Shown here in pieces: positions 1 to 43,863 of a stretch of DNA of 43,863 nt. The notes under the pieces are model-generated. The model had not been told where the DNA came from. It made no database searches and saw only the letters and a list, made by a program, of their open reading frames with translations. The stretch comes from Verrucomicrobiaceae bacterium (GTDB taxonomy: Bacteria; Verrucomicrobiota; Verrucomicrobiia; Verrucomicrobiales; Verrucomicrobiaceae), in contig JAIYDW010000021.1 in assembly GCA_027487315.1 (NCBI GenBank), positions 1 to 43,863 of the forward strand. Reading direction: 5' to 3'. Numbering within the stretch: the stretch's first letter is position 1; every line of letters starts with the position of its first letter. The position numbers and the translations under genes were made by a program.

Positions 1-21
1 TGATTACTTCATCCCTCCCCC

Positions 22-1389
22 ATGCGCCCCCTCCCTCTCCAGACCCTCGCCGATTTCTGCGGCGGCCGCCTCCTCCAAGGAGACGGCCAGCGTCTGGTCA
101 CCCAAATCAGCACCGACTCGCGGCGTATCGCTGAAGGCGATGTCTTCGTCGCTCTCAAAGGCGACCGCTTCGACGCCCACGACTACGCCGCCCAAGTCGC
201 CGCCTCCGGCGCTTCAGCACTCATCGTCAGCCAACCCATCGAGAGTGTTCCCTGCGCTGTCATCCAAGTCACCGATACCCTCCTCGCGCTGCAAAATCTC
301 GCCCGCGCCTATCGCGCCTGGCACAACCCGCTCGTCGTCGCCCTCACCGGCAGCAACGGCAAAACCTCCACCAAGGACCTCACCACTGCGGTTCTCTCCA
401 AGCACTTCCCACTCTTCGCCACCAAAGGCAATCTCAACAACCACATCGGCCTCCCCCTCACCCTCCTCTCTCTCCGTGACGAACACACCTGCGCCATCAC
501 CGAGATGGGCATGAATCACGCCGGCGAAATCAAGACCCTCGTCGACATCGCCCGCCCCGACGCCGCCATCCTCACCAACGTCGGTCACGCCCACATCGAG
601 TTCCTCGGCTCCCAGGAAAACATCGCTTGGGAAAAAGCCACCCTCCCCGTCAACGTCCCCGCTTCCGGCCACGTCGTCCTCAACGCCGACGACGCCTACA
701 CACCTCGCATCGCCCGCCTTTGCCAGGCCAAAGTCATCACCGCCGGCATCGGCAGTGGCGACGTCTCCGCTCAAAACCTCATCGCTTCTTCCACCGGCAC
801 CACCTTCACCCTCGACTTCGCTGGCACACGTGTCGACGCCACCCTGCCCCTCCTCGGCCGCCACATGGTCGGCAATGCCGCTCTCGCCGCCGCCATGGCC
901 TGGTCCCTCGGCATGGCTCCAGACGCCATCGCAGACGCCCTCAACTCCGCTCAGCTCTCCGGCGGTCGCCTCGAACCCAAAGTCCTCTCCGGCATCCACT
1001 TCCTCGACGACTCCTACAACGCCAACCCCGACTCCATGATCGCGGGCTTGCAAACCCTCGCCGAAACGGACGCCCCACGCCGCTTCGCCGTCCTAGGCGC
1101 CATGGGCGAACTTGGCCCCCACGCTGCCGCCGGTCACGCCCAAGTCGGCGAGTTCGCCGCCTCCCTCGGTCTCGATGGCCTCTTCACCGTCGGATCCTCG
1201 GACGCCGCCCGCATCACCGATGCCGCTCGCTCCGCCACCTCCACCACCATCGCCCACTTCCCCGACCACGCCTCCTGCGCCGCCCACCTCCGTGAACTCC
1301 TCCTTCCTGGCGATCTCGTCCTGCTCAAAGGCAGTCGCTCCTCCGCCATGGAAAAAATCCTCACCCACTTCCAGCCCGTCTCTGCATGA
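22..1389 (+). CDS. murF: MurF, UDP-MurNAc-tripeptide--D-Ala-D-Ala ligase
   Basis: This cytoplasmic ATP-dependent Mur ligase adds the D-Ala-D-Ala dipeptide to UDP-MurNAc-tripeptide and completes the soluble peptidoglycan precursor. The 455-residue length is normal. The N-terminal substrate-binding domain includes the TDSRR motif (residues 31-35). The ATP loop GSNGKTS lies at about 110-116. The central domain has the EMGMNH segment and the C-terminal ligase domain has DDSYNANPDSM, a MurF hallmark. The gene opens the murein cluster and its stop overlaps the mraY start (ATGA at 1386-1389), which suggests translational coupling. The preceding gene lies outside the window. No strong ribosome-binding site is visible upstream. 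The family call is secure. Confidence 0.96.
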   Translation: MRPLPLQTLADFCGGRLLQGDGQRLVTQISTDSRRIAEGDVFVALKGDRFDAHDYAAQVAASGASALIVSQPIESVPCAVIQVTDTLLALQNLARAYRAWHNPLVVALTGSNGKTSTKDLTTAVLSKHFPLFATKGNLNNHIGLPLTLLSLRDEHTCAITEMGMNHAGEIKTLVDIARPDAAILTNVGHAHIEFLGSQENIAWEKATLPVNVPASGHVVLNADDAYTPRIARLCQAKVITAGIGSGDVSAQNLIASSTGTTFTLDFAGTRVDATLPLLGRHMVGNAALAAAMAWSLGMAPDAIADALNSAQLSGGRLEPKVLSGIHFLDDSYNANPDSMIAGLQTLAETDAPRRFAVLGAMGELGPHAAAGHAQVGEFAASLGLDGLFTVGSSDAARITDAARSATSTTIAHFPDHASCAAHLRELLLPGDLVLLKGSRSSAMEKILTHFQPVSA

Positions 1390-2510
1390 TCTATTGGCTC
1401 TACGAATACCGCGAGCTGTTCTCTTCCGAGGAAGGGCTGCTCTACAAGGTCCTTAACATCTTCAAATACCACACCTTCCGCGCAGGCGGCGCGGCTCTCA
1501 CTGCCTTTGTCTTCTCCGTGCTTTTTGGCGACCGCCTCATCCGCAAATTGATCTCCCTCAAAATCGGCCAACCCATCCGCTCCGCCGAAGAGGTCAACAA
1601 ACTCTTCGAACTCCACGGCAAAAAAGCCGGCACCCCCACCATGGGCGGCATCCTAATCCTCGCCGCCGTCGTCGTCTCCACCCTCCTCTGGGCCAAATGG
1701 GACAACGTCCTCGTCTGGACCGTCCTCTTCACCACCGTCGGCCTCGGTCTCCTCGGCTTCTACGACGACTACCTCAAGATCAGCAAAAAGAACTCCAAAG
1801 GCGTCTCCGCCCGCCTCAAACTCACTTGGCAAGGCGGCGTCGCCCTCATCGCCAGCATCCTCTTCGCCTACGTCGCGCGCGATGCCACCATCCTCCGCGA
1901 ACTTCACATCCCTTTCTTCAAAAACGCCATTATCACTGACATGGGCGTCTTCGCGGTTCCCTTCTTCGCCATCATCATCGTCGGCGCATCGAACGCCGTG
2001 AACCTCACCGACGGCCTCGACGGCCTCGCTACCGGCTGCTCCCTCACAACCACCCTCGCCTACGCCGGCTTCGGCTACGTCTGTGGCAACGCCCGCTACT
2101 CCTCCTACCTGGACGTCCCGCACATCCCCAACGCCGCAGAACTCCCCATCATCGCCATGGCCCTCGCAGGTGCCTGCCTCGGCTTCCTCTGGTTCAACGC
2201 CCACCCCGCCAAAATGTTCATGGGTGACACCGGCTCCCTCGCCATCGGCGGCTGCATCGCCGCACTCGCCATCGGCTGCAAACAGGAAGTCATTCTCGTC
2301 GTCGTCGGCGGTGTCTTCGTCATGGAGGCCATGAGCGTCATCATCCAGGTGATCTCCTTCAAAAGCCGCGGCAAACGCGTCTTCCGCATGTCCCCCATCC
2401 ACCACCACTTCGAACTCGGTGGCTGGCACGAAAACCAAGTCATCGTCCGCTTCTGGATCCTCTCCCTCATCTTCGCCCTCGTCGGCCTAGCCACCCTAAA
2501 AATTCGCTAA
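1386..2510 (+). CDS. mraY: MraY, phospho-MurNAc-pentapeptide transferase
   Basis: This integral membrane enzyme transfers phospho-MurNAc-pentapeptide from UDP to undecaprenyl phosphate and makes lipid I. The 374-residue protein has about ten hydrophobic segments. It shows the family motifs: the acidic pair in FYDDYLK (Asp127-Asp128), NLTDGLDGLA near residue 209, GDTGSLAIGG, and the histidine motif SPIHHHFELGGW near residues 336-347. It starts inside the murF stop codon and is followed after about 39 bp by murD. Those 39 bp are filled by a 7-bp tandem repeat. Product and role are unambiguous. Confidence 0.97.
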   Translation: MIYWLYEYRELFSSEEGLLYKVLNIFKYHTFRAGGAALTAFVFSVLFGDRLIRKLISLKIGQPIRSAEEVNKLFELHGKKAGTPTMGGILILAAVVVSTLLWAKWDNVLVWTVLFTTVGLGLLGFYDDYLKISKKNSKGVSARLKLTWQGGVALIASILFAYVARDATILRELHIPFFKNAIITDMGVFAVPFFAIIIVGASNAVNLTDGLDGLATGCSLTTTLAYAGFGYVCGNARYSSYLDVPHIPNAAELPIIAMALAGACLGFLWFNAHPAKMFMGDTGSLAIGGCIAALAIGCKQEVILVVVGGVFVMEAMSVIIQVISFKSRGKRVFRMSPIHHHFELGGWHENQVIVRFWILSLIFALVGLATLKIR

Positions 2511-2511
2511 C

Positions 2512-2549
2512 TCAATCCGCAATCCCCAATCCGAAATCCGCAATCCCAA
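2512..2549. repeat. heptamer tandem repeat directly before murD
   Basis: About five 7-bp units (CCGCAAT, CCCCAAT, CCGAAAT, CCGCAAT, CCCAAAT) fill the whole gap between mraY and murD, and the last unit runs into the murD ATG. The same heptamer family occurs at 7425-7458 inside a gene. The repeat occupies the place where a ribosome-binding site would be expected, and none is visible. Confidence 0.8.
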
Positions 2550-3881
2550 ATGCCCCGCCTCGACACACAACGCATTGCCATTCTCGGCGCCGGTCGCTCC
2601 GGCCTCGCCGCAGCCAGGCTCGCTCGTGTCCACGGCGCTTCCGTCACGGTCTTCGACACCGGCACAACCGCCGAACTCAAATCCAAACTCGCCGCTCTCG
2701 AAGCCGAATCCATCCCCTTCCTCATCGACCAAGCCGCCTCCGACCTCGTCGTCACCCCCGGCCAGTTCGACCTCTGCATTACCAGCCCGGGCATCGACGA
2801 ATCCTGGCCCCTCCCGCAAAAATTCATCACCGCCGGTGTCCCTTTCACCGGCGAAACCGAGTTCGCTTTCACCTTCTGCTCCACACCCATCATCGCCATC
2901 ACCGGCACCAACGGCAAGAGCACCTGCACCGAACTCATCGCCAACATCCTGAACGGCTCCTGCCTCCGCTCCCTCCCCTGCGGCAATCATGGCGTCCCCC
3001 TTTCCGAAGTCCTCACCTCCGGCCAAACCTACGACGTTCTCTCCCTCGAAATCAGCTCCTTCCAACTCGACACCATCGCCACCTTCCGCCCCCGTGTCGG
3101 CATCTGGCTCAACTTCGCCGACGACCACCTCGATCGCTACCCCAACCGCGAGGCCTATTTCGCCGCCAAAGCCCGAATCTTCGAAAACAGCACTCCAGAT
3201 GACCTCGCCGTCGTCCTCCATGGCGAACCCTTCCCCATCGGCTCAGCCCGCCGCGCCACCTTCTCCGCCTTCGGCCTCCCCGCCGACTTCACCTTCTCCG
3301 ACGGCACTTTCTACGCCCACGGCACCGCCTTCGGCTCCAGCGCCGACCTGAACCTTCTTGGCCGCCACAACATGGAGAACGTCCTCGCCGCCCTCATCGC
3401 CTGCGCCGAATTCGGCATCACACCAGCAGCCGGCCTCCAGGCCCTTAAATCCTACGGCGTCCCCCCGCACCGCTGCGAACTCGTCCGCGACTTCGATGGC
3501 CGCCGCTACATCAACGACTCCAAAGCCACCAACGTCCATGCCGTCTGCGCCTGCATCCGCGCCCTCGACGAAACCGTCGTCCTCATCGCTGGCGGCCTCG
3601 ACAAACACCTCGACTACACCCCCCTTCGCGATCTCATCCCCGGCCGTGTCCGCGCCATGGTCACCATCGGCACCATCGCTCAATCTTTGAAGGCCCAATT
3701 CGAAGACCTTATCCCCTGCCAAACCGCACCCGACATGCCCTCCGCGGTCTCCCAAGCCCGCGCCCTCTCCCTTCCCGGAGACGCCATCGTCCTTTCCCCC
3801 ACCACTTCTTCCTTCGACATGTTCAGCGGCTATGCCGAACGCGGAAACGTCTTCCGCACCGCCGCCCTCGCTCTAACCTAA
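2550..3881 (+). CDS. murD: MurD, UDP-MurNAc-L-Ala--D-Glu ligase
   Basis: This cytoplasmic Mur ligase adds D-glutamate to UDP-MurNAc-L-Ala. It is 443 residues long. The N-terminal Rossmann-like domain has GAGRSGLAAARLA starting near residue 13. The ATP-binding loop is GTNGKST at about 119-125. The central EISSFQLD segment and the C-terminal NDSKATNVHA motif, typical of MurD, are present. The ATG at 2550 is preceded by a heptamer repeat rather than a recognisable ribosome-binding site. It follows mraY and precedes a LysM protein in the same orientation. Secure assignment. Confidence 0.96.
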   Translation: MPRLDTQRIAILGAGRSGLAAARLARVHGASVTVFDTGTTAELKSKLAALEAESIPFLIDQAASDLVVTPGQFDLCITSPGIDESWPLPQKFITAGVPFTGETEFAFTFCSTPIIAITGTNGKSTCTELIANILNGSCLRSLPCGNHGVPLSEVLTSGQTYDVLSLEISSFQLDTIATFRPRVGIWLNFADDHLDRYPNREAYFAAKARIFENSTPDDLAVVLHGEPFPIGSARRATFSAFGLPADFTFSDGTFYAHGTAFGSSADLNLLGRHNMENVLAALIACAEFGITPAAGLQALKSYGVPPHRCELVRDFDGRRYINDSKATNVHAVCACIRALDETVVLIAGGLDKHLDYTPLRDLIPGRVRAMVTIGTIAQSLKAQFEDLIPCQTAPDMPSAVSQARALSLPGDAIVLSPTTSSFDMFSGYAERGNVFRTAALALT

Positions 3882-3930
3882 CATCCCTTTCTTTAACCAA
3901 CCAACACATCAACCCAAACACATACCCACA

Positions 3931-4953
3931 ATGAGCACACCAAAAAAGAAAAACAAAGGCACTGACCTCCTCGATAACCTCCTCGGCGGCGAACGCCGTC
4001 GGCACCAAGTCGCCATGATCACCGAAGAAGGTGACTGGAATCAACACGAATCCAACAGCGGCATGGCGCGCGTCTTCGTCGTCATGCTCCTCGTCCACGT
4101 CGTCCTCATCGGCAGCATCATCGTCTATGACTTCATCGGCACCGAAGAGACCCAGTCCGCTCCCGCCCCTGTTGTGAGCAAGACCCCCACGACCGATCCC
4201 CACGAACTCTCTTCCACTCCTGTGAAGAGCTCCCTCCCTGAGGCCACCACCTCCGCCGTCGCCAGCTCCTCCGATATCCCCACCAGCGGCGAATACGAAG
4301 TCAAATCCGGCGACTCTCTCCCCACCATTGCCGCCAGCCAAGGCGTCGATATCAAGGAACTCATCGCCCTCAATCACCTCGAAGACGGCAACATCGAGCT
4401 GAATCCCCTCACCATCCTCAAGCTCCCTGCTCGCAAAGTCGCCGAGCCCGCTCAAGTCGCTGTCGTCAAAGACTTCCCACCCATGCCCGTAGCAAACGCC
4501 GAAACCCCCAGCGCTCCTGCCGCTGCGGTCATCCCAATCGAGCAAACCCCACCCGCCCCTCTTCCGGCAGTGGTCTCTCTGGCCGACAACCAACCCTCCA
4601 TCGACACCACTCCCGCCCCGGCTACACCCGCCATGGACTCAGCTCCGCCCGCTCCAGCGCCCGCACCCGTCGCCGAGCCCGCCAAACCCGAGCCCGTCAA
4701 ATTGGTCGCTCCAAAACCCGTCCCAACCCCCACCCAAATCGCTGAGAAAAAACCCGCCCCCAAGACCGAACCCAAACCTGCCGCCAAAACCACCTCCTCC
4801 GGTAGCCGCAGCCACACCATGGCTAAGGGCGACACCCTCTACGGTCTGGCTCGCAAATACGGCGTCTCCGCTGCCGCCATCCAAAAAGCCAACAACATCA
4901 GCAAGCCCGAGTCCATCCGCGACGGCGCCAAACTCATCATCCCAGCCAAGTAA
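3931..4953 (+). CDS. membrane-anchored protein with two LysM domains in the murein cluster
   Basis: The 340-residue protein has a short charged cytoplasmic N-terminus and one transmembrane helix at about 47-67. A LysM domain follows at about 122-166 (YEVKSGDSLPTIA onward). A long Pro/Ala/Lys-rich linker spans about 170-290, and a second LysM lies at about 293-338 (HTMAKGDTLYGLARKYGV onward). LysM binds GlcNAc-containing glycans, so the protein probably anchors the inner membrane to peptidoglycan. It sits between murD and ftsW. The type II membrane topology resembles that of small divisome proteins, but no sequence link to FtsL or FtsN is seen. Its exact function is not known, and a division or elongation role is inferred from position only. 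Confidence 0.85.
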   Translation: MSTPKKKNKGTDLLDNLLGGERRRHQVAMITEEGDWNQHESNSGMARVFVVMLLVHVVLIGSIIVYDFIGTEETQSAPAPVVSKTPTTDPHELSSTPVKSSLPEATTSAVASSSDIPTSGEYEVKSGDSLPTIAASQGVDIKELIALNHLEDGNIELNPLTILKLPARKVAEPAQVAVVKDFPPMPVANAETPSAPAAAVIPIEQTPPAPLPAVVSLADNQPSIDTTPAPATPAMDSAPPAPAPAPVAEPAKPEPVKLVAPKPVPTPTQIAEKKPAPKTEPKPAAKTTSSGSRSHTMAKGDTLYGLARKYGVSAAAIQKANNISKPESIRDGAKLIIPAK

Positions 4954-4993
4954 GATCCAACCGATCTAACACCCCTCCGCCGCCTAACCAACC

Positions 4994-6130
4994 ATGGCTT
5001 CTCGTTCTGGCATCCTCTTGGTGATTTGTGCAGCTGCTCTCATGGGTCTGGGTATGACCATGTTAGCAAGCACAAATTTCTATCTGGAAGCCGACAAAGG
5101 CGGCGGAGAAACTTACAAGAACGTCTGGAGCCAGGTTCGCTGGCTCCTTCTCGGTATTGGGTTCCTCATTCTCGGTGCCAACGTGAACTACCAGCGCCTC
5201 CACCACGCCCGGTGGTGGCTGCTGGGACTCACTCTCCTCGCCATGGTCGCCTGCCTCTGGGACGTGACCGGTCGCAAGGTCAACGGCGCCAGCCGCTGGC
5301 TCGCCGTCGGCGGCCAACCCTCCGAATTTGCCAAAATCGCTCTCATCGTCGCCCTCTCCGCCTGGTTCGCCAAATACCAGGCCACCACCCGCCAGTTCCT
5401 TCACGGCACCCTTTTCCCCCTCCTCATCCTCGCCGCCGTCCTCGTCGCCTTCTGGCTTCAGCGTGACCTCGGCAACGCCATCCTCACCGGCATCGTCGCC
5501 CTCGCTGTCATGTTCACCGCCGGCACCCGGGTTTTCCATCTTGTCGCCATCGGCCTTGCCGGCGTTGGCCTCGCCGCCGCCGCCGTTTTCGCCATCCCGA
5601 ACCGTCTGGCCCGCGTCAAAGCCTTCCTCAACAAAGGCCATGACGATATGGACCTCCAACAGTGGGTCTCCCAACTCGCCTTCGGCTCCGGTGGCCTCGA
5701 TGGCCGCGGCCTGGGCGAAGGTCGAATGAAACTTTCCTACCTTCCCGAAGCCCATACCGATTTCATCTTCCCCATGATCGGTGAGGAACTCGGCTTCTAT
5801 GGCACCACCGCCACCCTCCTCGCCTTCGTCCTGCTCGTCATCGGCGGCATGTGCATCTCCGCCTATGCTCCCGACCGCTTCGGCAAACTCCTCGGCATGG
5901 GCCTCACTTCCCTCATCGCTTGCGAAGCCCTCATGAACATGGGCGTCACCACCTCCCTCCTCCCCAACAAAGGCCTCCCTCTTCCCTTCGTTAGCTACGG
6001 TGGTTCAGCCCTGCTTGCCGCCTGCCTCATTCTCGGTATCCTCCTCAATATCCATCGCCAGGGCGTCTACCTCACACGTGATCAACTCCCCATCATCCGC
6101 AGGAAGTCGCGCTGGACCCCCCAAATGTAG
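4994..6130 (+). CDS. ftsW: FtsW/RodA-type SEDS glycosyltransferase
   Basis: This polytopic SEDS-family membrane protein polymerises lipid II glycan strands at the divisome together with a class B penicillin-binding protein. It is 378 residues with about ten transmembrane segments. Signature stretches are PEAHTDFIFPMIGEELGF in the second half and LPNKGLPLPFVSYGGSAL near the C-terminus. Placement between murD and murG supports FtsW rather than RodA. No PBP gene (ftsI) is in this window. The stop is 10 bp before the GTG start proposed for murG. Confidence 0.94.
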   Translation: MASRSGILLVICAAALMGLGMTMLASTNFYLEADKGGGETYKNVWSQVRWLLLGIGFLILGANVNYQRLHHARWWLLGLTLLAMVACLWDVTGRKVNGASRWLAVGGQPSEFAKIALIVALSAWFAKYQATTRQFLHGTLFPLLILAAVLVAFWLQRDLGNAILTGIVALAVMFTAGTRVFHLVAIGLAGVGLAAAAVFAIPNRLARVKAFLNKGHDDMDLQQWVSQLAFGSGGLDGRGLGEGRMKLSYLPEAHTDFIFPMIGEELGFYGTTATLLAFVLLVIGGMCISAYAPDRFGKLLGMGLTSLIACEALMNMGVTTSLLPNKGLPLPFVSYGGSALLAACLILGILLNIHRQGVYLTRDQLPIIRRKSRWTPQM

Positions 6131-6140
6131 CCGATCCCAC

Positions 6141-7253
6141 GTGTCCCAGTCCTCTCCCTCCAAGACCCTCTCCTCCGTCCTCATCGCCTGCGGTGGCACC
6201 GGCGGTCACCTCTACCCCGGCATCGCCGTCGCCGAAGTCCTCAAAGCCCGCGGCCACAAAGTCCTCCTGCTCATCAGCGAGAAAAAAATCGACGCCCTCG
6301 CCGCCTCCGGTCACCCCGACCTCACCTTCACCACCCTCCCCTCCCTCGCCATGCCCCGCCCGTGGTCGCCGAAAATGATCGGCTTCCTCCGCACCCTCTG
6401 GACCAGCTACCGCGCCTGCCGCAAACTCATCCGCCAACATCAAATCACCACTGTACTCGGCATGGGCGGCTTCACCTCCTTCGCTCCCCTTTACGCCGGC
6501 AAAAAAGAAGGCTGCCAAACCTTCATCCACGAGTCCAATGCCATCCCTGGCAAAGCCAACAAACTCAACGCCCGCTACGCCTCCACCATCCTCCTCGGCC
6601 TCGACCCCTGCCGCTCCCACTTCCCCGCCCACCCCGACATCCGCACCGTTGGCACGCCCATCCGGTCCAACATGTCCCTCCCCCCGGACCAGGATCCCTA
6701 CGCTTTCTTCAAACTGAATCCCGCCCTGAAAACCCTCCTCATCATGGGCGGCTCCCAAGGCGCTCGCGGCGTCAACCGCGTCGTCGGCTCCGCCCTCCCC
6801 GCTTTCGAGCAAATGGGCATCCAACTCCTCCACATCACCGGACCCACCGACTACGAGGAAGCCCGCAATATCTACGCCAATCACCCCCTCCTCCCCCAGC
6901 ACGTCGCTGCCTTCTGCCACCGCATGGACCTCGCCTACCGCGTCGCTGATCTCGCCATCGCCCGCGCCGGTGCCTCTTCCCTCGCTGAACTCACTCAATT
7001 CGGCGTCCCCAGCCTCCTCATCCCCTACCCCCACGCCGCCGAGGACCACCAAACTCGCAACGCCGAAATCTTCGCCCGCTCCGGTGCCGCACGCCTCCTC
7101 CCCGAAGGCACGCTCAACGATCAAATCCTCGCCCGCGAAGTCGAATCCATCCTCCTCCATCCCGACGTCGCCGCCACCATGAAAGCCGCCGCCCTCAAGG
7201 CCGCCACCCCCGACGCCGCCCGCACCATCGCCGACGTCCTCACCGGCAAATAA
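6141..7253 (+). CDS. murG: MurG, lipid II-forming GlcNAc transferase
   Basis: MurG is a peripheral GT-B glycosyltransferase that adds GlcNAc to lipid I and makes lipid II. Motifs seen are ACGGTGGHLYPGIAVAEVL near the N-terminus, HESNAIPGKANKL, GGSQGARGVN, and the UDP-sugar motif GASSLAELTQFGVPSLLIPY with HAAEDHQTRNA. The frame is open further upstream into ftsW. The GTG at 6141 gives a 370-residue protein of normal size starting just before the glycine-rich loop, so it is chosen as the start. The murein cluster ends here: no murC, murB, ddl, ftsQ, ftsA or ftsZ follows. Confidence 0.94.
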   Translation: MSQSSPSKTLSSVLIACGGTGGHLYPGIAVAEVLKARGHKVLLLISEKKIDALAASGHPDLTFTTLPSLAMPRPWSPKMIGFLRTLWTSYRACRKLIRQHQITTVLGMGGFTSFAPLYAGKKEGCQTFIHESNAIPGKANKLNARYASTILLGLDPCRSHFPAHPDIRTVGTPIRSNMSLPPDQDPYAFFKLNPALKTLLIMGGSQGARGVNRVVGSALPAFEQMGIQLLHITGPTDYEEARNIYANHPLLPQHVAAFCHRMDLAYRVADLAIARAGASSLAELTQFGVPSLLIPYPHAAEDHQTRNAEIFARSGAARLLPEGTLNDQILAREVESILLHPDVAATMKAAALKAATPDAARTIADVLTGK

Positions 7254-7304
7254 CTCGAGCCTCGCAGCTTGCAAGCCCAAGCCCCCCACCGCCGTACTCC
7301 TCTG

Positions 7305-10193
7305 ATGCGTCGGTTCCTCCTCCCTCTCCTCGCGGCCACCGCCCTCCCCGCCGCCGATCTCCCTCCGGATCCCTCCACCCAAATCCCCGCTTCCTCCCAG
7401 CGCCCCTCCGTCGTCACCATCCCCCAATCCGAAATCCGAAATCCGAAATCCGAAATCCCCCACTCCATCCCCTCGGGCTTCACCCTCTCCCTCGCCGCCA
7501 CCCCTCCCCTCGTCACCCACCCCATCATGGGCTGTCTCGATTACAAAGGCCGACTCTTCATCGGCGACGCCGTCGGCGTGAACTGGAACAAAGCCCAACT
7601 CGAAAAAAATCCCCCCAACCGCGTCCTCCTGCTGGAGGACACCAACGCCGACGGCTCCTTCGACAAATCCACCATCTTCGCCGACAAAATGACCTTCCCC
7701 CAGGGCGCCTGCTGGCTCAACGGCAGCCTCTACGTCTGCTCCCCACCCAGCCTCTGGAAACTGACCGATACCAACCACGACGGCATCGCCGACCAACGCG
7801 AAGAAATCGTCACCGGCTTCGACTACACCGGCAACGCCGCCGACGTCCACGGCCCCAAGCTCCACCCCAATGGCCGCCTCTACTGGTGCCACGGCCGCAA
7901 AAACCACGACATCAAACAAAAAGACGGCACGCTCGTCAGCAAACGCCTCGCCTCCGGCATCTGGTCCTGCAACCCCGACGGCACCGACATTCAGTGGCAC
8001 GCCCTCGGCTGCGCCGACAACCCCACCGGCCTCGACTTCACCCCTGAAGGCGATCTCATCGGCACCGTCAACCTCTACTACTCCAACCCCCGGGGCGACA
8101 CCCTCATGCACTGGCTCTATCGCGGCGTCTACGAACGCCCCGACCAAATGAAAGCCATCGAAGGCCTCCCCCGCACCCTCGAAAAAATGCCCGTCATCCG
8201 CAACTTCGGCCACGTCGCCGTCTCCGGCTGCACCTTCTGGCCCGCCTACCAACAACCAAGCACCAAAAACCAAGAACTAAGAACCCAAAACCTCATGGTC
8301 ACCCACTTCAACACCCAGCGCCTCGTCCGCATGGAGTTGACCCCCTCCGGCTCCACCTACACCGCCACCGAGCACGAATTCCTCAAACTCAACGACCCCG
8401 ACATCCACCTCACCGACGTCATCGCCGACCCCCGCGACGGCTCCCTTCTCCTCCTCAACACCGGCGGCTGGTTCCGCAGCGGCTGCCCCTCCAGCCTCAT
8501 GGCCAAACCCGACCTCCACGGCACCATCTACCGCATCAAAAAAATCCCCTCCACCCCTGTCGTCACAGCCACCGCTCAGTTCACCCCTCTCGATCTGCAA
8601 TCCGCCATCCATCATCTGCAATCCCAAGATCCCCATCCCCGACGCCGCGCCATGGAATGGATCAACCAAAACATCCCCGAAGACGACGACCAGGCCGAAA
8701 AAATCTCCGCAGCCCTCCGCCCTATCCTCGGCCAAGATCTCGACGCCCCCACCGAACACTCCCTCATCTCCCTCTCCCGAAAATTCGAGACCACCAACTA
8801 TCACGACGTCCGCGACGCCAAAGACCTCTCCACTCTCCGCCACGCCCTGCTCTGCTTCAAAGCCGACGACGCCGCCTCCGCCAACCTCACCGCCGGCATC
8901 GCCTCCGACCACCTCGACTCCCTCGACCCCGACCTCGCCCAGATCGCCCTGCGCATGGTCATCTCCCACCCCGACGCCGACGAATGGTTCACCCCCAAGC
9001 TCCAAAAATGGCTCTCCGACGAAGACCTCGCCCCCCATCAACACACCGCCCTCCGCGCCTACGGAACCGCCCTCCTCGACAAACCCAACACCCAAGCCCT
9101 CGTCACCGCTCTCTTAAATCACGCCTCCGAAGCCGCCCAAAACACCGCCCTCGAAATCATCGCCTCACAATCCGGCAGCCTCCAAAACCCCAACTGGCTC
9201 CCACCCCTCGAAAACCTCCTCACCTCCGCCCCTAACCCCCGCCTCCTCGACGCCCTCAAAAAGCTCCAATCCCCCCGCTTCGACTCCAAACTCGAGGCCC
9301 TCGCAAAAGACCCCACCCAGCCCCTTTCCCTCCGCCTCAAAGCCCTCGATACCCTCAAAAAACTGACCCTCACCCCCGAAACCTTCTCCCTCCTCCTCGA
9401 TAGCCTCACCGGCCCCCAGAACTCCGCCGCCGCCCGCATCCAGGCCGCCACCATGCTCACCAAAGCCCCGCTCACCCCCGCTCAAGGCCTCACCCTAGCC
9501 CCCGCCCTCGCCACCGTCGGCCCCGTCGAACTCAAAGAACTCCTCACCCTCATCCGCAAGAAAAAGGACCCCTCACAGACCACCGCCTTTGCCACCGCCA
9601 TCGCCAGAAACCCCGCCCTCATCAGCCAGCAAGAAAGCATCTACCGCACCACCTTCAGCAGCGCCCCTCCCGAAATCTTCGAAACCCTCATCCACCCTGC
9701 CTACGCCAAAGCCGAAGCCACCACCGAAGCCAAAAAACGCCAACTGAGCTCCCTCGCCGAAAAAGCCACCACCACCGGCGACCCCGCCAAAGGCCGAGAC
9801 CTCTTCGCCCAAGGCGCCGGCACCTGCATCGCCTGCCACAAGATCGGCGACCTCGGTCGCGATATCGGCCCCAACCTCTCCCACATCGGCTCCATCCGCA
9901 CCGAACGCGATCTCCTCGAAAGCATCCTCTTCCCCTCCAACACCCTCGCCCGCGACTACGAAGCCCACCTCTTCGAAACCCGCGACGGCCAATCCCACCT
10001 CGGCATCATCCGCAGCCACACCGCCGAAGGCCTCCTCCTCATCGACGTCGCCGGCCAGGAAAAAAACCTCCCCCACACCCAAATCATCGCCGACACCCCC
10101 CTCCCCACATCCCTCATGCCCATGGGCCTCGACCAAACCCTCCCCGAAGAAAACCTCCTCCACCTCACCGCCTACCTCCGCTCCCTCAGATAA
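7305..10193 (+). CDS. exported PVC-type dehydrogenase with C-terminal cytochrome c domain (first of a pair)
   Basis: This large secreted protein has about 962 residues when started at the ATG at 7305, which gives a clean signal peptide (MRRFLLPLLAATALPAA). A TTG 12 codons upstream is also possible. The N-terminal part is a PVC-type membrane-bound dehydrogenase/beta-propeller domain with Asp-rich motifs such as DTNADGSFD and DTNHDGIAD. A helical HEAT-like middle follows. A PVC-type haem-binding domain carries CIACH at about 841-845. These proteins are typical of Verrucomicrobia and Planctomycetes. A sugar- or polysaccharide-related oxidative role is often proposed, but the substrate is unknown here. 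Three 7-bp tandem repeats are translated inside it (residues about 41-51, 316-329 and 431-443). Confidence 0.85.
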   Translation: MRRFLLPLLAATALPAADLPPDPSTQIPASSQRPSVVTIPQSEIRNPKSEIPHSIPSGFTLSLAATPPLVTHPIMGCLDYKGRLFIGDAVGVNWNKAQLEKNPPNRVLLLEDTNADGSFDKSTIFADKMTFPQGACWLNGSLYVCSPPSLWKLTDTNHDGIADQREEIVTGFDYTGNAADVHGPKLHPNGRLYWCHGRKNHDIKQKDGTLVSKRLASGIWSCNPDGTDIQWHALGCADNPTGLDFTPEGDLIGTVNLYYSNPRGDTLMHWLYRGVYERPDQMKAIEGLPRTLEKMPVIRNFGHVAVSGCTFWPAYQQPSTKNQELRTQNLMVTHFNTQRLVRMELTPSGSTYTATEHEFLKLNDPDIHLTDVIADPRDGSLLLLNTGGWFRSGCPSSLMAKPDLHGTIYRIKKIPSTPVVTATAQFTPLDLQSAIHHLQSQDPHPRRRAMEWINQNIPEDDDQAEKISAALRPILGQDLDAPTEHSLISLSRKFETTNYHDVRDAKDLSTLRHALLCFKADDAASANLTAGIASDHLDSLDPDLAQIALRMVISHPDADEWFTPKLQKWLSDEDLAPHQHTALRAYGTALLDKPNTQALVTALLNHASEAAQNTALEIIASQSGSLQNPNWLPPLENLLTSAPNPRLLDALKKLQSPRFDSKLEALAKDPTQPLSLRLKALDTLKKLTLTPETFSLLLDSLTGPQNSAAARIQAATMLTKAPLTPAQGLTLAPALATVGPVELKELLTLIRKKKDPSQTTAFATAIARNPALISQQESIYRTTFSSAPPEIFETLIHPAYAKAEATTEAKKRQLSSLAEKATTTGDPAKGRDLFAQGAGTCIACHKIGDLGRDIGPNLSHIGSIRTERDLLESILFPSNTLARDYEAHLFETRDGQSHLGIIRSHTAEGLLLIDVAGQEKNLPHTQIIADTPLPTSLMPMGLDQTLPEENLLHLTAYLRSLR
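7425..7458. repeat. heptamer repeat (CCGAAAT) inside the dehydrogenase gene
   Basis: Four near-perfect CCGAAAT units are translated as SEIRNPKSEI just after the signal peptide of the first PVC-type protein. They belong to the same family as the repeat before murD. Confidence 0.8.
8251..8292. repeat. heptamer repeat (AAGAACC type) inside the dehydrogenase gene
   Basis: Six 7-bp units (AACAACC, AAGCACC, AAAAACC, AAGAACT, AAGAACC, CAAAACC) total 42 bp, which is 14 codons, so the insertion keeps the frame. The translated segment is rich in Gln, Asn, Thr and Lys, unlike the surrounding protein. Confidence 0.75.
8595..8629. repeat. heptamer repeat (CTGCAAT type) inside the dehydrogenase gene
   Basis: Five degenerate 7-bp units (CTGCAAT, CCGCCAT, CCATCAT, CTGCAAT, CCCAAGA) are translated as a linker (LQSAIHHLQSQD) between the N-terminal domain and the helical-repeat region. 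This is the third heptamer block in the same gene. Confidence 0.65.
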
Positions 10194-10224
10194 GGTGGTG
10201 CAAGCATCTTGCTTGCACTACCAC
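10194..10224. repeat. palindromic element, family A (intergenic copy)
   Basis: The hairpin has 9-bp arms GTGCAAGCA / TGCTTGCAC around a TCT loop (10198-10218), extended by GGTGG before and CCACC after. It lies directly after the stop of the first PVC-type gene. The same hairpin family is found translated in the U32 gene at 26276-27292. It could act as a weak terminator-like structure but lacks a T-run. Confidence 0.7.
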
Positions 10225-10270
10225 CCCATCACAAAAATACCACCCCCCATCACAACCCAAGCAGAATCAA

Positions 10271-10286
10271 ACGGCTACTCAGCCGT
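10271..10286. repeat. palindromic element, family D (short copy)
   Basis: Six-bp arms ACGGCT / AGCCGT enclose a 4-nt loop. The arms are related to the larger hairpin at 34517-34537. It lies in the gap between the two PVC-type genes. Confidence 0.5.
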
Positions 10287-10313
10287 ACCCCTTCACATCG
10301 CCCCCTCAAAAAG

Positions 10314-10408
10314 GAATCCTGTTAATCTTCCAAAATCCTGTGAATCGAACAAAGAGAGATAGCCTGCCAAAGGCAGCCCGAAGGGAAGCGAAGCGAAGCA
10401 ATCCTGTC
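10314..10408. repeat. nonamer-type repeat with 63-bp conserved core
   Basis: The unit begins with GTTAATCTT/AATCCTG nonamers and continues with a 63-bp core (10346-10408). The core matches 23885-23947 at about 57 of 63 positions by eye and contains the small hairpin CTGCC-AAA-GGCAG. Here the copy overlaps the start codon and first codons of the second PVC-type protein. Confidence 0.8.
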
Positions 10409-13400
10409 AAAACCACCGCCACCCTCCTCACCGCGCTCGCCCTCCCTTTGAGCGCCGCCGACCAAATCAAATCCCTCTCTCAATACAGCAAAGAATACGG
10501 CGCCACCAAAACCCCCGTCTCCGTCGATCCCTCCAAAGAACTCCCCCGCTACCCCGCCGTTGAACCCGCCAACGCCCTCGCCACGTGGAAAGTCAAACCC
10601 GGCTTCAAACTCGAACTCGCCGCTCACGAACCCCAGGTCACCGACCCCATCGCCATCTGCTTCGACGAACGCGGCCGCCTGTTTGCCTGCGAAATGATCG
10701 ACTACTCCGAGCTGCGCGATGCCGATCCCCACCTCGGCCGCGTTTCCATGCTCGAGGACACCGATGGCGACGGCACCTTCGACCAATCCACCGTCTTCGC
10801 CGACAACCTCCCTTGGCCCACCGGCCTCATCTGGGCCAACCACCAGCTCTTCGTCATCGCCACCCCCGACATCTGGTCCTTCAAAGACACCAACGCCGAC
10901 GGCAAAGCCGACACCCGCGAAAAAGTCTTCACCGGCTTCGGCACCGGCCTCAAACTCCTCAACGTCCAGGGCATGGCCAACTCCCCCCAGTGGGGCCAGG
11001 ACAACCGCATCCACATCCTCGCCGGCGGCGGCAATCGCGGCGTCGTCACCTCCCCCAAACGCCCCGACCTCCCCGGCGTCGAACTCGCCGGGCGCGACTT
11101 CTGGTTTGATCCCCTCACCCTCGACTTCGGCCTTGAAGCCGGTGGCGCGCAATACGGCATGAGCTTCGACGACTTCGGCCGAAAATTCGCCTGCTCCAAC
11201 TCCGACCACCTCCAATACTGGCTCTACGACGACCGCTTCACCACCCGCAACCCCCACTACCGCATGCCCAGCCCCCGCCAAAGCATCGCCGTCGATGGCG
11301 GAGCCGCCGAAGTCTTCCGCCTCAGCCCCGACGAACCCTGGCGCATCCTCCGCACCCGCTGGCGCGTCTCCGGCGTCGTCAAAGGCGCCGTCGAAGGCGG
11401 CGGCCGCGTCTCCGGCTACTTCACCGGCGCCACCGGCACCACCATCTATCGCGGCGACGCCCTCGGCCCCGACTTCCTCAACAACTCCTTCACCGGCGAC
11501 GCCGGCGGCCAGCTCATCCACCGCAAAATCATCCGCCCCGCCCCCGACGGCGTGAACCTCCAGGGCGAACGCCCCGCCGACGAGCGCGGCTACGAATTCG
11601 CCGCCAGCACCGACACCTGGGTCCGCATCGTCAACTTCGCCAACGCCCCCGACGGCTGCCTCTACATCTGCGACATGTATCGCGAAGTCATCGAACACCC
11701 CTGGAGCATCCCCGAGGAGATCAAACAGCACATCGACCTCAACAACGGCAACACCCGCGGTCGCCTCTACCGCCTCGTCCCCGACCGCGCCGACTGGACC
11801 CGCCGCGCCTCCGTCAACCTCGCCGACGCCACCACCGCCGAACTCATCGCCACCCTTTCCTACCCCAACGGTTGGCACCGCGACACCGCCCACCGCCTCC
11901 TCTACGAGCGCCAGGACAAAACCGCCATCGAGCCCCTCAAAGCCCTGGTCAAATCCGGCGCCGCCATTCAAGGCGAAGGTGGCTTCAGTCGTGGCATCCG
12001 AACGCACATCCACCCCGAATCCACAGCCCTACACGCCCTCGGCCTCCTCCACGGACTCAATGCCCTCGACACCGCCACCCTCCAATCCGCGACCCATCCC
12101 CTCGTCATCGAGCGCGCGCTCGCCCTCGACTCAAAACTCGCGTTTGCTCCCTCTGAAAATCCTCGCCTCCACTTTGCCCACCTCTTAGCAGCAGGAGACC
12201 AAAAACCCGAGAACGCCACCATCACCCGACTCGCCCTTGCCCTCAAAAGCCAAAACCCCTGGCACCTCGCCGCCGTCCACAGTGCCCCGCCCGCCTTCGC
12301 CGCACCGGTTTTCGCCGCAGCCCTCAAAAGCAACGCTCCAGTGCCACATTTAACCCCTCTCCTCATCACCATCGGCGCCGAAAACCAACCTGCCAACGTC
12401 TCCTCCACCCTCGCCCTCATCACCCAACAAACCCTCACCGACCAGACCGAACTCGTCACCGCCCTCGCCGAAGGCCTCCGCAAAGCAGGCACCTCCATCG
12501 AGAAAGCCGATACCCAAAACCACCTCGCCGACGTCTTCCTCAGCGCCACCCAAACCGCCCTCGCCGAAACCTCCCCCGAACCCGACCAACTCGCCGCCAT
12601 CCGCCTCCTCGGCCTCAGCTCCGCACCCTCCGCCAACACCGCCCTCAAAACCTGCCTCGCCGAAGGCCAGCCCGAGCCCATCCAAACCACCGCCGTTATC
12701 ACCCTCTCCAAGCACAACGCCAAAGACTTCGCCCCCCACCTCCTCACCCACTGGTCCGACCTCGCTCCCAAAGCCCGCACCACTAGCCTCACCGCTCTCC
12801 TCGATCGCCCCGAACGTGCCATCGCCCTCCTCAACGCCATCGGCCAGCCCGATTCCCCCAAAGCCTCCGATCTCTCCGCCGCCCAAGTCCAAAACCTCAT
12901 CCAGTCCAAGGACGCCAACTTGACCACCCTCGCCCGCCAAAAACTCGCCGCCGTCATCCCTCCCTCCCGCGAGGAAGTTGCCAAACAGTTCGCCCCCGCT
13001 CTCACCCTCAAAGGCGACCCCGCCGCCGGTCGCAACCACTTCATCGGACGCTGCATGGCCTGTCACATCGCCGAAGGCATGGGCATCGCTGTCGGCCCCG
13101 ACATGGTCACCGTCAAAACCCGCGGTCGCGACGGCGTCCTCGCCGCGATCCTCGATCCCCACAAGGAAGTCGCCCCGCAATACATCGCCTACACCTTCAC
13201 CAAAAAAGACGGCACCCTTGTCCCCGGCATCATCACCCAGGACGATGCCTCAGGCGTCACCCTCAAAATGATGGGCGGCACCGAAGTCACCCTCCCCCGC
13301 GCCGAAATCCAAAGCTCCACCTCCACCGGCCAAAGCCTCATGCCCGAAGGCCTCGAAACCAACCTCTCCCCCCAGGACCTCGCCAACCTCCTCGCCTTCA

Positions 13401-13414
13401 TCGAGTCCCTCTAA
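10340..13414 (+). CDS. exported PVC-type dehydrogenase with C-terminal cytochrome c domain (second of a pair)
   Basis: This is a 1024-residue protein paralogous in layout to the preceding gene. It has an N-terminal propeller with DTDGDGTFD and DTNADGKAD motifs, a long helical-repeat middle, and a haem-binding domain with CMACH at about 905-909. Conserved GPDMV and LMPEGL segments follow, near the C-terminus. The only usable start in the open frame is the GTG at 10340, which lies inside an interspersed repeat. The first ~23 residues (rich in Arg and Lys) are therefore repeat-encoded and lead into a hydrophobic core TTATLLTALALPLSAA, forming a signal peptide with an unusually long charged region. 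Probably periplasmic or surface-located; substrate unknown. Confidence 0.83.
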   Translation: MNRTKRDSLPKAARREAKRSNPVKTTATLLTALALPLSAADQIKSLSQYSKEYGATKTPVSVDPSKELPRYPAVEPANALATWKVKPGFKLELAAHEPQVTDPIAICFDERGRLFACEMIDYSELRDADPHLGRVSMLEDTDGDGTFDQSTVFADNLPWPTGLIWANHQLFVIATPDIWSFKDTNADGKADTREKVFTGFGTGLKLLNVQGMANSPQWGQDNRIHILAGGGNRGVVTSPKRPDLPGVELAGRDFWFDPLTLDFGLEAGGAQYGMSFDDFGRKFACSNSDHLQYWLYDDRFTTRNPHYRMPSPRQSIAVDGGAAEVFRLSPDEPWRILRTRWRVSGVVKGAVEGGGRVSGYFTGATGTTIYRGDALGPDFLNNSFTGDAGGQLIHRKIIRPAPDGVNLQGERPADERGYEFAASTDTWVRIVNFANAPDGCLYICDMYREVIEHPWSIPEEIKQHIDLNNGNTRGRLYRLVPDRADWTRRASVNLADATTAELIATLSYPNGWHRDTAHRLLYERQDKTAIEPLKALVKSGAAIQGEGGFSRGIRTHIHPESTALHALGLLHGLNALDTATLQSATHPLVIERALALDSKLAFAPSENPRLHFAHLLAAGDQKPENATITRLALALKSQNPWHLAAVHSAPPAFAAPVFAAALKSNAPVPHLTPLLITIGAENQPANVSSTLALITQQTLTDQTELVTALAEGLRKAGTSIEKADTQNHLADVFLSATQTALAETSPEPDQLAAIRLLGLSSAPSANTALKTCLAEGQPEPIQTTAVITLSKHNAKDFAPHLLTHWSDLAPKARTTSLTALLDRPERAIALLNAIGQPDSPKASDLSAAQVQNLIQSKDANLTTLARQKLAAVIPPSREEVAKQFAPALTLKGDPAAGRNHFIGRCMACHIAEGMGIAVGPDMVTVKTRGRDGVLAAILDPHKEVAPQYIAYTFTKKDGTLVPGIITQDDASGVTLKMMGGTEVTLPRAEIQSSTSTGQSLMPEGLETNLSPQDLANLLAFIESL

Positions 13415-13426
13415 CGTATCTCTCCT

Positions 13427-13585
13427 GTGACCAGCTACGAGTTCTTGAGCATTCCGATTGTCTTGCTGATCATTGCCGGAGTGGCAGCTTCAACCTCCAT
13501 CGCAATCTTCAAACACCGTGCACCAGTTTGGCGCTCGATAAAGGCAGCCTTCAAAAAGATCCTCGATGCCCTGTGGGGCCTGTAG
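13427..13585 (+). CDS. possible 52-residue single-pass membrane peptide
   Basis: The GTG-started open frame encodes a short polar N-terminus, a hydrophobic helix at about residues 6-28 (PIVLLIIAGVAASTSIAI), and a basic amphipathic tail with several Lys and Arg. It starts 12 bp after the second PVC-type gene and ends 2 bp before the stop of the convergent leuA gene. Codon use is less GC-rich than in its neighbours. No family is recognised. The membrane-protein composition favours a real gene, but the unusual start and small size leave doubt. Confidence 0.42.
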   Translation: MTSYEFLSIPIVLLIIAGVAASTSIAIFKHRAPVWRSIKAAFKKILDALWGL

Positions 13586-13587
13586 CC

Positions 13588-15252
13588 TCACCCCGCCCGG
13601 TTCACCGCACTCACCACCGCCTTGATCGACGCCAGCTCAATGTTCGTGTCCACCCCGGCTCCCCACACCGTCTTCCCATCCCCACGCTTGATCTGAACAT
13701 ACGCCAGCGCACTAGCCTCCGTCCCCGCACTCAGACTCTGCTCCCGAAAGTTCGTCACCTCAAACGCCGGCACGCCCCCGTCCTGAATCAAAGCATCCAC
13801 AAACGCCGCAATCGGCCCGTTGCCTTTTCCAGTGATCCCCCGCTCCTCACCACCTGTCACCAAACTGCAACGACACGTGAACATCCCGTCCACCCCATCC
13901 GCATGGAAGTGATGCAGCGCCCACGGTGTCGTCCGCTCAATGTACTCCTTCCAAAACATTTCCTTCAACTCCACTGCCGTCACCTCGCGTCCCAGTCCAT
14001 CCACCAAGTCATTCGCCAGCGGCCCAAACTCCCGCTGCATGTCCTTCGGCAACTCAATCTCAAACTCGCTCTCCAGCATGTAGGCAATCCCACCCTTGCC
14101 ACTCTGACTGTTCACTCGGATCACCTCCCGATACTCCCGCCCCAAATCCTTCGGATCGATCGTCAAATACGGCACATCCCAAATCCCACGCTCCTTCTCG
14201 TAACCCGCCAACCCCTTCTTGATTGCATCCTGGTGACTCCCACTGAACGCCGTGAACACCAGCTCCCCTGAATAAGGATGCCTCGGCGCCACGGTCATCC
14301 CCGTCGTCCGCTCATACATCTGAATCAGCCGGTTCATGTCGCTGAAGTCCAGCCCCGGTGAAATCCCGTGCATGTACAAATTCATCGCAACCTGCACAAT
14401 ATCGAGATTCCCCGTCCGCTCCCCGTTTCCAAACAGCGTCCCCTCCACCCGATCCGCCCCCGCCAACAAACCCAGCTCCGTTGCCGCAGTCCCCGTCCCC
14501 CGATCATTGTGCGTGTGCAAACTCACAATCAAACTCTCCCGGTTCGTGATGTTCCGGCAGATCCATTCGATCTGGTCCGCATACACATTCGGCATCGCCA
14601 CCTCCACCGTGTCCGGCAAATTCAGAATCATCTTCCGCTCCGGCGTCGGCTTCCACACCGCCATCACCGCCTCGCTGATCTCCTTCGCAAACGCCACCTC
14701 CGTCGCACTGAAACTCTCCGGCGAATACTGCAGCATCACCCGCGTCCCCGACTCTTCCAATCGGTGAATCCGATCCTGAATCATCTGCGCACCCCGCACC
14801 GCCACCCCCACGATCTGCTCCTTGCTCATCCCAAACACATGCTTCCGCTGCGCCGGCGACGTGCTGTTGTACATGTGAATGATCACCTGCTTCGCCCCCA
14901 TCAAACTCTGCACCGTCTTCTCGATCAAATCCTCCCGCGCCTGCACCAGACACTGAATCGTCACATCCTCCGGAATCCGCCCCTCCTCAATCAACCGACG
15001 GTTGAACGCAAACTCCGTGTTCGACGCCGAAGGAAATCCCACCTCGATCTCCTTGAACCCGCACTTCACCAGCGCATCAAACATCTCCAACTTCTGCCCC
15101 ACATTCATCGGCACCGCCAAAGCCTGATTGCCATCCCGCAAATCCACACTGCACCACAACGGCGCGGCAGAAAGAGACTGCGACGGCCAGCGGCGGTCAG
15201 GCAATTCGATCAACGGAAACGGCTGATACTTGGCAGAGGGATCACGTAACAT
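13588..15252 (-). CDS. leuA: 2-isopropylmalate synthase (LeuA, long form)
   Basis: LeuA condenses acetyl-CoA with 2-oxoisovalerate in the first committed step of leucine synthesis, in the cytoplasm. The 554-residue protein is of the longer type (LeuA2-like). It begins with an MLRDPSAKYQPF leader and has the substrate and metal motif RDGNQA (residues 39-44) and the metal-binding HTHND motif in the TIM barrel. The C-terminal part is the leucine-sensing regulatory domain (GNGPIAAFVDAL and ALAYVQIK segments). It stands alone on the minus strand downstream of rplM-rpsI, separated from them by a terminator. No leader peptide or attenuator was recognised. Confidence 0.94.
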   Translation of the reverse strand: MLRDPSAKYQPFPLIELPDRRWPSQSLSAAPLWCSVDLRDGNQALAVPMNVGQKLEMFDALVKCGFKEIEVGFPSASNTEFAFNRRLIEEGRIPEDVTIQCLVQAREDLIEKTVQSLMGAKQVIIHMYNSTSPAQRKHVFGMSKEQIVGVAVRGAQMIQDRIHRLEESGTRVMLQYSPESFSATEVAFAKEISEAVMAVWKPTPERKMILNLPDTVEVAMPNVYADQIEWICRNITNRESLIVSLHTHNDRGTGTAATELGLLAGADRVEGTLFGNGERTGNLDIVQVAMNLYMHGISPGLDFSDMNRLIQMYERTTGMTVAPRHPYSGELVFTAFSGSHQDAIKKGLAGYEKERGIWDVPYLTIDPKDLGREYREVIRVNSQSGKGGIAYMLESEFEIELPKDMQREFGPLANDLVDGLGREVTAVELKEMFWKEYIERTTPWALHHFHADGVDGMFTCRCSLVTGGEERGITGKGNGPIAAFVDALIQDGGVPAFEVTNFREQSLSAGTEASALAYVQIKRGDGKTVWGAGVDTNIELASIKAVVSAVNRAG

Positions 15253-15317
15253 GGCGAAAAATCAGGTCAGATTGAGAAGCAGAACAAAAACAACGAACAC
15301 GAAAAAACCAAACAAAA

Positions 15318-15339
15318 AAGCCCCGCCGGAGCGGGGCTT
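15318..15339 (-). terminator. intrinsic terminator of the rplM-rpsI operon
   Basis: Nine-bp arms AAGCCCCGC / GCGGGGCTT enclose a 4-nt loop. On the minus strand the hairpin is followed by a T-rich run. It lies 39 bp after the rpsI stop and before leuA. Confidence 0.85.
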
Positions 15340-15377
15340 CCAAAAGCTGGTAAAAGATCCAGCGTAGTCTTGGAAAC

Positions 15378-15770
15378 TTACCGCTTGGAGAACTGGAAGC
15401 GTTTGCGGGCACCTGGTTGACCCGACTTCTTCCGCTCCTTAGCGCGAGAGTCACGGGTTAGGAGACCGTGTGGCTTGAGCAAGCCGCGATACTCAGGATT
15501 CTCAGCGATCAACGCCCGGGAAATCCCCAACCGAACCGCACCCACTTGGCCTGTCAACCCGCCACCAGTGGCGTTCACATCAATGTCATAGGTCGAACGC
15601 GTCGCCGTCAATTGCAGTGGCAGCGTCACCATGTTCTGCAGGCTCTGCGTCGGAAAGTAATCGTCCAGCGGGCGACCATTGATCATGATTTGACCATGTC
15701 CGGTCCGAAGGTGGACTCGGGCAACTGCTGTTTTACGACGTCCGGTTGCGCTTTTCAGGGGGGCACTCAT
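15378..15770 (-). CDS. rpsI: 30S ribosomal protein S9
   Basis: This 130-residue small-subunit protein has a C-terminal tail that reaches the decoding site. It has the N-terminal TGRRKTAVARV motif, the central GGGLTGQVGAVRLGISRAL segment and the conserved basic end RKRFQFSKR. It lies 31 bp downstream of rplM in the usual rplM-rpsI order. Secure. Confidence 0.97.
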   Translation of the reverse strand: MSAPLKSATGRRKTAVARVHLRTGHGQIMINGRPLDDYFPTQSLQNMVTLPLQLTATRSTYDIDVNATGGGLTGQVGAVRLGISRALIAENPEYRGLLKPHGLLTRDSRAKERKKSGQPGARKRFQFSKR

Positions 15771-15801
15771 AGAGAAATAGAAAAAGAAATGTCAGTCAGT
15801 C

Positions 15802-16233
15802 TTACGCCAACTCAAAAGGTTGCGGGTTTTGCGCTTCATGGGGATGCTCAGCTCCAGCATACACCTTTAACTTCAAAATGATCTGACGACCCAACCGATT
15901 GTGTGGCACCATGCCCTTCACCGCACGCTCAACCATCAATTCAGGGCGGCGAGCACGCAGGCGCTCTGCCGTCTCCACTTTCTGACCACCCACATATCCC
16001 GACACCGAAGTGTAGGTCTTCTGAATCTCTTTGCGACCCGTCAAAACCACGTCTTTGCAGTTCACCACCACCACAAAATCGCCCGTGTCCACGTGCGGAG
16101 TGAATGTCGGGCGGGTCTTACCGCGGATCAAATTGGCAGCGGCCACGGCCACATCACCAAGAACTTTGTTCTTGGCGTCGATCACCCACCATTTGCGGGT
16201 AATGTCTTGTGCTTTGGCAGAAAAGGTCTTCAT
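15802..16233 (-). CDS. rplM: 50S ribosomal protein L13
   Basis: This is a 143-residue large-subunit assembly protein. Diagnostic segments are KWWVIDAKNKVLGDVA near the N-terminus, the GDFVVVVNCKDVVLTG core, and the AVKGMVPHNRLG motif. It is the first gene of the two-gene operon with rpsI, and a possible promoter lies about 85-110 bp upstream. Confidence 0.97.
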   Translation of the reverse strand: MKTFSAKAQDITRKWWVIDAKNKVLGDVAVAAANLIRGKTRPTFTPHVDTGDFVVVVNCKDVVLTGRKEIQKTYTSVSGYVGGQKVETAERLRARRPELMVERAVKGMVPHNRLGRQIILKLKVYAGAEHPHEAQNPQPFELA

Positions 16234-16317
16234 CAGGTGTCAGAGGGCTTTGTGGCAGGAATAACAACCCGCTTGTCACCCCTTTTTCGTAAAGGGCGCG
16301 GCAGCACGGGGGCGCAA

Positions 16318-16345
16318 AGAGTAGGCCTTACCCATTTCCTGTCAA
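16318..16345 (-). promoter_or_regulatory. candidate sigma70-type promoter for rplM-rpsI
   Basis: On the minus strand a perfect TTGACA (plus coordinates 16340-16345) is followed after 16 nt by TACTCT (16318-16323), a weak -10. It is placed to give a leader of roughly 80 nt before rplM. The -10 match is poor, so this is only a candidate. Confidence 0.3.
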
Positions 16346-16480
16346 ATAGATTCTGAAATTCTCCCTTTCTCTTAATGATCCGCGTTTCCCTCCTTCCTGC
16401 CAGCAATTTCCGGTTGCTGCCCCGCCTCTCACGGACATACTGCCCCCCCGTTCTGATCCGACCCCCACCTCTTTAATACC

Positions 16481-18007
16481 ATGCTCGAATTCTTCCGTCG
16501 TCACCGCGGCCCCTTTCTCTGGTTCCTCACTTTCGTCATCATCATCAGCTTCGCTGTCTGGGGTGGCTACACGGGCTCCAATAACGGCAATGCCGGACCC
16601 TCTCCCACCGACAAAGCCTTCACCATCTACGGCAAAGACTACACCCGGGCTGAGGCCGAGCGCACCCAGCGCCTTTACATGATCGCCGCCCGCCTCGGCA
16701 TGTTCCAGTTCGCCATGGGCCTCATGGACGCTTCTCGGAACTTTGAAACCCGCGACAGCTCCCCTCTCGACTTCTCCCTCAACCTCCTCGTCCTCAAAAA
16801 ACAAATGGAGGAGTTCGGCATCTACCCCTCCGATGACGAGGCCATGAAAGCCATGCAGGATCTCTCAGCCTTCCAAAAGGACGGCAAGTTCGACGCCGGC
16901 CAGGCCGCTATGGTCGAAGAAATGCTCGGCGCCAATGGCGTCCGCTCCGGCGATCTCCTCGAACTCGTCAAATACGACATCGGCCTGACCAAACTCAAAG
17001 ACCTCGTCACCAAAAACTACGCGGCCTCCTCCTTCGCCTCCGAGAAGCGCTACGCCGCCATGTACCAAACCCTCAAAGGCTCCACCATCGAATTCAAACT
17101 CGATGACTTCAAAAAGAACATCAAAGTCGAAGACGCTGAGATCCAAAAAACCTACGACGAGAAAAAGGATACCTTCAAAACCGCCGAAAAACGCGCCATC
17201 CGCTGGGTCTTCTTTGCTGACCCCGAAGGCCTCGACAAAATCGAAGACGCCGCGGCCAAAAACAAAAAACAAGCCGATCACATCGAAACCATCCGCGCCT
17301 TCGCTGACAAGACCTTCCAAACCGGCGCCAAACTCGAGCCACTCGCCACAGAGGCCAAACTCAAAGTCGAAAACGCCGCCGCCTTCGCACAAGACGCCGC
17401 TCCAGAGGCCCTCAAAGCCGCAGGCTCCTTCGTCGAAAGATGCTTCGATCTCACCCTCGGCGAACGCACCATCTCCGACCCCATCAAAGGCGACAAGGGC
17501 TACTACATCGGCGAACTCGTTTCCGTCGAAGAACCGAAGCAGCAGGAACTCGCTGAAGTGAAAGAACAAATCCGCACCAGCCTCCTCGACCAAAAAGCCC
17601 GCGAGGCCATGGCCACCGCCGTCAATGACACCCGCGAGGAACTCAACAAAGGTCTCAAAGAAGGCAAGAAACTCGCCGACCTCGCCAAGGCCAAAAACCT
17701 CACCGTCACTGCCCTCCCCGACTTCGACGCCAATACCCCTCCTCCCGGCCTCGCCAACGCTACCGAAATCGTCCGCGAAGCCGAGTTCCTCGCCCCAGGC
17801 ACCGTCTCCAAACCCGTCTCCATCGCCACCGGCGTTCTCCTCGTCATCCTTCAAGACAAAGAACTCCGCAAACGCCCTGATGGCGATTCCATGCGCAAAA
17901 GCGTCGAAGCCTCCCTCGCCTCCACCGAGCGCGACCAAATCTTCCGCGCCTGGTTCGGTCGCCAAAAAGAAGCCGCCAACGTCAAACTCCAGGTCCCCCT
18001 CGGCTAG
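16481..18007 (+). CDS. SurA/PpiD-like membrane-anchored periplasmic folding factor
   Basis: The 508-residue protein has one N-terminal transmembrane helix (residues about 11-29, FLWFLTFVIIISFAVWGG) and a long periplasmic part, matching PpiD topology. After the anchor comes a SurA-N-like helical domain with a repeated EFGIYPSDDEA...AFQKDGKFD pattern typical of this family. Charged helical segments follow. A classical parvulin motif is not obvious, so it may be a chaperone without strong isomerase activity. It is the first gene of a plus-strand run and lies divergent from rplM. Confidence 0.8.
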   Translation: MLEFFRRHRGPFLWFLTFVIIISFAVWGGYTGSNNGNAGPSPTDKAFTIYGKDYTRAEAERTQRLYMIAARLGMFQFAMGLMDASRNFETRDSSPLDFSLNLLVLKKQMEEFGIYPSDDEAMKAMQDLSAFQKDGKFDAGQAAMVEEMLGANGVRSGDLLELVKYDIGLTKLKDLVTKNYAASSFASEKRYAAMYQTLKGSTIEFKLDDFKKNIKVEDAEIQKTYDEKKDTFKTAEKRAIRWVFFADPEGLDKIEDAAAKNKKQADHIETIRAFADKTFQTGAKLEPLATEAKLKVENAAAFAQDAAPEALKAAGSFVERCFDLTLGERTISDPIKGDKGYYIGELVSVEEPKQQELAEVKEQIRTSLLDQKAREAMATAVNDTREELNKGLKEGKKLADLAKAKNLTVTALPDFDANTPPPGLANATEIVREAEFLAPGTVSKPVSIATGVLLVILQDKELRKRPDGDSMRKSVEASLASTERDQIFRAWFGRQKEAANVKLQVPLG

Positions 18008-18046
18008 TTTCTCGCCCCACACTCTGGACCACTCCTTCCTTCCAAT

Positions 18047-18394
18047 ATGAGTCCAGAACCCTCACCTGAAGTCCAAGACCTCTTCGACGATGCGAGTGGC
18101 TGCATCGCCATCGGCGATCTCGAAGATGCCCTGCCCCTCCTGCGCCGCTGCGTCGAACTTGACCCCACCTTCTTCGACGGCTGGCATGCCCTCGGCATGG
18201 TGCTCATGAAACTCGACCAACTCAAGGAAGCCATCGGCGCCGGCATGATGGCCACCACCCTCCGTCCCAACGACCTCCTCGCCTGGACCGCCCTCTCCCA
18301 AATGTACGTCCAAAACCGCCAAATTGCGGAAGCCGAAGACGCCAAAGGCAAAGCACGCATCCTGTCACTCGGTGGCAAGGTCGTGAAGGAGTGA
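18047..18394 (+). CDS. small TPR-repeat protein
   Basis: The 115-residue soluble protein consists of about three tetratricopeptide repeats (for example ALPLLRRCVELDPTFFDGWH and AWTALSQMYVQNRQIAEAE). It has no signal peptide. TPRs mediate protein-protein contacts, and the partner is unknown. It lies 39 bp after the PpiD-like gene in the same direction, so co-transcription is likely. Confidence 0.8.
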   Translation: MSPEPSPEVQDLFDDASGCIAIGDLEDALPLLRRCVELDPTFFDGWHALGMVLMKLDQLKEAIGAGMMATTLRPNDLLAWTALSQMYVQNRQIAEAEDAKGKARILSLGGKVVKE

Positions 18395-18489
18395 GTTTTT
18401 CCTCGCTTCACCGCCCGAAATCGCTTTACTGCTCGCACGGCCTACAGCCGCATTCATCTTCTTCGACTTAGCCCCTAAACGCCCCGATT

Positions 18490-18867
18490 ATGAGCGACAT
18501 CCCTTCTTCTGACCTCCCCTTCTCCTCCACCACCAGCGGTCACGACCCCTTCCAAGCCGCCAAAGCCAGCGCCATGAAAGCCGCCGAGGAACTTCGCAAT
18601 GCAGCCGCCGCCAAAGCCCAGGAACTCCGCCATTCCGCTGAATCCCACGCCCAGGAATTCAAAACCGCTGCCAACAATAAAGCCGACGAAATCCGCGAAC
18701 GCGCCGACGAGTTCCGCCACTACGCCGACCAGACCCTCAACGATGCCAAGGTCAAATGCGCCGACCTCCGCACCGAAGCCGAAAACTTCGCCCGCGAAAA
18801 ACCCCTCCAAGCCCTCGCCACCGCCTTCGGTGTCGGACTCCTCGTCGGCATCATCTTGCGCCGCTGA
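18490..18867 (+). CDS. DUF883 family (YqjD/ElaB-like) protein
   Basis: The 125-residue protein has an Ala/Glu/Lys-rich amphipathic helical body and a C-terminal glycine-zipper membrane segment ending GVGLLVGIILRR, the hallmark of YqjD/ElaB-type proteins. In enterobacteria these are inner-membrane, ribosome-associated, stationary-phase proteins. Only family membership is claimed here. It is followed by a YqjE-like gene, matching the yqjD-yqjE-yqjK order of enterobacteria. Confidence 0.82.
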   Translation: MSDIPSSDLPFSSTTSGHDPFQAAKASAMKAAEELRNAAAAKAQELRHSAESHAQEFKTAANNKADEIRERADEFRHYADQTLNDAKVKCADLRTEAENFAREKPLQALATAFGVGLLVGIILRR

Positions 18868-18898
18868 TCCCGCGCGCCCGCCCCACGCCTCATCGCCG

Positions 18899-19303
18899 AT
18901 GGACCCCCTTCCCAAAGCTCAGGCGTCTTCCGCCCCGCTCTCCGGCCTGCGGGATCTGGTCAGCACCGTCATCCTCTATTTTGACGCTCGCCTTCGACTC
19001 ATCCAAATCGAATCCCGGGAAGCCGGCACCCACGTCCTCTCCCTGGTCGTCCTCGCCGTCATCGCCATCGGCTTCCTCGCCCTCGGTTGGCTGATCGCCA
19101 TTCCCGCCCTGATCTGGTTGCTATCCGAAAAACTTTCGCAGCCCTGGCACCTCGTCGCCCTCTGCACCGCCGGCATTCATCTGGTTCTAGGCTTCATCTT
19201 CCTCATCGCCCTCAAAACCAAACTCGCCCGACTTCGCCTTTTCGAAGACACCGTCAGCGAACTCCAAAAAGACCGCCAATGGCTGGCTCCAAAGCTCCCC
19301 TGA
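18899..19303 (+). CDS. YqjE-like (putative holin superfamily) membrane protein
   Basis: The open frame extends upstream, but the ATG at 18899 gives the natural 134-residue protein starting MDPLPKAQ. It has an amphipathic N-terminal helix and two transmembrane helices (HVLSLVVLAVIAIGFLALGW and LVALCTAGIHLVLGFIFLIA), with a charged C-terminal tail. This is the pattern of the phage_holin_3_6/YqjE family. The end overlaps the next gene by 25 bp, indicating an operon. Biochemical function unknown. Confidence 0.75.
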   Translation: MDPLPKAQASSAPLSGLRDLVSTVILYFDARLRLIQIESREAGTHVLSLVVLAVIAIGFLALGWLIAIPALIWLLSEKLSQPWHLVALCTAGIHLVLGFIFLIALKTKLARLRLFEDTVSELQKDRQWLAPKLP

Positions 19304-19671
19304 CCCCCAAGCAACAGGCCCTCCACGACCTCGCGCTCGCACGCACGGCTCTCGGCCCCCAATGGCAGAGCGCTACCTCCCTCATGCGACCTGCCGCGCT
19401 GATCCAATCCAGCATCCAAAAAAACCGCATCGCCTGGGCCGCTGGCGCTCTCATCACAGGCTTCATCGCCGTGCGTCTGCTACTTCCTTCCTCCCGCCGC
19501 AAAAATGAGCGTGACTCTCGACCCAAATCCGATAAAAAATCAGGTTTAATTGCCTTGCTCACCACACCCCTCTTCGGGTTGGCCAGCAAGGCCGTTTTGT
19601 CATTCGTCACCACCCAAGTCCAAAACATCATCGCCAACAACTCCTCTTCAAAAAAACCACCTTCCTTCTGA
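19279..19671 (+). CDS. hypothetical membrane protein, YqjK position
   Basis: The ATG at 19279 lies inside the end of the YqjE-like gene and gives 130 residues. There is one hydrophobic segment (IAWAAGALITGFIAVRLLL) followed by a basic stretch (SRRKNERDSRPKSDKK) and a second, weaker hydrophobic region (LLTTPLFGLASKAVLSFV). It occupies the place of yqjK in the enterobacterial cluster, but sequence similarity cannot be judged by eye. Confidence 0.65.
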   Translation: MAGSKAPLTPKQQALHDLALARTALGPQWQSATSLMRPAALIQSSIQKNRIAWAAGALITGFIAVRLLLPSSRRKNERDSRPKSDKKSGLIALLTTPLFGLASKAVLSFVTTQVQNIIANNSSSKKPPSF

Positions 19672-19713
19672 TCCTCCTCCTTCGATCTCGACCCGACCTC
19701 CCCCACTTCATTC

Positions 19714-20832
19714 ATGTCAGATTCCACCCCCACCGCTACCGTTGTTGCCGAAGACACCATCGCCACCCTAGGCTCAGTCGATGACTACCTCCGCTTCTGC
19801 CAAGAATACGACGCCTCCGACCTCCACCTCGCCACCGCTTCCCAGCCCATCTGGCGTCGCTATGGCAACCTCCAGCCCATCTGGAACAACGCCGCCGTCC
19901 TCACCGCCGAAGACTGCCGCCGACTCGCTTACCAGTTCCTGACTGAGGCCCAAATCAATCAACTCGAAACCAAGGGCGATGTCGACTTCGCCTACTCCCC
20001 CCCCTATGGCCGCTTCCGCGCCTCCGTCGTCCAGCAGCGCCTCGGCATCGACATGACCTTCCGCGTCATCTCCGGCCGCATCCGCTCCGTTGACGAACTC
20101 GGCCTCCCCGACACCGTCCGCACCCTCATCCGCTACCACAACGGCCTCGTCCTCGTCACCGGCCCCGTCGGTTGCGGCAAATCCACCACCCTCGCCGCCC
20201 TCGTCGACGAGATCAATAAAGAGCGCCAGGACCACATCATCACCCTCGAAGACCCCATCGAATTCGTCTTCGAACCCAAAGGTTGCCACATCAACCAGCG
20301 CGAGGTCCACACCCACACCGAATCCTTCGCCTCCGCCCTTCGCGGCTCCCTCCGGGAAGACCCCGACATCATCATGGTCGGTGAAATGCGCGACCTCGAA
20401 ACCATCTCCCTCGCCATCACTGCTGCCGAAACTGGTCACTTGGTCCTCGGCACCCTCCACACCGGCAACGCCGCCCGCACCCTGGACCGCGTCCTCGACG
20501 TGTTCCCCATCGATCAGCGTGAGCAAATCCGCATCATGGTCTCCGAATCCCTCCGCGGCATCGTCTCCCAGCAGCTCGTCCCCCGCACCGACGGCAACGG
20601 ACGCGCCATGGCCCTCGAAGTCCTCGTCAACAACGCCGCCGTCTCCAACTGCATTCGCGAAGGCAAAACCTTCATGCTCAATGGCGTCATGCAAACCGGC
20701 AAAAACCTCGGCATGATCACCATGGACGACTCCCTCCGAAACCTCTTCTCCTCCGGCCAGATCAGTCAGGAGGAATGCATGTCCCGCGCCGAAGACAAAA
20801 TCCTCATGCGCGCCTTCTTCAAAGGCGCCTGA
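19714..20832 (+). CDS. PilT-family type IV pilus retraction ATPase (first of pair)
   Basis: This 372-residue hexameric secretion ATPase has an N-terminal PAS-like domain and a RecA core. Seen: Walker A GPVGCGKST (150-158), Asp box ITLEDPIEF, Walker B region DPDIIMVGEMRDLETI, and His box TGHLVLGTLHTGNA. It drives disassembly of type IV pili from the cytoplasmic side. The serine or threonine usual before GCGKS is replaced by Val-Gly-Cys, a common variant. Which of the two paralogues acts as PilT and which as PilU cannot be decided by eye. Confidence 0.9.
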   Translation: MSDSTPTATVVAEDTIATLGSVDDYLRFCQEYDASDLHLATASQPIWRRYGNLQPIWNNAAVLTAEDCRRLAYQFLTEAQINQLETKGDVDFAYSPPYGRFRASVVQQRLGIDMTFRVISGRIRSVDELGLPDTVRTLIRYHNGLVLVTGPVGCGKSTTLAALVDEINKERQDHIITLEDPIEFVFEPKGCHINQREVHTHTESFASALRGSLREDPDIIMVGEMRDLETISLAITAAETGHLVLGTLHTGNAARTLDRVLDVFPIDQREQIRIMVSESLRGIVSQQLVPRTDGNGRAMALEVLVNNAAVSNCIREGKTFMLNGVMQTGKNLGMITMDDSLRNLFSSGQISQEECMSRAEDKILMRAFFKGA

Positions 20833-20871
20833 TCCACCTCTCCCACCCACCTCTTTCCCAGTCATCACATC

Positions 20872-21984
20872 ATGCCTGTCATCGACCAATACTTCCGTCA
20901 ACTGATTGAACTCGGCGGCTCAGACCTTCACCTCACCGAAGGCCAACCCCCCAAAGTCCGCGTTCACGGTTCCGTCAAAGCCATCTCAGATGTCGTCCTC
21001 ACCCATGAGCACATGGAAACCATGATGCGCGAAATCTGCGAACCCCGCGCCTGGGAACGCTACGTTCAAAAAGGCGATCTCGACTTCGCTTACGAAATGG
21101 ACGCCGACAACCGCTTCCGTTGCAACTTCCTCCGCCAGCAGTTCGGCTACGGCGCCGTCTTCCGGATCATCCCCACTAAAATCATGTCCCTCGACCAGTT
21201 GGGCATCCCGCCCATCGTCAAGGAATTCGGCCACCTCCGCTCCGGCCTCGTCCTCGTCACCGGCCCCACCGGCTCCGGCAAGTCCACCACCCTCGCCGCC
21301 CTCCTCGACTACATCAATACCAACTTCCGCCGCCACATCATCACAGTCGAAGAACCCATCGAATTCGTTCACCGTAACAAAAAAAGCATCATCACCCAGC
21401 GCGAAGTCCCCATCCAAACCCCTTCCTTCGCCACCGGTCTCAGCGCCGCCCTCCGTCAGGACGCCGACATCGTTCTCGTCGGCGAAATGCGCGACCTTGA
21501 AACCATCTCCCTCGCCCTCACCGCCGCCGAAACCGGCCTGCTCGTCTTCGGCACCCTCCACACCAACAACGCCCGCAAAACCGTTGACCGGATCATCGAC
21601 GTCTTCCCTTCCAACCAGCAAAGCCAGGTCCGCACCATGCTCGCCGCCTCCCTCAAAGGCGTCGTGGCCCAGCTCCTCATGAAAAAAGCCGACGGCAAAG
21701 GCCGCGTCGCTGTGAACGAAATCCTCGTCTCCAACGCCGCCGTCGGCGCCATCATCCGCGAAGGTGCCACCCAGAAACTCTACGACGTCATCATCGGCGG
21801 CAAAGCCGAAGGCATGCAGTTCATGGACGAAGCCATCTGGAAAAACCTCCGCGACGGCAATGTCACCCCCATGGAAGCCTACATGAAGGCCATCGACAAA
21901 AACCGCTTCAAAGCCTTCCTCCCACCCGAAGACGCCGCCGTCGGCATCGCCTCCGGTGGCGACGAGAAAGCTGGCAAGAAGTAG
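20872..21984 (+). CDS. pilT: PilT-family type IV pilus retraction ATPase (second of pair)
   Basis: This 370-residue paralogue lies 39 bp after the first. Walker A is the canonical GPTGSGKST (131-139), followed by ITVEEPIEF, the Walker B region ADIVLVGEMRDLETISLALTAAET and the His box GLLVFGTLHTNNA. It more closely fits canonical PilT (SDLHLTEGQPP at the N-terminus). A strong terminator follows at 22002-22039. Twitching motility or pilus retraction is the likely role; no pilin gene is in the window. Confidence 0.92.
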   Translation: MPVIDQYFRQLIELGGSDLHLTEGQPPKVRVHGSVKAISDVVLTHEHMETMMREICEPRAWERYVQKGDLDFAYEMDADNRFRCNFLRQQFGYGAVFRIIPTKIMSLDQLGIPPIVKEFGHLRSGLVLVTGPTGSGKSTTLAALLDYINTNFRRHIITVEEPIEFVHRNKKSIITQREVPIQTPSFATGLSAALRQDADIVLVGEMRDLETISLALTAAETGLLVFGTLHTNNARKTVDRIIDVFPSNQQSQVRTMLAASLKGVVAQLLMKKADGKGRVAVNEILVSNAAVGAIIREGATQKLYDVIIGGKAEGMQFMDEAIWKNLRDGNVTPMEAYMKAIDKNRFKAFLPPEDAAVGIASGGDEKAGKK

Positions 21985-22001
21985 TCCTCTCACCATCAAC
22001 G

Positions 22002-22039
22002 AAAAAAGCCCCGGCGGATTCCTCCCCCGGGGCTTTTTT
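22002..22039. terminator. bidirectional intrinsic terminator
   Basis: The 13-bp arms AAAAAAGCCCCGG / CCGGGGCTTTTTT give a U-run on both strands. It lies between the convergent pilT gene and the DUF4407 gene and can serve both. Confidence 0.92.
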
Positions 22040-22050
22040 GTGCGGCTACC

Positions 22051-23772
22051 TCATCGCGACGTCCCCGCCGCCAACCGCGCCGCATCATGCCCAAAGAACG
22101 TCTCCATCCGCTGCCGCAGATCCGCGTAAAACTTCGCCGCCATCTCCTCGATCGCCACCGCCCGCTGACTGTCCCCGCGCCCCTCCTTCGCCAGCAAATC
22201 CCGCTCCACCCGCACCCGCTCCTCAAACACCCGCTCCAACTCCATCAAACTCTCCAAAAACTCCTTCGCCGCCCGCGACCGATCCACCCCCTCAATCATC
22301 GCCTGCTCCAATGGCTTGTTCCGCGTCAAATGCAGCAGCCGCCCGCCCGCCAACTCATCCATGTATCGCGTGAAACTCTTCAAAAACGTCTGCCGCTCCT
22401 TGTCAAACCGCACCTCATCCTGATCCACCAGCGTGTCATACGGACCCGGCTTCGAAAAGAATTTCACCACCAGTGGAATCGTATCCACCAGCATGAACAG
22501 CAGCGTCAAAACCACATAAGCCGCAAACGCAAACGCCCCACCCTGAGCCCCATCCTCGAACAGCTTATGCAGCGCCAACGTCTGCGTTAGAATATCCCGC
22601 CGAGGCTCCGCCCGGATCGCCGCCACCCGCGCCTGCTCGTCCTCGCTCAACTTCGCCAACTCCCCCCGCGTCACATTCGCCTGCTCGCGCAACGCATCCA
22701 TCTGCTGCTTCAGCGAGTCCCTCAATTGATTCTGCTGCGCCACAAACGAATCCGCCTGCTGCTGCTGCACCTGCTGCTTCAATCCCGCAATCCGCGCCTC
22801 CTCCGCCACCAGCTTCGCCTTCGCAGCCGCCGCCGCCATCGCCACCTCATCCGAAATCCGCTTCTCCAGGGCCACCACCTCCTCCTGCAACTGGTTCCGC
22901 TGAAGCGTCAAACTCTCCACCACCGCAGACAGCCGCTTACTCTCATCCCGACGCCACGTCAGTTGATCCGTCTGAATGCTCTTCGCCCGTGGCCCCAGCC
23001 CAATGATCCCGCTCCGCTGCCCGTTCAACTCCCGCTCAAACTCCTTCTGCCATAAATCCAACTCCACCTGCAGCTTCTTCGACGCCGCATCCTCCGTCGC
23101 TAGTTGCTTCTCAACCTCCCCCACCTTCGCCTTCAGCGGTGCCGTCGCCTCGGCTACCTTCTTCTCCAACTCCGCCTTCGCCTTCATCTCGTCCGGCGTC
23201 AGCACCGGCTGCCCCGTCGCCGGATCCACCACCAAAAACTCCGCCTGAAATGTCGCATCCCACTTCACTCCCAACTTCGCAATGTCCGCATCCACCACCG
23301 CGATCTTCGCTTCCGTCGCCGTCTTCAATGCCCCCGACTCCGCCCTCGCCGCCGCAATGTCCACCTCCCGCTGCTCCTCGATCACCGTCGACACCGTGTC
23401 CCGAAACAAAAGCAACGCCAGCGGATGCGAAATCGTCAACCCCATCAGCGCCGCCACCACAATCCGCAGCCCAAACTGCGCCGCCTTGCGCACAAACGAT
23501 TGGTAAGCCCGATACGTCGCCAGCAACGCGCGGTCTACCGTCAAAATGATGAACGACCATACCAGCGAGACCGGCACGATGTACCACCAGTTGTCCGTCA
23601 AAGTCGACACCGCATAAGCCGACGATATCAAAGCAAAAAGCGACGGCACCAGCACCGTCGCCCCAAACGCCACATACTTCCGCCGCTCCCACGCCGGACA
23701 CTCACGCAGACTCTGCTCACTGGCGCCCGACAGCCAGTAAAAAACGCGGGCAAACACACTTTCAGGTTTCAT
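22051..23772 (-). CDS. DUF4407 membrane protein with long coiled coil
   Basis: The start chosen is the ATG at 23772 (573 residues), which begins MKPESVFARVFYWLSG. An ATG 13 codons upstream is possible but lacks support. Three transmembrane helices lie at about 35-55, 63-80 and 103-124. A charged, Gln/Glu/Lys-rich coiled coil spans about 130-400, a fourth helix lies at about 411-439, and a cytoplasmic helical tail follows. This is the DUF4407 architecture. No activity is known for the family. It lies downstream of miaB on the same strand, separated by 185 bp containing a repeat. Confidence 0.85.
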   Translation of the reverse strand: MKPESVFARVFYWLSGASEQSLRECPAWERRKYVAFGATVLVPSLFALISSAYAVSTLTDNWWYIVPVSLVWSFIILTVDRALLATYRAYQSFVRKAAQFGLRIVVAALMGLTISHPLALLLFRDTVSTVIEEQREVDIAAARAESGALKTATEAKIAVVDADIAKLGVKWDATFQAEFLVVDPATGQPVLTPDEMKAKAELEKKVAEATAPLKAKVGEVEKQLATEDAASKKLQVELDLWQKEFERELNGQRSGIIGLGPRAKSIQTDQLTWRRDESKRLSAVVESLTLQRNQLQEEVVALEKRISDEVAMAAAAAKAKLVAEEARIAGLKQQVQQQQADSFVAQQNQLRDSLKQQMDALREQANVTRGELAKLSEDEQARVAAIRAEPRRDILTQTLALHKLFEDGAQGGAFAFAAYVVLTLLFMLVDTIPLVVKFFSKPGPYDTLVDQDEVRFDKERQTFLKSFTRYMDELAGGRLLHLTRNKPLEQAMIEGVDRSRAAKEFLESLMELERVFEERVRVERDLLAKEGRGDSQRAVAIEEMAAKFYADLRQRMETFFGHDAARLAAGTSR

Positions 23773-23854
23773 ATCCGAGTTCGAGAGTAATGCATTCCAC
23801 CAAACGCACAACTCCCACCCTCAGAAGATTTTCGCCCACAACCCCATCCCCAAA

Positions 23855-23950
23855 AAATCCCGTTAATCCTGAAATCCTGTCAGCCGAACGAAGGAAGACA
23901 GCCTGCCAAAGGCAGCCCGAAGGGAAGCGAAGCGCCGCAATCCTGTCCCC
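23855..23950. repeat. nonamer-type repeat with 63-bp conserved core (second copy)
   Basis: GTTAATCCT-type units are followed by the core at 23885-23947, which matches 10346-10408 with only about six differences. It lies immediately after the miaB stop (minus strand) and before the DUF4407 start. Confidence 0.82.
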
Positions 23951-23957
23951 AAAACCC

Positions 23958-25322
23958 TCACCTCAACGGCAACTCACAATACAACGTAAACCCCCGCGCC
24001 TCAGTCACCCGCAGATTCAACATCTCCCCCGTGTGCCGCTCATAGTTCCCATCAAACACCGCAATCTTGTTCGTCCCCGTCCGTCCACTCAGCCGATCAT
24101 TTGTATACCGGCTGTACCCCTCGCAAAGCACCTCGACCTCCTGACCGATCAACTCGTCATACTTTGGCAGCGCCAACGCATTCACCAAATTCAGCAAATC
24201 CTGATTCCGCGCCTCCTTCACACTCTCCGGCAACTGCATCGCCTCCTCCATCTCCGCCGCCGGCGTCCCCTTCCGCTTCGAATACCGGAACACAAACGCA
24301 TTCTCAAACGCAATCTCCTCAAACATCGCCCGCGTCTCCAGATACTGCTCCTCCGTCTCCCCGGGGAATCCCACAATCACATCCGTCGTCACCGCAATCC
24401 CCGGCCGTGCCGCCCGAATCTTCGCCACCAACTCAATGAACTTCTCCCGCGTGTAAGGCCGGTGCATCCGCTTCAAAATCGCGTTGCTCCCGCTCTGCAC
24501 CGGTAAATGCACATGCGGCGCCAGCTTCGGCAAATACGTGAACGCTTCGACCAAATCCTTCTTGTAGCCAATCGGATGCGGACTCGTAAACCGGATCCGC
24601 TCAATCCCGTCCACCTCATGCACCGCCTCCAGCAACTGCACAAACGGACTCTTCCCCCCCACCGCCGGAAACTCATGCCGACCATACAAATTCACAATCT
24701 GCCCCAGCAGCGTCACCTCCTTCACCCCCCGATCCGCCAACCGCTTCACCTCCTCCACAATCTCCCCGATCGGCCGCCCCCGCTCCCCTCCCCGCGTGTA
24801 GGGAACGATGCAAAAAGTGCACTTCATGTTGCACCCCTGCATGATGCTCACAAACGCCGTCGCCTGCTTCGCCTTCAGCGTGTGATCCCGAATCGTATTC
24901 TGGCTCTGCTCCTCCTCCTCGATGTCCACAATCGAAAACCGCTCCTCATCCATCTGCTTTTCCAGCTTCGCCTTGATCAGCCCATCCACATGATCCACCA
25001 CCCGGTGATACTTCTGCGTTCCCACCACCAGATCCACCTTCGACGTCGCCACTAGCTCCGCCCCCCGACTCTGCGCCATGCACCCCATGAATCCCGTCAC
25101 CAAATGCGGCTTCGCCTTGCGATACTGCCCCATCAACCCCATCTTCCCCAACGCCTTCTGCTCCGCCTGATCCCGCACCGAGCACGTATTGATCAAAATC
25201 ACATCCGCAGCCTCCTCCTCACCCGTCATCGTATAGCCCCGCTCCACAAACATCTGAGACACCTGTTCCGTGTCCCGCTCGTTCATCTGGCAACCATAAG
25301 TGCGAATGTAAACCTTAGGCAT
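23958..25322 (-). CDS. miaB: MiaB, tRNA-2-methylthio-N6-isopentenyladenosine synthase
   Basis: This radical SAM methylthiotransferase converts i6A37 to ms2i6A37 in tRNAs reading UNN codons. It is 454 residues. The N-terminal UPF0004 domain carries the auxiliary Fe-S cysteines Cys11, Cys47 and Cys81. The radical-SAM motif is CNMKCTFC (Cys164, 168, 171), followed by TRGGERGRP. A C-terminal TRAM domain lies at about 385-454. The sequence IVPYTRGGERGRP favours MiaB over RimO or MtaB. miaA is not in the window. Confidence 0.95.
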   Translation of the reverse strand: MPKVYIRTYGCQMNERDTEQVSQMFVERGYTMTGEEEAADVILINTCSVRDQAEQKALGKMGLMGQYRKAKPHLVTGFMGCMAQSRGAELVATSKVDLVVGTQKYHRVVDHVDGLIKAKLEKQMDEERFSIVDIEEEEQSQNTIRDHTLKAKQATAFVSIMQGCNMKCTFCIVPYTRGGERGRPIGEIVEEVKRLADRGVKEVTLLGQIVNLYGRHEFPAVGGKSPFVQLLEAVHEVDGIERIRFTSPHPIGYKKDLVEAFTYLPKLAPHVHLPVQSGSNAILKRMHRPYTREKFIELVAKIRAARPGIAVTTDVIVGFPGETEEQYLETRAMFEEIAFENAFVFRYSKRKGTPAAEMEEAMQLPESVKEARNQDLLNLVNALALPKYDELIGQEVEVLCEGYSRYTNDRLSGRTGTNKIAVFDGNYERHTGEMLNLRVTEARGFTLYCELPLR

Positions 25323-25394
25323 CGTTAAAAATCCCCATCAAAGGGCCGTCACCATACCCCGTTTCCCCTCCCAGTCAAAGTTTCCCAAATCCCC

Positions 25395-25459
25395 ATTCCT
25401 CGTCCTCGTCCTCCTTGCATTAATCCCGTTAATCCTGTCAATCCTGTCAATCCTGTCCA
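25395..25459. repeat. hexamer (CCTCGT) and nonamer (GTCAATCCT) repeats before the U32 gene
   Basis: Three CCTCGT-type units are followed by four tandem 9-bp units (GTTAATCCT, then GTCAATCCT copies), ending 12 bp before the start codon of the U32 gene, in the divergent promoter region shared with miaB. Confidence 0.8.
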
Positions 25460-25471
25460 AAAAAATCGCCG

Positions 25472-28180
<2,709 letters not shown>

Positions 28181-28193
28181 TCACCCTCTGAAG

Positions 28194-28595
28194 TTAGGGA
28201 GTCGCACCCCCAAACGGAATCGACGACGCCCCTCCCAACTTGGTCACTCCCAACACCTTCGCCTTGATGTAAATCGTCGTCGGTTTTGCCTCCCCACGCT
28301 TCCAATACACCCCACCCGGAACAGTGTAATACAAAGGGAAATCCCTCACCTTCAACTCACTCGGTGCCTGATAAAAATCCCCCTTCGTATCAGAGTGGCT
28401 CAAAGCATACCGGCCCGCTGGCAGGTTGTACTCTTTCATCACCAATTTCCCACCATATTGAAAGGCCCGCGTGATCCGAATCGCCTGAGCCTGCGCACCC
28501 GCTGGCGCTTTCGCTTCCTTCGTCGGGATATCACTGACCGACTTGCAAGAAACCAACCAAAAACTCAAACCCAACAAAAGAAAAACACGGAACAT
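28194..28595 (-). CDS. small lipoprotein, unknown function
   Basis: The ATG at 28595 gives a 133-residue protein with a lipoprotein signal peptide (MFRVFLLLGLSFWLVSCKS, lipidated Cys17). An upstream ATG in the same frame would bury the signal. The mature part is a small soluble domain with the patterns KLVMKEYNLPAGRYAL and FPLYYTVPGG, suggestive of a beta-rich fold. No family is recognised. It is divergent from the C39-like peptidase gene and convergent with the U32 gene (14 bp gap). Confidence 0.72.
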   Translation of the reverse strand: MFRVFLLLGLSFWLVSCKSVSDIPTKEAKAPAGAQAQAIRITRAFQYGGKLVMKEYNLPAGRYALSHSDTKGDFYQAPSELKVRDFPLYYTVPGGVYWKRGEAKPTTIYIKAKVLGVTKLGGASSIPFGGATP

Positions 28596-28643
28596 CCCTG
28601 CTGAATACTGACCTTCAAATAAAACGTCAACACCATTCCGCAA

Positions 28644-28706
28644 AGACCGTTTCTCGAAACGATTGTCAGTTTGTTTAGGCGAGCGCGGCGACCCAAATGG
28701 CTAAAG
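28644..28706. mobile_element. degenerate, truncated copy of the MITE-like element
   Basis: The first ~46 bp resemble the left end of the 31128-31298 element at roughly 80% by eye (agaccg...tctcgaaa...gtca...ggcgagcgc). No right terminal repeat is found. It lies in the divergent promoter region between the lipoprotein and C39-like genes. Confidence 0.5.
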
Positions 28707-28806
28707 ATGCAGTTACAGATTTTCTTAAACGTTTCTAAGCCCCAGCCTCTCTAAATTCCCAGAATCGGTTCTTTACCAGACACCACCTCTTTGCAACCAT
28801 CTACAC

Positions 28807-30111
28807 ATGTCCAAGGTCCCTCTTTCCGTCCTTTGCATGTCCCTCGCCCTCCTCGCTTTGGGCCTCCAAACACAGGCTCAAACCGGCACCGATGCCCCAC
28901 GCACCGTCGTGGACAAGGAAATCTCCGACTTCATCCTCTCAGATTCTGCTTGGTCATCCAACACCCTGCCAGGAAACTGGGCCGATATCAGCGTCAACGC
29001 CGGATTGCAGTCCAAAGAGTTGCGCAGCCTCGGACGCCTCTTCGGCCACCAACCCCAACAAGTTCTGACCTTTTGGGAAAATGGACAGCTCAACCGCATG
29101 GAGATCATCTTCCTAGAAGCTGGCTACTTCTTCGGCTTTCGGAAAAGCTCCGAACTCACCTACACGCAAACCACCGGCACGGCCCTCGACTCCCGCAAGT
29201 TTGAGCGCGAAATCGAACAACTCCGCAAATCGGAAGACATCGAGATCAAAGAAAAACACATCCAGTTCAAGAAGCTCTTCGAGACCCTCGAAAAGGAGTT
29301 GCCAGAAAAACTAGAGACCTTCACCAAGGCACCCGGAAAACGCACCACCATCGGTTCCGGCAGCCTGATGCGCAGCCGCGTCACCGAGTTCACCACCCCC
29401 GCCCTAGCCATCCGATTCAGCGCCGAAGACGATCAACTGGTCAGCCTCACTGTTCTGCGCAAAGAGGACGCCACACGCCGCATGATTGGCTCCACCAGCA
29501 ATCGACGCGGAGCCATCAAGGACAACGTCAAAACCCTGTCCTCAGGTGATGTCGTCATCGAGAACATCCCCATGTTCAATCAAGGCTCCCGAGGCTACTG
29601 CGCCATCGGCACCCTCGCCATGATCACCCAATACTACGGCCTGAACGTCAACATCGACCAACTCGCCGCCAAAGCCGGTTACAAAGAAGGTGATACCGAC
29701 AATGCCATCATCATCCCCATCTATCAGGCCGCCGCCAAAGAAGCCAAATTGAAGATGGCTCAAAACGAACGCTTCGATTTCCGGGACGCCATGCGCTCCC
29801 TGTCAGAAGGCAAACCTATTCTCGTTTGGCGCTTCTTCAGCCGGGAACGCGACGCCCTGCACACTGATTTCAAAGCCAAACACCAGGCCGATCCCAGCCA
29901 ACTCCTCCCCGACCCAAAGAAAAGCCGCGATGAAAAAACTGCCTGGCCCGCCTTCGCCAACGGCGGCCATGCCTCCGTCGTCACCGGCTTCAACAAAGAG
30001 CGCAACGAAGTCCTCTTCACCGAAAGCTGGGGAGAAGAAACCCGCCACCGCCGCATGCGCGCAGAAGAAATGGAAACCACCTGCTATGTCCAGTTCGAGT
30101 TTGAACCTTAA
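28807..30111 (+). CDS. exported C39-like (papain-fold) cysteine peptidase domain protein
   Basis: The 434-residue protein has a signal peptide (about residues 1-25). A novel N-terminal part (30-245) contains a charged helical stretch. The C-terminal peptidase C39-like domain has the probable nucleophile Cys265 in NQGSRGYCAIGTLAM, His388 in GGHASVVTGFN, and the ESWGE motif at 406-410, where papains have NSWGE. Substrate unknown; C39-like domains outside bacteriocin exporters often act in the envelope. GC content is visibly lower than in the murein cluster. The call is to fold level. Confidence 0.75.
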   Translation: MSKVPLSVLCMSLALLALGLQTQAQTGTDAPRTVVDKEISDFILSDSAWSSNTLPGNWADISVNAGLQSKELRSLGRLFGHQPQQVLTFWENGQLNRMEIIFLEAGYFFGFRKSSELTYTQTTGTALDSRKFEREIEQLRKSEDIEIKEKHIQFKKLFETLEKELPEKLETFTKAPGKRTTIGSGSLMRSRVTEFTTPALAIRFSAEDDQLVSLTVLRKEDATRRMIGSTSNRRGAIKDNVKTLSSGDVVIENIPMFNQGSRGYCAIGTLAMITQYYGLNVNIDQLAAKAGYKEGDTDNAIIIPIYQAAAKEAKLKMAQNERFDFRDAMRSLSEGKPILVWRFFSRERDALHTDFKAKHQADPSQLLPDPKKSRDEKTAWPAFANGGHASVVTGFNKERNEVLFTESWGEETRHRRMRAEEMETTCYVQFEFEP

Positions 30112-30126
30112 GACTTCAAGTCGCTC

Positions 30127-30456
30127 ATGCGCCACTGGTTCCTTCTCTTGACCCACTCTTACCGAAATCGACGTCTGGCACTCGGTTCCAGCGGTTTTGT
30201 CAGTGGTGGAGGCGATTCGATCACTGCATCACTCAGCCCGCGTCAACGCCTAAAAATGTCTTTCCTGGGAGCAGTTGAGAGCATTCCGACATTCGGAAGC
30301 GCTTTCGCCGCTCACGAGGCTGGCACAGAATGGCTTGCCACCGCCATCGTCTTCACCGGCTTGGGTATCAGCGCGCTCCTCTGCTGGGCGTTGCGTCGGC
30401 AGACCCCGCTCACCCGCATCCACGCCACCCAAAAGCCCGATTCCCCTCCAAGGTAA
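30127..30456 (+). CDS. possible small membrane protein
   Basis: This open frame of 109 residues starts 16 bp after the C39-like gene. It has an Arg/Ser-rich N-terminus and one transmembrane segment near the C-terminus (WLATAIVFTGLGISALLCWAL) followed by a polar tail. A start at a later ATG (codon 44, MSFLGAVES) is as plausible. No family recognised. The alternative is non-coding DNA between the C39-like and peroxidase genes. Confidence 0.38.
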   Translation: MRHWFLLLTHSYRNRRLALGSSGFVSGGGDSITASLSPRQRLKMSFLGAVESIPTFGSAFAAHEAGTEWLATAIVFTGLGISALLCWALRRQTPLTRIHATQKPDSPPR

Positions 30457-30519
30457 TTCCCTTGACCAAATTTGAACCTCATCGACACAATCAGCCGTCC
30501 ACATACGTTCTATCTGTCC

Positions 30520-31065
30520 ATGAAACGCACCATCATCACCACCCTCTCCGCCCTCGCTCTCGCAGCGACCACCACCTTCGCCGCCGAAAGCCTCTACGAA
30601 ATCCCCGTGAAGGACATCAAAGGCCAAGACACCACCCTGAAGCCGTACGAAGGCAAAGTCATGCTCATCGTCAACGTCGCCTCCAAGTGCGGCAACACCA
30701 AGCAATACACCGAGCTTCAGCAACTCCACGAAACCTTCAAAAAGAACGGCCTCGCCGTCCTCGGCTTTCCCTGCAACGACTTCGGCGGCCAGGAACCCGG
30801 CACCAATGACGAGATCCAGGAATTCTGCTCCAGCAAATACAGCGTCACCTTCCCACTCTTCGACAAAGTCGTCGTCAAAGGCGAAAACAAGCACCCCCTC
30901 TACATGGCCCTCAGCGGCCCCGACTCCCCATTCCCCGGCGACGTGAAATGGAACTTCGGCAAGTTCCTCGTCGGCAAAGACGGCAAAATCATCGCCCGCT
31001 TCGAACCCAAAACCAAACCCGACGCCCCCGAAGTCCTCGAAGCCATCAAAACCGCCCTCAAATAA
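30520..31065 (+). CDS. exported glutathione peroxidase-family peroxidase
   Basis: The ATG at 30520 gives a 181-residue protein with a signal peptide (MKRTIITTLSALALAATTTFA). The thiol peroxidase fold has peroxidatic Cys57 in NVASKCGNT, Gln91 in FGGQEPG, the KWNFGKFLV motif (Trp144, Asn145) and a third Cys103 in FCSSKY that fits the resolving cysteine of thioredoxin-dependent members. It reduces peroxides, here probably in the periplasm. An ATG 16 codons upstream would hide the signal peptide and is rejected. A strong terminator follows. Confidence 0.9.
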   Translation: MKRTIITTLSALALAATTTFAAESLYEIPVKDIKGQDTTLKPYEGKVMLIVNVASKCGNTKQYTELQQLHETFKKNGLAVLGFPCNDFGGQEPGTNDEIQEFCSSKYSVTFPLFDKVVVKGENKHPLYMALSGPDSPFPGDVKWNFGKFLVGKDGKIIARFEPKTKPDAPEVLEAIKTALK

Positions 31066-31089
31066 CCCACTCACCAGTCATTCCCTCCA

Positions 31090-31122
31090 AGAGCCGGGCC
31101 CCCAAAGCCCGGCTCTTTTTTT
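31090..31122 (+). terminator. intrinsic terminator after the glutathione peroxidase gene
   Basis: Ten-bp arms AGAGCCGGGC / GCCCGGCTCT are followed by a run of T, 24 bp after the stop codon. Confidence 0.92.
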
Positions 31123-31127
31123 GCGCA

Positions 31128-31298
31128 TAGACCGGTTCTCGAAAAGAAGGTCATTTTGATCCGGCGAGCGCAGCGGCTTCAGTGGCAAGGAAGTCGAGCA
31201 GCCCGCTATTGAATCAATAGCGGGCAAGCGGCTGACGCAGCCAATGAGGCTGCTCCGCCGCCGGGCAAGGTGAGACAAGTATTTCGAGAACCGGTCTA
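31128..31298. mobile_element. 171-bp MITE-like element with 17-bp perfect terminal inverted repeats
   Basis: Left end TAGACCGGTTCTCGAAA (31128-31144) and right end TTTCGAGAACCGGTCTA (31282-31298) are exact reverse complements. The centre has a perfect hairpin with 12-nt arms (GCCCGCTATTGA, 31201-31225). There is no coding capacity. The outer TA dinucleotides could be the TA target duplication of an IS630/Tc1-mariner type element, an inference only. It lies between a terminator and serS, in the 437-bp gene-free stretch 31066-31502. Confidence 0.75.
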
Positions 31299-31385
31299 AA
31301 CCCCTTGGAATGCCCCCACCCGCCGACACCCTCCAACATCACCCCTCCCAGCCCCACCCAAAACCATCCCTCCCACCCCATTCCC

Positions 31386-31424
31386 CAATCCCGTTAATCC
31401 AAAAAAATCCTGTTAATCCTGTCC
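31386..31424. repeat. nonamer-type (GTTAATCC) repeat upstream of serS
   Basis: Two GTTAATCC(T) units are separated by AAAAAAATCCT and followed by GTCCC. It lies about 80 bp upstream of the serS start and has the same family pattern as 25419-25459 and 36582-36709. Confidence 0.7.
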
Positions 31425-31502
31425 CAAAAAACGCCGCAGTCCTCACCCCGCCTTCCGTTTTCCACTTTCCAAACCCACTTCCCCCGCTACCCTCCCCAGA
31501 CC

Positions 31503-32786
31503 ATGCTCGACATCCGCCTCCTGCGCGAAAGCCCCGAACTCGTCAAACAGCGCCTCGCCACCCGCGACGCCGCGCTCGCTCCTCTCGTCGACCAAATCCT
31601 CGCCATCGACTCCGCACGCCGCGCCGCCGAGACCGAACGCCAGCAACTCCAAAGCGACCGCAATCGCCTCTCAAAGGAAATCGGCATCGGTCGCAAAAAT
31701 GGCGAAGACACCTCCGCCAAAGAAACCGAAGTCCGCGGCATCGGCACCCGCATCGACGAAATTGGCCAGGAAGCCGACGCCGCCGATACCCAACAGCGCG
31801 ATCTCCTCCTCGCCCTCCCGAACCTTCCCCACGACGCCTGTCCCATCGGCACCACCGCCGAAGAAAACCCCGAAGTCCGCCGCTGGGGCACCGCCCCCGC
31901 CTACGACTTCGAACCCAAAGACCACATCGCCCTCGGCCAGGCCCACGGCATGCTCGACTTCGAAGCCGGCGCCAAAATCACCGGCTCCGCCTTCGTCGTC
32001 TATCGCGGCCCCGGCGCCCGACTCGAGCGCGCCCTCATCAACTTCCTCCTCGACCTCCACACCACCCAGCACGGCTACACCGAGATCAGTCCCCCGCTCC
32101 TCGTCAAACCCGAGTGCCTCGTCGGCACCGGCCAACTCCCCAAGTTCGGCGACCAAGTTTACCACAGCCCCGAGGACGACCTCTACCTGATCCCCACCGC
32201 CGAAGTCCCCGTCACCAACCTCCATCGCGAAGAGATCCTCAAAAACGAGCAACTCCCCATCCACTACGCCGCCTACACCCCCTGCTTCCGTCGTGAAGCC
32301 GGCAGCGCTGGCCTCGGCACCCGCGGCCTCATCCGCATGCACCAGTTCGACAAAGTCGAGCTCGTCCATATCACCACTCCGGAGACCTCCATGGACGCTT
32401 TGGAAACCCTCACCGGTCATGCCGAAAAAGTCCTCCAACTCCTCGGCCTCCACTACCGCGTCATCGAACTCTGCACCGGCGACATCGGCTTCGGCTCCGC
32501 CAAAACCTACGACATCGAAGTCTGGGCCCCCGGCCAAAAAGCCTACCTTGAGGTCTCCTCCTGCTCCACCTTCGGCGACTACCAGGCCCGCCGCATGAAC
32601 CTCCGCTACAAAGACGCCGAAGGCAAAAACCGCATCGCCCACACCCTCAACGGTTCCGGCACCGCCCTCGCCCGCCTCTTCGTCGCCCTTGTCGAAACCC
32701 ATCAACAAGCCGACGGCACCATCCTCATCCCCGAAGCCCTCCGCCGCCACTACGGCGCAGATCAAATCTCTACGTTGTCGAAATGA
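31503..32786 (+). CDS. serS: seryl-tRNA synthetase
   Basis: This class II aminoacyl-tRNA synthetase is 427 residues, normal for bacteria. The N-terminal helical arm (about 25-100) forms the tRNA-binding coiled coil. Motif 2 is FRREAGSAG onward with the GLIRMHQFDKVEL segment. Motif 3 is NGSGTALARLFVALVE near the C-terminus. The start MLDIRLLRESPELVKQRL is typical. Transcribed alone after a repeat-rich region. Confidence 0.97.
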   Translation: MLDIRLLRESPELVKQRLATRDAALAPLVDQILAIDSARRAAETERQQLQSDRNRLSKEIGIGRKNGEDTSAKETEVRGIGTRIDEIGQEADAADTQQRDLLLALPNLPHDACPIGTTAEENPEVRRWGTAPAYDFEPKDHIALGQAHGMLDFEAGAKITGSAFVVYRGPGARLERALINFLLDLHTTQHGYTEISPPLLVKPECLVGTGQLPKFGDQVYHSPEDDLYLIPTAEVPVTNLHREEILKNEQLPIHYAAYTPCFRREAGSAGLGTRGLIRMHQFDKVELVHITTPETSMDALETLTGHAEKVLQLLGLHYRVIELCTGDIGFGSAKTYDIEVWAPGQKAYLEVSSCSTFGDYQARRMNLRYKDAEGKNRIAHTLNGSGTALARLFVALVETHQQADGTILIPEALRRHYGADQISTLSK

Positions 32787-32812
32787 CCCCAACGTTGCCA
32801 GTCCCCTCAATG

Positions 32813-32868
32813 CACGTTGTTCACGCTTCAGCGTGTCAAAGGTACGTTGTTCACGCTTTAGCGTGTCA
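32813..32868. repeat. palindromic element, family E, two tandem copies
   Basis: Two 26-bp copies (32813-32838, 32843-32868) differ at only about two positions. Each contains a hairpin with arms CACGCT / AGCGTG around TC or TT. They start 26 bp after the serS stop. Position suggests a 3'-UTR structural element; there is no T-run. Confidence 0.75.
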
Positions 32869-32961
32869 GCGCGCACGGCACCCCAACGCCAAAACTCCTC
32901 ACCCCTGCAACTGACGCGTCCCTCCTTTCATGGGACCAAAGGCCACACACCCGAATCTCCC

Positions 32962-33417
32962 ATGAACCCTCCCCCCCTCTCCTCTCCCGAAAACCCCTTC
33001 GGCGACCCCGATCGCTCCACTCGCGAGAACAGCGCCGCGATCGGCAAAGGCATCCTCTACGGCTGCGGCGGCTGCGCTAGCCTCGCCCTCATGGTCCTCC
33101 TCCTCATCGGCGGCATCATCTACTTCATCTTCTCCAGCGTCCGCAAAACCGAACCCTTCCAGCTCACCCTCCACGCCGCCCAATCCTCCCCGGAAATGCG
33201 CGCCCAACTCGGCGAGCCCATCACCCTCGGCTTTTGGTTCACCGGCAGTGTCAACTGGAACAACGGCAATGGCACTGCCGATGTCCAAATCCCCCTCAAC
33301 GGCCCCAAAGGCAGCACCACCATCCACACCATCGGCACCCAATCCCCCGGCGCCCCCTGGAACTTCTCCAAAATGGAATCCACCTCCTCCCCCTCCATCA
33401 ACCTCCTCTCTCCCTGA
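32962..33417 (+). CDS. membrane protein with Coa1-like (cytochrome oxidase assembly factor) domain
   Basis: The ATG at 32962 gives 151 residues. A Pro-rich cytosolic start is followed by a glycine/cysteine-rich turn and one transmembrane helix (SLALMVLLLIGGIIYFIFSS). A compact domain follows with the pattern AQLGEPITLGFWFTGSVNW...ADVQIPLNGPKGSTTIH, which resembles the Coa1/Tim21-like domain of cytochrome oxidase assembly factors. The upstream part of the open frame is repeat-derived and is not included. A role in oxidase assembly is inference. No oxidase genes are nearby. Confidence 0.68.
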   Translation: MNPPPLSSPENPFGDPDRSTRENSAAIGKGILYGCGGCASLALMVLLLIGGIIYFIFSSVRKTEPFQLTLHAAQSSPEMRAQLGEPITLGFWFTGSVNWNNGNGTADVQIPLNGPKGSTTIHTIGTQSPGAPWNFSKMESTSSPSINLLSP

Positions 33418-33426
33418 CCCCGTGGA

Positions 33427-33443
33427 GCAAGCAGCCTGCTTGC
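33427..33443. repeat. palindromic element, family A (intergenic copy)
   Basis: Seven-bp arms GCAAGCA / TGCTTGC enclose a GCC loop, preceded by GTGGA as in the translated copies of the U32 gene. It fills the short gap between the Coa1-like gene and tilS. Confidence 0.75.
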
Positions 33444-33473
33444 CACTCACCCTCCGCCCCCGCGCCTCCCTCC

Positions 33474-34409
33474 TTGAATCCCTTCCCTCAAGACTCAAAG
33501 CTCCTCATCGCCCTCTCCGGCGGCCGCGACTCCATCGTCCTCCTCCACTGGCTCCTCGCCCAAGGCCACCCCAACCTCATCATCTGCCACCTCAATCACT
33601 CCCTCCGTGGCAAAGAGTCTGATCAAGACGCCGCCTTCGTCCGCCGCCTCGCCAAAAAGCACTCCCTCCCCTGCGAGATCGCCAAAACTGACGTCGCCGC
33701 CCTCGCCAAATCCGCGCGTCTCTCCCTCGAAACCGCCGCCCGCCAGGCCCGCCACACCTTCTTCCTTCAAGCCTCCACCAAACACCAAACCCCCCACCTC
33801 TTCCTCGCACACCACGCCGAAGACCAGGCCGAAACCGTCCTCGCCAACGCCTGCCGCGGCACCGGCCTCCCCGGCATCGCCGGCATGAAACCTGTCCAAA
33901 CCCTCGACAACGGCCTCATCCTCCACCGCCCCCTCCTCACCTGGCGCCGCACCGACATCGACACCTACATCACCACCCACAAACTCCGCTTCCGCGAAGA
34001 CCCCTCCAACACCTCCCCCGCCCACCGCCGCAACCGCCTCCGCCACGACATCCTCCCCCGACTCAACCAAGCCCTCGATCGCGATGTCACACCCGCCCTG
34101 GTCAGACTCGCCGCCCACGCCTCCCGCGACGACGACCTCCTCACCTCCCTCACCCACACCTGGATCCAAACCCACACCCCCTTCACCTCCGACGGCCGAC
34201 TCCAAATCACCCCCGCCCTCAAAGCCCTCCACCCCGCCCTCCTCACCCGCCTCCTCCGCCTCTGGCTGCAATCCCTCTCAGTTCCTAACATCGACCAAAC
34301 CCACATCGACGCCGCCCTCACCCTCCTCACCCAAATCACCCCCGCCAAAATCAACCTCCCCCAAAACCACCACCTCCACCGCAAGTCCAAACACCTCCAC
34401 CTAACCTAA
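33474..34409 (+). CDS. tilS: TilS, tRNA(Ile)-lysidine synthase
   Basis: TilS is an N-type ATP pyrophosphatase that converts C34 of tRNA-Ile(CAU) to lysidine, which is essential for AUA decoding. Motifs: PP-loop SGGRDS (about 15-20), CHLNHSLRGKESDQDA, and HHAEDQAETVL with RGTGLPGIAGM. The frame is open upstream into the Coa1-like gene without a suitable ATG. The TTG at 33474 gives 311 residues beginning MNPFPQDSKLLIALSGG, the normal distance to the PP-loop. The protein lacks the longest C-terminal extension of E. coli TilS. Start is uncertain; identity is clear. Confidence 0.9.
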   Translation: MNPFPQDSKLLIALSGGRDSIVLLHWLLAQGHPNLIICHLNHSLRGKESDQDAAFVRRLAKKHSLPCEIAKTDVAALAKSARLSLETAARQARHTFFLQASTKHQTPHLFLAHHAEDQAETVLANACRGTGLPGIAGMKPVQTLDNGLILHRPLLTWRRTDIDTYITTHKLRFREDPSNTSPAHRRNRLRHDILPRLNQALDRDVTPALVRLAAHASRDDDLLTSLTHTWIQTHTPFTSDGRLQITPALKALHPALLTRLLRLWLQSLSVPNIDQTHIDAALTLLTQITPAKINLPQNHHLHRKSKHLHLT

Positions 34410-34486
34410 CAAAACCCAACACCCACTCACCACTCACCGATTACTTCTGAATAACTACCCGTGTTAGTCGTTGAAAATTTTCACTT

Positions 34487-34492
34487 TATATC
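34487..34492 (+). promoter_or_regulatory. weak candidate -10 element upstream of the BatA/VWA pair
   Basis: In a local AT-rich island (34455-34500) within otherwise GC-rich DNA, TATATC lies 17 nt after TTAGTC (34464-34469). The -35 match is poor. The composition shift is the main support for a promoter region here. Confidence 0.22.
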
Positions 34493-34516
34493 TTTCGCAG
34501 TCACCCAAACCAAGGA

Positions 34517-34537
34517 GTGACGGCTTCTAGCCGTCAC
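34517..34537. repeat. palindromic element, family D
   Basis: Perfect 9-bp arms GTGACGGCT / AGCCGTCAC enclose a TCT loop. It lies in the non-coding region between tilS and the BatA/VWA gene. A short relative is at 10271-10286. Confidence 0.75.
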
Positions 34538-34603
34538 CTCTCCGTCCTCCCCTAGCCACCCCCTAGTTACTCTCCCTTTCAATCATGCTGCGCGTGTGCT
34601 CCG

Positions 34604-34631
34604 CTGAATACTGATTACTGATTACTGAACA
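34604..34631. repeat. heptamer repeat (CTGATTA) upstream of the BatA/VWA gene
   Basis: Four 7-bp units (CTGAATA, CTGATTA, CTGATTA, CTGAACA) end 11 bp before the TTG start of the following gene. Confidence 0.78.
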
Positions 34632-34642
34632 CTCCCTAAACC

Positions 34643-36535
34643 TTGCACTTCTCCAACCCCAGCGCCCTATACACCCTCCTCGCCCTCCCGGTCATCCTCC
34701 TGATCCACTTCCTCCAGGAGCGCTCCCGCCGTGTCCGCGTCAGCACCCTCTTCCTCCTCGAACACGCCGCCCCCATCAGCGTCGGCGGCGCCCGCATCGA
34801 ACGCCTGCGCAACTCCCTCCCTCTCTGGCTCCAACTCCTCGCCGCCCTCATCGTCACCTGGCTCCTCGCCGAACCCCGCTGGACCCGCCAAGACTCCCGC
34901 CAATCCATCGCCGTCGTCCTCGACGCCTCCGTCTCCATGTCCGCCTTCCAGGAAAATCTGGAAACCACCCTGTCCAAAGCCCTCGCCCCCTGGTCCCGCG
35001 CCGCCACCACCACCGACTGGCTCCTCATCCCCTCCGACACCCGCCTCCCCACCCTCTACAAAGGCACCGACCTCACCGCCCTTCTCAACGCCCTCAAAGC
35101 CTTCTCCCCCACCCAAGGCACTCACGATTCCACCAACGCACTCCTCCTCGCCCGCTCCCTCGTCAAAGCCACCGGCACCGTCCTCTTCATCACCGACCAT
35201 CGCCCCACCTCCCTCCCCTCCGACACCGGCCTCATCGCCCTCGGCACCCCCTTCCCCAACATCGGCTTCGCCGGCCTCACCACCACCACCACCGCCACCA
35301 CCACCACCACCTCCTCCTCCTCCTCCTCCTCCTCCTCCTCCTCCTCCTCGTCCTCGTCCCTACCTATCTCCAATCTCCCATCTCCCATCTCCGGCGGCGA
35401 AGCCGCCTATTCGGTTCTCGTCCGCAACCCCAGCCCCGAACCCCAAACCCGCGAATGGTGGACCGAACTCCCCCAGGCCCCACCCGGCTCCCAACTCACC
35501 GCCAAACAATCTCTCACCCTTGCCCCCGGCCAATCCCTCACCCTCTCCGGCACCTTCCCACCTAACTTAGATCAAGTCATCCTCAACCTAACACCCGACC
35601 GCTTCCCCCTCGACGACACCTTCCCCATCCGCCGCCCCCAACCCCGACGCCTCACCGCCGAAATCCACCTCCCCCCAGGCCCGACCCACCAACTCTTCAC
35701 CACCCTCCTCTCAGCCCTAGAAAACCTCGACCTCCCCTCACAACTCACCACTAACAACTCACCACTTACACCAGCCCCCCCAGACCTCCTCATCACCGAA
35801 CTCGGCGAATCCGTCCCCACCCACGCCATCCAGTTCACCTCCGCCGGCACCGGCAGCACCACCGCCCTCGACCCCGACCCCGTCGTCGCCGACAACCACC
35901 CCTTCACCCGCGACCTCGACTGGGCCTCCCTCCTCACACCCACCCCCGCCGACCTCACCCTCGCCGACACCGACCAACCCCTCCTCTGGAAAGGCCCCAA
36001 ACCCCTCGCCCTCCTCCGCCAGGACACCCAGGACGACGGCACCCGCACCCAGCGCCTCCTCCTCGCCTGGAACCCCGCCGACTCCTCCGCCGCCCGCAAC
36101 CCCGCCGTCCTCGTCCTCCTCCACCGCTTCACCGAACACCTCCGCCAACAAAAACGCGCCTTCCACGCCGACAACTTCGAAACCCACCAACCCCTCAACC
36201 TCCCCTCCCCCCCCAAATTCCCCCGCACCCTCACCTCGTCCTCGTCCTCGTCCTCCCCCATCTCCCATCTCCCATCTCCCATCTCCGGCGGCGCAGCCGC
36301 CCCCCCACTCCCCACCTTCTTCGACCTCCACGAAGGCGACACCCACCTCCTCTCCGCCGCCGCCCACTTCGGCGACACCCGCGAGTCCGACTTCACCAAA
36401 TCCGAAACCCTCGACGAAACCACCGCCCTCCGCCGCCAAACCACCCTCAAACAAACCGAAGCCGACCCCCTCACCCCCCTCTACCTCCTAGCCCTCATCT
36501 CCCTCCTCCTCCTCTCCTGGACCCGCACCCCCTGA
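34643..36535 (+). CDS. BatA/VWA-domain membrane protein with repeat-derived linkers
   Basis: The 630-residue protein starts at TTG 34643, the only start that keeps the BatA N-terminal region (HFSNPSALYTLLALPVILLIHFL). Two transmembrane helices lie at about 10-25 and 60-76. A VWA domain follows with the metal-site motif DASVS (94-98), and a C-terminal helix (YLLALISLLLLSW) ends the protein. Two low-complexity linkers at about 213-254 and 531-553 consist of Ser/Thr runs plus a heptamer repeat plus a hairpin that encodes GGEAA or GGAAA. VWA/BatA proteins often work with MoxR-type ATPases or in surface complexes; the partner here is the next gene. Confidence 0.82.
   Translation: MHFSNPSALYTLLALPVILLIHFLQERSRRVRVSTLFLLEHAAPISVGGARIERLRNSLPLWLQLLAALIVTWLLAEPRWTRQDSRQSIAVVLDASVSMSAFQENLETTLSKALAPWSRAATTTDWLLIPSDTRLPTLYKGTDLTALLNALKAFSPTQGTHDSTNALLLARSLVKATGTVLFITDHRPTSLPSDTGLIALGTPFPNIGFAGLTTTTTATTTTTSSSSSSSSSSSSSSSSLPISNLPSPISGGEAAYSVLVRNPSPEPQTREWWTELPQAPPGSQLTAKQSLTLAPGQSLTLSGTFPPNLDQVILNLTPDRFPLDDTFPIRRPQPRRLTAEIHLPPGPTHQLFTTLLSALENLDLPSQLTTNNSPLTPAPPDLLITELGESVPTHAIQFTSAGTGSTTALDPDPVVADNHPFTRDLDWASLLTPTPADLTLADTDQPLLWKGPKPLALLRQDTQDDGTRTQRLLLAWNPADSSAARNPAVLVLLHRFTEHLRQQKRAFHADNFETHQPLNLPSPPKFPRTLTSSSSSSSPISHLPSPISGGAAAPPLPTFFDLHEGDTHLLSAAAHFGDTRESDFTKSETLDETTALRRQTTLKQTEADPLTPLYLLALISLLLLSWTRTP
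35278..35358. repeat. microsatellite (CAC/ACC then TCC/TCG triplets) in the BatA/VWA gene
   Basis: About 80 bp of near-perfect triplet repeat encodes a run of Thr followed by about 18 Ser. Length changes here would add or remove residues without breaking the frame. Confidence 0.9.
35365..35407. repeat. heptamer (CATCTCC) block plus GC hairpin, copy 1
   Basis: Four 7-bp units (35365-35392) are followed directly by a hairpin with arms GGCGGC / GCCGCC around GAA (35393-35407). They are translated as PISNLPSPISGGEAA. Confidence 0.85.
35741..35768. repeat. heptamer repeat (CAACTCA/CCACTAA) in the BatA/VWA gene
   Basis: Four 7-bp units (CAACTCA, CCACTAA, CAACTCA, CCACTTA) are translated as QLTTNNSPLT. 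They lie between two predicted domains. Confidence 0.75.
36235..36301. repeat. CCTCGT hexamers, heptamer (CCCATCT) block and GC hairpin, copy 2
   Basis: TCGTCC-type hexamers are followed by four exact CCCATCT units (36257-36284) and a hairpin with arms GGCGGC / GCCGCC around GCA (36287-36301). Same module order as 35311-35407 in the same gene. Confidence 0.85.
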
Positions 36536-36581
36536 GCCCTCCCTTCCTAAATTCTTCTGTCCCCATTCTCCTGTCGAACCC

Positions 36582-36709
36582 ATCCCGTTAATCCCGAAAT
36601 CCTGTCAATCCTGTCTCAAAAAGCCCTCCCCTACCCTTCAAATTCACTCCCTTCATCACCCAATAAAAAATCCCGTTAATCCCCCAAAAATCCCGTCAAT
36701 CCTGTCCAA
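36582..36709. repeat. two nonamer-type repeat blocks before the large VWA gene
   Basis: Block 1 (36582-36616) and block 2 (36670-36709) contain GTTAATCCC and GTCAATCCT units. The second ends with TCCTGTCC only a few bases before the ATG at 36712. The whole 176-bp gap between the two VWA genes is repeat-like, with no recognisable ribosome-binding site. Confidence 0.78.
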
Positions 36710-36711
36710 AA

Positions 36712-39255
36712 ATGCGCCTAGCCTCCCCAGAATGGTTCCTCCTCCTCCCCGCCCTCCTCGCCGTCGGCTGGTTCTGGCCGCGCCTCCAACTCCACCGCCC
36801 CCTCCGCGCCCTCGCCCTCCTCCTCCTCGTCTTCCTCGCCACCCAACCCCAAACCCGCCGCTTCTCCGACGGCCTCGACCTCTGGGTCCTCGTTGACCAG
36901 TCCGACTCCGCCCGCGAACTCCTCGCCCCCAAACTCCCCGAGTGGGAAACCCTCCTTACCCGCTCCAAAGCCGCCGACGACCGCCTCCGCTTCATCGACT
37001 TCGCCACCGAAGCCGTCCCCCGCGGCGCCCAGATCCGCTCCGGCGCCGATGGCCAAAAATACGCCGGCCCCACCCACTCCACCCGCCTCAATAGCGCCAC
37101 CTTACTGACCCTCTCCCAGCTCGACCCCAATCGCGCCTCCCGCCTCCTCGTCCTCACCGACGGCGCCTCCACCGAACCCCTCGACGGCCTCGCCGACCGC
37201 CTCATCGCCCAGGACGTCCCCCTCGACTACCGCCTCGCCGTCCGCGAAGGCGCAGGCGACTGGCGCATCGCCGACCTCATCGTCCCCCGCCGCGTCCAGC
37301 TCCAACAAGCCTTCCTCATCGAAGCCGTGATCATGGGAGATCGCGACGGCCCCATCACCGTCGAAATCCTCCGCGACGATCAAACCCTCGCCACCCAGCA
37401 AATCGACATCCTCGACGGCATCGGCCGCCTCCGCCTCTCCACCCGCCTCACCCAGCCCGGAGCCGCCCGCTACACCGCCCGCTTGCAGCACCCGCAGGAC
37501 ACCCTCACCGGCAACAACACCGCCTCCCAGTGGGTCGAAGTCCAGTCCGGCCCCCGCATCCTCCTCTTCACCAACTACGAATCCGATCCCCTCGCCACCG
37601 CCCTCGCCGCCCAGGGCTTCACCGTCGAAACCCGCACCGACACCGCCCAGGCCACCATCGGCGACCTCACCGGCACCAAAGTCGTCCTCCTCAACAACGT
37701 CCCCGCCTATCGCCTCCCCACCCCCTTCCTCCGCGCCCTCGACTTCTTCGTGAATCAGCAGGGCGGCGGCCTCGCCATGATCGGCGGCAAATACGCCTTC
37801 GCCTCCGGCGGCTACTTCGGCTCCCCCGTCGAACCCCTCCTCCCCGTCTCCATGGAACTCAAACAAGAGCACCGCAAACTCGTCACCGCCCTCGCCATCG
37901 TCATGGACCGCTCAGGCTCCATGGCCGCCACCGTCCCCGGCTCCGGACGCCAGAAAATGGAACTCGCCAATGAAGGCGCCGGCCGTGCCATCCAGCTCCT
38001 CGGCGACTCCGACTTCATCACCGTCTCCGTCGTCGACAGTGAAGCCCACCCCATCTCTCCCCTCGTCGCCGTTGGCCCCAACCGGGGCCAACTCGAAGAC
38101 GTCGTCCGCCGCCAACAATCCGCCGGTGGCGGCATCTTCGTTTACAACGGCCTCAAAGCCGCCTGGGACGAACTCAAAAAAGCCAATGTCGGCCAGCGTC
38201 ACATCATCCTCTTCTCCGACGCCGCCGACTCCGAGCAACCCGACGATTATGTGAATCTCCTCGCCGAAATGACCGCGCAAAAAGCCACCGTATCCGTCAT
38301 CGGCCTCGGCACCGAAAGCGACCCCGACGCCGACTTCCTCAAAGACATCGCCAAACGCGGCAACGGCCGCATCTTCTTCAACCAGGACGCCAACGAACTC
38401 CCCGCCCTCTTCGCCCAGGAAACCGTCGCCGTCGCCCGCTCCACCTTCATCGAAGAGCCCGTCCCCGTCAAAGGCACCCCCGGCTGGTTGGAAATGGCCG
38501 CCGGCACCCTCGACTGGCTCCCACAAGTGGACGGCTACAACCTCAGCTACCTCCGCCCCGGCGCCTCCCAGGCCCTCATCTCCGGCGACGACTACGCCGC
38601 CCCCATGCTCGCCTTCTGGCAGCGCGGCGCAGGCCGCACCGCCACCCTATCCTTCCCCCTCGGTGGCGACTTCTCCGCCAAGACCCGCGCCTGGCCCGGC
38701 TACGGCGGCTTCGTCCGCAGCCTCACCCGCTGGCTCATGGGCGAGTCCATCCCCCCCGGCCTCGGCCTCCGCACCACCCTCGACGGCACCCGCCTGAAAG
38801 CCGACCTCTTCTACGACGACACCTGGACCCAAAAAATCGCTGAGCAGGGCCCCCAACTTCTCCTCACCACCAACGAAGACACCACCACCCACACCATCCC
38901 CTGGTTAAAGCTCGCCCCCGGTCACTTCCAAGCCAGCCTCGACCTCGAAGACGCCACCCTCGTCCGCGGCGCCGTCCGCATCGGCAATAATGCCCTCCCC
39001 TTCGGCCCCCTCAACATCATCACCAACCCCGAGTGGACCTTCGACCGCACCCGCCTCACCGACCTCGCCACCACCGCCGCCCGCAGCGGCGGCAGCGAGC
39101 GCCTCGACCTCTCCGACATCTGGCGCGCCCCCCGCCCCCCCGCCTGGTCCCCCTTAACTCGCCCCCTCCTCATCACCTTCCTCCTCATCCTCCTCCTAGA
39201 AGCCTACCAAACCCGCACCGGCTGGCCCCAAAGTACCCGTCATCGCTCCGCGTGA
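36712..39255 (+). CDS. large VWA-domain membrane protein with GATase-like domain
   Basis: The 847-residue protein has two N-terminal transmembrane helices (about 8-20 and 28-44). A first degenerate VWA-like domain follows (LWVLVDQSDSA near residue 60). A glutamine-amidotransferase-like fold spans about 275-385 (ILLFTNYESDPLATALAAQG to GGGLAMIGGKYAF). A true VWA domain follows with the metal-site motif DRSGS at 399-403. A C-terminal helix (PLLITFLLILLLEA) ends near the stop. This architecture is common next to BatA-like genes in Verrucomicrobia and Planctomycetes. Function unknown. The last codons (TRHRSA) come from a repeat found again at 39914-39943. Confidence 0.84.
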   Translation: MRLASPEWFLLLPALLAVGWFWPRLQLHRPLRALALLLLVFLATQPQTRRFSDGLDLWVLVDQSDSARELLAPKLPEWETLLTRSKAADDRLRFIDFATEAVPRGAQIRSGADGQKYAGPTHSTRLNSATLLTLSQLDPNRASRLLVLTDGASTEPLDGLADRLIAQDVPLDYRLAVREGAGDWRIADLIVPRRVQLQQAFLIEAVIMGDRDGPITVEILRDDQTLATQQIDILDGIGRLRLSTRLTQPGAARYTARLQHPQDTLTGNNTASQWVEVQSGPRILLFTNYESDPLATALAAQGFTVETRTDTAQATIGDLTGTKVVLLNNVPAYRLPTPFLRALDFFVNQQGGGLAMIGGKYAFASGGYFGSPVEPLLPVSMELKQEHRKLVTALAIVMDRSGSMAATVPGSGRQKMELANEGAGRAIQLLGDSDFITVSVVDSEAHPISPLVAVGPNRGQLEDVVRRQQSAGGGIFVYNGLKAAWDELKKANVGQRHIILFSDAADSEQPDDYVNLLAEMTAQKATVSVIGLGTESDPDADFLKDIAKRGNGRIFFNQDANELPALFAQETVAVARSTFIEEPVPVKGTPGWLEMAAGTLDWLPQVDGYNLSYLRPGASQALISGDDYAAPMLAFWQRGAGRTATLSFPLGGDFSAKTRAWPGYGGFVRSLTRWLMGESIPPGLGLRTTLDGTRLKADLFYDDTWTQKIAEQGPQLLLTTNEDTTTHTIPWLKLAPGHFQASLDLEDATLVRGAVRIGNNALPFGPLNIITNPEWTFDRTRLTDLATTAARSGGSERLDLSDIWRAPRPPAWSPLTRPLLITFLLILLLEAYQTRTGWPQSTRHRSA

Positions 39256-39262
39256 CGCCTCC
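39233..39262. repeat. palindromic element, family C, copy 1
   Basis: A 30-bp sequence containing CGTCATCGCTCCGCGTGACG (imperfect hairpin: CGTCA/TGACG and CGC/GCG arms) spans the stop codon of the large VWA gene. It is identical to 39914-39943. Confidence 0.8.
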
Positions 39263-39270
39263 CCATCCCG

Positions 39271-39813
39271 ATGAAGCCCCCAAAAGAATTCAAATGGCTC
39301 ATTGTCTCGCTCGTCGTCCTTGGACTGGCCTACATATACCCGATCTTTTTTGCATGGTCTGGTCTTTGCTGTTGGACAGAAGAAATAGGCTTGAATACCG
39401 GACGAAAGCGCAGCCGCAGCTACCTCTTTTGGACTCGCATCTCCGAGACTGAGTCACCAACTTGGTTAAGCAGTATGCTAAATACACACCCTTCCTCGCC
39501 CGAAGATCGCTGGAAACTAGTCAATACCACGTCACCCGGGGTTTCGTTTTCACCTCAATACTATTACCACCGTGCCTTGTCCCAAATTAGAGAATTGGAA
39601 ATGTGCTGCGAGCGACTGAACCTCTCTCCAAACGCAAGACTCCTGCTTGCAGAAGCCTTGATCAACCACTGGCGTCGAGATGGAGATTATCAAGATGCCG
39701 ATAGTCTCATCCTTCGACCACTGAGGAAGTTGAAGGGGACTGACAAACATGGCAATTCCGTATCTGACCTCGCAGTAAAACAGATAGTTGGTAGCATCTC
39801 AGAGTTGCCTTAG
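39271..39813 (+). CDS. hypothetical membrane-anchored protein, low GC
   Basis: The 180-residue protein has an N-terminal transmembrane helix (WLIVSLVVLGLAYIYPIFFAW), a short Cys-Cys pair, and a mostly polar C-terminal part with a helical stretch (RELEMCCERLNLSPNARLLLAEAL). No family is recognised. Base composition is close to 50% GC, clearly lower than the ~68% of the VWA gene before it, suggesting transfer. It is bracketed by two copies of the family C repeat and by two versions of the VWA gene tail. Confidence 0.6.
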   Translation: MKPPKEFKWLIVSLVVLGLAYIYPIFFAWSGLCCWTEEIGLNTGRKRSRSYLFWTRISETESPTWLSSMLNTHPSSPEDRWKLVNTTSPGVSFSPQYYYHRALSQIRELEMCCERLNLSPNARLLLAEALINHWRRDGDYQDADSLILRPLRKLKGTDKHGNSVSDLAVKQIVGSISELP

Positions 39814-39830
39814 AACCCAATTCACGCCGC

Positions 39831-39936
39831 CTCTTAACGTCCCCCGCCTGCCCCCTACTGATCGCCTTCCTCCTCATCGAAGCCCTCCAAACCCAAACCG
39901 CACGCCCTCCCAAAGGTACCCGTCATCGCTCCGCGT
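39831..39936 (+). pseudogene. remnant of a VWA protein C-terminus
   Basis: Read in one frame this stretch encodes PLLIAFLLIEALQTQT...GTRHRSA and a stop. It closely parallels the C-terminus of the 36712-39255 protein (PLLITFLLILLLEAYQTRT...STRHRSA and stop). There is no open frame upstream, because it is preceded by the 39271-39813 gene. It is either a duplicated tail left by an insertion or the last trace of a deleted paralogue. Confidence 0.65.
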
Positions 39937-39943
39937 GACGCCT
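39914..39943. repeat. palindromic element, family C, copy 2
   Basis: This is a 30-bp exact copy of 39233-39262. It again spans the stop codon of a VWA-tail-like frame. Confidence 0.8.
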
Positions 39944-39964
39944 CCTCAGAGTATTGCAAGATCA

Positions 39965-40372
39965 CTAGACACCCGCATCCTTGATCAGGATCATGGAATC
40001 CTCCACAATGACCTGACATCTCCCCTCAATGGCGATCACAGTCAGCAGCTCGAGTGCCGTCACTTCAGTTTCATATTCAAACGAAACGGTTCTTTCATGG
40101 ATGTCGTCGTCAACCGCGACTCGCACCCTCTTACTGGGGTCATCTCGTTGCATTTGGCCAAAAACCGGACCTTCCAATACCTCCGCCAATTCCTTCAATC
40201 TCCAAGATTGACCTTGAGCTGAAGGCACCTTCACAAGCGGAAGCCAAATCGCAGCAGATGCAGATTTGATTAGGACACCAACCTCCAGTCCATGACTTGG
40301 GATTGCCATTTGACGTCCACCACAGCCCGTTAAAAGAGCGGTCAATAACAGCGCGTAGATTCGTTTCTTCAT
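39965..40372 (-). CDS. lipoprotein with STN/secretin-like segment
   Basis: The ATG at 40372 gives a 135-residue protein with a lipoprotein signal (MKKRIYALLLTALLTGCGG, Cys17). The C-terminal half (VSFEYETEVTALELLTVIA and CQVIVEDSMILI) has the beta-alpha-beta rhythm of the short N-terminal domain of secretins and TonB receptors (STN). It may be a periplasmic adaptor, but the call rests on pattern only. An open frame upstream is ignored because it would bury the signal peptide. GC is lower than the genome core. Confidence 0.6.
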   Translation of the reverse strand: MKKRIYALLLTALLTGCGGRQMAIPSHGLEVGVLIKSASAAIWLPLVKVPSAQGQSWRLKELAEVLEGPVFGQMQRDDPSKRVRVAVDDDIHERTVSFEYETEVTALELLTVIAIEGRCQVIVEDSMILIKDAGV

Positions 40373-40485
40373 AACTGCATAAAACAGCCTATCCGAACAG
40401 AGCGTCACACCATCCACTCCAACAAGCAACCCCTCACCCCAAAGCGCCCGTTGAATTCCCTCGCTCTTTACCACACGCTCCCTCC

Positions 40486-40731
40486 ATGCAAATCACCTTC
40501 GAACTCACCCCCTGCGAAGAAAGTGGCGGCTACATCGCCCGGTGGGACGACCCCGCAGGCGGCGGCATCTGCACCCAGGGAGATAGCTTTGCAGACTTGG
40601 ATGACATGGTGCGCGACGCCGTGGCAGGATACTTCGCCGATCGAGAAAAACCCGCCAGCATCCGCCTCCGCCACTCTCCACCATCCGTGCTTCTTGACGA
40701 ACCATCACACCGACCCCACCTTTCTCCATGA
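40486..40731 (+). CDS. HicB-like antitoxin-family protein
   Basis: The 81-residue protein has the partial RNase-H-like HicB fold: beta strand start ITFELTPCEESGGYIARW, then CTQGDSFADLDDMVRDAVAGYF, the typical strand-helix pattern. No HicA toxin is adjacent. Its stop overlaps the start of the next gene (ATGA at 40728-40731), so it is translationally coupled to a VapB-like antitoxin. Confidence 0.7.
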   Translation: MQITFELTPCEESGGYIARWDDPAGGGICTQGDSFADLDDMVRDAVAGYFADREKPASIRLRHSPPSVLLDEPSHRPHLSP

Positions 40732-40961
40732 GAACCACGCTCACCCTAGATGACGACGTACTCGCCACGGCGCGCTCGCTGGCTGCTCAGGGTTCAGTTC
40801 CGCTCGGTACCGTCATATCAGACCTCGCTCGCCGCGGTCTTCACCCCACCCCTCCGAAACCCGCCTCAACCCGAAACGGCATTCCGCTTTTCCCCGTCCG
40901 AGCTAACGCGGGAACAGTCACCCCGGACATCGTGAAGTCCCTGGCAGAGGAGGTTGATTGA
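40728..40961 (+). CDS. VapB-like antitoxin
   Basis: The 77-residue protein has an N-terminal ribbon-helix-helix type start (MRTTLTLDDDVLATARSLAA), which binds operator DNA, and a C-terminal tail that would wrap the toxin. It starts within the stop of the HicB-like gene and ends overlapping the TTG start of the PIN toxin gene (TTGA at 40958-40961). Operator sites were not identified. Confidence 0.78.
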   Translation: MRTTLTLDDDVLATARSLAAQGSVPLGTVISDLARRGLHPTPPKPASTRNGIPLFPVRANAGTVTPDIVKSLAEEVD

Positions 40962-41395
40962 ACCGCTACCTCCTTGATCTCAACACGCTGCTGGCCCTCC
41001 TTGACCCGCAGCACATTCACCATGACGCCGCCCATCATTGGGTTGAGACGACCCCTAGCCTCCGCTTCCTCACCTGCCCGCTCGTGCAAAACGGCGTCAT
41101 TCGCGTGGCCAGCCAAAAGGCTTATCCCAACAGCCTCGGTAATGCCGCAGTCGTTCATGCCATCCTCTCCACCTTCTGTGCCGATCCCAGACACGAATTC
41201 TGTCCTGATGACATTTCTCTCCTAGCCCCAGCTCATTTAGCAAATCCAGCACAACTCACCCCATCTCGGGTGACGGATCTTTACCTTCTCGCATTGGCAA
41301 AACACCATGGTGCTAGCCTCGCCACCTTTGACCGCAGGATCCCCGCCGCCGCCATTCCCAATGGCGATGCGCACCTCAATATCATTGAGGCCTAA
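40958..41395 (+). CDS. VapC-family PIN-domain toxin
   Basis: The 145-residue PIN-domain protein is a predicted Mg-dependent ribonuclease toxin neutralised by the preceding VapB. Acidic PIN residues are visible in YLLDLNTLLALLD near the N-terminus, VTDLYLLALAKHHG in the middle, and ATFDRRI near the C-terminus. The start is TTG at 40958, overlapping the vapB stop. VapC proteins usually cleave initiator tRNA or rRNA; the target here is unknown. Confidence 0.82.
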   Translation: MNRYLLDLNTLLALLDPQHIHHDAAHHWVETTPSLRFLTCPLVQNGVIRVASQKAYPNSLGNAAVVHAILSTFCADPRHEFCPDDISLLAPAHLANPAQLTPSRVTDLYLLALAKHHGASLATFDRRIPAAAIPNGDAHLNIIEA

Positions 41396-41542
41396 TCGAC
41401 GGGCTTTCACAGCCAAGACATCGTGCGGCCGTAACGCATTACCCGCCCATCATTGCCACCGCCACAGTTCCGCTTCGCGCGAATTGACCCCCAAATCAAT
41501 TCCCCCTTCCCCAACAAATCGAAATCGATTACCATTCGACCC

Positions 41543-41989
41543 ATGACCCTCTCCGATTTAAACCCGGACGCCCTCGCGGAACTCGAAGCCAAACTCACCC
41601 GCGACCTCGAAATGGTCCGCCGCGTCCGCGCCCTCCTTTTGGAACATCAGTCCGCGCACCTGATCCCCCCAGCGGCTCCCCCTCCTCCAGCCGCACCAGC
41701 AACCCCACCTCTCCCCGCATCCCCGCCTATCCCCATCCGACCCATCAACGAAATTCTCCTCGAAGCCCTGCCCACCATGCCCGAACAAGGGTTCTTCATC
41801 GAAGACCTCAAGCGCGCCTGCAAAACACCCGGCCGTAGCCTCCCAGATTCCGACACCGTGAAAGCCTTCCTCAGGCAGGGCGTGCGAAAAGGCCTCGTCA
41901 TCGTCGCAGACATCCGCTCGGGCCGCCGCGGAAGCCTCTACAAACACACCCTTCCCCGCCCCACTCCCCCGGAAACCCCGCCCGCTTAA
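41543..41989 (+). CDS. hypothetical protein with coiled coil and possible winged-helix domain
   Basis: The ATG at 41543 gives 148 residues: a charged helix (ALAELEAKLTRDLEMVRRVRALLLEHQ), a Pro/Ala-rich linker, and a compact domain (NEILLEALPTMP, IEDLKRAC, DTVKAFLRQGVRKGLVIVA, RGSLYKHT) with the helix and wing pattern of a winged-helix DNA-binding module. It has no signal peptide. ATCGATTACC at 41524-41533, just before the start, matches the repeat array 64 bp downstream of the stop, so it may bind that motif. Function inferred, not recognised. Confidence 0.55.
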   Translation: MTLSDLNPDALAELEAKLTRDLEMVRRVRALLLEHQSAHLIPPAAPPPPAAPATPPLPASPPIPIRPINEILLEALPTMPEQGFFIEDLKRACKTPGRSLPDSDTVKAFLRQGVRKGLVIVADIRSGRRGSLYKHTLPRPTPPETPPA

Positions 41990-42052
41990 TTCAATAGGTC
42001 ACACAGACCCATGCCTTTCCTCGGCCATTCCGCCCAAAAAACGGCCAAGGGT

Positions 42053-42353
42053 GTCGATTAACCCACCCTTCCCCACCGATTAAACCGCCCGTTTGATCGA
42101 ATACCCAATCAAGGATTGCCCATTAACCCGCCAGATCAATCGATTACCCCACCCTGGAGAATCCATTAACACCCCTCGGCCAATCCTTTTCCCAGCCAGG
42201 ACAATCGATAACCCAACCAGAACAATCGATTCACCCACCTCGGATATTCGATTCAACCGCTCAAACAATCGATTCCCCAATCCCGGATAATCGAAAAACC
42301 CACCCGACATAATCGACACAACCCGCAGCTTAATCGACACCCCCGCCCCTCAT
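42053..42353. repeat. array of 14 degenerate 21/22-bp repeats (ATCGATTNACCCACCC type)
   Basis: Units begin at 42053, 42075, 42096, 42118, 42139, 42161, 42182/3, 42204, 42225, 42247, 42268, 42290, 42312 and 42333, all in the same orientation. Steps alternate 22 and 21 bp almost without exception. The best-conserved part is ATCGATT or ATCGA followed by an A/C-rich ACCCACCC; the rest varies. It is non-coding: stops occur in all frames and 43-bp periodicity breaks any frame. It fills part of the 640-bp gene-free stretch 41990-42629. The remainder (42354-42629) shows a coding-like fragment at 42334-42576 but no startable gene. Confidence 0.85.
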
Positions 42354-42629
42354 CATCCTCAAAACCCCAAACTTCCCGATTACATTCGACGGCATCCCCT
42401 GCCATCCCGCAGCCGAATTCCTCCAGTCCATCTCCGACACACTCGCCACGGGCCACAGACTCAACACGCCGCCAAGCACAAACCCTCAACCCAAACAGCT
42501 CACCCTCCACAACACCTCACACCACGCCCATAGCCTCTCGATCACACCCTTCATCTTGCTCTTTCATCCCCCTTAGAAATAAGCTAAAACACCCCGAATT
42601 CCCAAAAAAAATCCTCCCGTTCCACTGCG

Positions 42630-43863
42630 ATGAAAAGACCACTATCTCTCCTCCTGGTTCTCCTTGTCTCTCTCCACTCCCTCACCGAGGCCACCGCTCA
42701 AATCCGCACCCGGCTAATGCCACCCTTCCCCGCCGAATTCGGCACCCCATTCTATGGCGCTTCCGTCGCGATAAACAAAACCTATGTCGCCACCGGAGAC
42801 CCCGCATTCGACGGTGGCACCGGCACCGTCCGCGTCTTCGACTCCAAAACCGGAGCCACCGTCCGCACCTTCTCAGGCAGCCTCGCTGGCGCCGCATTCG
42901 GCACCGCAGTCGCCGTCCGCGGCACCGAACTCATCGTCGGCTCCCCCAATGCCGCAGCAGGCAAAGGCCTCGTCTCCTTCTTCGACATCCCTTCAGGCCG
43001 CCTCCTCGGCGTCATCCAGCCCGGCACCCCCGGCTTCACCCCGGACTACGCAGGTGCCTTCGGCTTTTCAATTGCCTGTGATGGTGAACTCATCGTCGTC
43101 GGCTGCCCTCAAGCCGCCAACGGCGGCTTAGACCGCGGCATGGCCGTCGTCATTCGCCGCTCCATCGGGAGCAAAGGCGACAACGCATTCCCCACCCATT
43201 ACCTGCTTCCCACTGACCCACAGGACAGTGCCAACTTCGGCCGCTCCGTCGCCATCTATGGTTCCACCGTCGCCGTCGGCGCTCCAAACTTCGATCAACC
43301 TCTCCTGTCCGACAGCGGCAAAGTCTACCTTTACAACGACGTGTTTGTCGGCGTTGGCGGGGTCATCAACGAGATCCTCTCTAATTCCTCCGGGGCCACC
43401 GCCATCGGCATTGGCTACGGCTGGTCCGTCGCCCTCACCCCTTCCCACCTCATCGCATCCTCCCCCTTCGCCTCCGGTTCTTTAGGCTCGGTTTGGTTCG
43501 TCAACCACCTCTATCCGTCCCGCCCAGCTCAAGTCGAAAATGGCACCAATCCCCTCGGTCTATTCGGTTACTCCATCGCCGCTTCAGAATCCCACGTGGC
43601 CATCGGCTCCGCAGGCTTCACCCCAAGCCTAGCCCTCCCCTCCATAGGCCTGGTCACCATCTACCAGGAACCTTCCGACTCTACCCCCTTCACTCTCCTC
43701 CAACAAGGCATCCTCGAACGCCCCCTTGTCCGTTCGAATTCGTTGACCGGCCAAGCCGTCGCCATCACCGGCTCCGAAGTCGCTGCAGGCTCCCCTGGCG
43801 TTGGCGATGTCGTCACCGCTTCCTTCTCATCGTCCACCTTTGACAGCGCCAATCTCATCCAAA
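42630..43863 (+). CDS. secreted FG-GAP repeat (beta-propeller) protein, 3' end outside the window
   Basis: The ATG at 42630 opens a frame with no stop to the window end, 411 codons so far. A signal peptide (residues about 1-24, ending EATAQ) is followed by repeated blade motifs with the FG-GAP pattern: FGTPFYGASVAINKTYVATG, FGTAVAVRGTELIVGSP, FGFSIACDGELIVVGCP, FGRSVAIYGSTVAVGAP and YGWSVALTPSHLIASSP. This is an integrin-alpha-like seven-bladed propeller usual in large surface proteins of Verrucomicrobia. C-terminal sorting or adhesion domains may follow beyond the window. Confidence 0.87.
   Translation, partial: MKRPLSLLLVLLVSLHSLTEATAQIRTRLMPPFPAEFGTPFYGASVAINKTYVATGDPAFDGGTGTVRVFDSKTGATVRTFSGSLAGAAFGTAVAVRGTELIVGSPNAAAGKGLVSFFDIPSGRLLGVIQPGTPGFTPDYAGAFGFSIACDGELIVVGCPQAANGGLDRGMAVVIRRSIGSKGDNAFPTHYLLPTDPQDSANFGRSVAIYGSTVAVGAPNFDQPLLSDSGKVYLYNDVFVGVGGVINEILSNSSGATAIGIGYGWSVALTPSHLIASSPFASGSLGSVWFVNHLYPSRPAQVENGTNPLGLFGYSIAASESHVAIGSAGFTPSLALPSIGLVTIYQEPSDSTPFTLLQQGILERPLVRSNSLTGQAVAITGSEVAAGSPGVGDVVTASFSSSTFDSANLIQ

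Follow-up and report, generated by a model that had tools for sequence, protein, structure and literature searches.

Prophage e14 in icd is a known case in which the 3′ end of a gene stands in two versions around foreign DNA. The same arrangement is seen at the locus analysed here, where the 3′ end of a gene for a VWA-domain protein occurs in two versions around DNA that is probably foreign. In contrast to e14, however, the VWA slot shows no recombinase and no gene-specific pair of attachment sites, and its cargo is one small gene.

Two further systems bear on the locus. In the part of PMC3733652 that deals with GTAG REPs and REPtrons, these REPs are short imperfect palindromes that are multicopy, lie mostly between genes and often supply stop codons to neighbouring genes, while large REP clusters can take in flanking DNA. 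There is therefore precedent for a REP at the end of a gene. The palindromes described below share the short imperfect form, the copy number, the mostly intergenic placement and the supply of stop codons, and they also carry a GTAG tag in genomes G006 and G019 and in the VWA copy of G003, and flank RAYT-type genes in G019 and G006. They differ from that account in that the window copies carry GTAC, in that copies here are single or in direct pairs rather than in inverted dimers, and in that no cognate RAYT was found in the source genome, G000. Homology-facilitated illegitimate recombination (PMC3240628) is likewise a named, known system, and one homologous and one illegitimate end would give the displaced tail of the VWA slot in a single event; its proposed occurrence here is read from the anatomy of the locus. 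Taken as a whole, the locus is ordinary gene turnover at a slot plus a REP family, and it illustrates clearly, on a small scale, how genes are replaced at one fixed place in the chromosome of uncultured Verrucomicrobiota.

The VWA tail and its second copy

The window, by which we mean the whole stretch of 43,863 nucleotides that was analysed (JAIYDW010000021.1), is contig 64 of G000, a 5.87-Mb draft genome (GCA_027487315.1), with which three other genomes of the same genus were compared. The features of the locus are as follows.

36712..39255, + strand: VWA-domain gene, 847 aa (Pfam VWA, E 5e-12), with its final codons and TGA inside a REP-type palindrome
39161..39265, + strand: tail 1, the stretch that recurs downstream (self-comparison)
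39239..39256, + strand: REP1, palindrome core GTCATCGCTCCGCGTGAC with GTACCC in front (match count in G000; hairpin fold)
39271..39813, + strand: slot gene of G000, a 180-aa ORF between both tails, with a hydrophobic N-terminal stretch and low GC
39850..39948, + strand: tail 2, the VWA tail in a second, divergent version that includes REP2, common to G003 from 39866 onward
39922..39939, + strand: REP2, an 18-base core identical to REP1
39965..40474, − strand: small lipoprotein-like gene to the right of the slot (ATG-start form from 40372, 135 aa)

The original prediction held that the last ~100 bp of the VWA gene recur after the gene at 39271-39813 and that they include a 30-bp identical palindromic segment over the stop codon, and both statements were confirmed. 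Self-comparison of 7,863 bp aligned the two tails at 77.8% identity over 108 columns (E 2.7e-18), a second comparison split the same pair into two blocks in collinear order, of 40 nt (93%) and 29 nt (90%), and the 30 identical bases lie at 39233-39262 and 39916-39945. The 18-base palindrome is present in two copies in the window, as against 0.10 expected by chance.

Homologues of the VWA gene were found in 53 of the 57 relatives. In G000 a REP-type palindrome has settled at the 3′ end of this gene, and REP1 provides the final codons and the stop, so that the protein ends in ...STRHRSA-stop; the C-termini of the aligned relatives other than G003 are different and lack the REP-coded residues. 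The slot gene starts 15 bp 3′ of the VWA stop in the same direction, and its transcription probably proceeds via read-through from VWA. No terminator-like site was found in 39000-40100.

Tail 2 had been described as a decayed fragment, which is correct only in part. In G000 it still matches VWA by tblastn (E 5e-7), its reading frame is that of VWA as far as the same TGA and is open for 47 codons upstream, and its indels, of 9 and 3 bases, are multiples of three. It thus looks like the former end of a working gene. In G003, on the other hand, the VWA frame of tail 2 hits a TAA ahead of the REP. The left edge of tail 2 also corresponds to VWA position 39161 in G000 as opposed to 39185 in G003, 24 positions apart, so that the two do not go back to one common junction and more than one event is needed.

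A dispersed REP-type palindrome

The palindrome in the tails is a dispersed REP-type element and is not specific to the VWA gene. While an identical segment does lie at both stops, as predicted, it is not a private mark of the locus, its 18-base core having 28 matches in G000 at up to 3 mismatches as compared with one for the reversed control. A 26-base form of the REP was confined to five of the 57 genomes, with 22 copies in G000, 13 in G001 and 20 in G003, both of the same genus as G000, 24 in G006 and 6 in G019; the remaining 52 had none (reversed control, 0). We assign it to the REP type because it is multicopy, because its outer bases are paired, because it carries the GTAG tag in G006 and because RAYT-type genes end in or at its copies.

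The window copies have the 20-40 bp imperfect-palindrome or hairpin form of GTAG-type REPs, and the family is, like these, multicopy and mostly extragenic, its placement being judged roughly from open frames. The REP1 hairpin was calculated at -8.6 kcal/mol (z -2.2), and REP2 has a z of -1.5. Pairing was counted after 6 of 89 copies, in which the head motif is absent, had been dropped; the outer base pair covaries, being G-C in 50 and A-T in 28 of the remaining 83, and the paired fraction was 0.943 against a shuffle mean of 0.915, a value reached by none of 2000 shuffles, or by 12 of 2000 when only the 31 distinct cores were used. The tag is GTAC in the window copies, GTAG in the G003 copy at the same VWA site and GTAG in 22 of 22 copies in G006, where the REPs are often inverted pairs about 90-155 bp apart.

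A Y1-transposase gene of G019 (L137, G019:C195, around 4043) ends inside a REP, which encodes its ...SSHHRSA-stop, and a transposase of G006 (L139, G006:C336, around 2192), 67% identical to that of G019, stops at the TAG of the REP tag. The G019 protein was matched to the RAYT model NF047646 with an E-value of 7e-16 at 58 bits, below the curated cut-off of 80. These two RAYT-type genes are likely to be a REPtron pair for the family of this palindrome, which is thereby documented as ending both a RAYT-type gene and the unrelated VWA gene.

The RAYT-type genes found next to copies of the family in G019 and G006 lend something to the idea that a RAYT or IS200/IS605-type transposase moves DNA between direct REPs as a single-strand circle, in which case REP1, the slot gene and REP2 would form a one-gene cassette; REP1 and REP2 do point the same way, and different species carry different cargo between them. 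We nevertheless hold this to be highly improbable at the VWA slot. The seven Y1 genes of G000 lie in stretches that were examined and are free of this REP, transposition of a REP leaves ~70 bp of VWA sequence before REP2 unexplained, and comparison of 40 stretches yielded no second gene bracket of this kind. The general form of the idea, that direct REPs delimit one-gene cassettes passed from species to species, perhaps through single-strand transposition of the RAYT type, we likewise consider highly improbable; if it were true, REPs would mark the termini of a minimal cassette system rather than be mere passengers at gene ends.

Two minor features of the family were also recorded. Five related palindromes lie in tandem, about 35 bp apart, at L056 (G000:C51:20837-21015), and the flanks of REPs in G000 (e.g. 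L029, L030 and L044) contain short repeated intergenic words such as CGTCATT, CGCAATC or CACTGAC on the C-rich strand.

The locus in related genomes

The original prediction had proposed a comparison of the locus in relatives, which proved informative in G003 and G001 and did not uncover the full second VWA gene that it had envisaged. In G003 the order is VWA tail 1, a degenerate GTAG-tagged REP, a gene of 124 aa, tail 2 with a perfect REP core and the lipoprotein gene. The frame is thus the same as in G000, but the 440-bp insert between the tails is unrelated to that of G000: alignment of the two middle DNAs gave a local score of 11 against a shuffled mean of 13.5 (297 of 300 shuffles reached it), and blastp found no match between the two slot proteins. 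The G000/G003 lineage accordingly carries a second, divergent tail with its REP a few hundred bases further along, and what lies between the two copies in one species bears no relation to what lies there in the other. G001 matches at 95% identity as far as VWA position 39226, after which unrelated genes follow until homology resumes at 41489. It has neither the REP at the VWA end nor tail 2; its tail is single, but as other genes follow it does not offer a clean empty site.

Sixteen VWA loci (our own, L011 to L024 and that of G002) were examined for a downstream tail, which was seen in two, G000 and G003. No second VWA tail or gene was found in the 14 relatives, in which 1.3-1.5 kb was scanned (5.7 kb in G002), and among the matches listed there was no second full-length close VWA homologue, the others being at most 38% identical, and the homologues of G002 and G009 were split fragments. 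The suggestion that a second VWA paralogue had been lost therefore received no support. In this explanation tail 2 would be the last remnant of a full tandem VWA paralogue that has decayed or been replaced, as its preserved frame, its stop and its indels in multiples of three in G000 would allow; with no downstream copy in any of the 14 relatives and no second close homologue among the matches listed, we consider it unlikely.

The same comparison bears on the other suggestion, insertion of an integrating element that regenerated the tail. Here, as with e14 at icd, an integrase-type element would have entered at the VWA 3′ end, bringing a tail of its own that took the place of the native one and displaced it, and the present segment would be its deleted remnant. 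Two directly ordered tails at the 3′ end of a gene, with foreign low-GC cargo, are what such an element would leave. The identical core is, however, a dispersed REP, and no recognisable recombinase was found in the 180-aa ORF on which this was assessed, the sole ORF between the tails that was taken as a gene, without Pfam or NCBIfam match. The cargo is moreover species-specific, G003 having the same frame around its 440-bp unrelated insert. Finally, the single tail of G001 is 89% identical to tail 1 and 75-80% identical to tail 2 (44-53 bases), whereas the reverse would be predicted if the native tail had been displaced within one lineage, the affinity of tail 2 being uncertain in view of its short VWA-derived part (40-53 compared bases). 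Integration of this kind, one of the two readings offered by the prediction, thus appears quite unlikely.

Origin of the slot gene

The original prediction further noted a lower GC content of the middle gene and took it to favour acquisition, and here the analysis is in agreement. The GC content of the slot gene is 48.6%, compared with 61.2% for the window and 67.7% for the VWA gene, and it is the GC minimum of the window, as none of 867 sliding 543-bp windows is as low. No homologue was found in 56 other relatives. In an even sample of the phylum strong matches were seen in five of 386 other genomes (E 1.8e-25 to 1.5e-9), all five outside its own family; weak matches in 47 further genomes (E up to 0.1), many with internal stops, were left out of this count. 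The gene at 39271-39813 was probably acquired, given its GC, its absence in the 56 relatives, the sporadic homologues in the phylum and the different occupant in G003. A phylum sample of 387 genomes gave a single weak match to the slot gene of G003, and that match is interrupted by a stop.

The slot protein of G000 had no match in Pfam or NCBIfam and none among plasmids, phages or viral contigs. A structure model made with no alignment was poor (pLDDT 57) and was not used for fold searches.

Two levels of divergence between G000 and G003

The two sides of the slot differ markedly in their divergence between G000 and G003. The VWA DNA is 96.9% identical, whereas 39866-40517, which spans tail 2 and the lipoprotein gene, is 78.4% identical; other orthologous stretches (L057/L088 and L115/L087) are at 95.6-97.6%. 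The difference is thus 22% in tail 2 and the lipoprotein gene as against 2-4% in VWA and elsewhere. At fourfold sites divergence was 4.9% in VWA (391 sites) and 30.9% in the lipoprotein gene (55 sites; Fisher p 4.8e-8), a contrast that strong codon bias in VWA may exaggerate, while the comparison with background stretches is independent of codon bias. One row, window 20139-20475 against another locus (344 bp at 72%), was set aside as non-orthologous by position. The lipoprotein gene is found in G000 and G003 at 75% amino acid identity; of 68 family genomes, two others gave weak matches.

Because of this contrast the right side of the slot appears to come from divergent lineages, and its sequences are probably alleles that separated much earlier than the species did. 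Tail 2 is 77-80% identical to tail 1, far more diverged than tail 1 is between species (89-100%), and a recent local copy of the tail does not fit. This tells against a scenario in which tail and REP were duplicated locally in tandem and ordinary genes then entered independently between the copies. We rate it as very unlikely, even though REPs here do occur as direct tandem pairs with a spacing of 34-35 bp, which differ from one species to another, as with two copies at G003 C45 and one at G000 C96.

The favoured explanation of tail 2

Our favoured explanation, to which we give somewhat better than even credence, is that the locus is a gene-exchange slot 3′ of VWA made by recombination rather than a classical integrated element, and that tail 2 was once the 3′ end of a divergent VWA allele and has been displaced. 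Most likely, incoming DNA with a complete VWA 3′ end and a new gene would have recombined homologously in VWA on the left side. On the right side it would have been joined illegitimately, inside or beside the tail of the resident allele, and the resident tail with its REP would have been pushed downstream to become tail 2. Both direct tail copies may then have provided short homology for later swaps of the middle gene. Against this model stands the observation that an intact VWA gene ending in tail-2-type sequence was seen in no genome examined. A displaced gene tail of this kind, probably left over from a divergent allele, can mimic an attachment site.

Other repeats and neighbouring genes

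Further gene-tail duplications at the palindrome, which the prediction had proposed to look for, did not emerge: no other bracket was present in 40 self-compared stretches (L056 and L108 without REP match), in a comparison whose threshold the tail pair of L054 itself falls below. REP-bearing repeats at L055, L056 and L107 were short tandem or 100-bp-spaced copies with no gene between them. A 175-bp direct repeat in L118 (G000:C210; 4994-5168 and 5782-5956), 91% identical and 788 bp apart, brackets one gene that by eye is DJ-1-like. The repeat contains half a REP palindrome fused to another repeat element, abundant in G001 and G003, and was rejected as a gene-tail duplication because it includes this separate abundant element. 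C212:12789-12878 was rejected as a further VWA tail, its upstream part being CTC-rich simple sequence.

Leftover gene tails are not unique to the VWA slot, since a similar 3′ relic lies at 42385-42463 (up to 42508). It comprises the final ~80 bp of a gene, the body of which has given way to other sequence in the window; the gene itself has an open frame in G003 (ORF 3367-4164, reversed contig) and a partial match in G001. At 41488-41627 and 41543-41989 a gene start (MTLSDLNPDAL...) is common to G003 at 96%, where the frame stops after 40 residues as compared with 148 residues in the window. A PIN-domain gene at 40958-41395 (Pfam, E 1e-8) occupies a stretch without match in G003's version of the region; it probably encodes a toxin, and a short ORF that precedes it is antitoxin-like.
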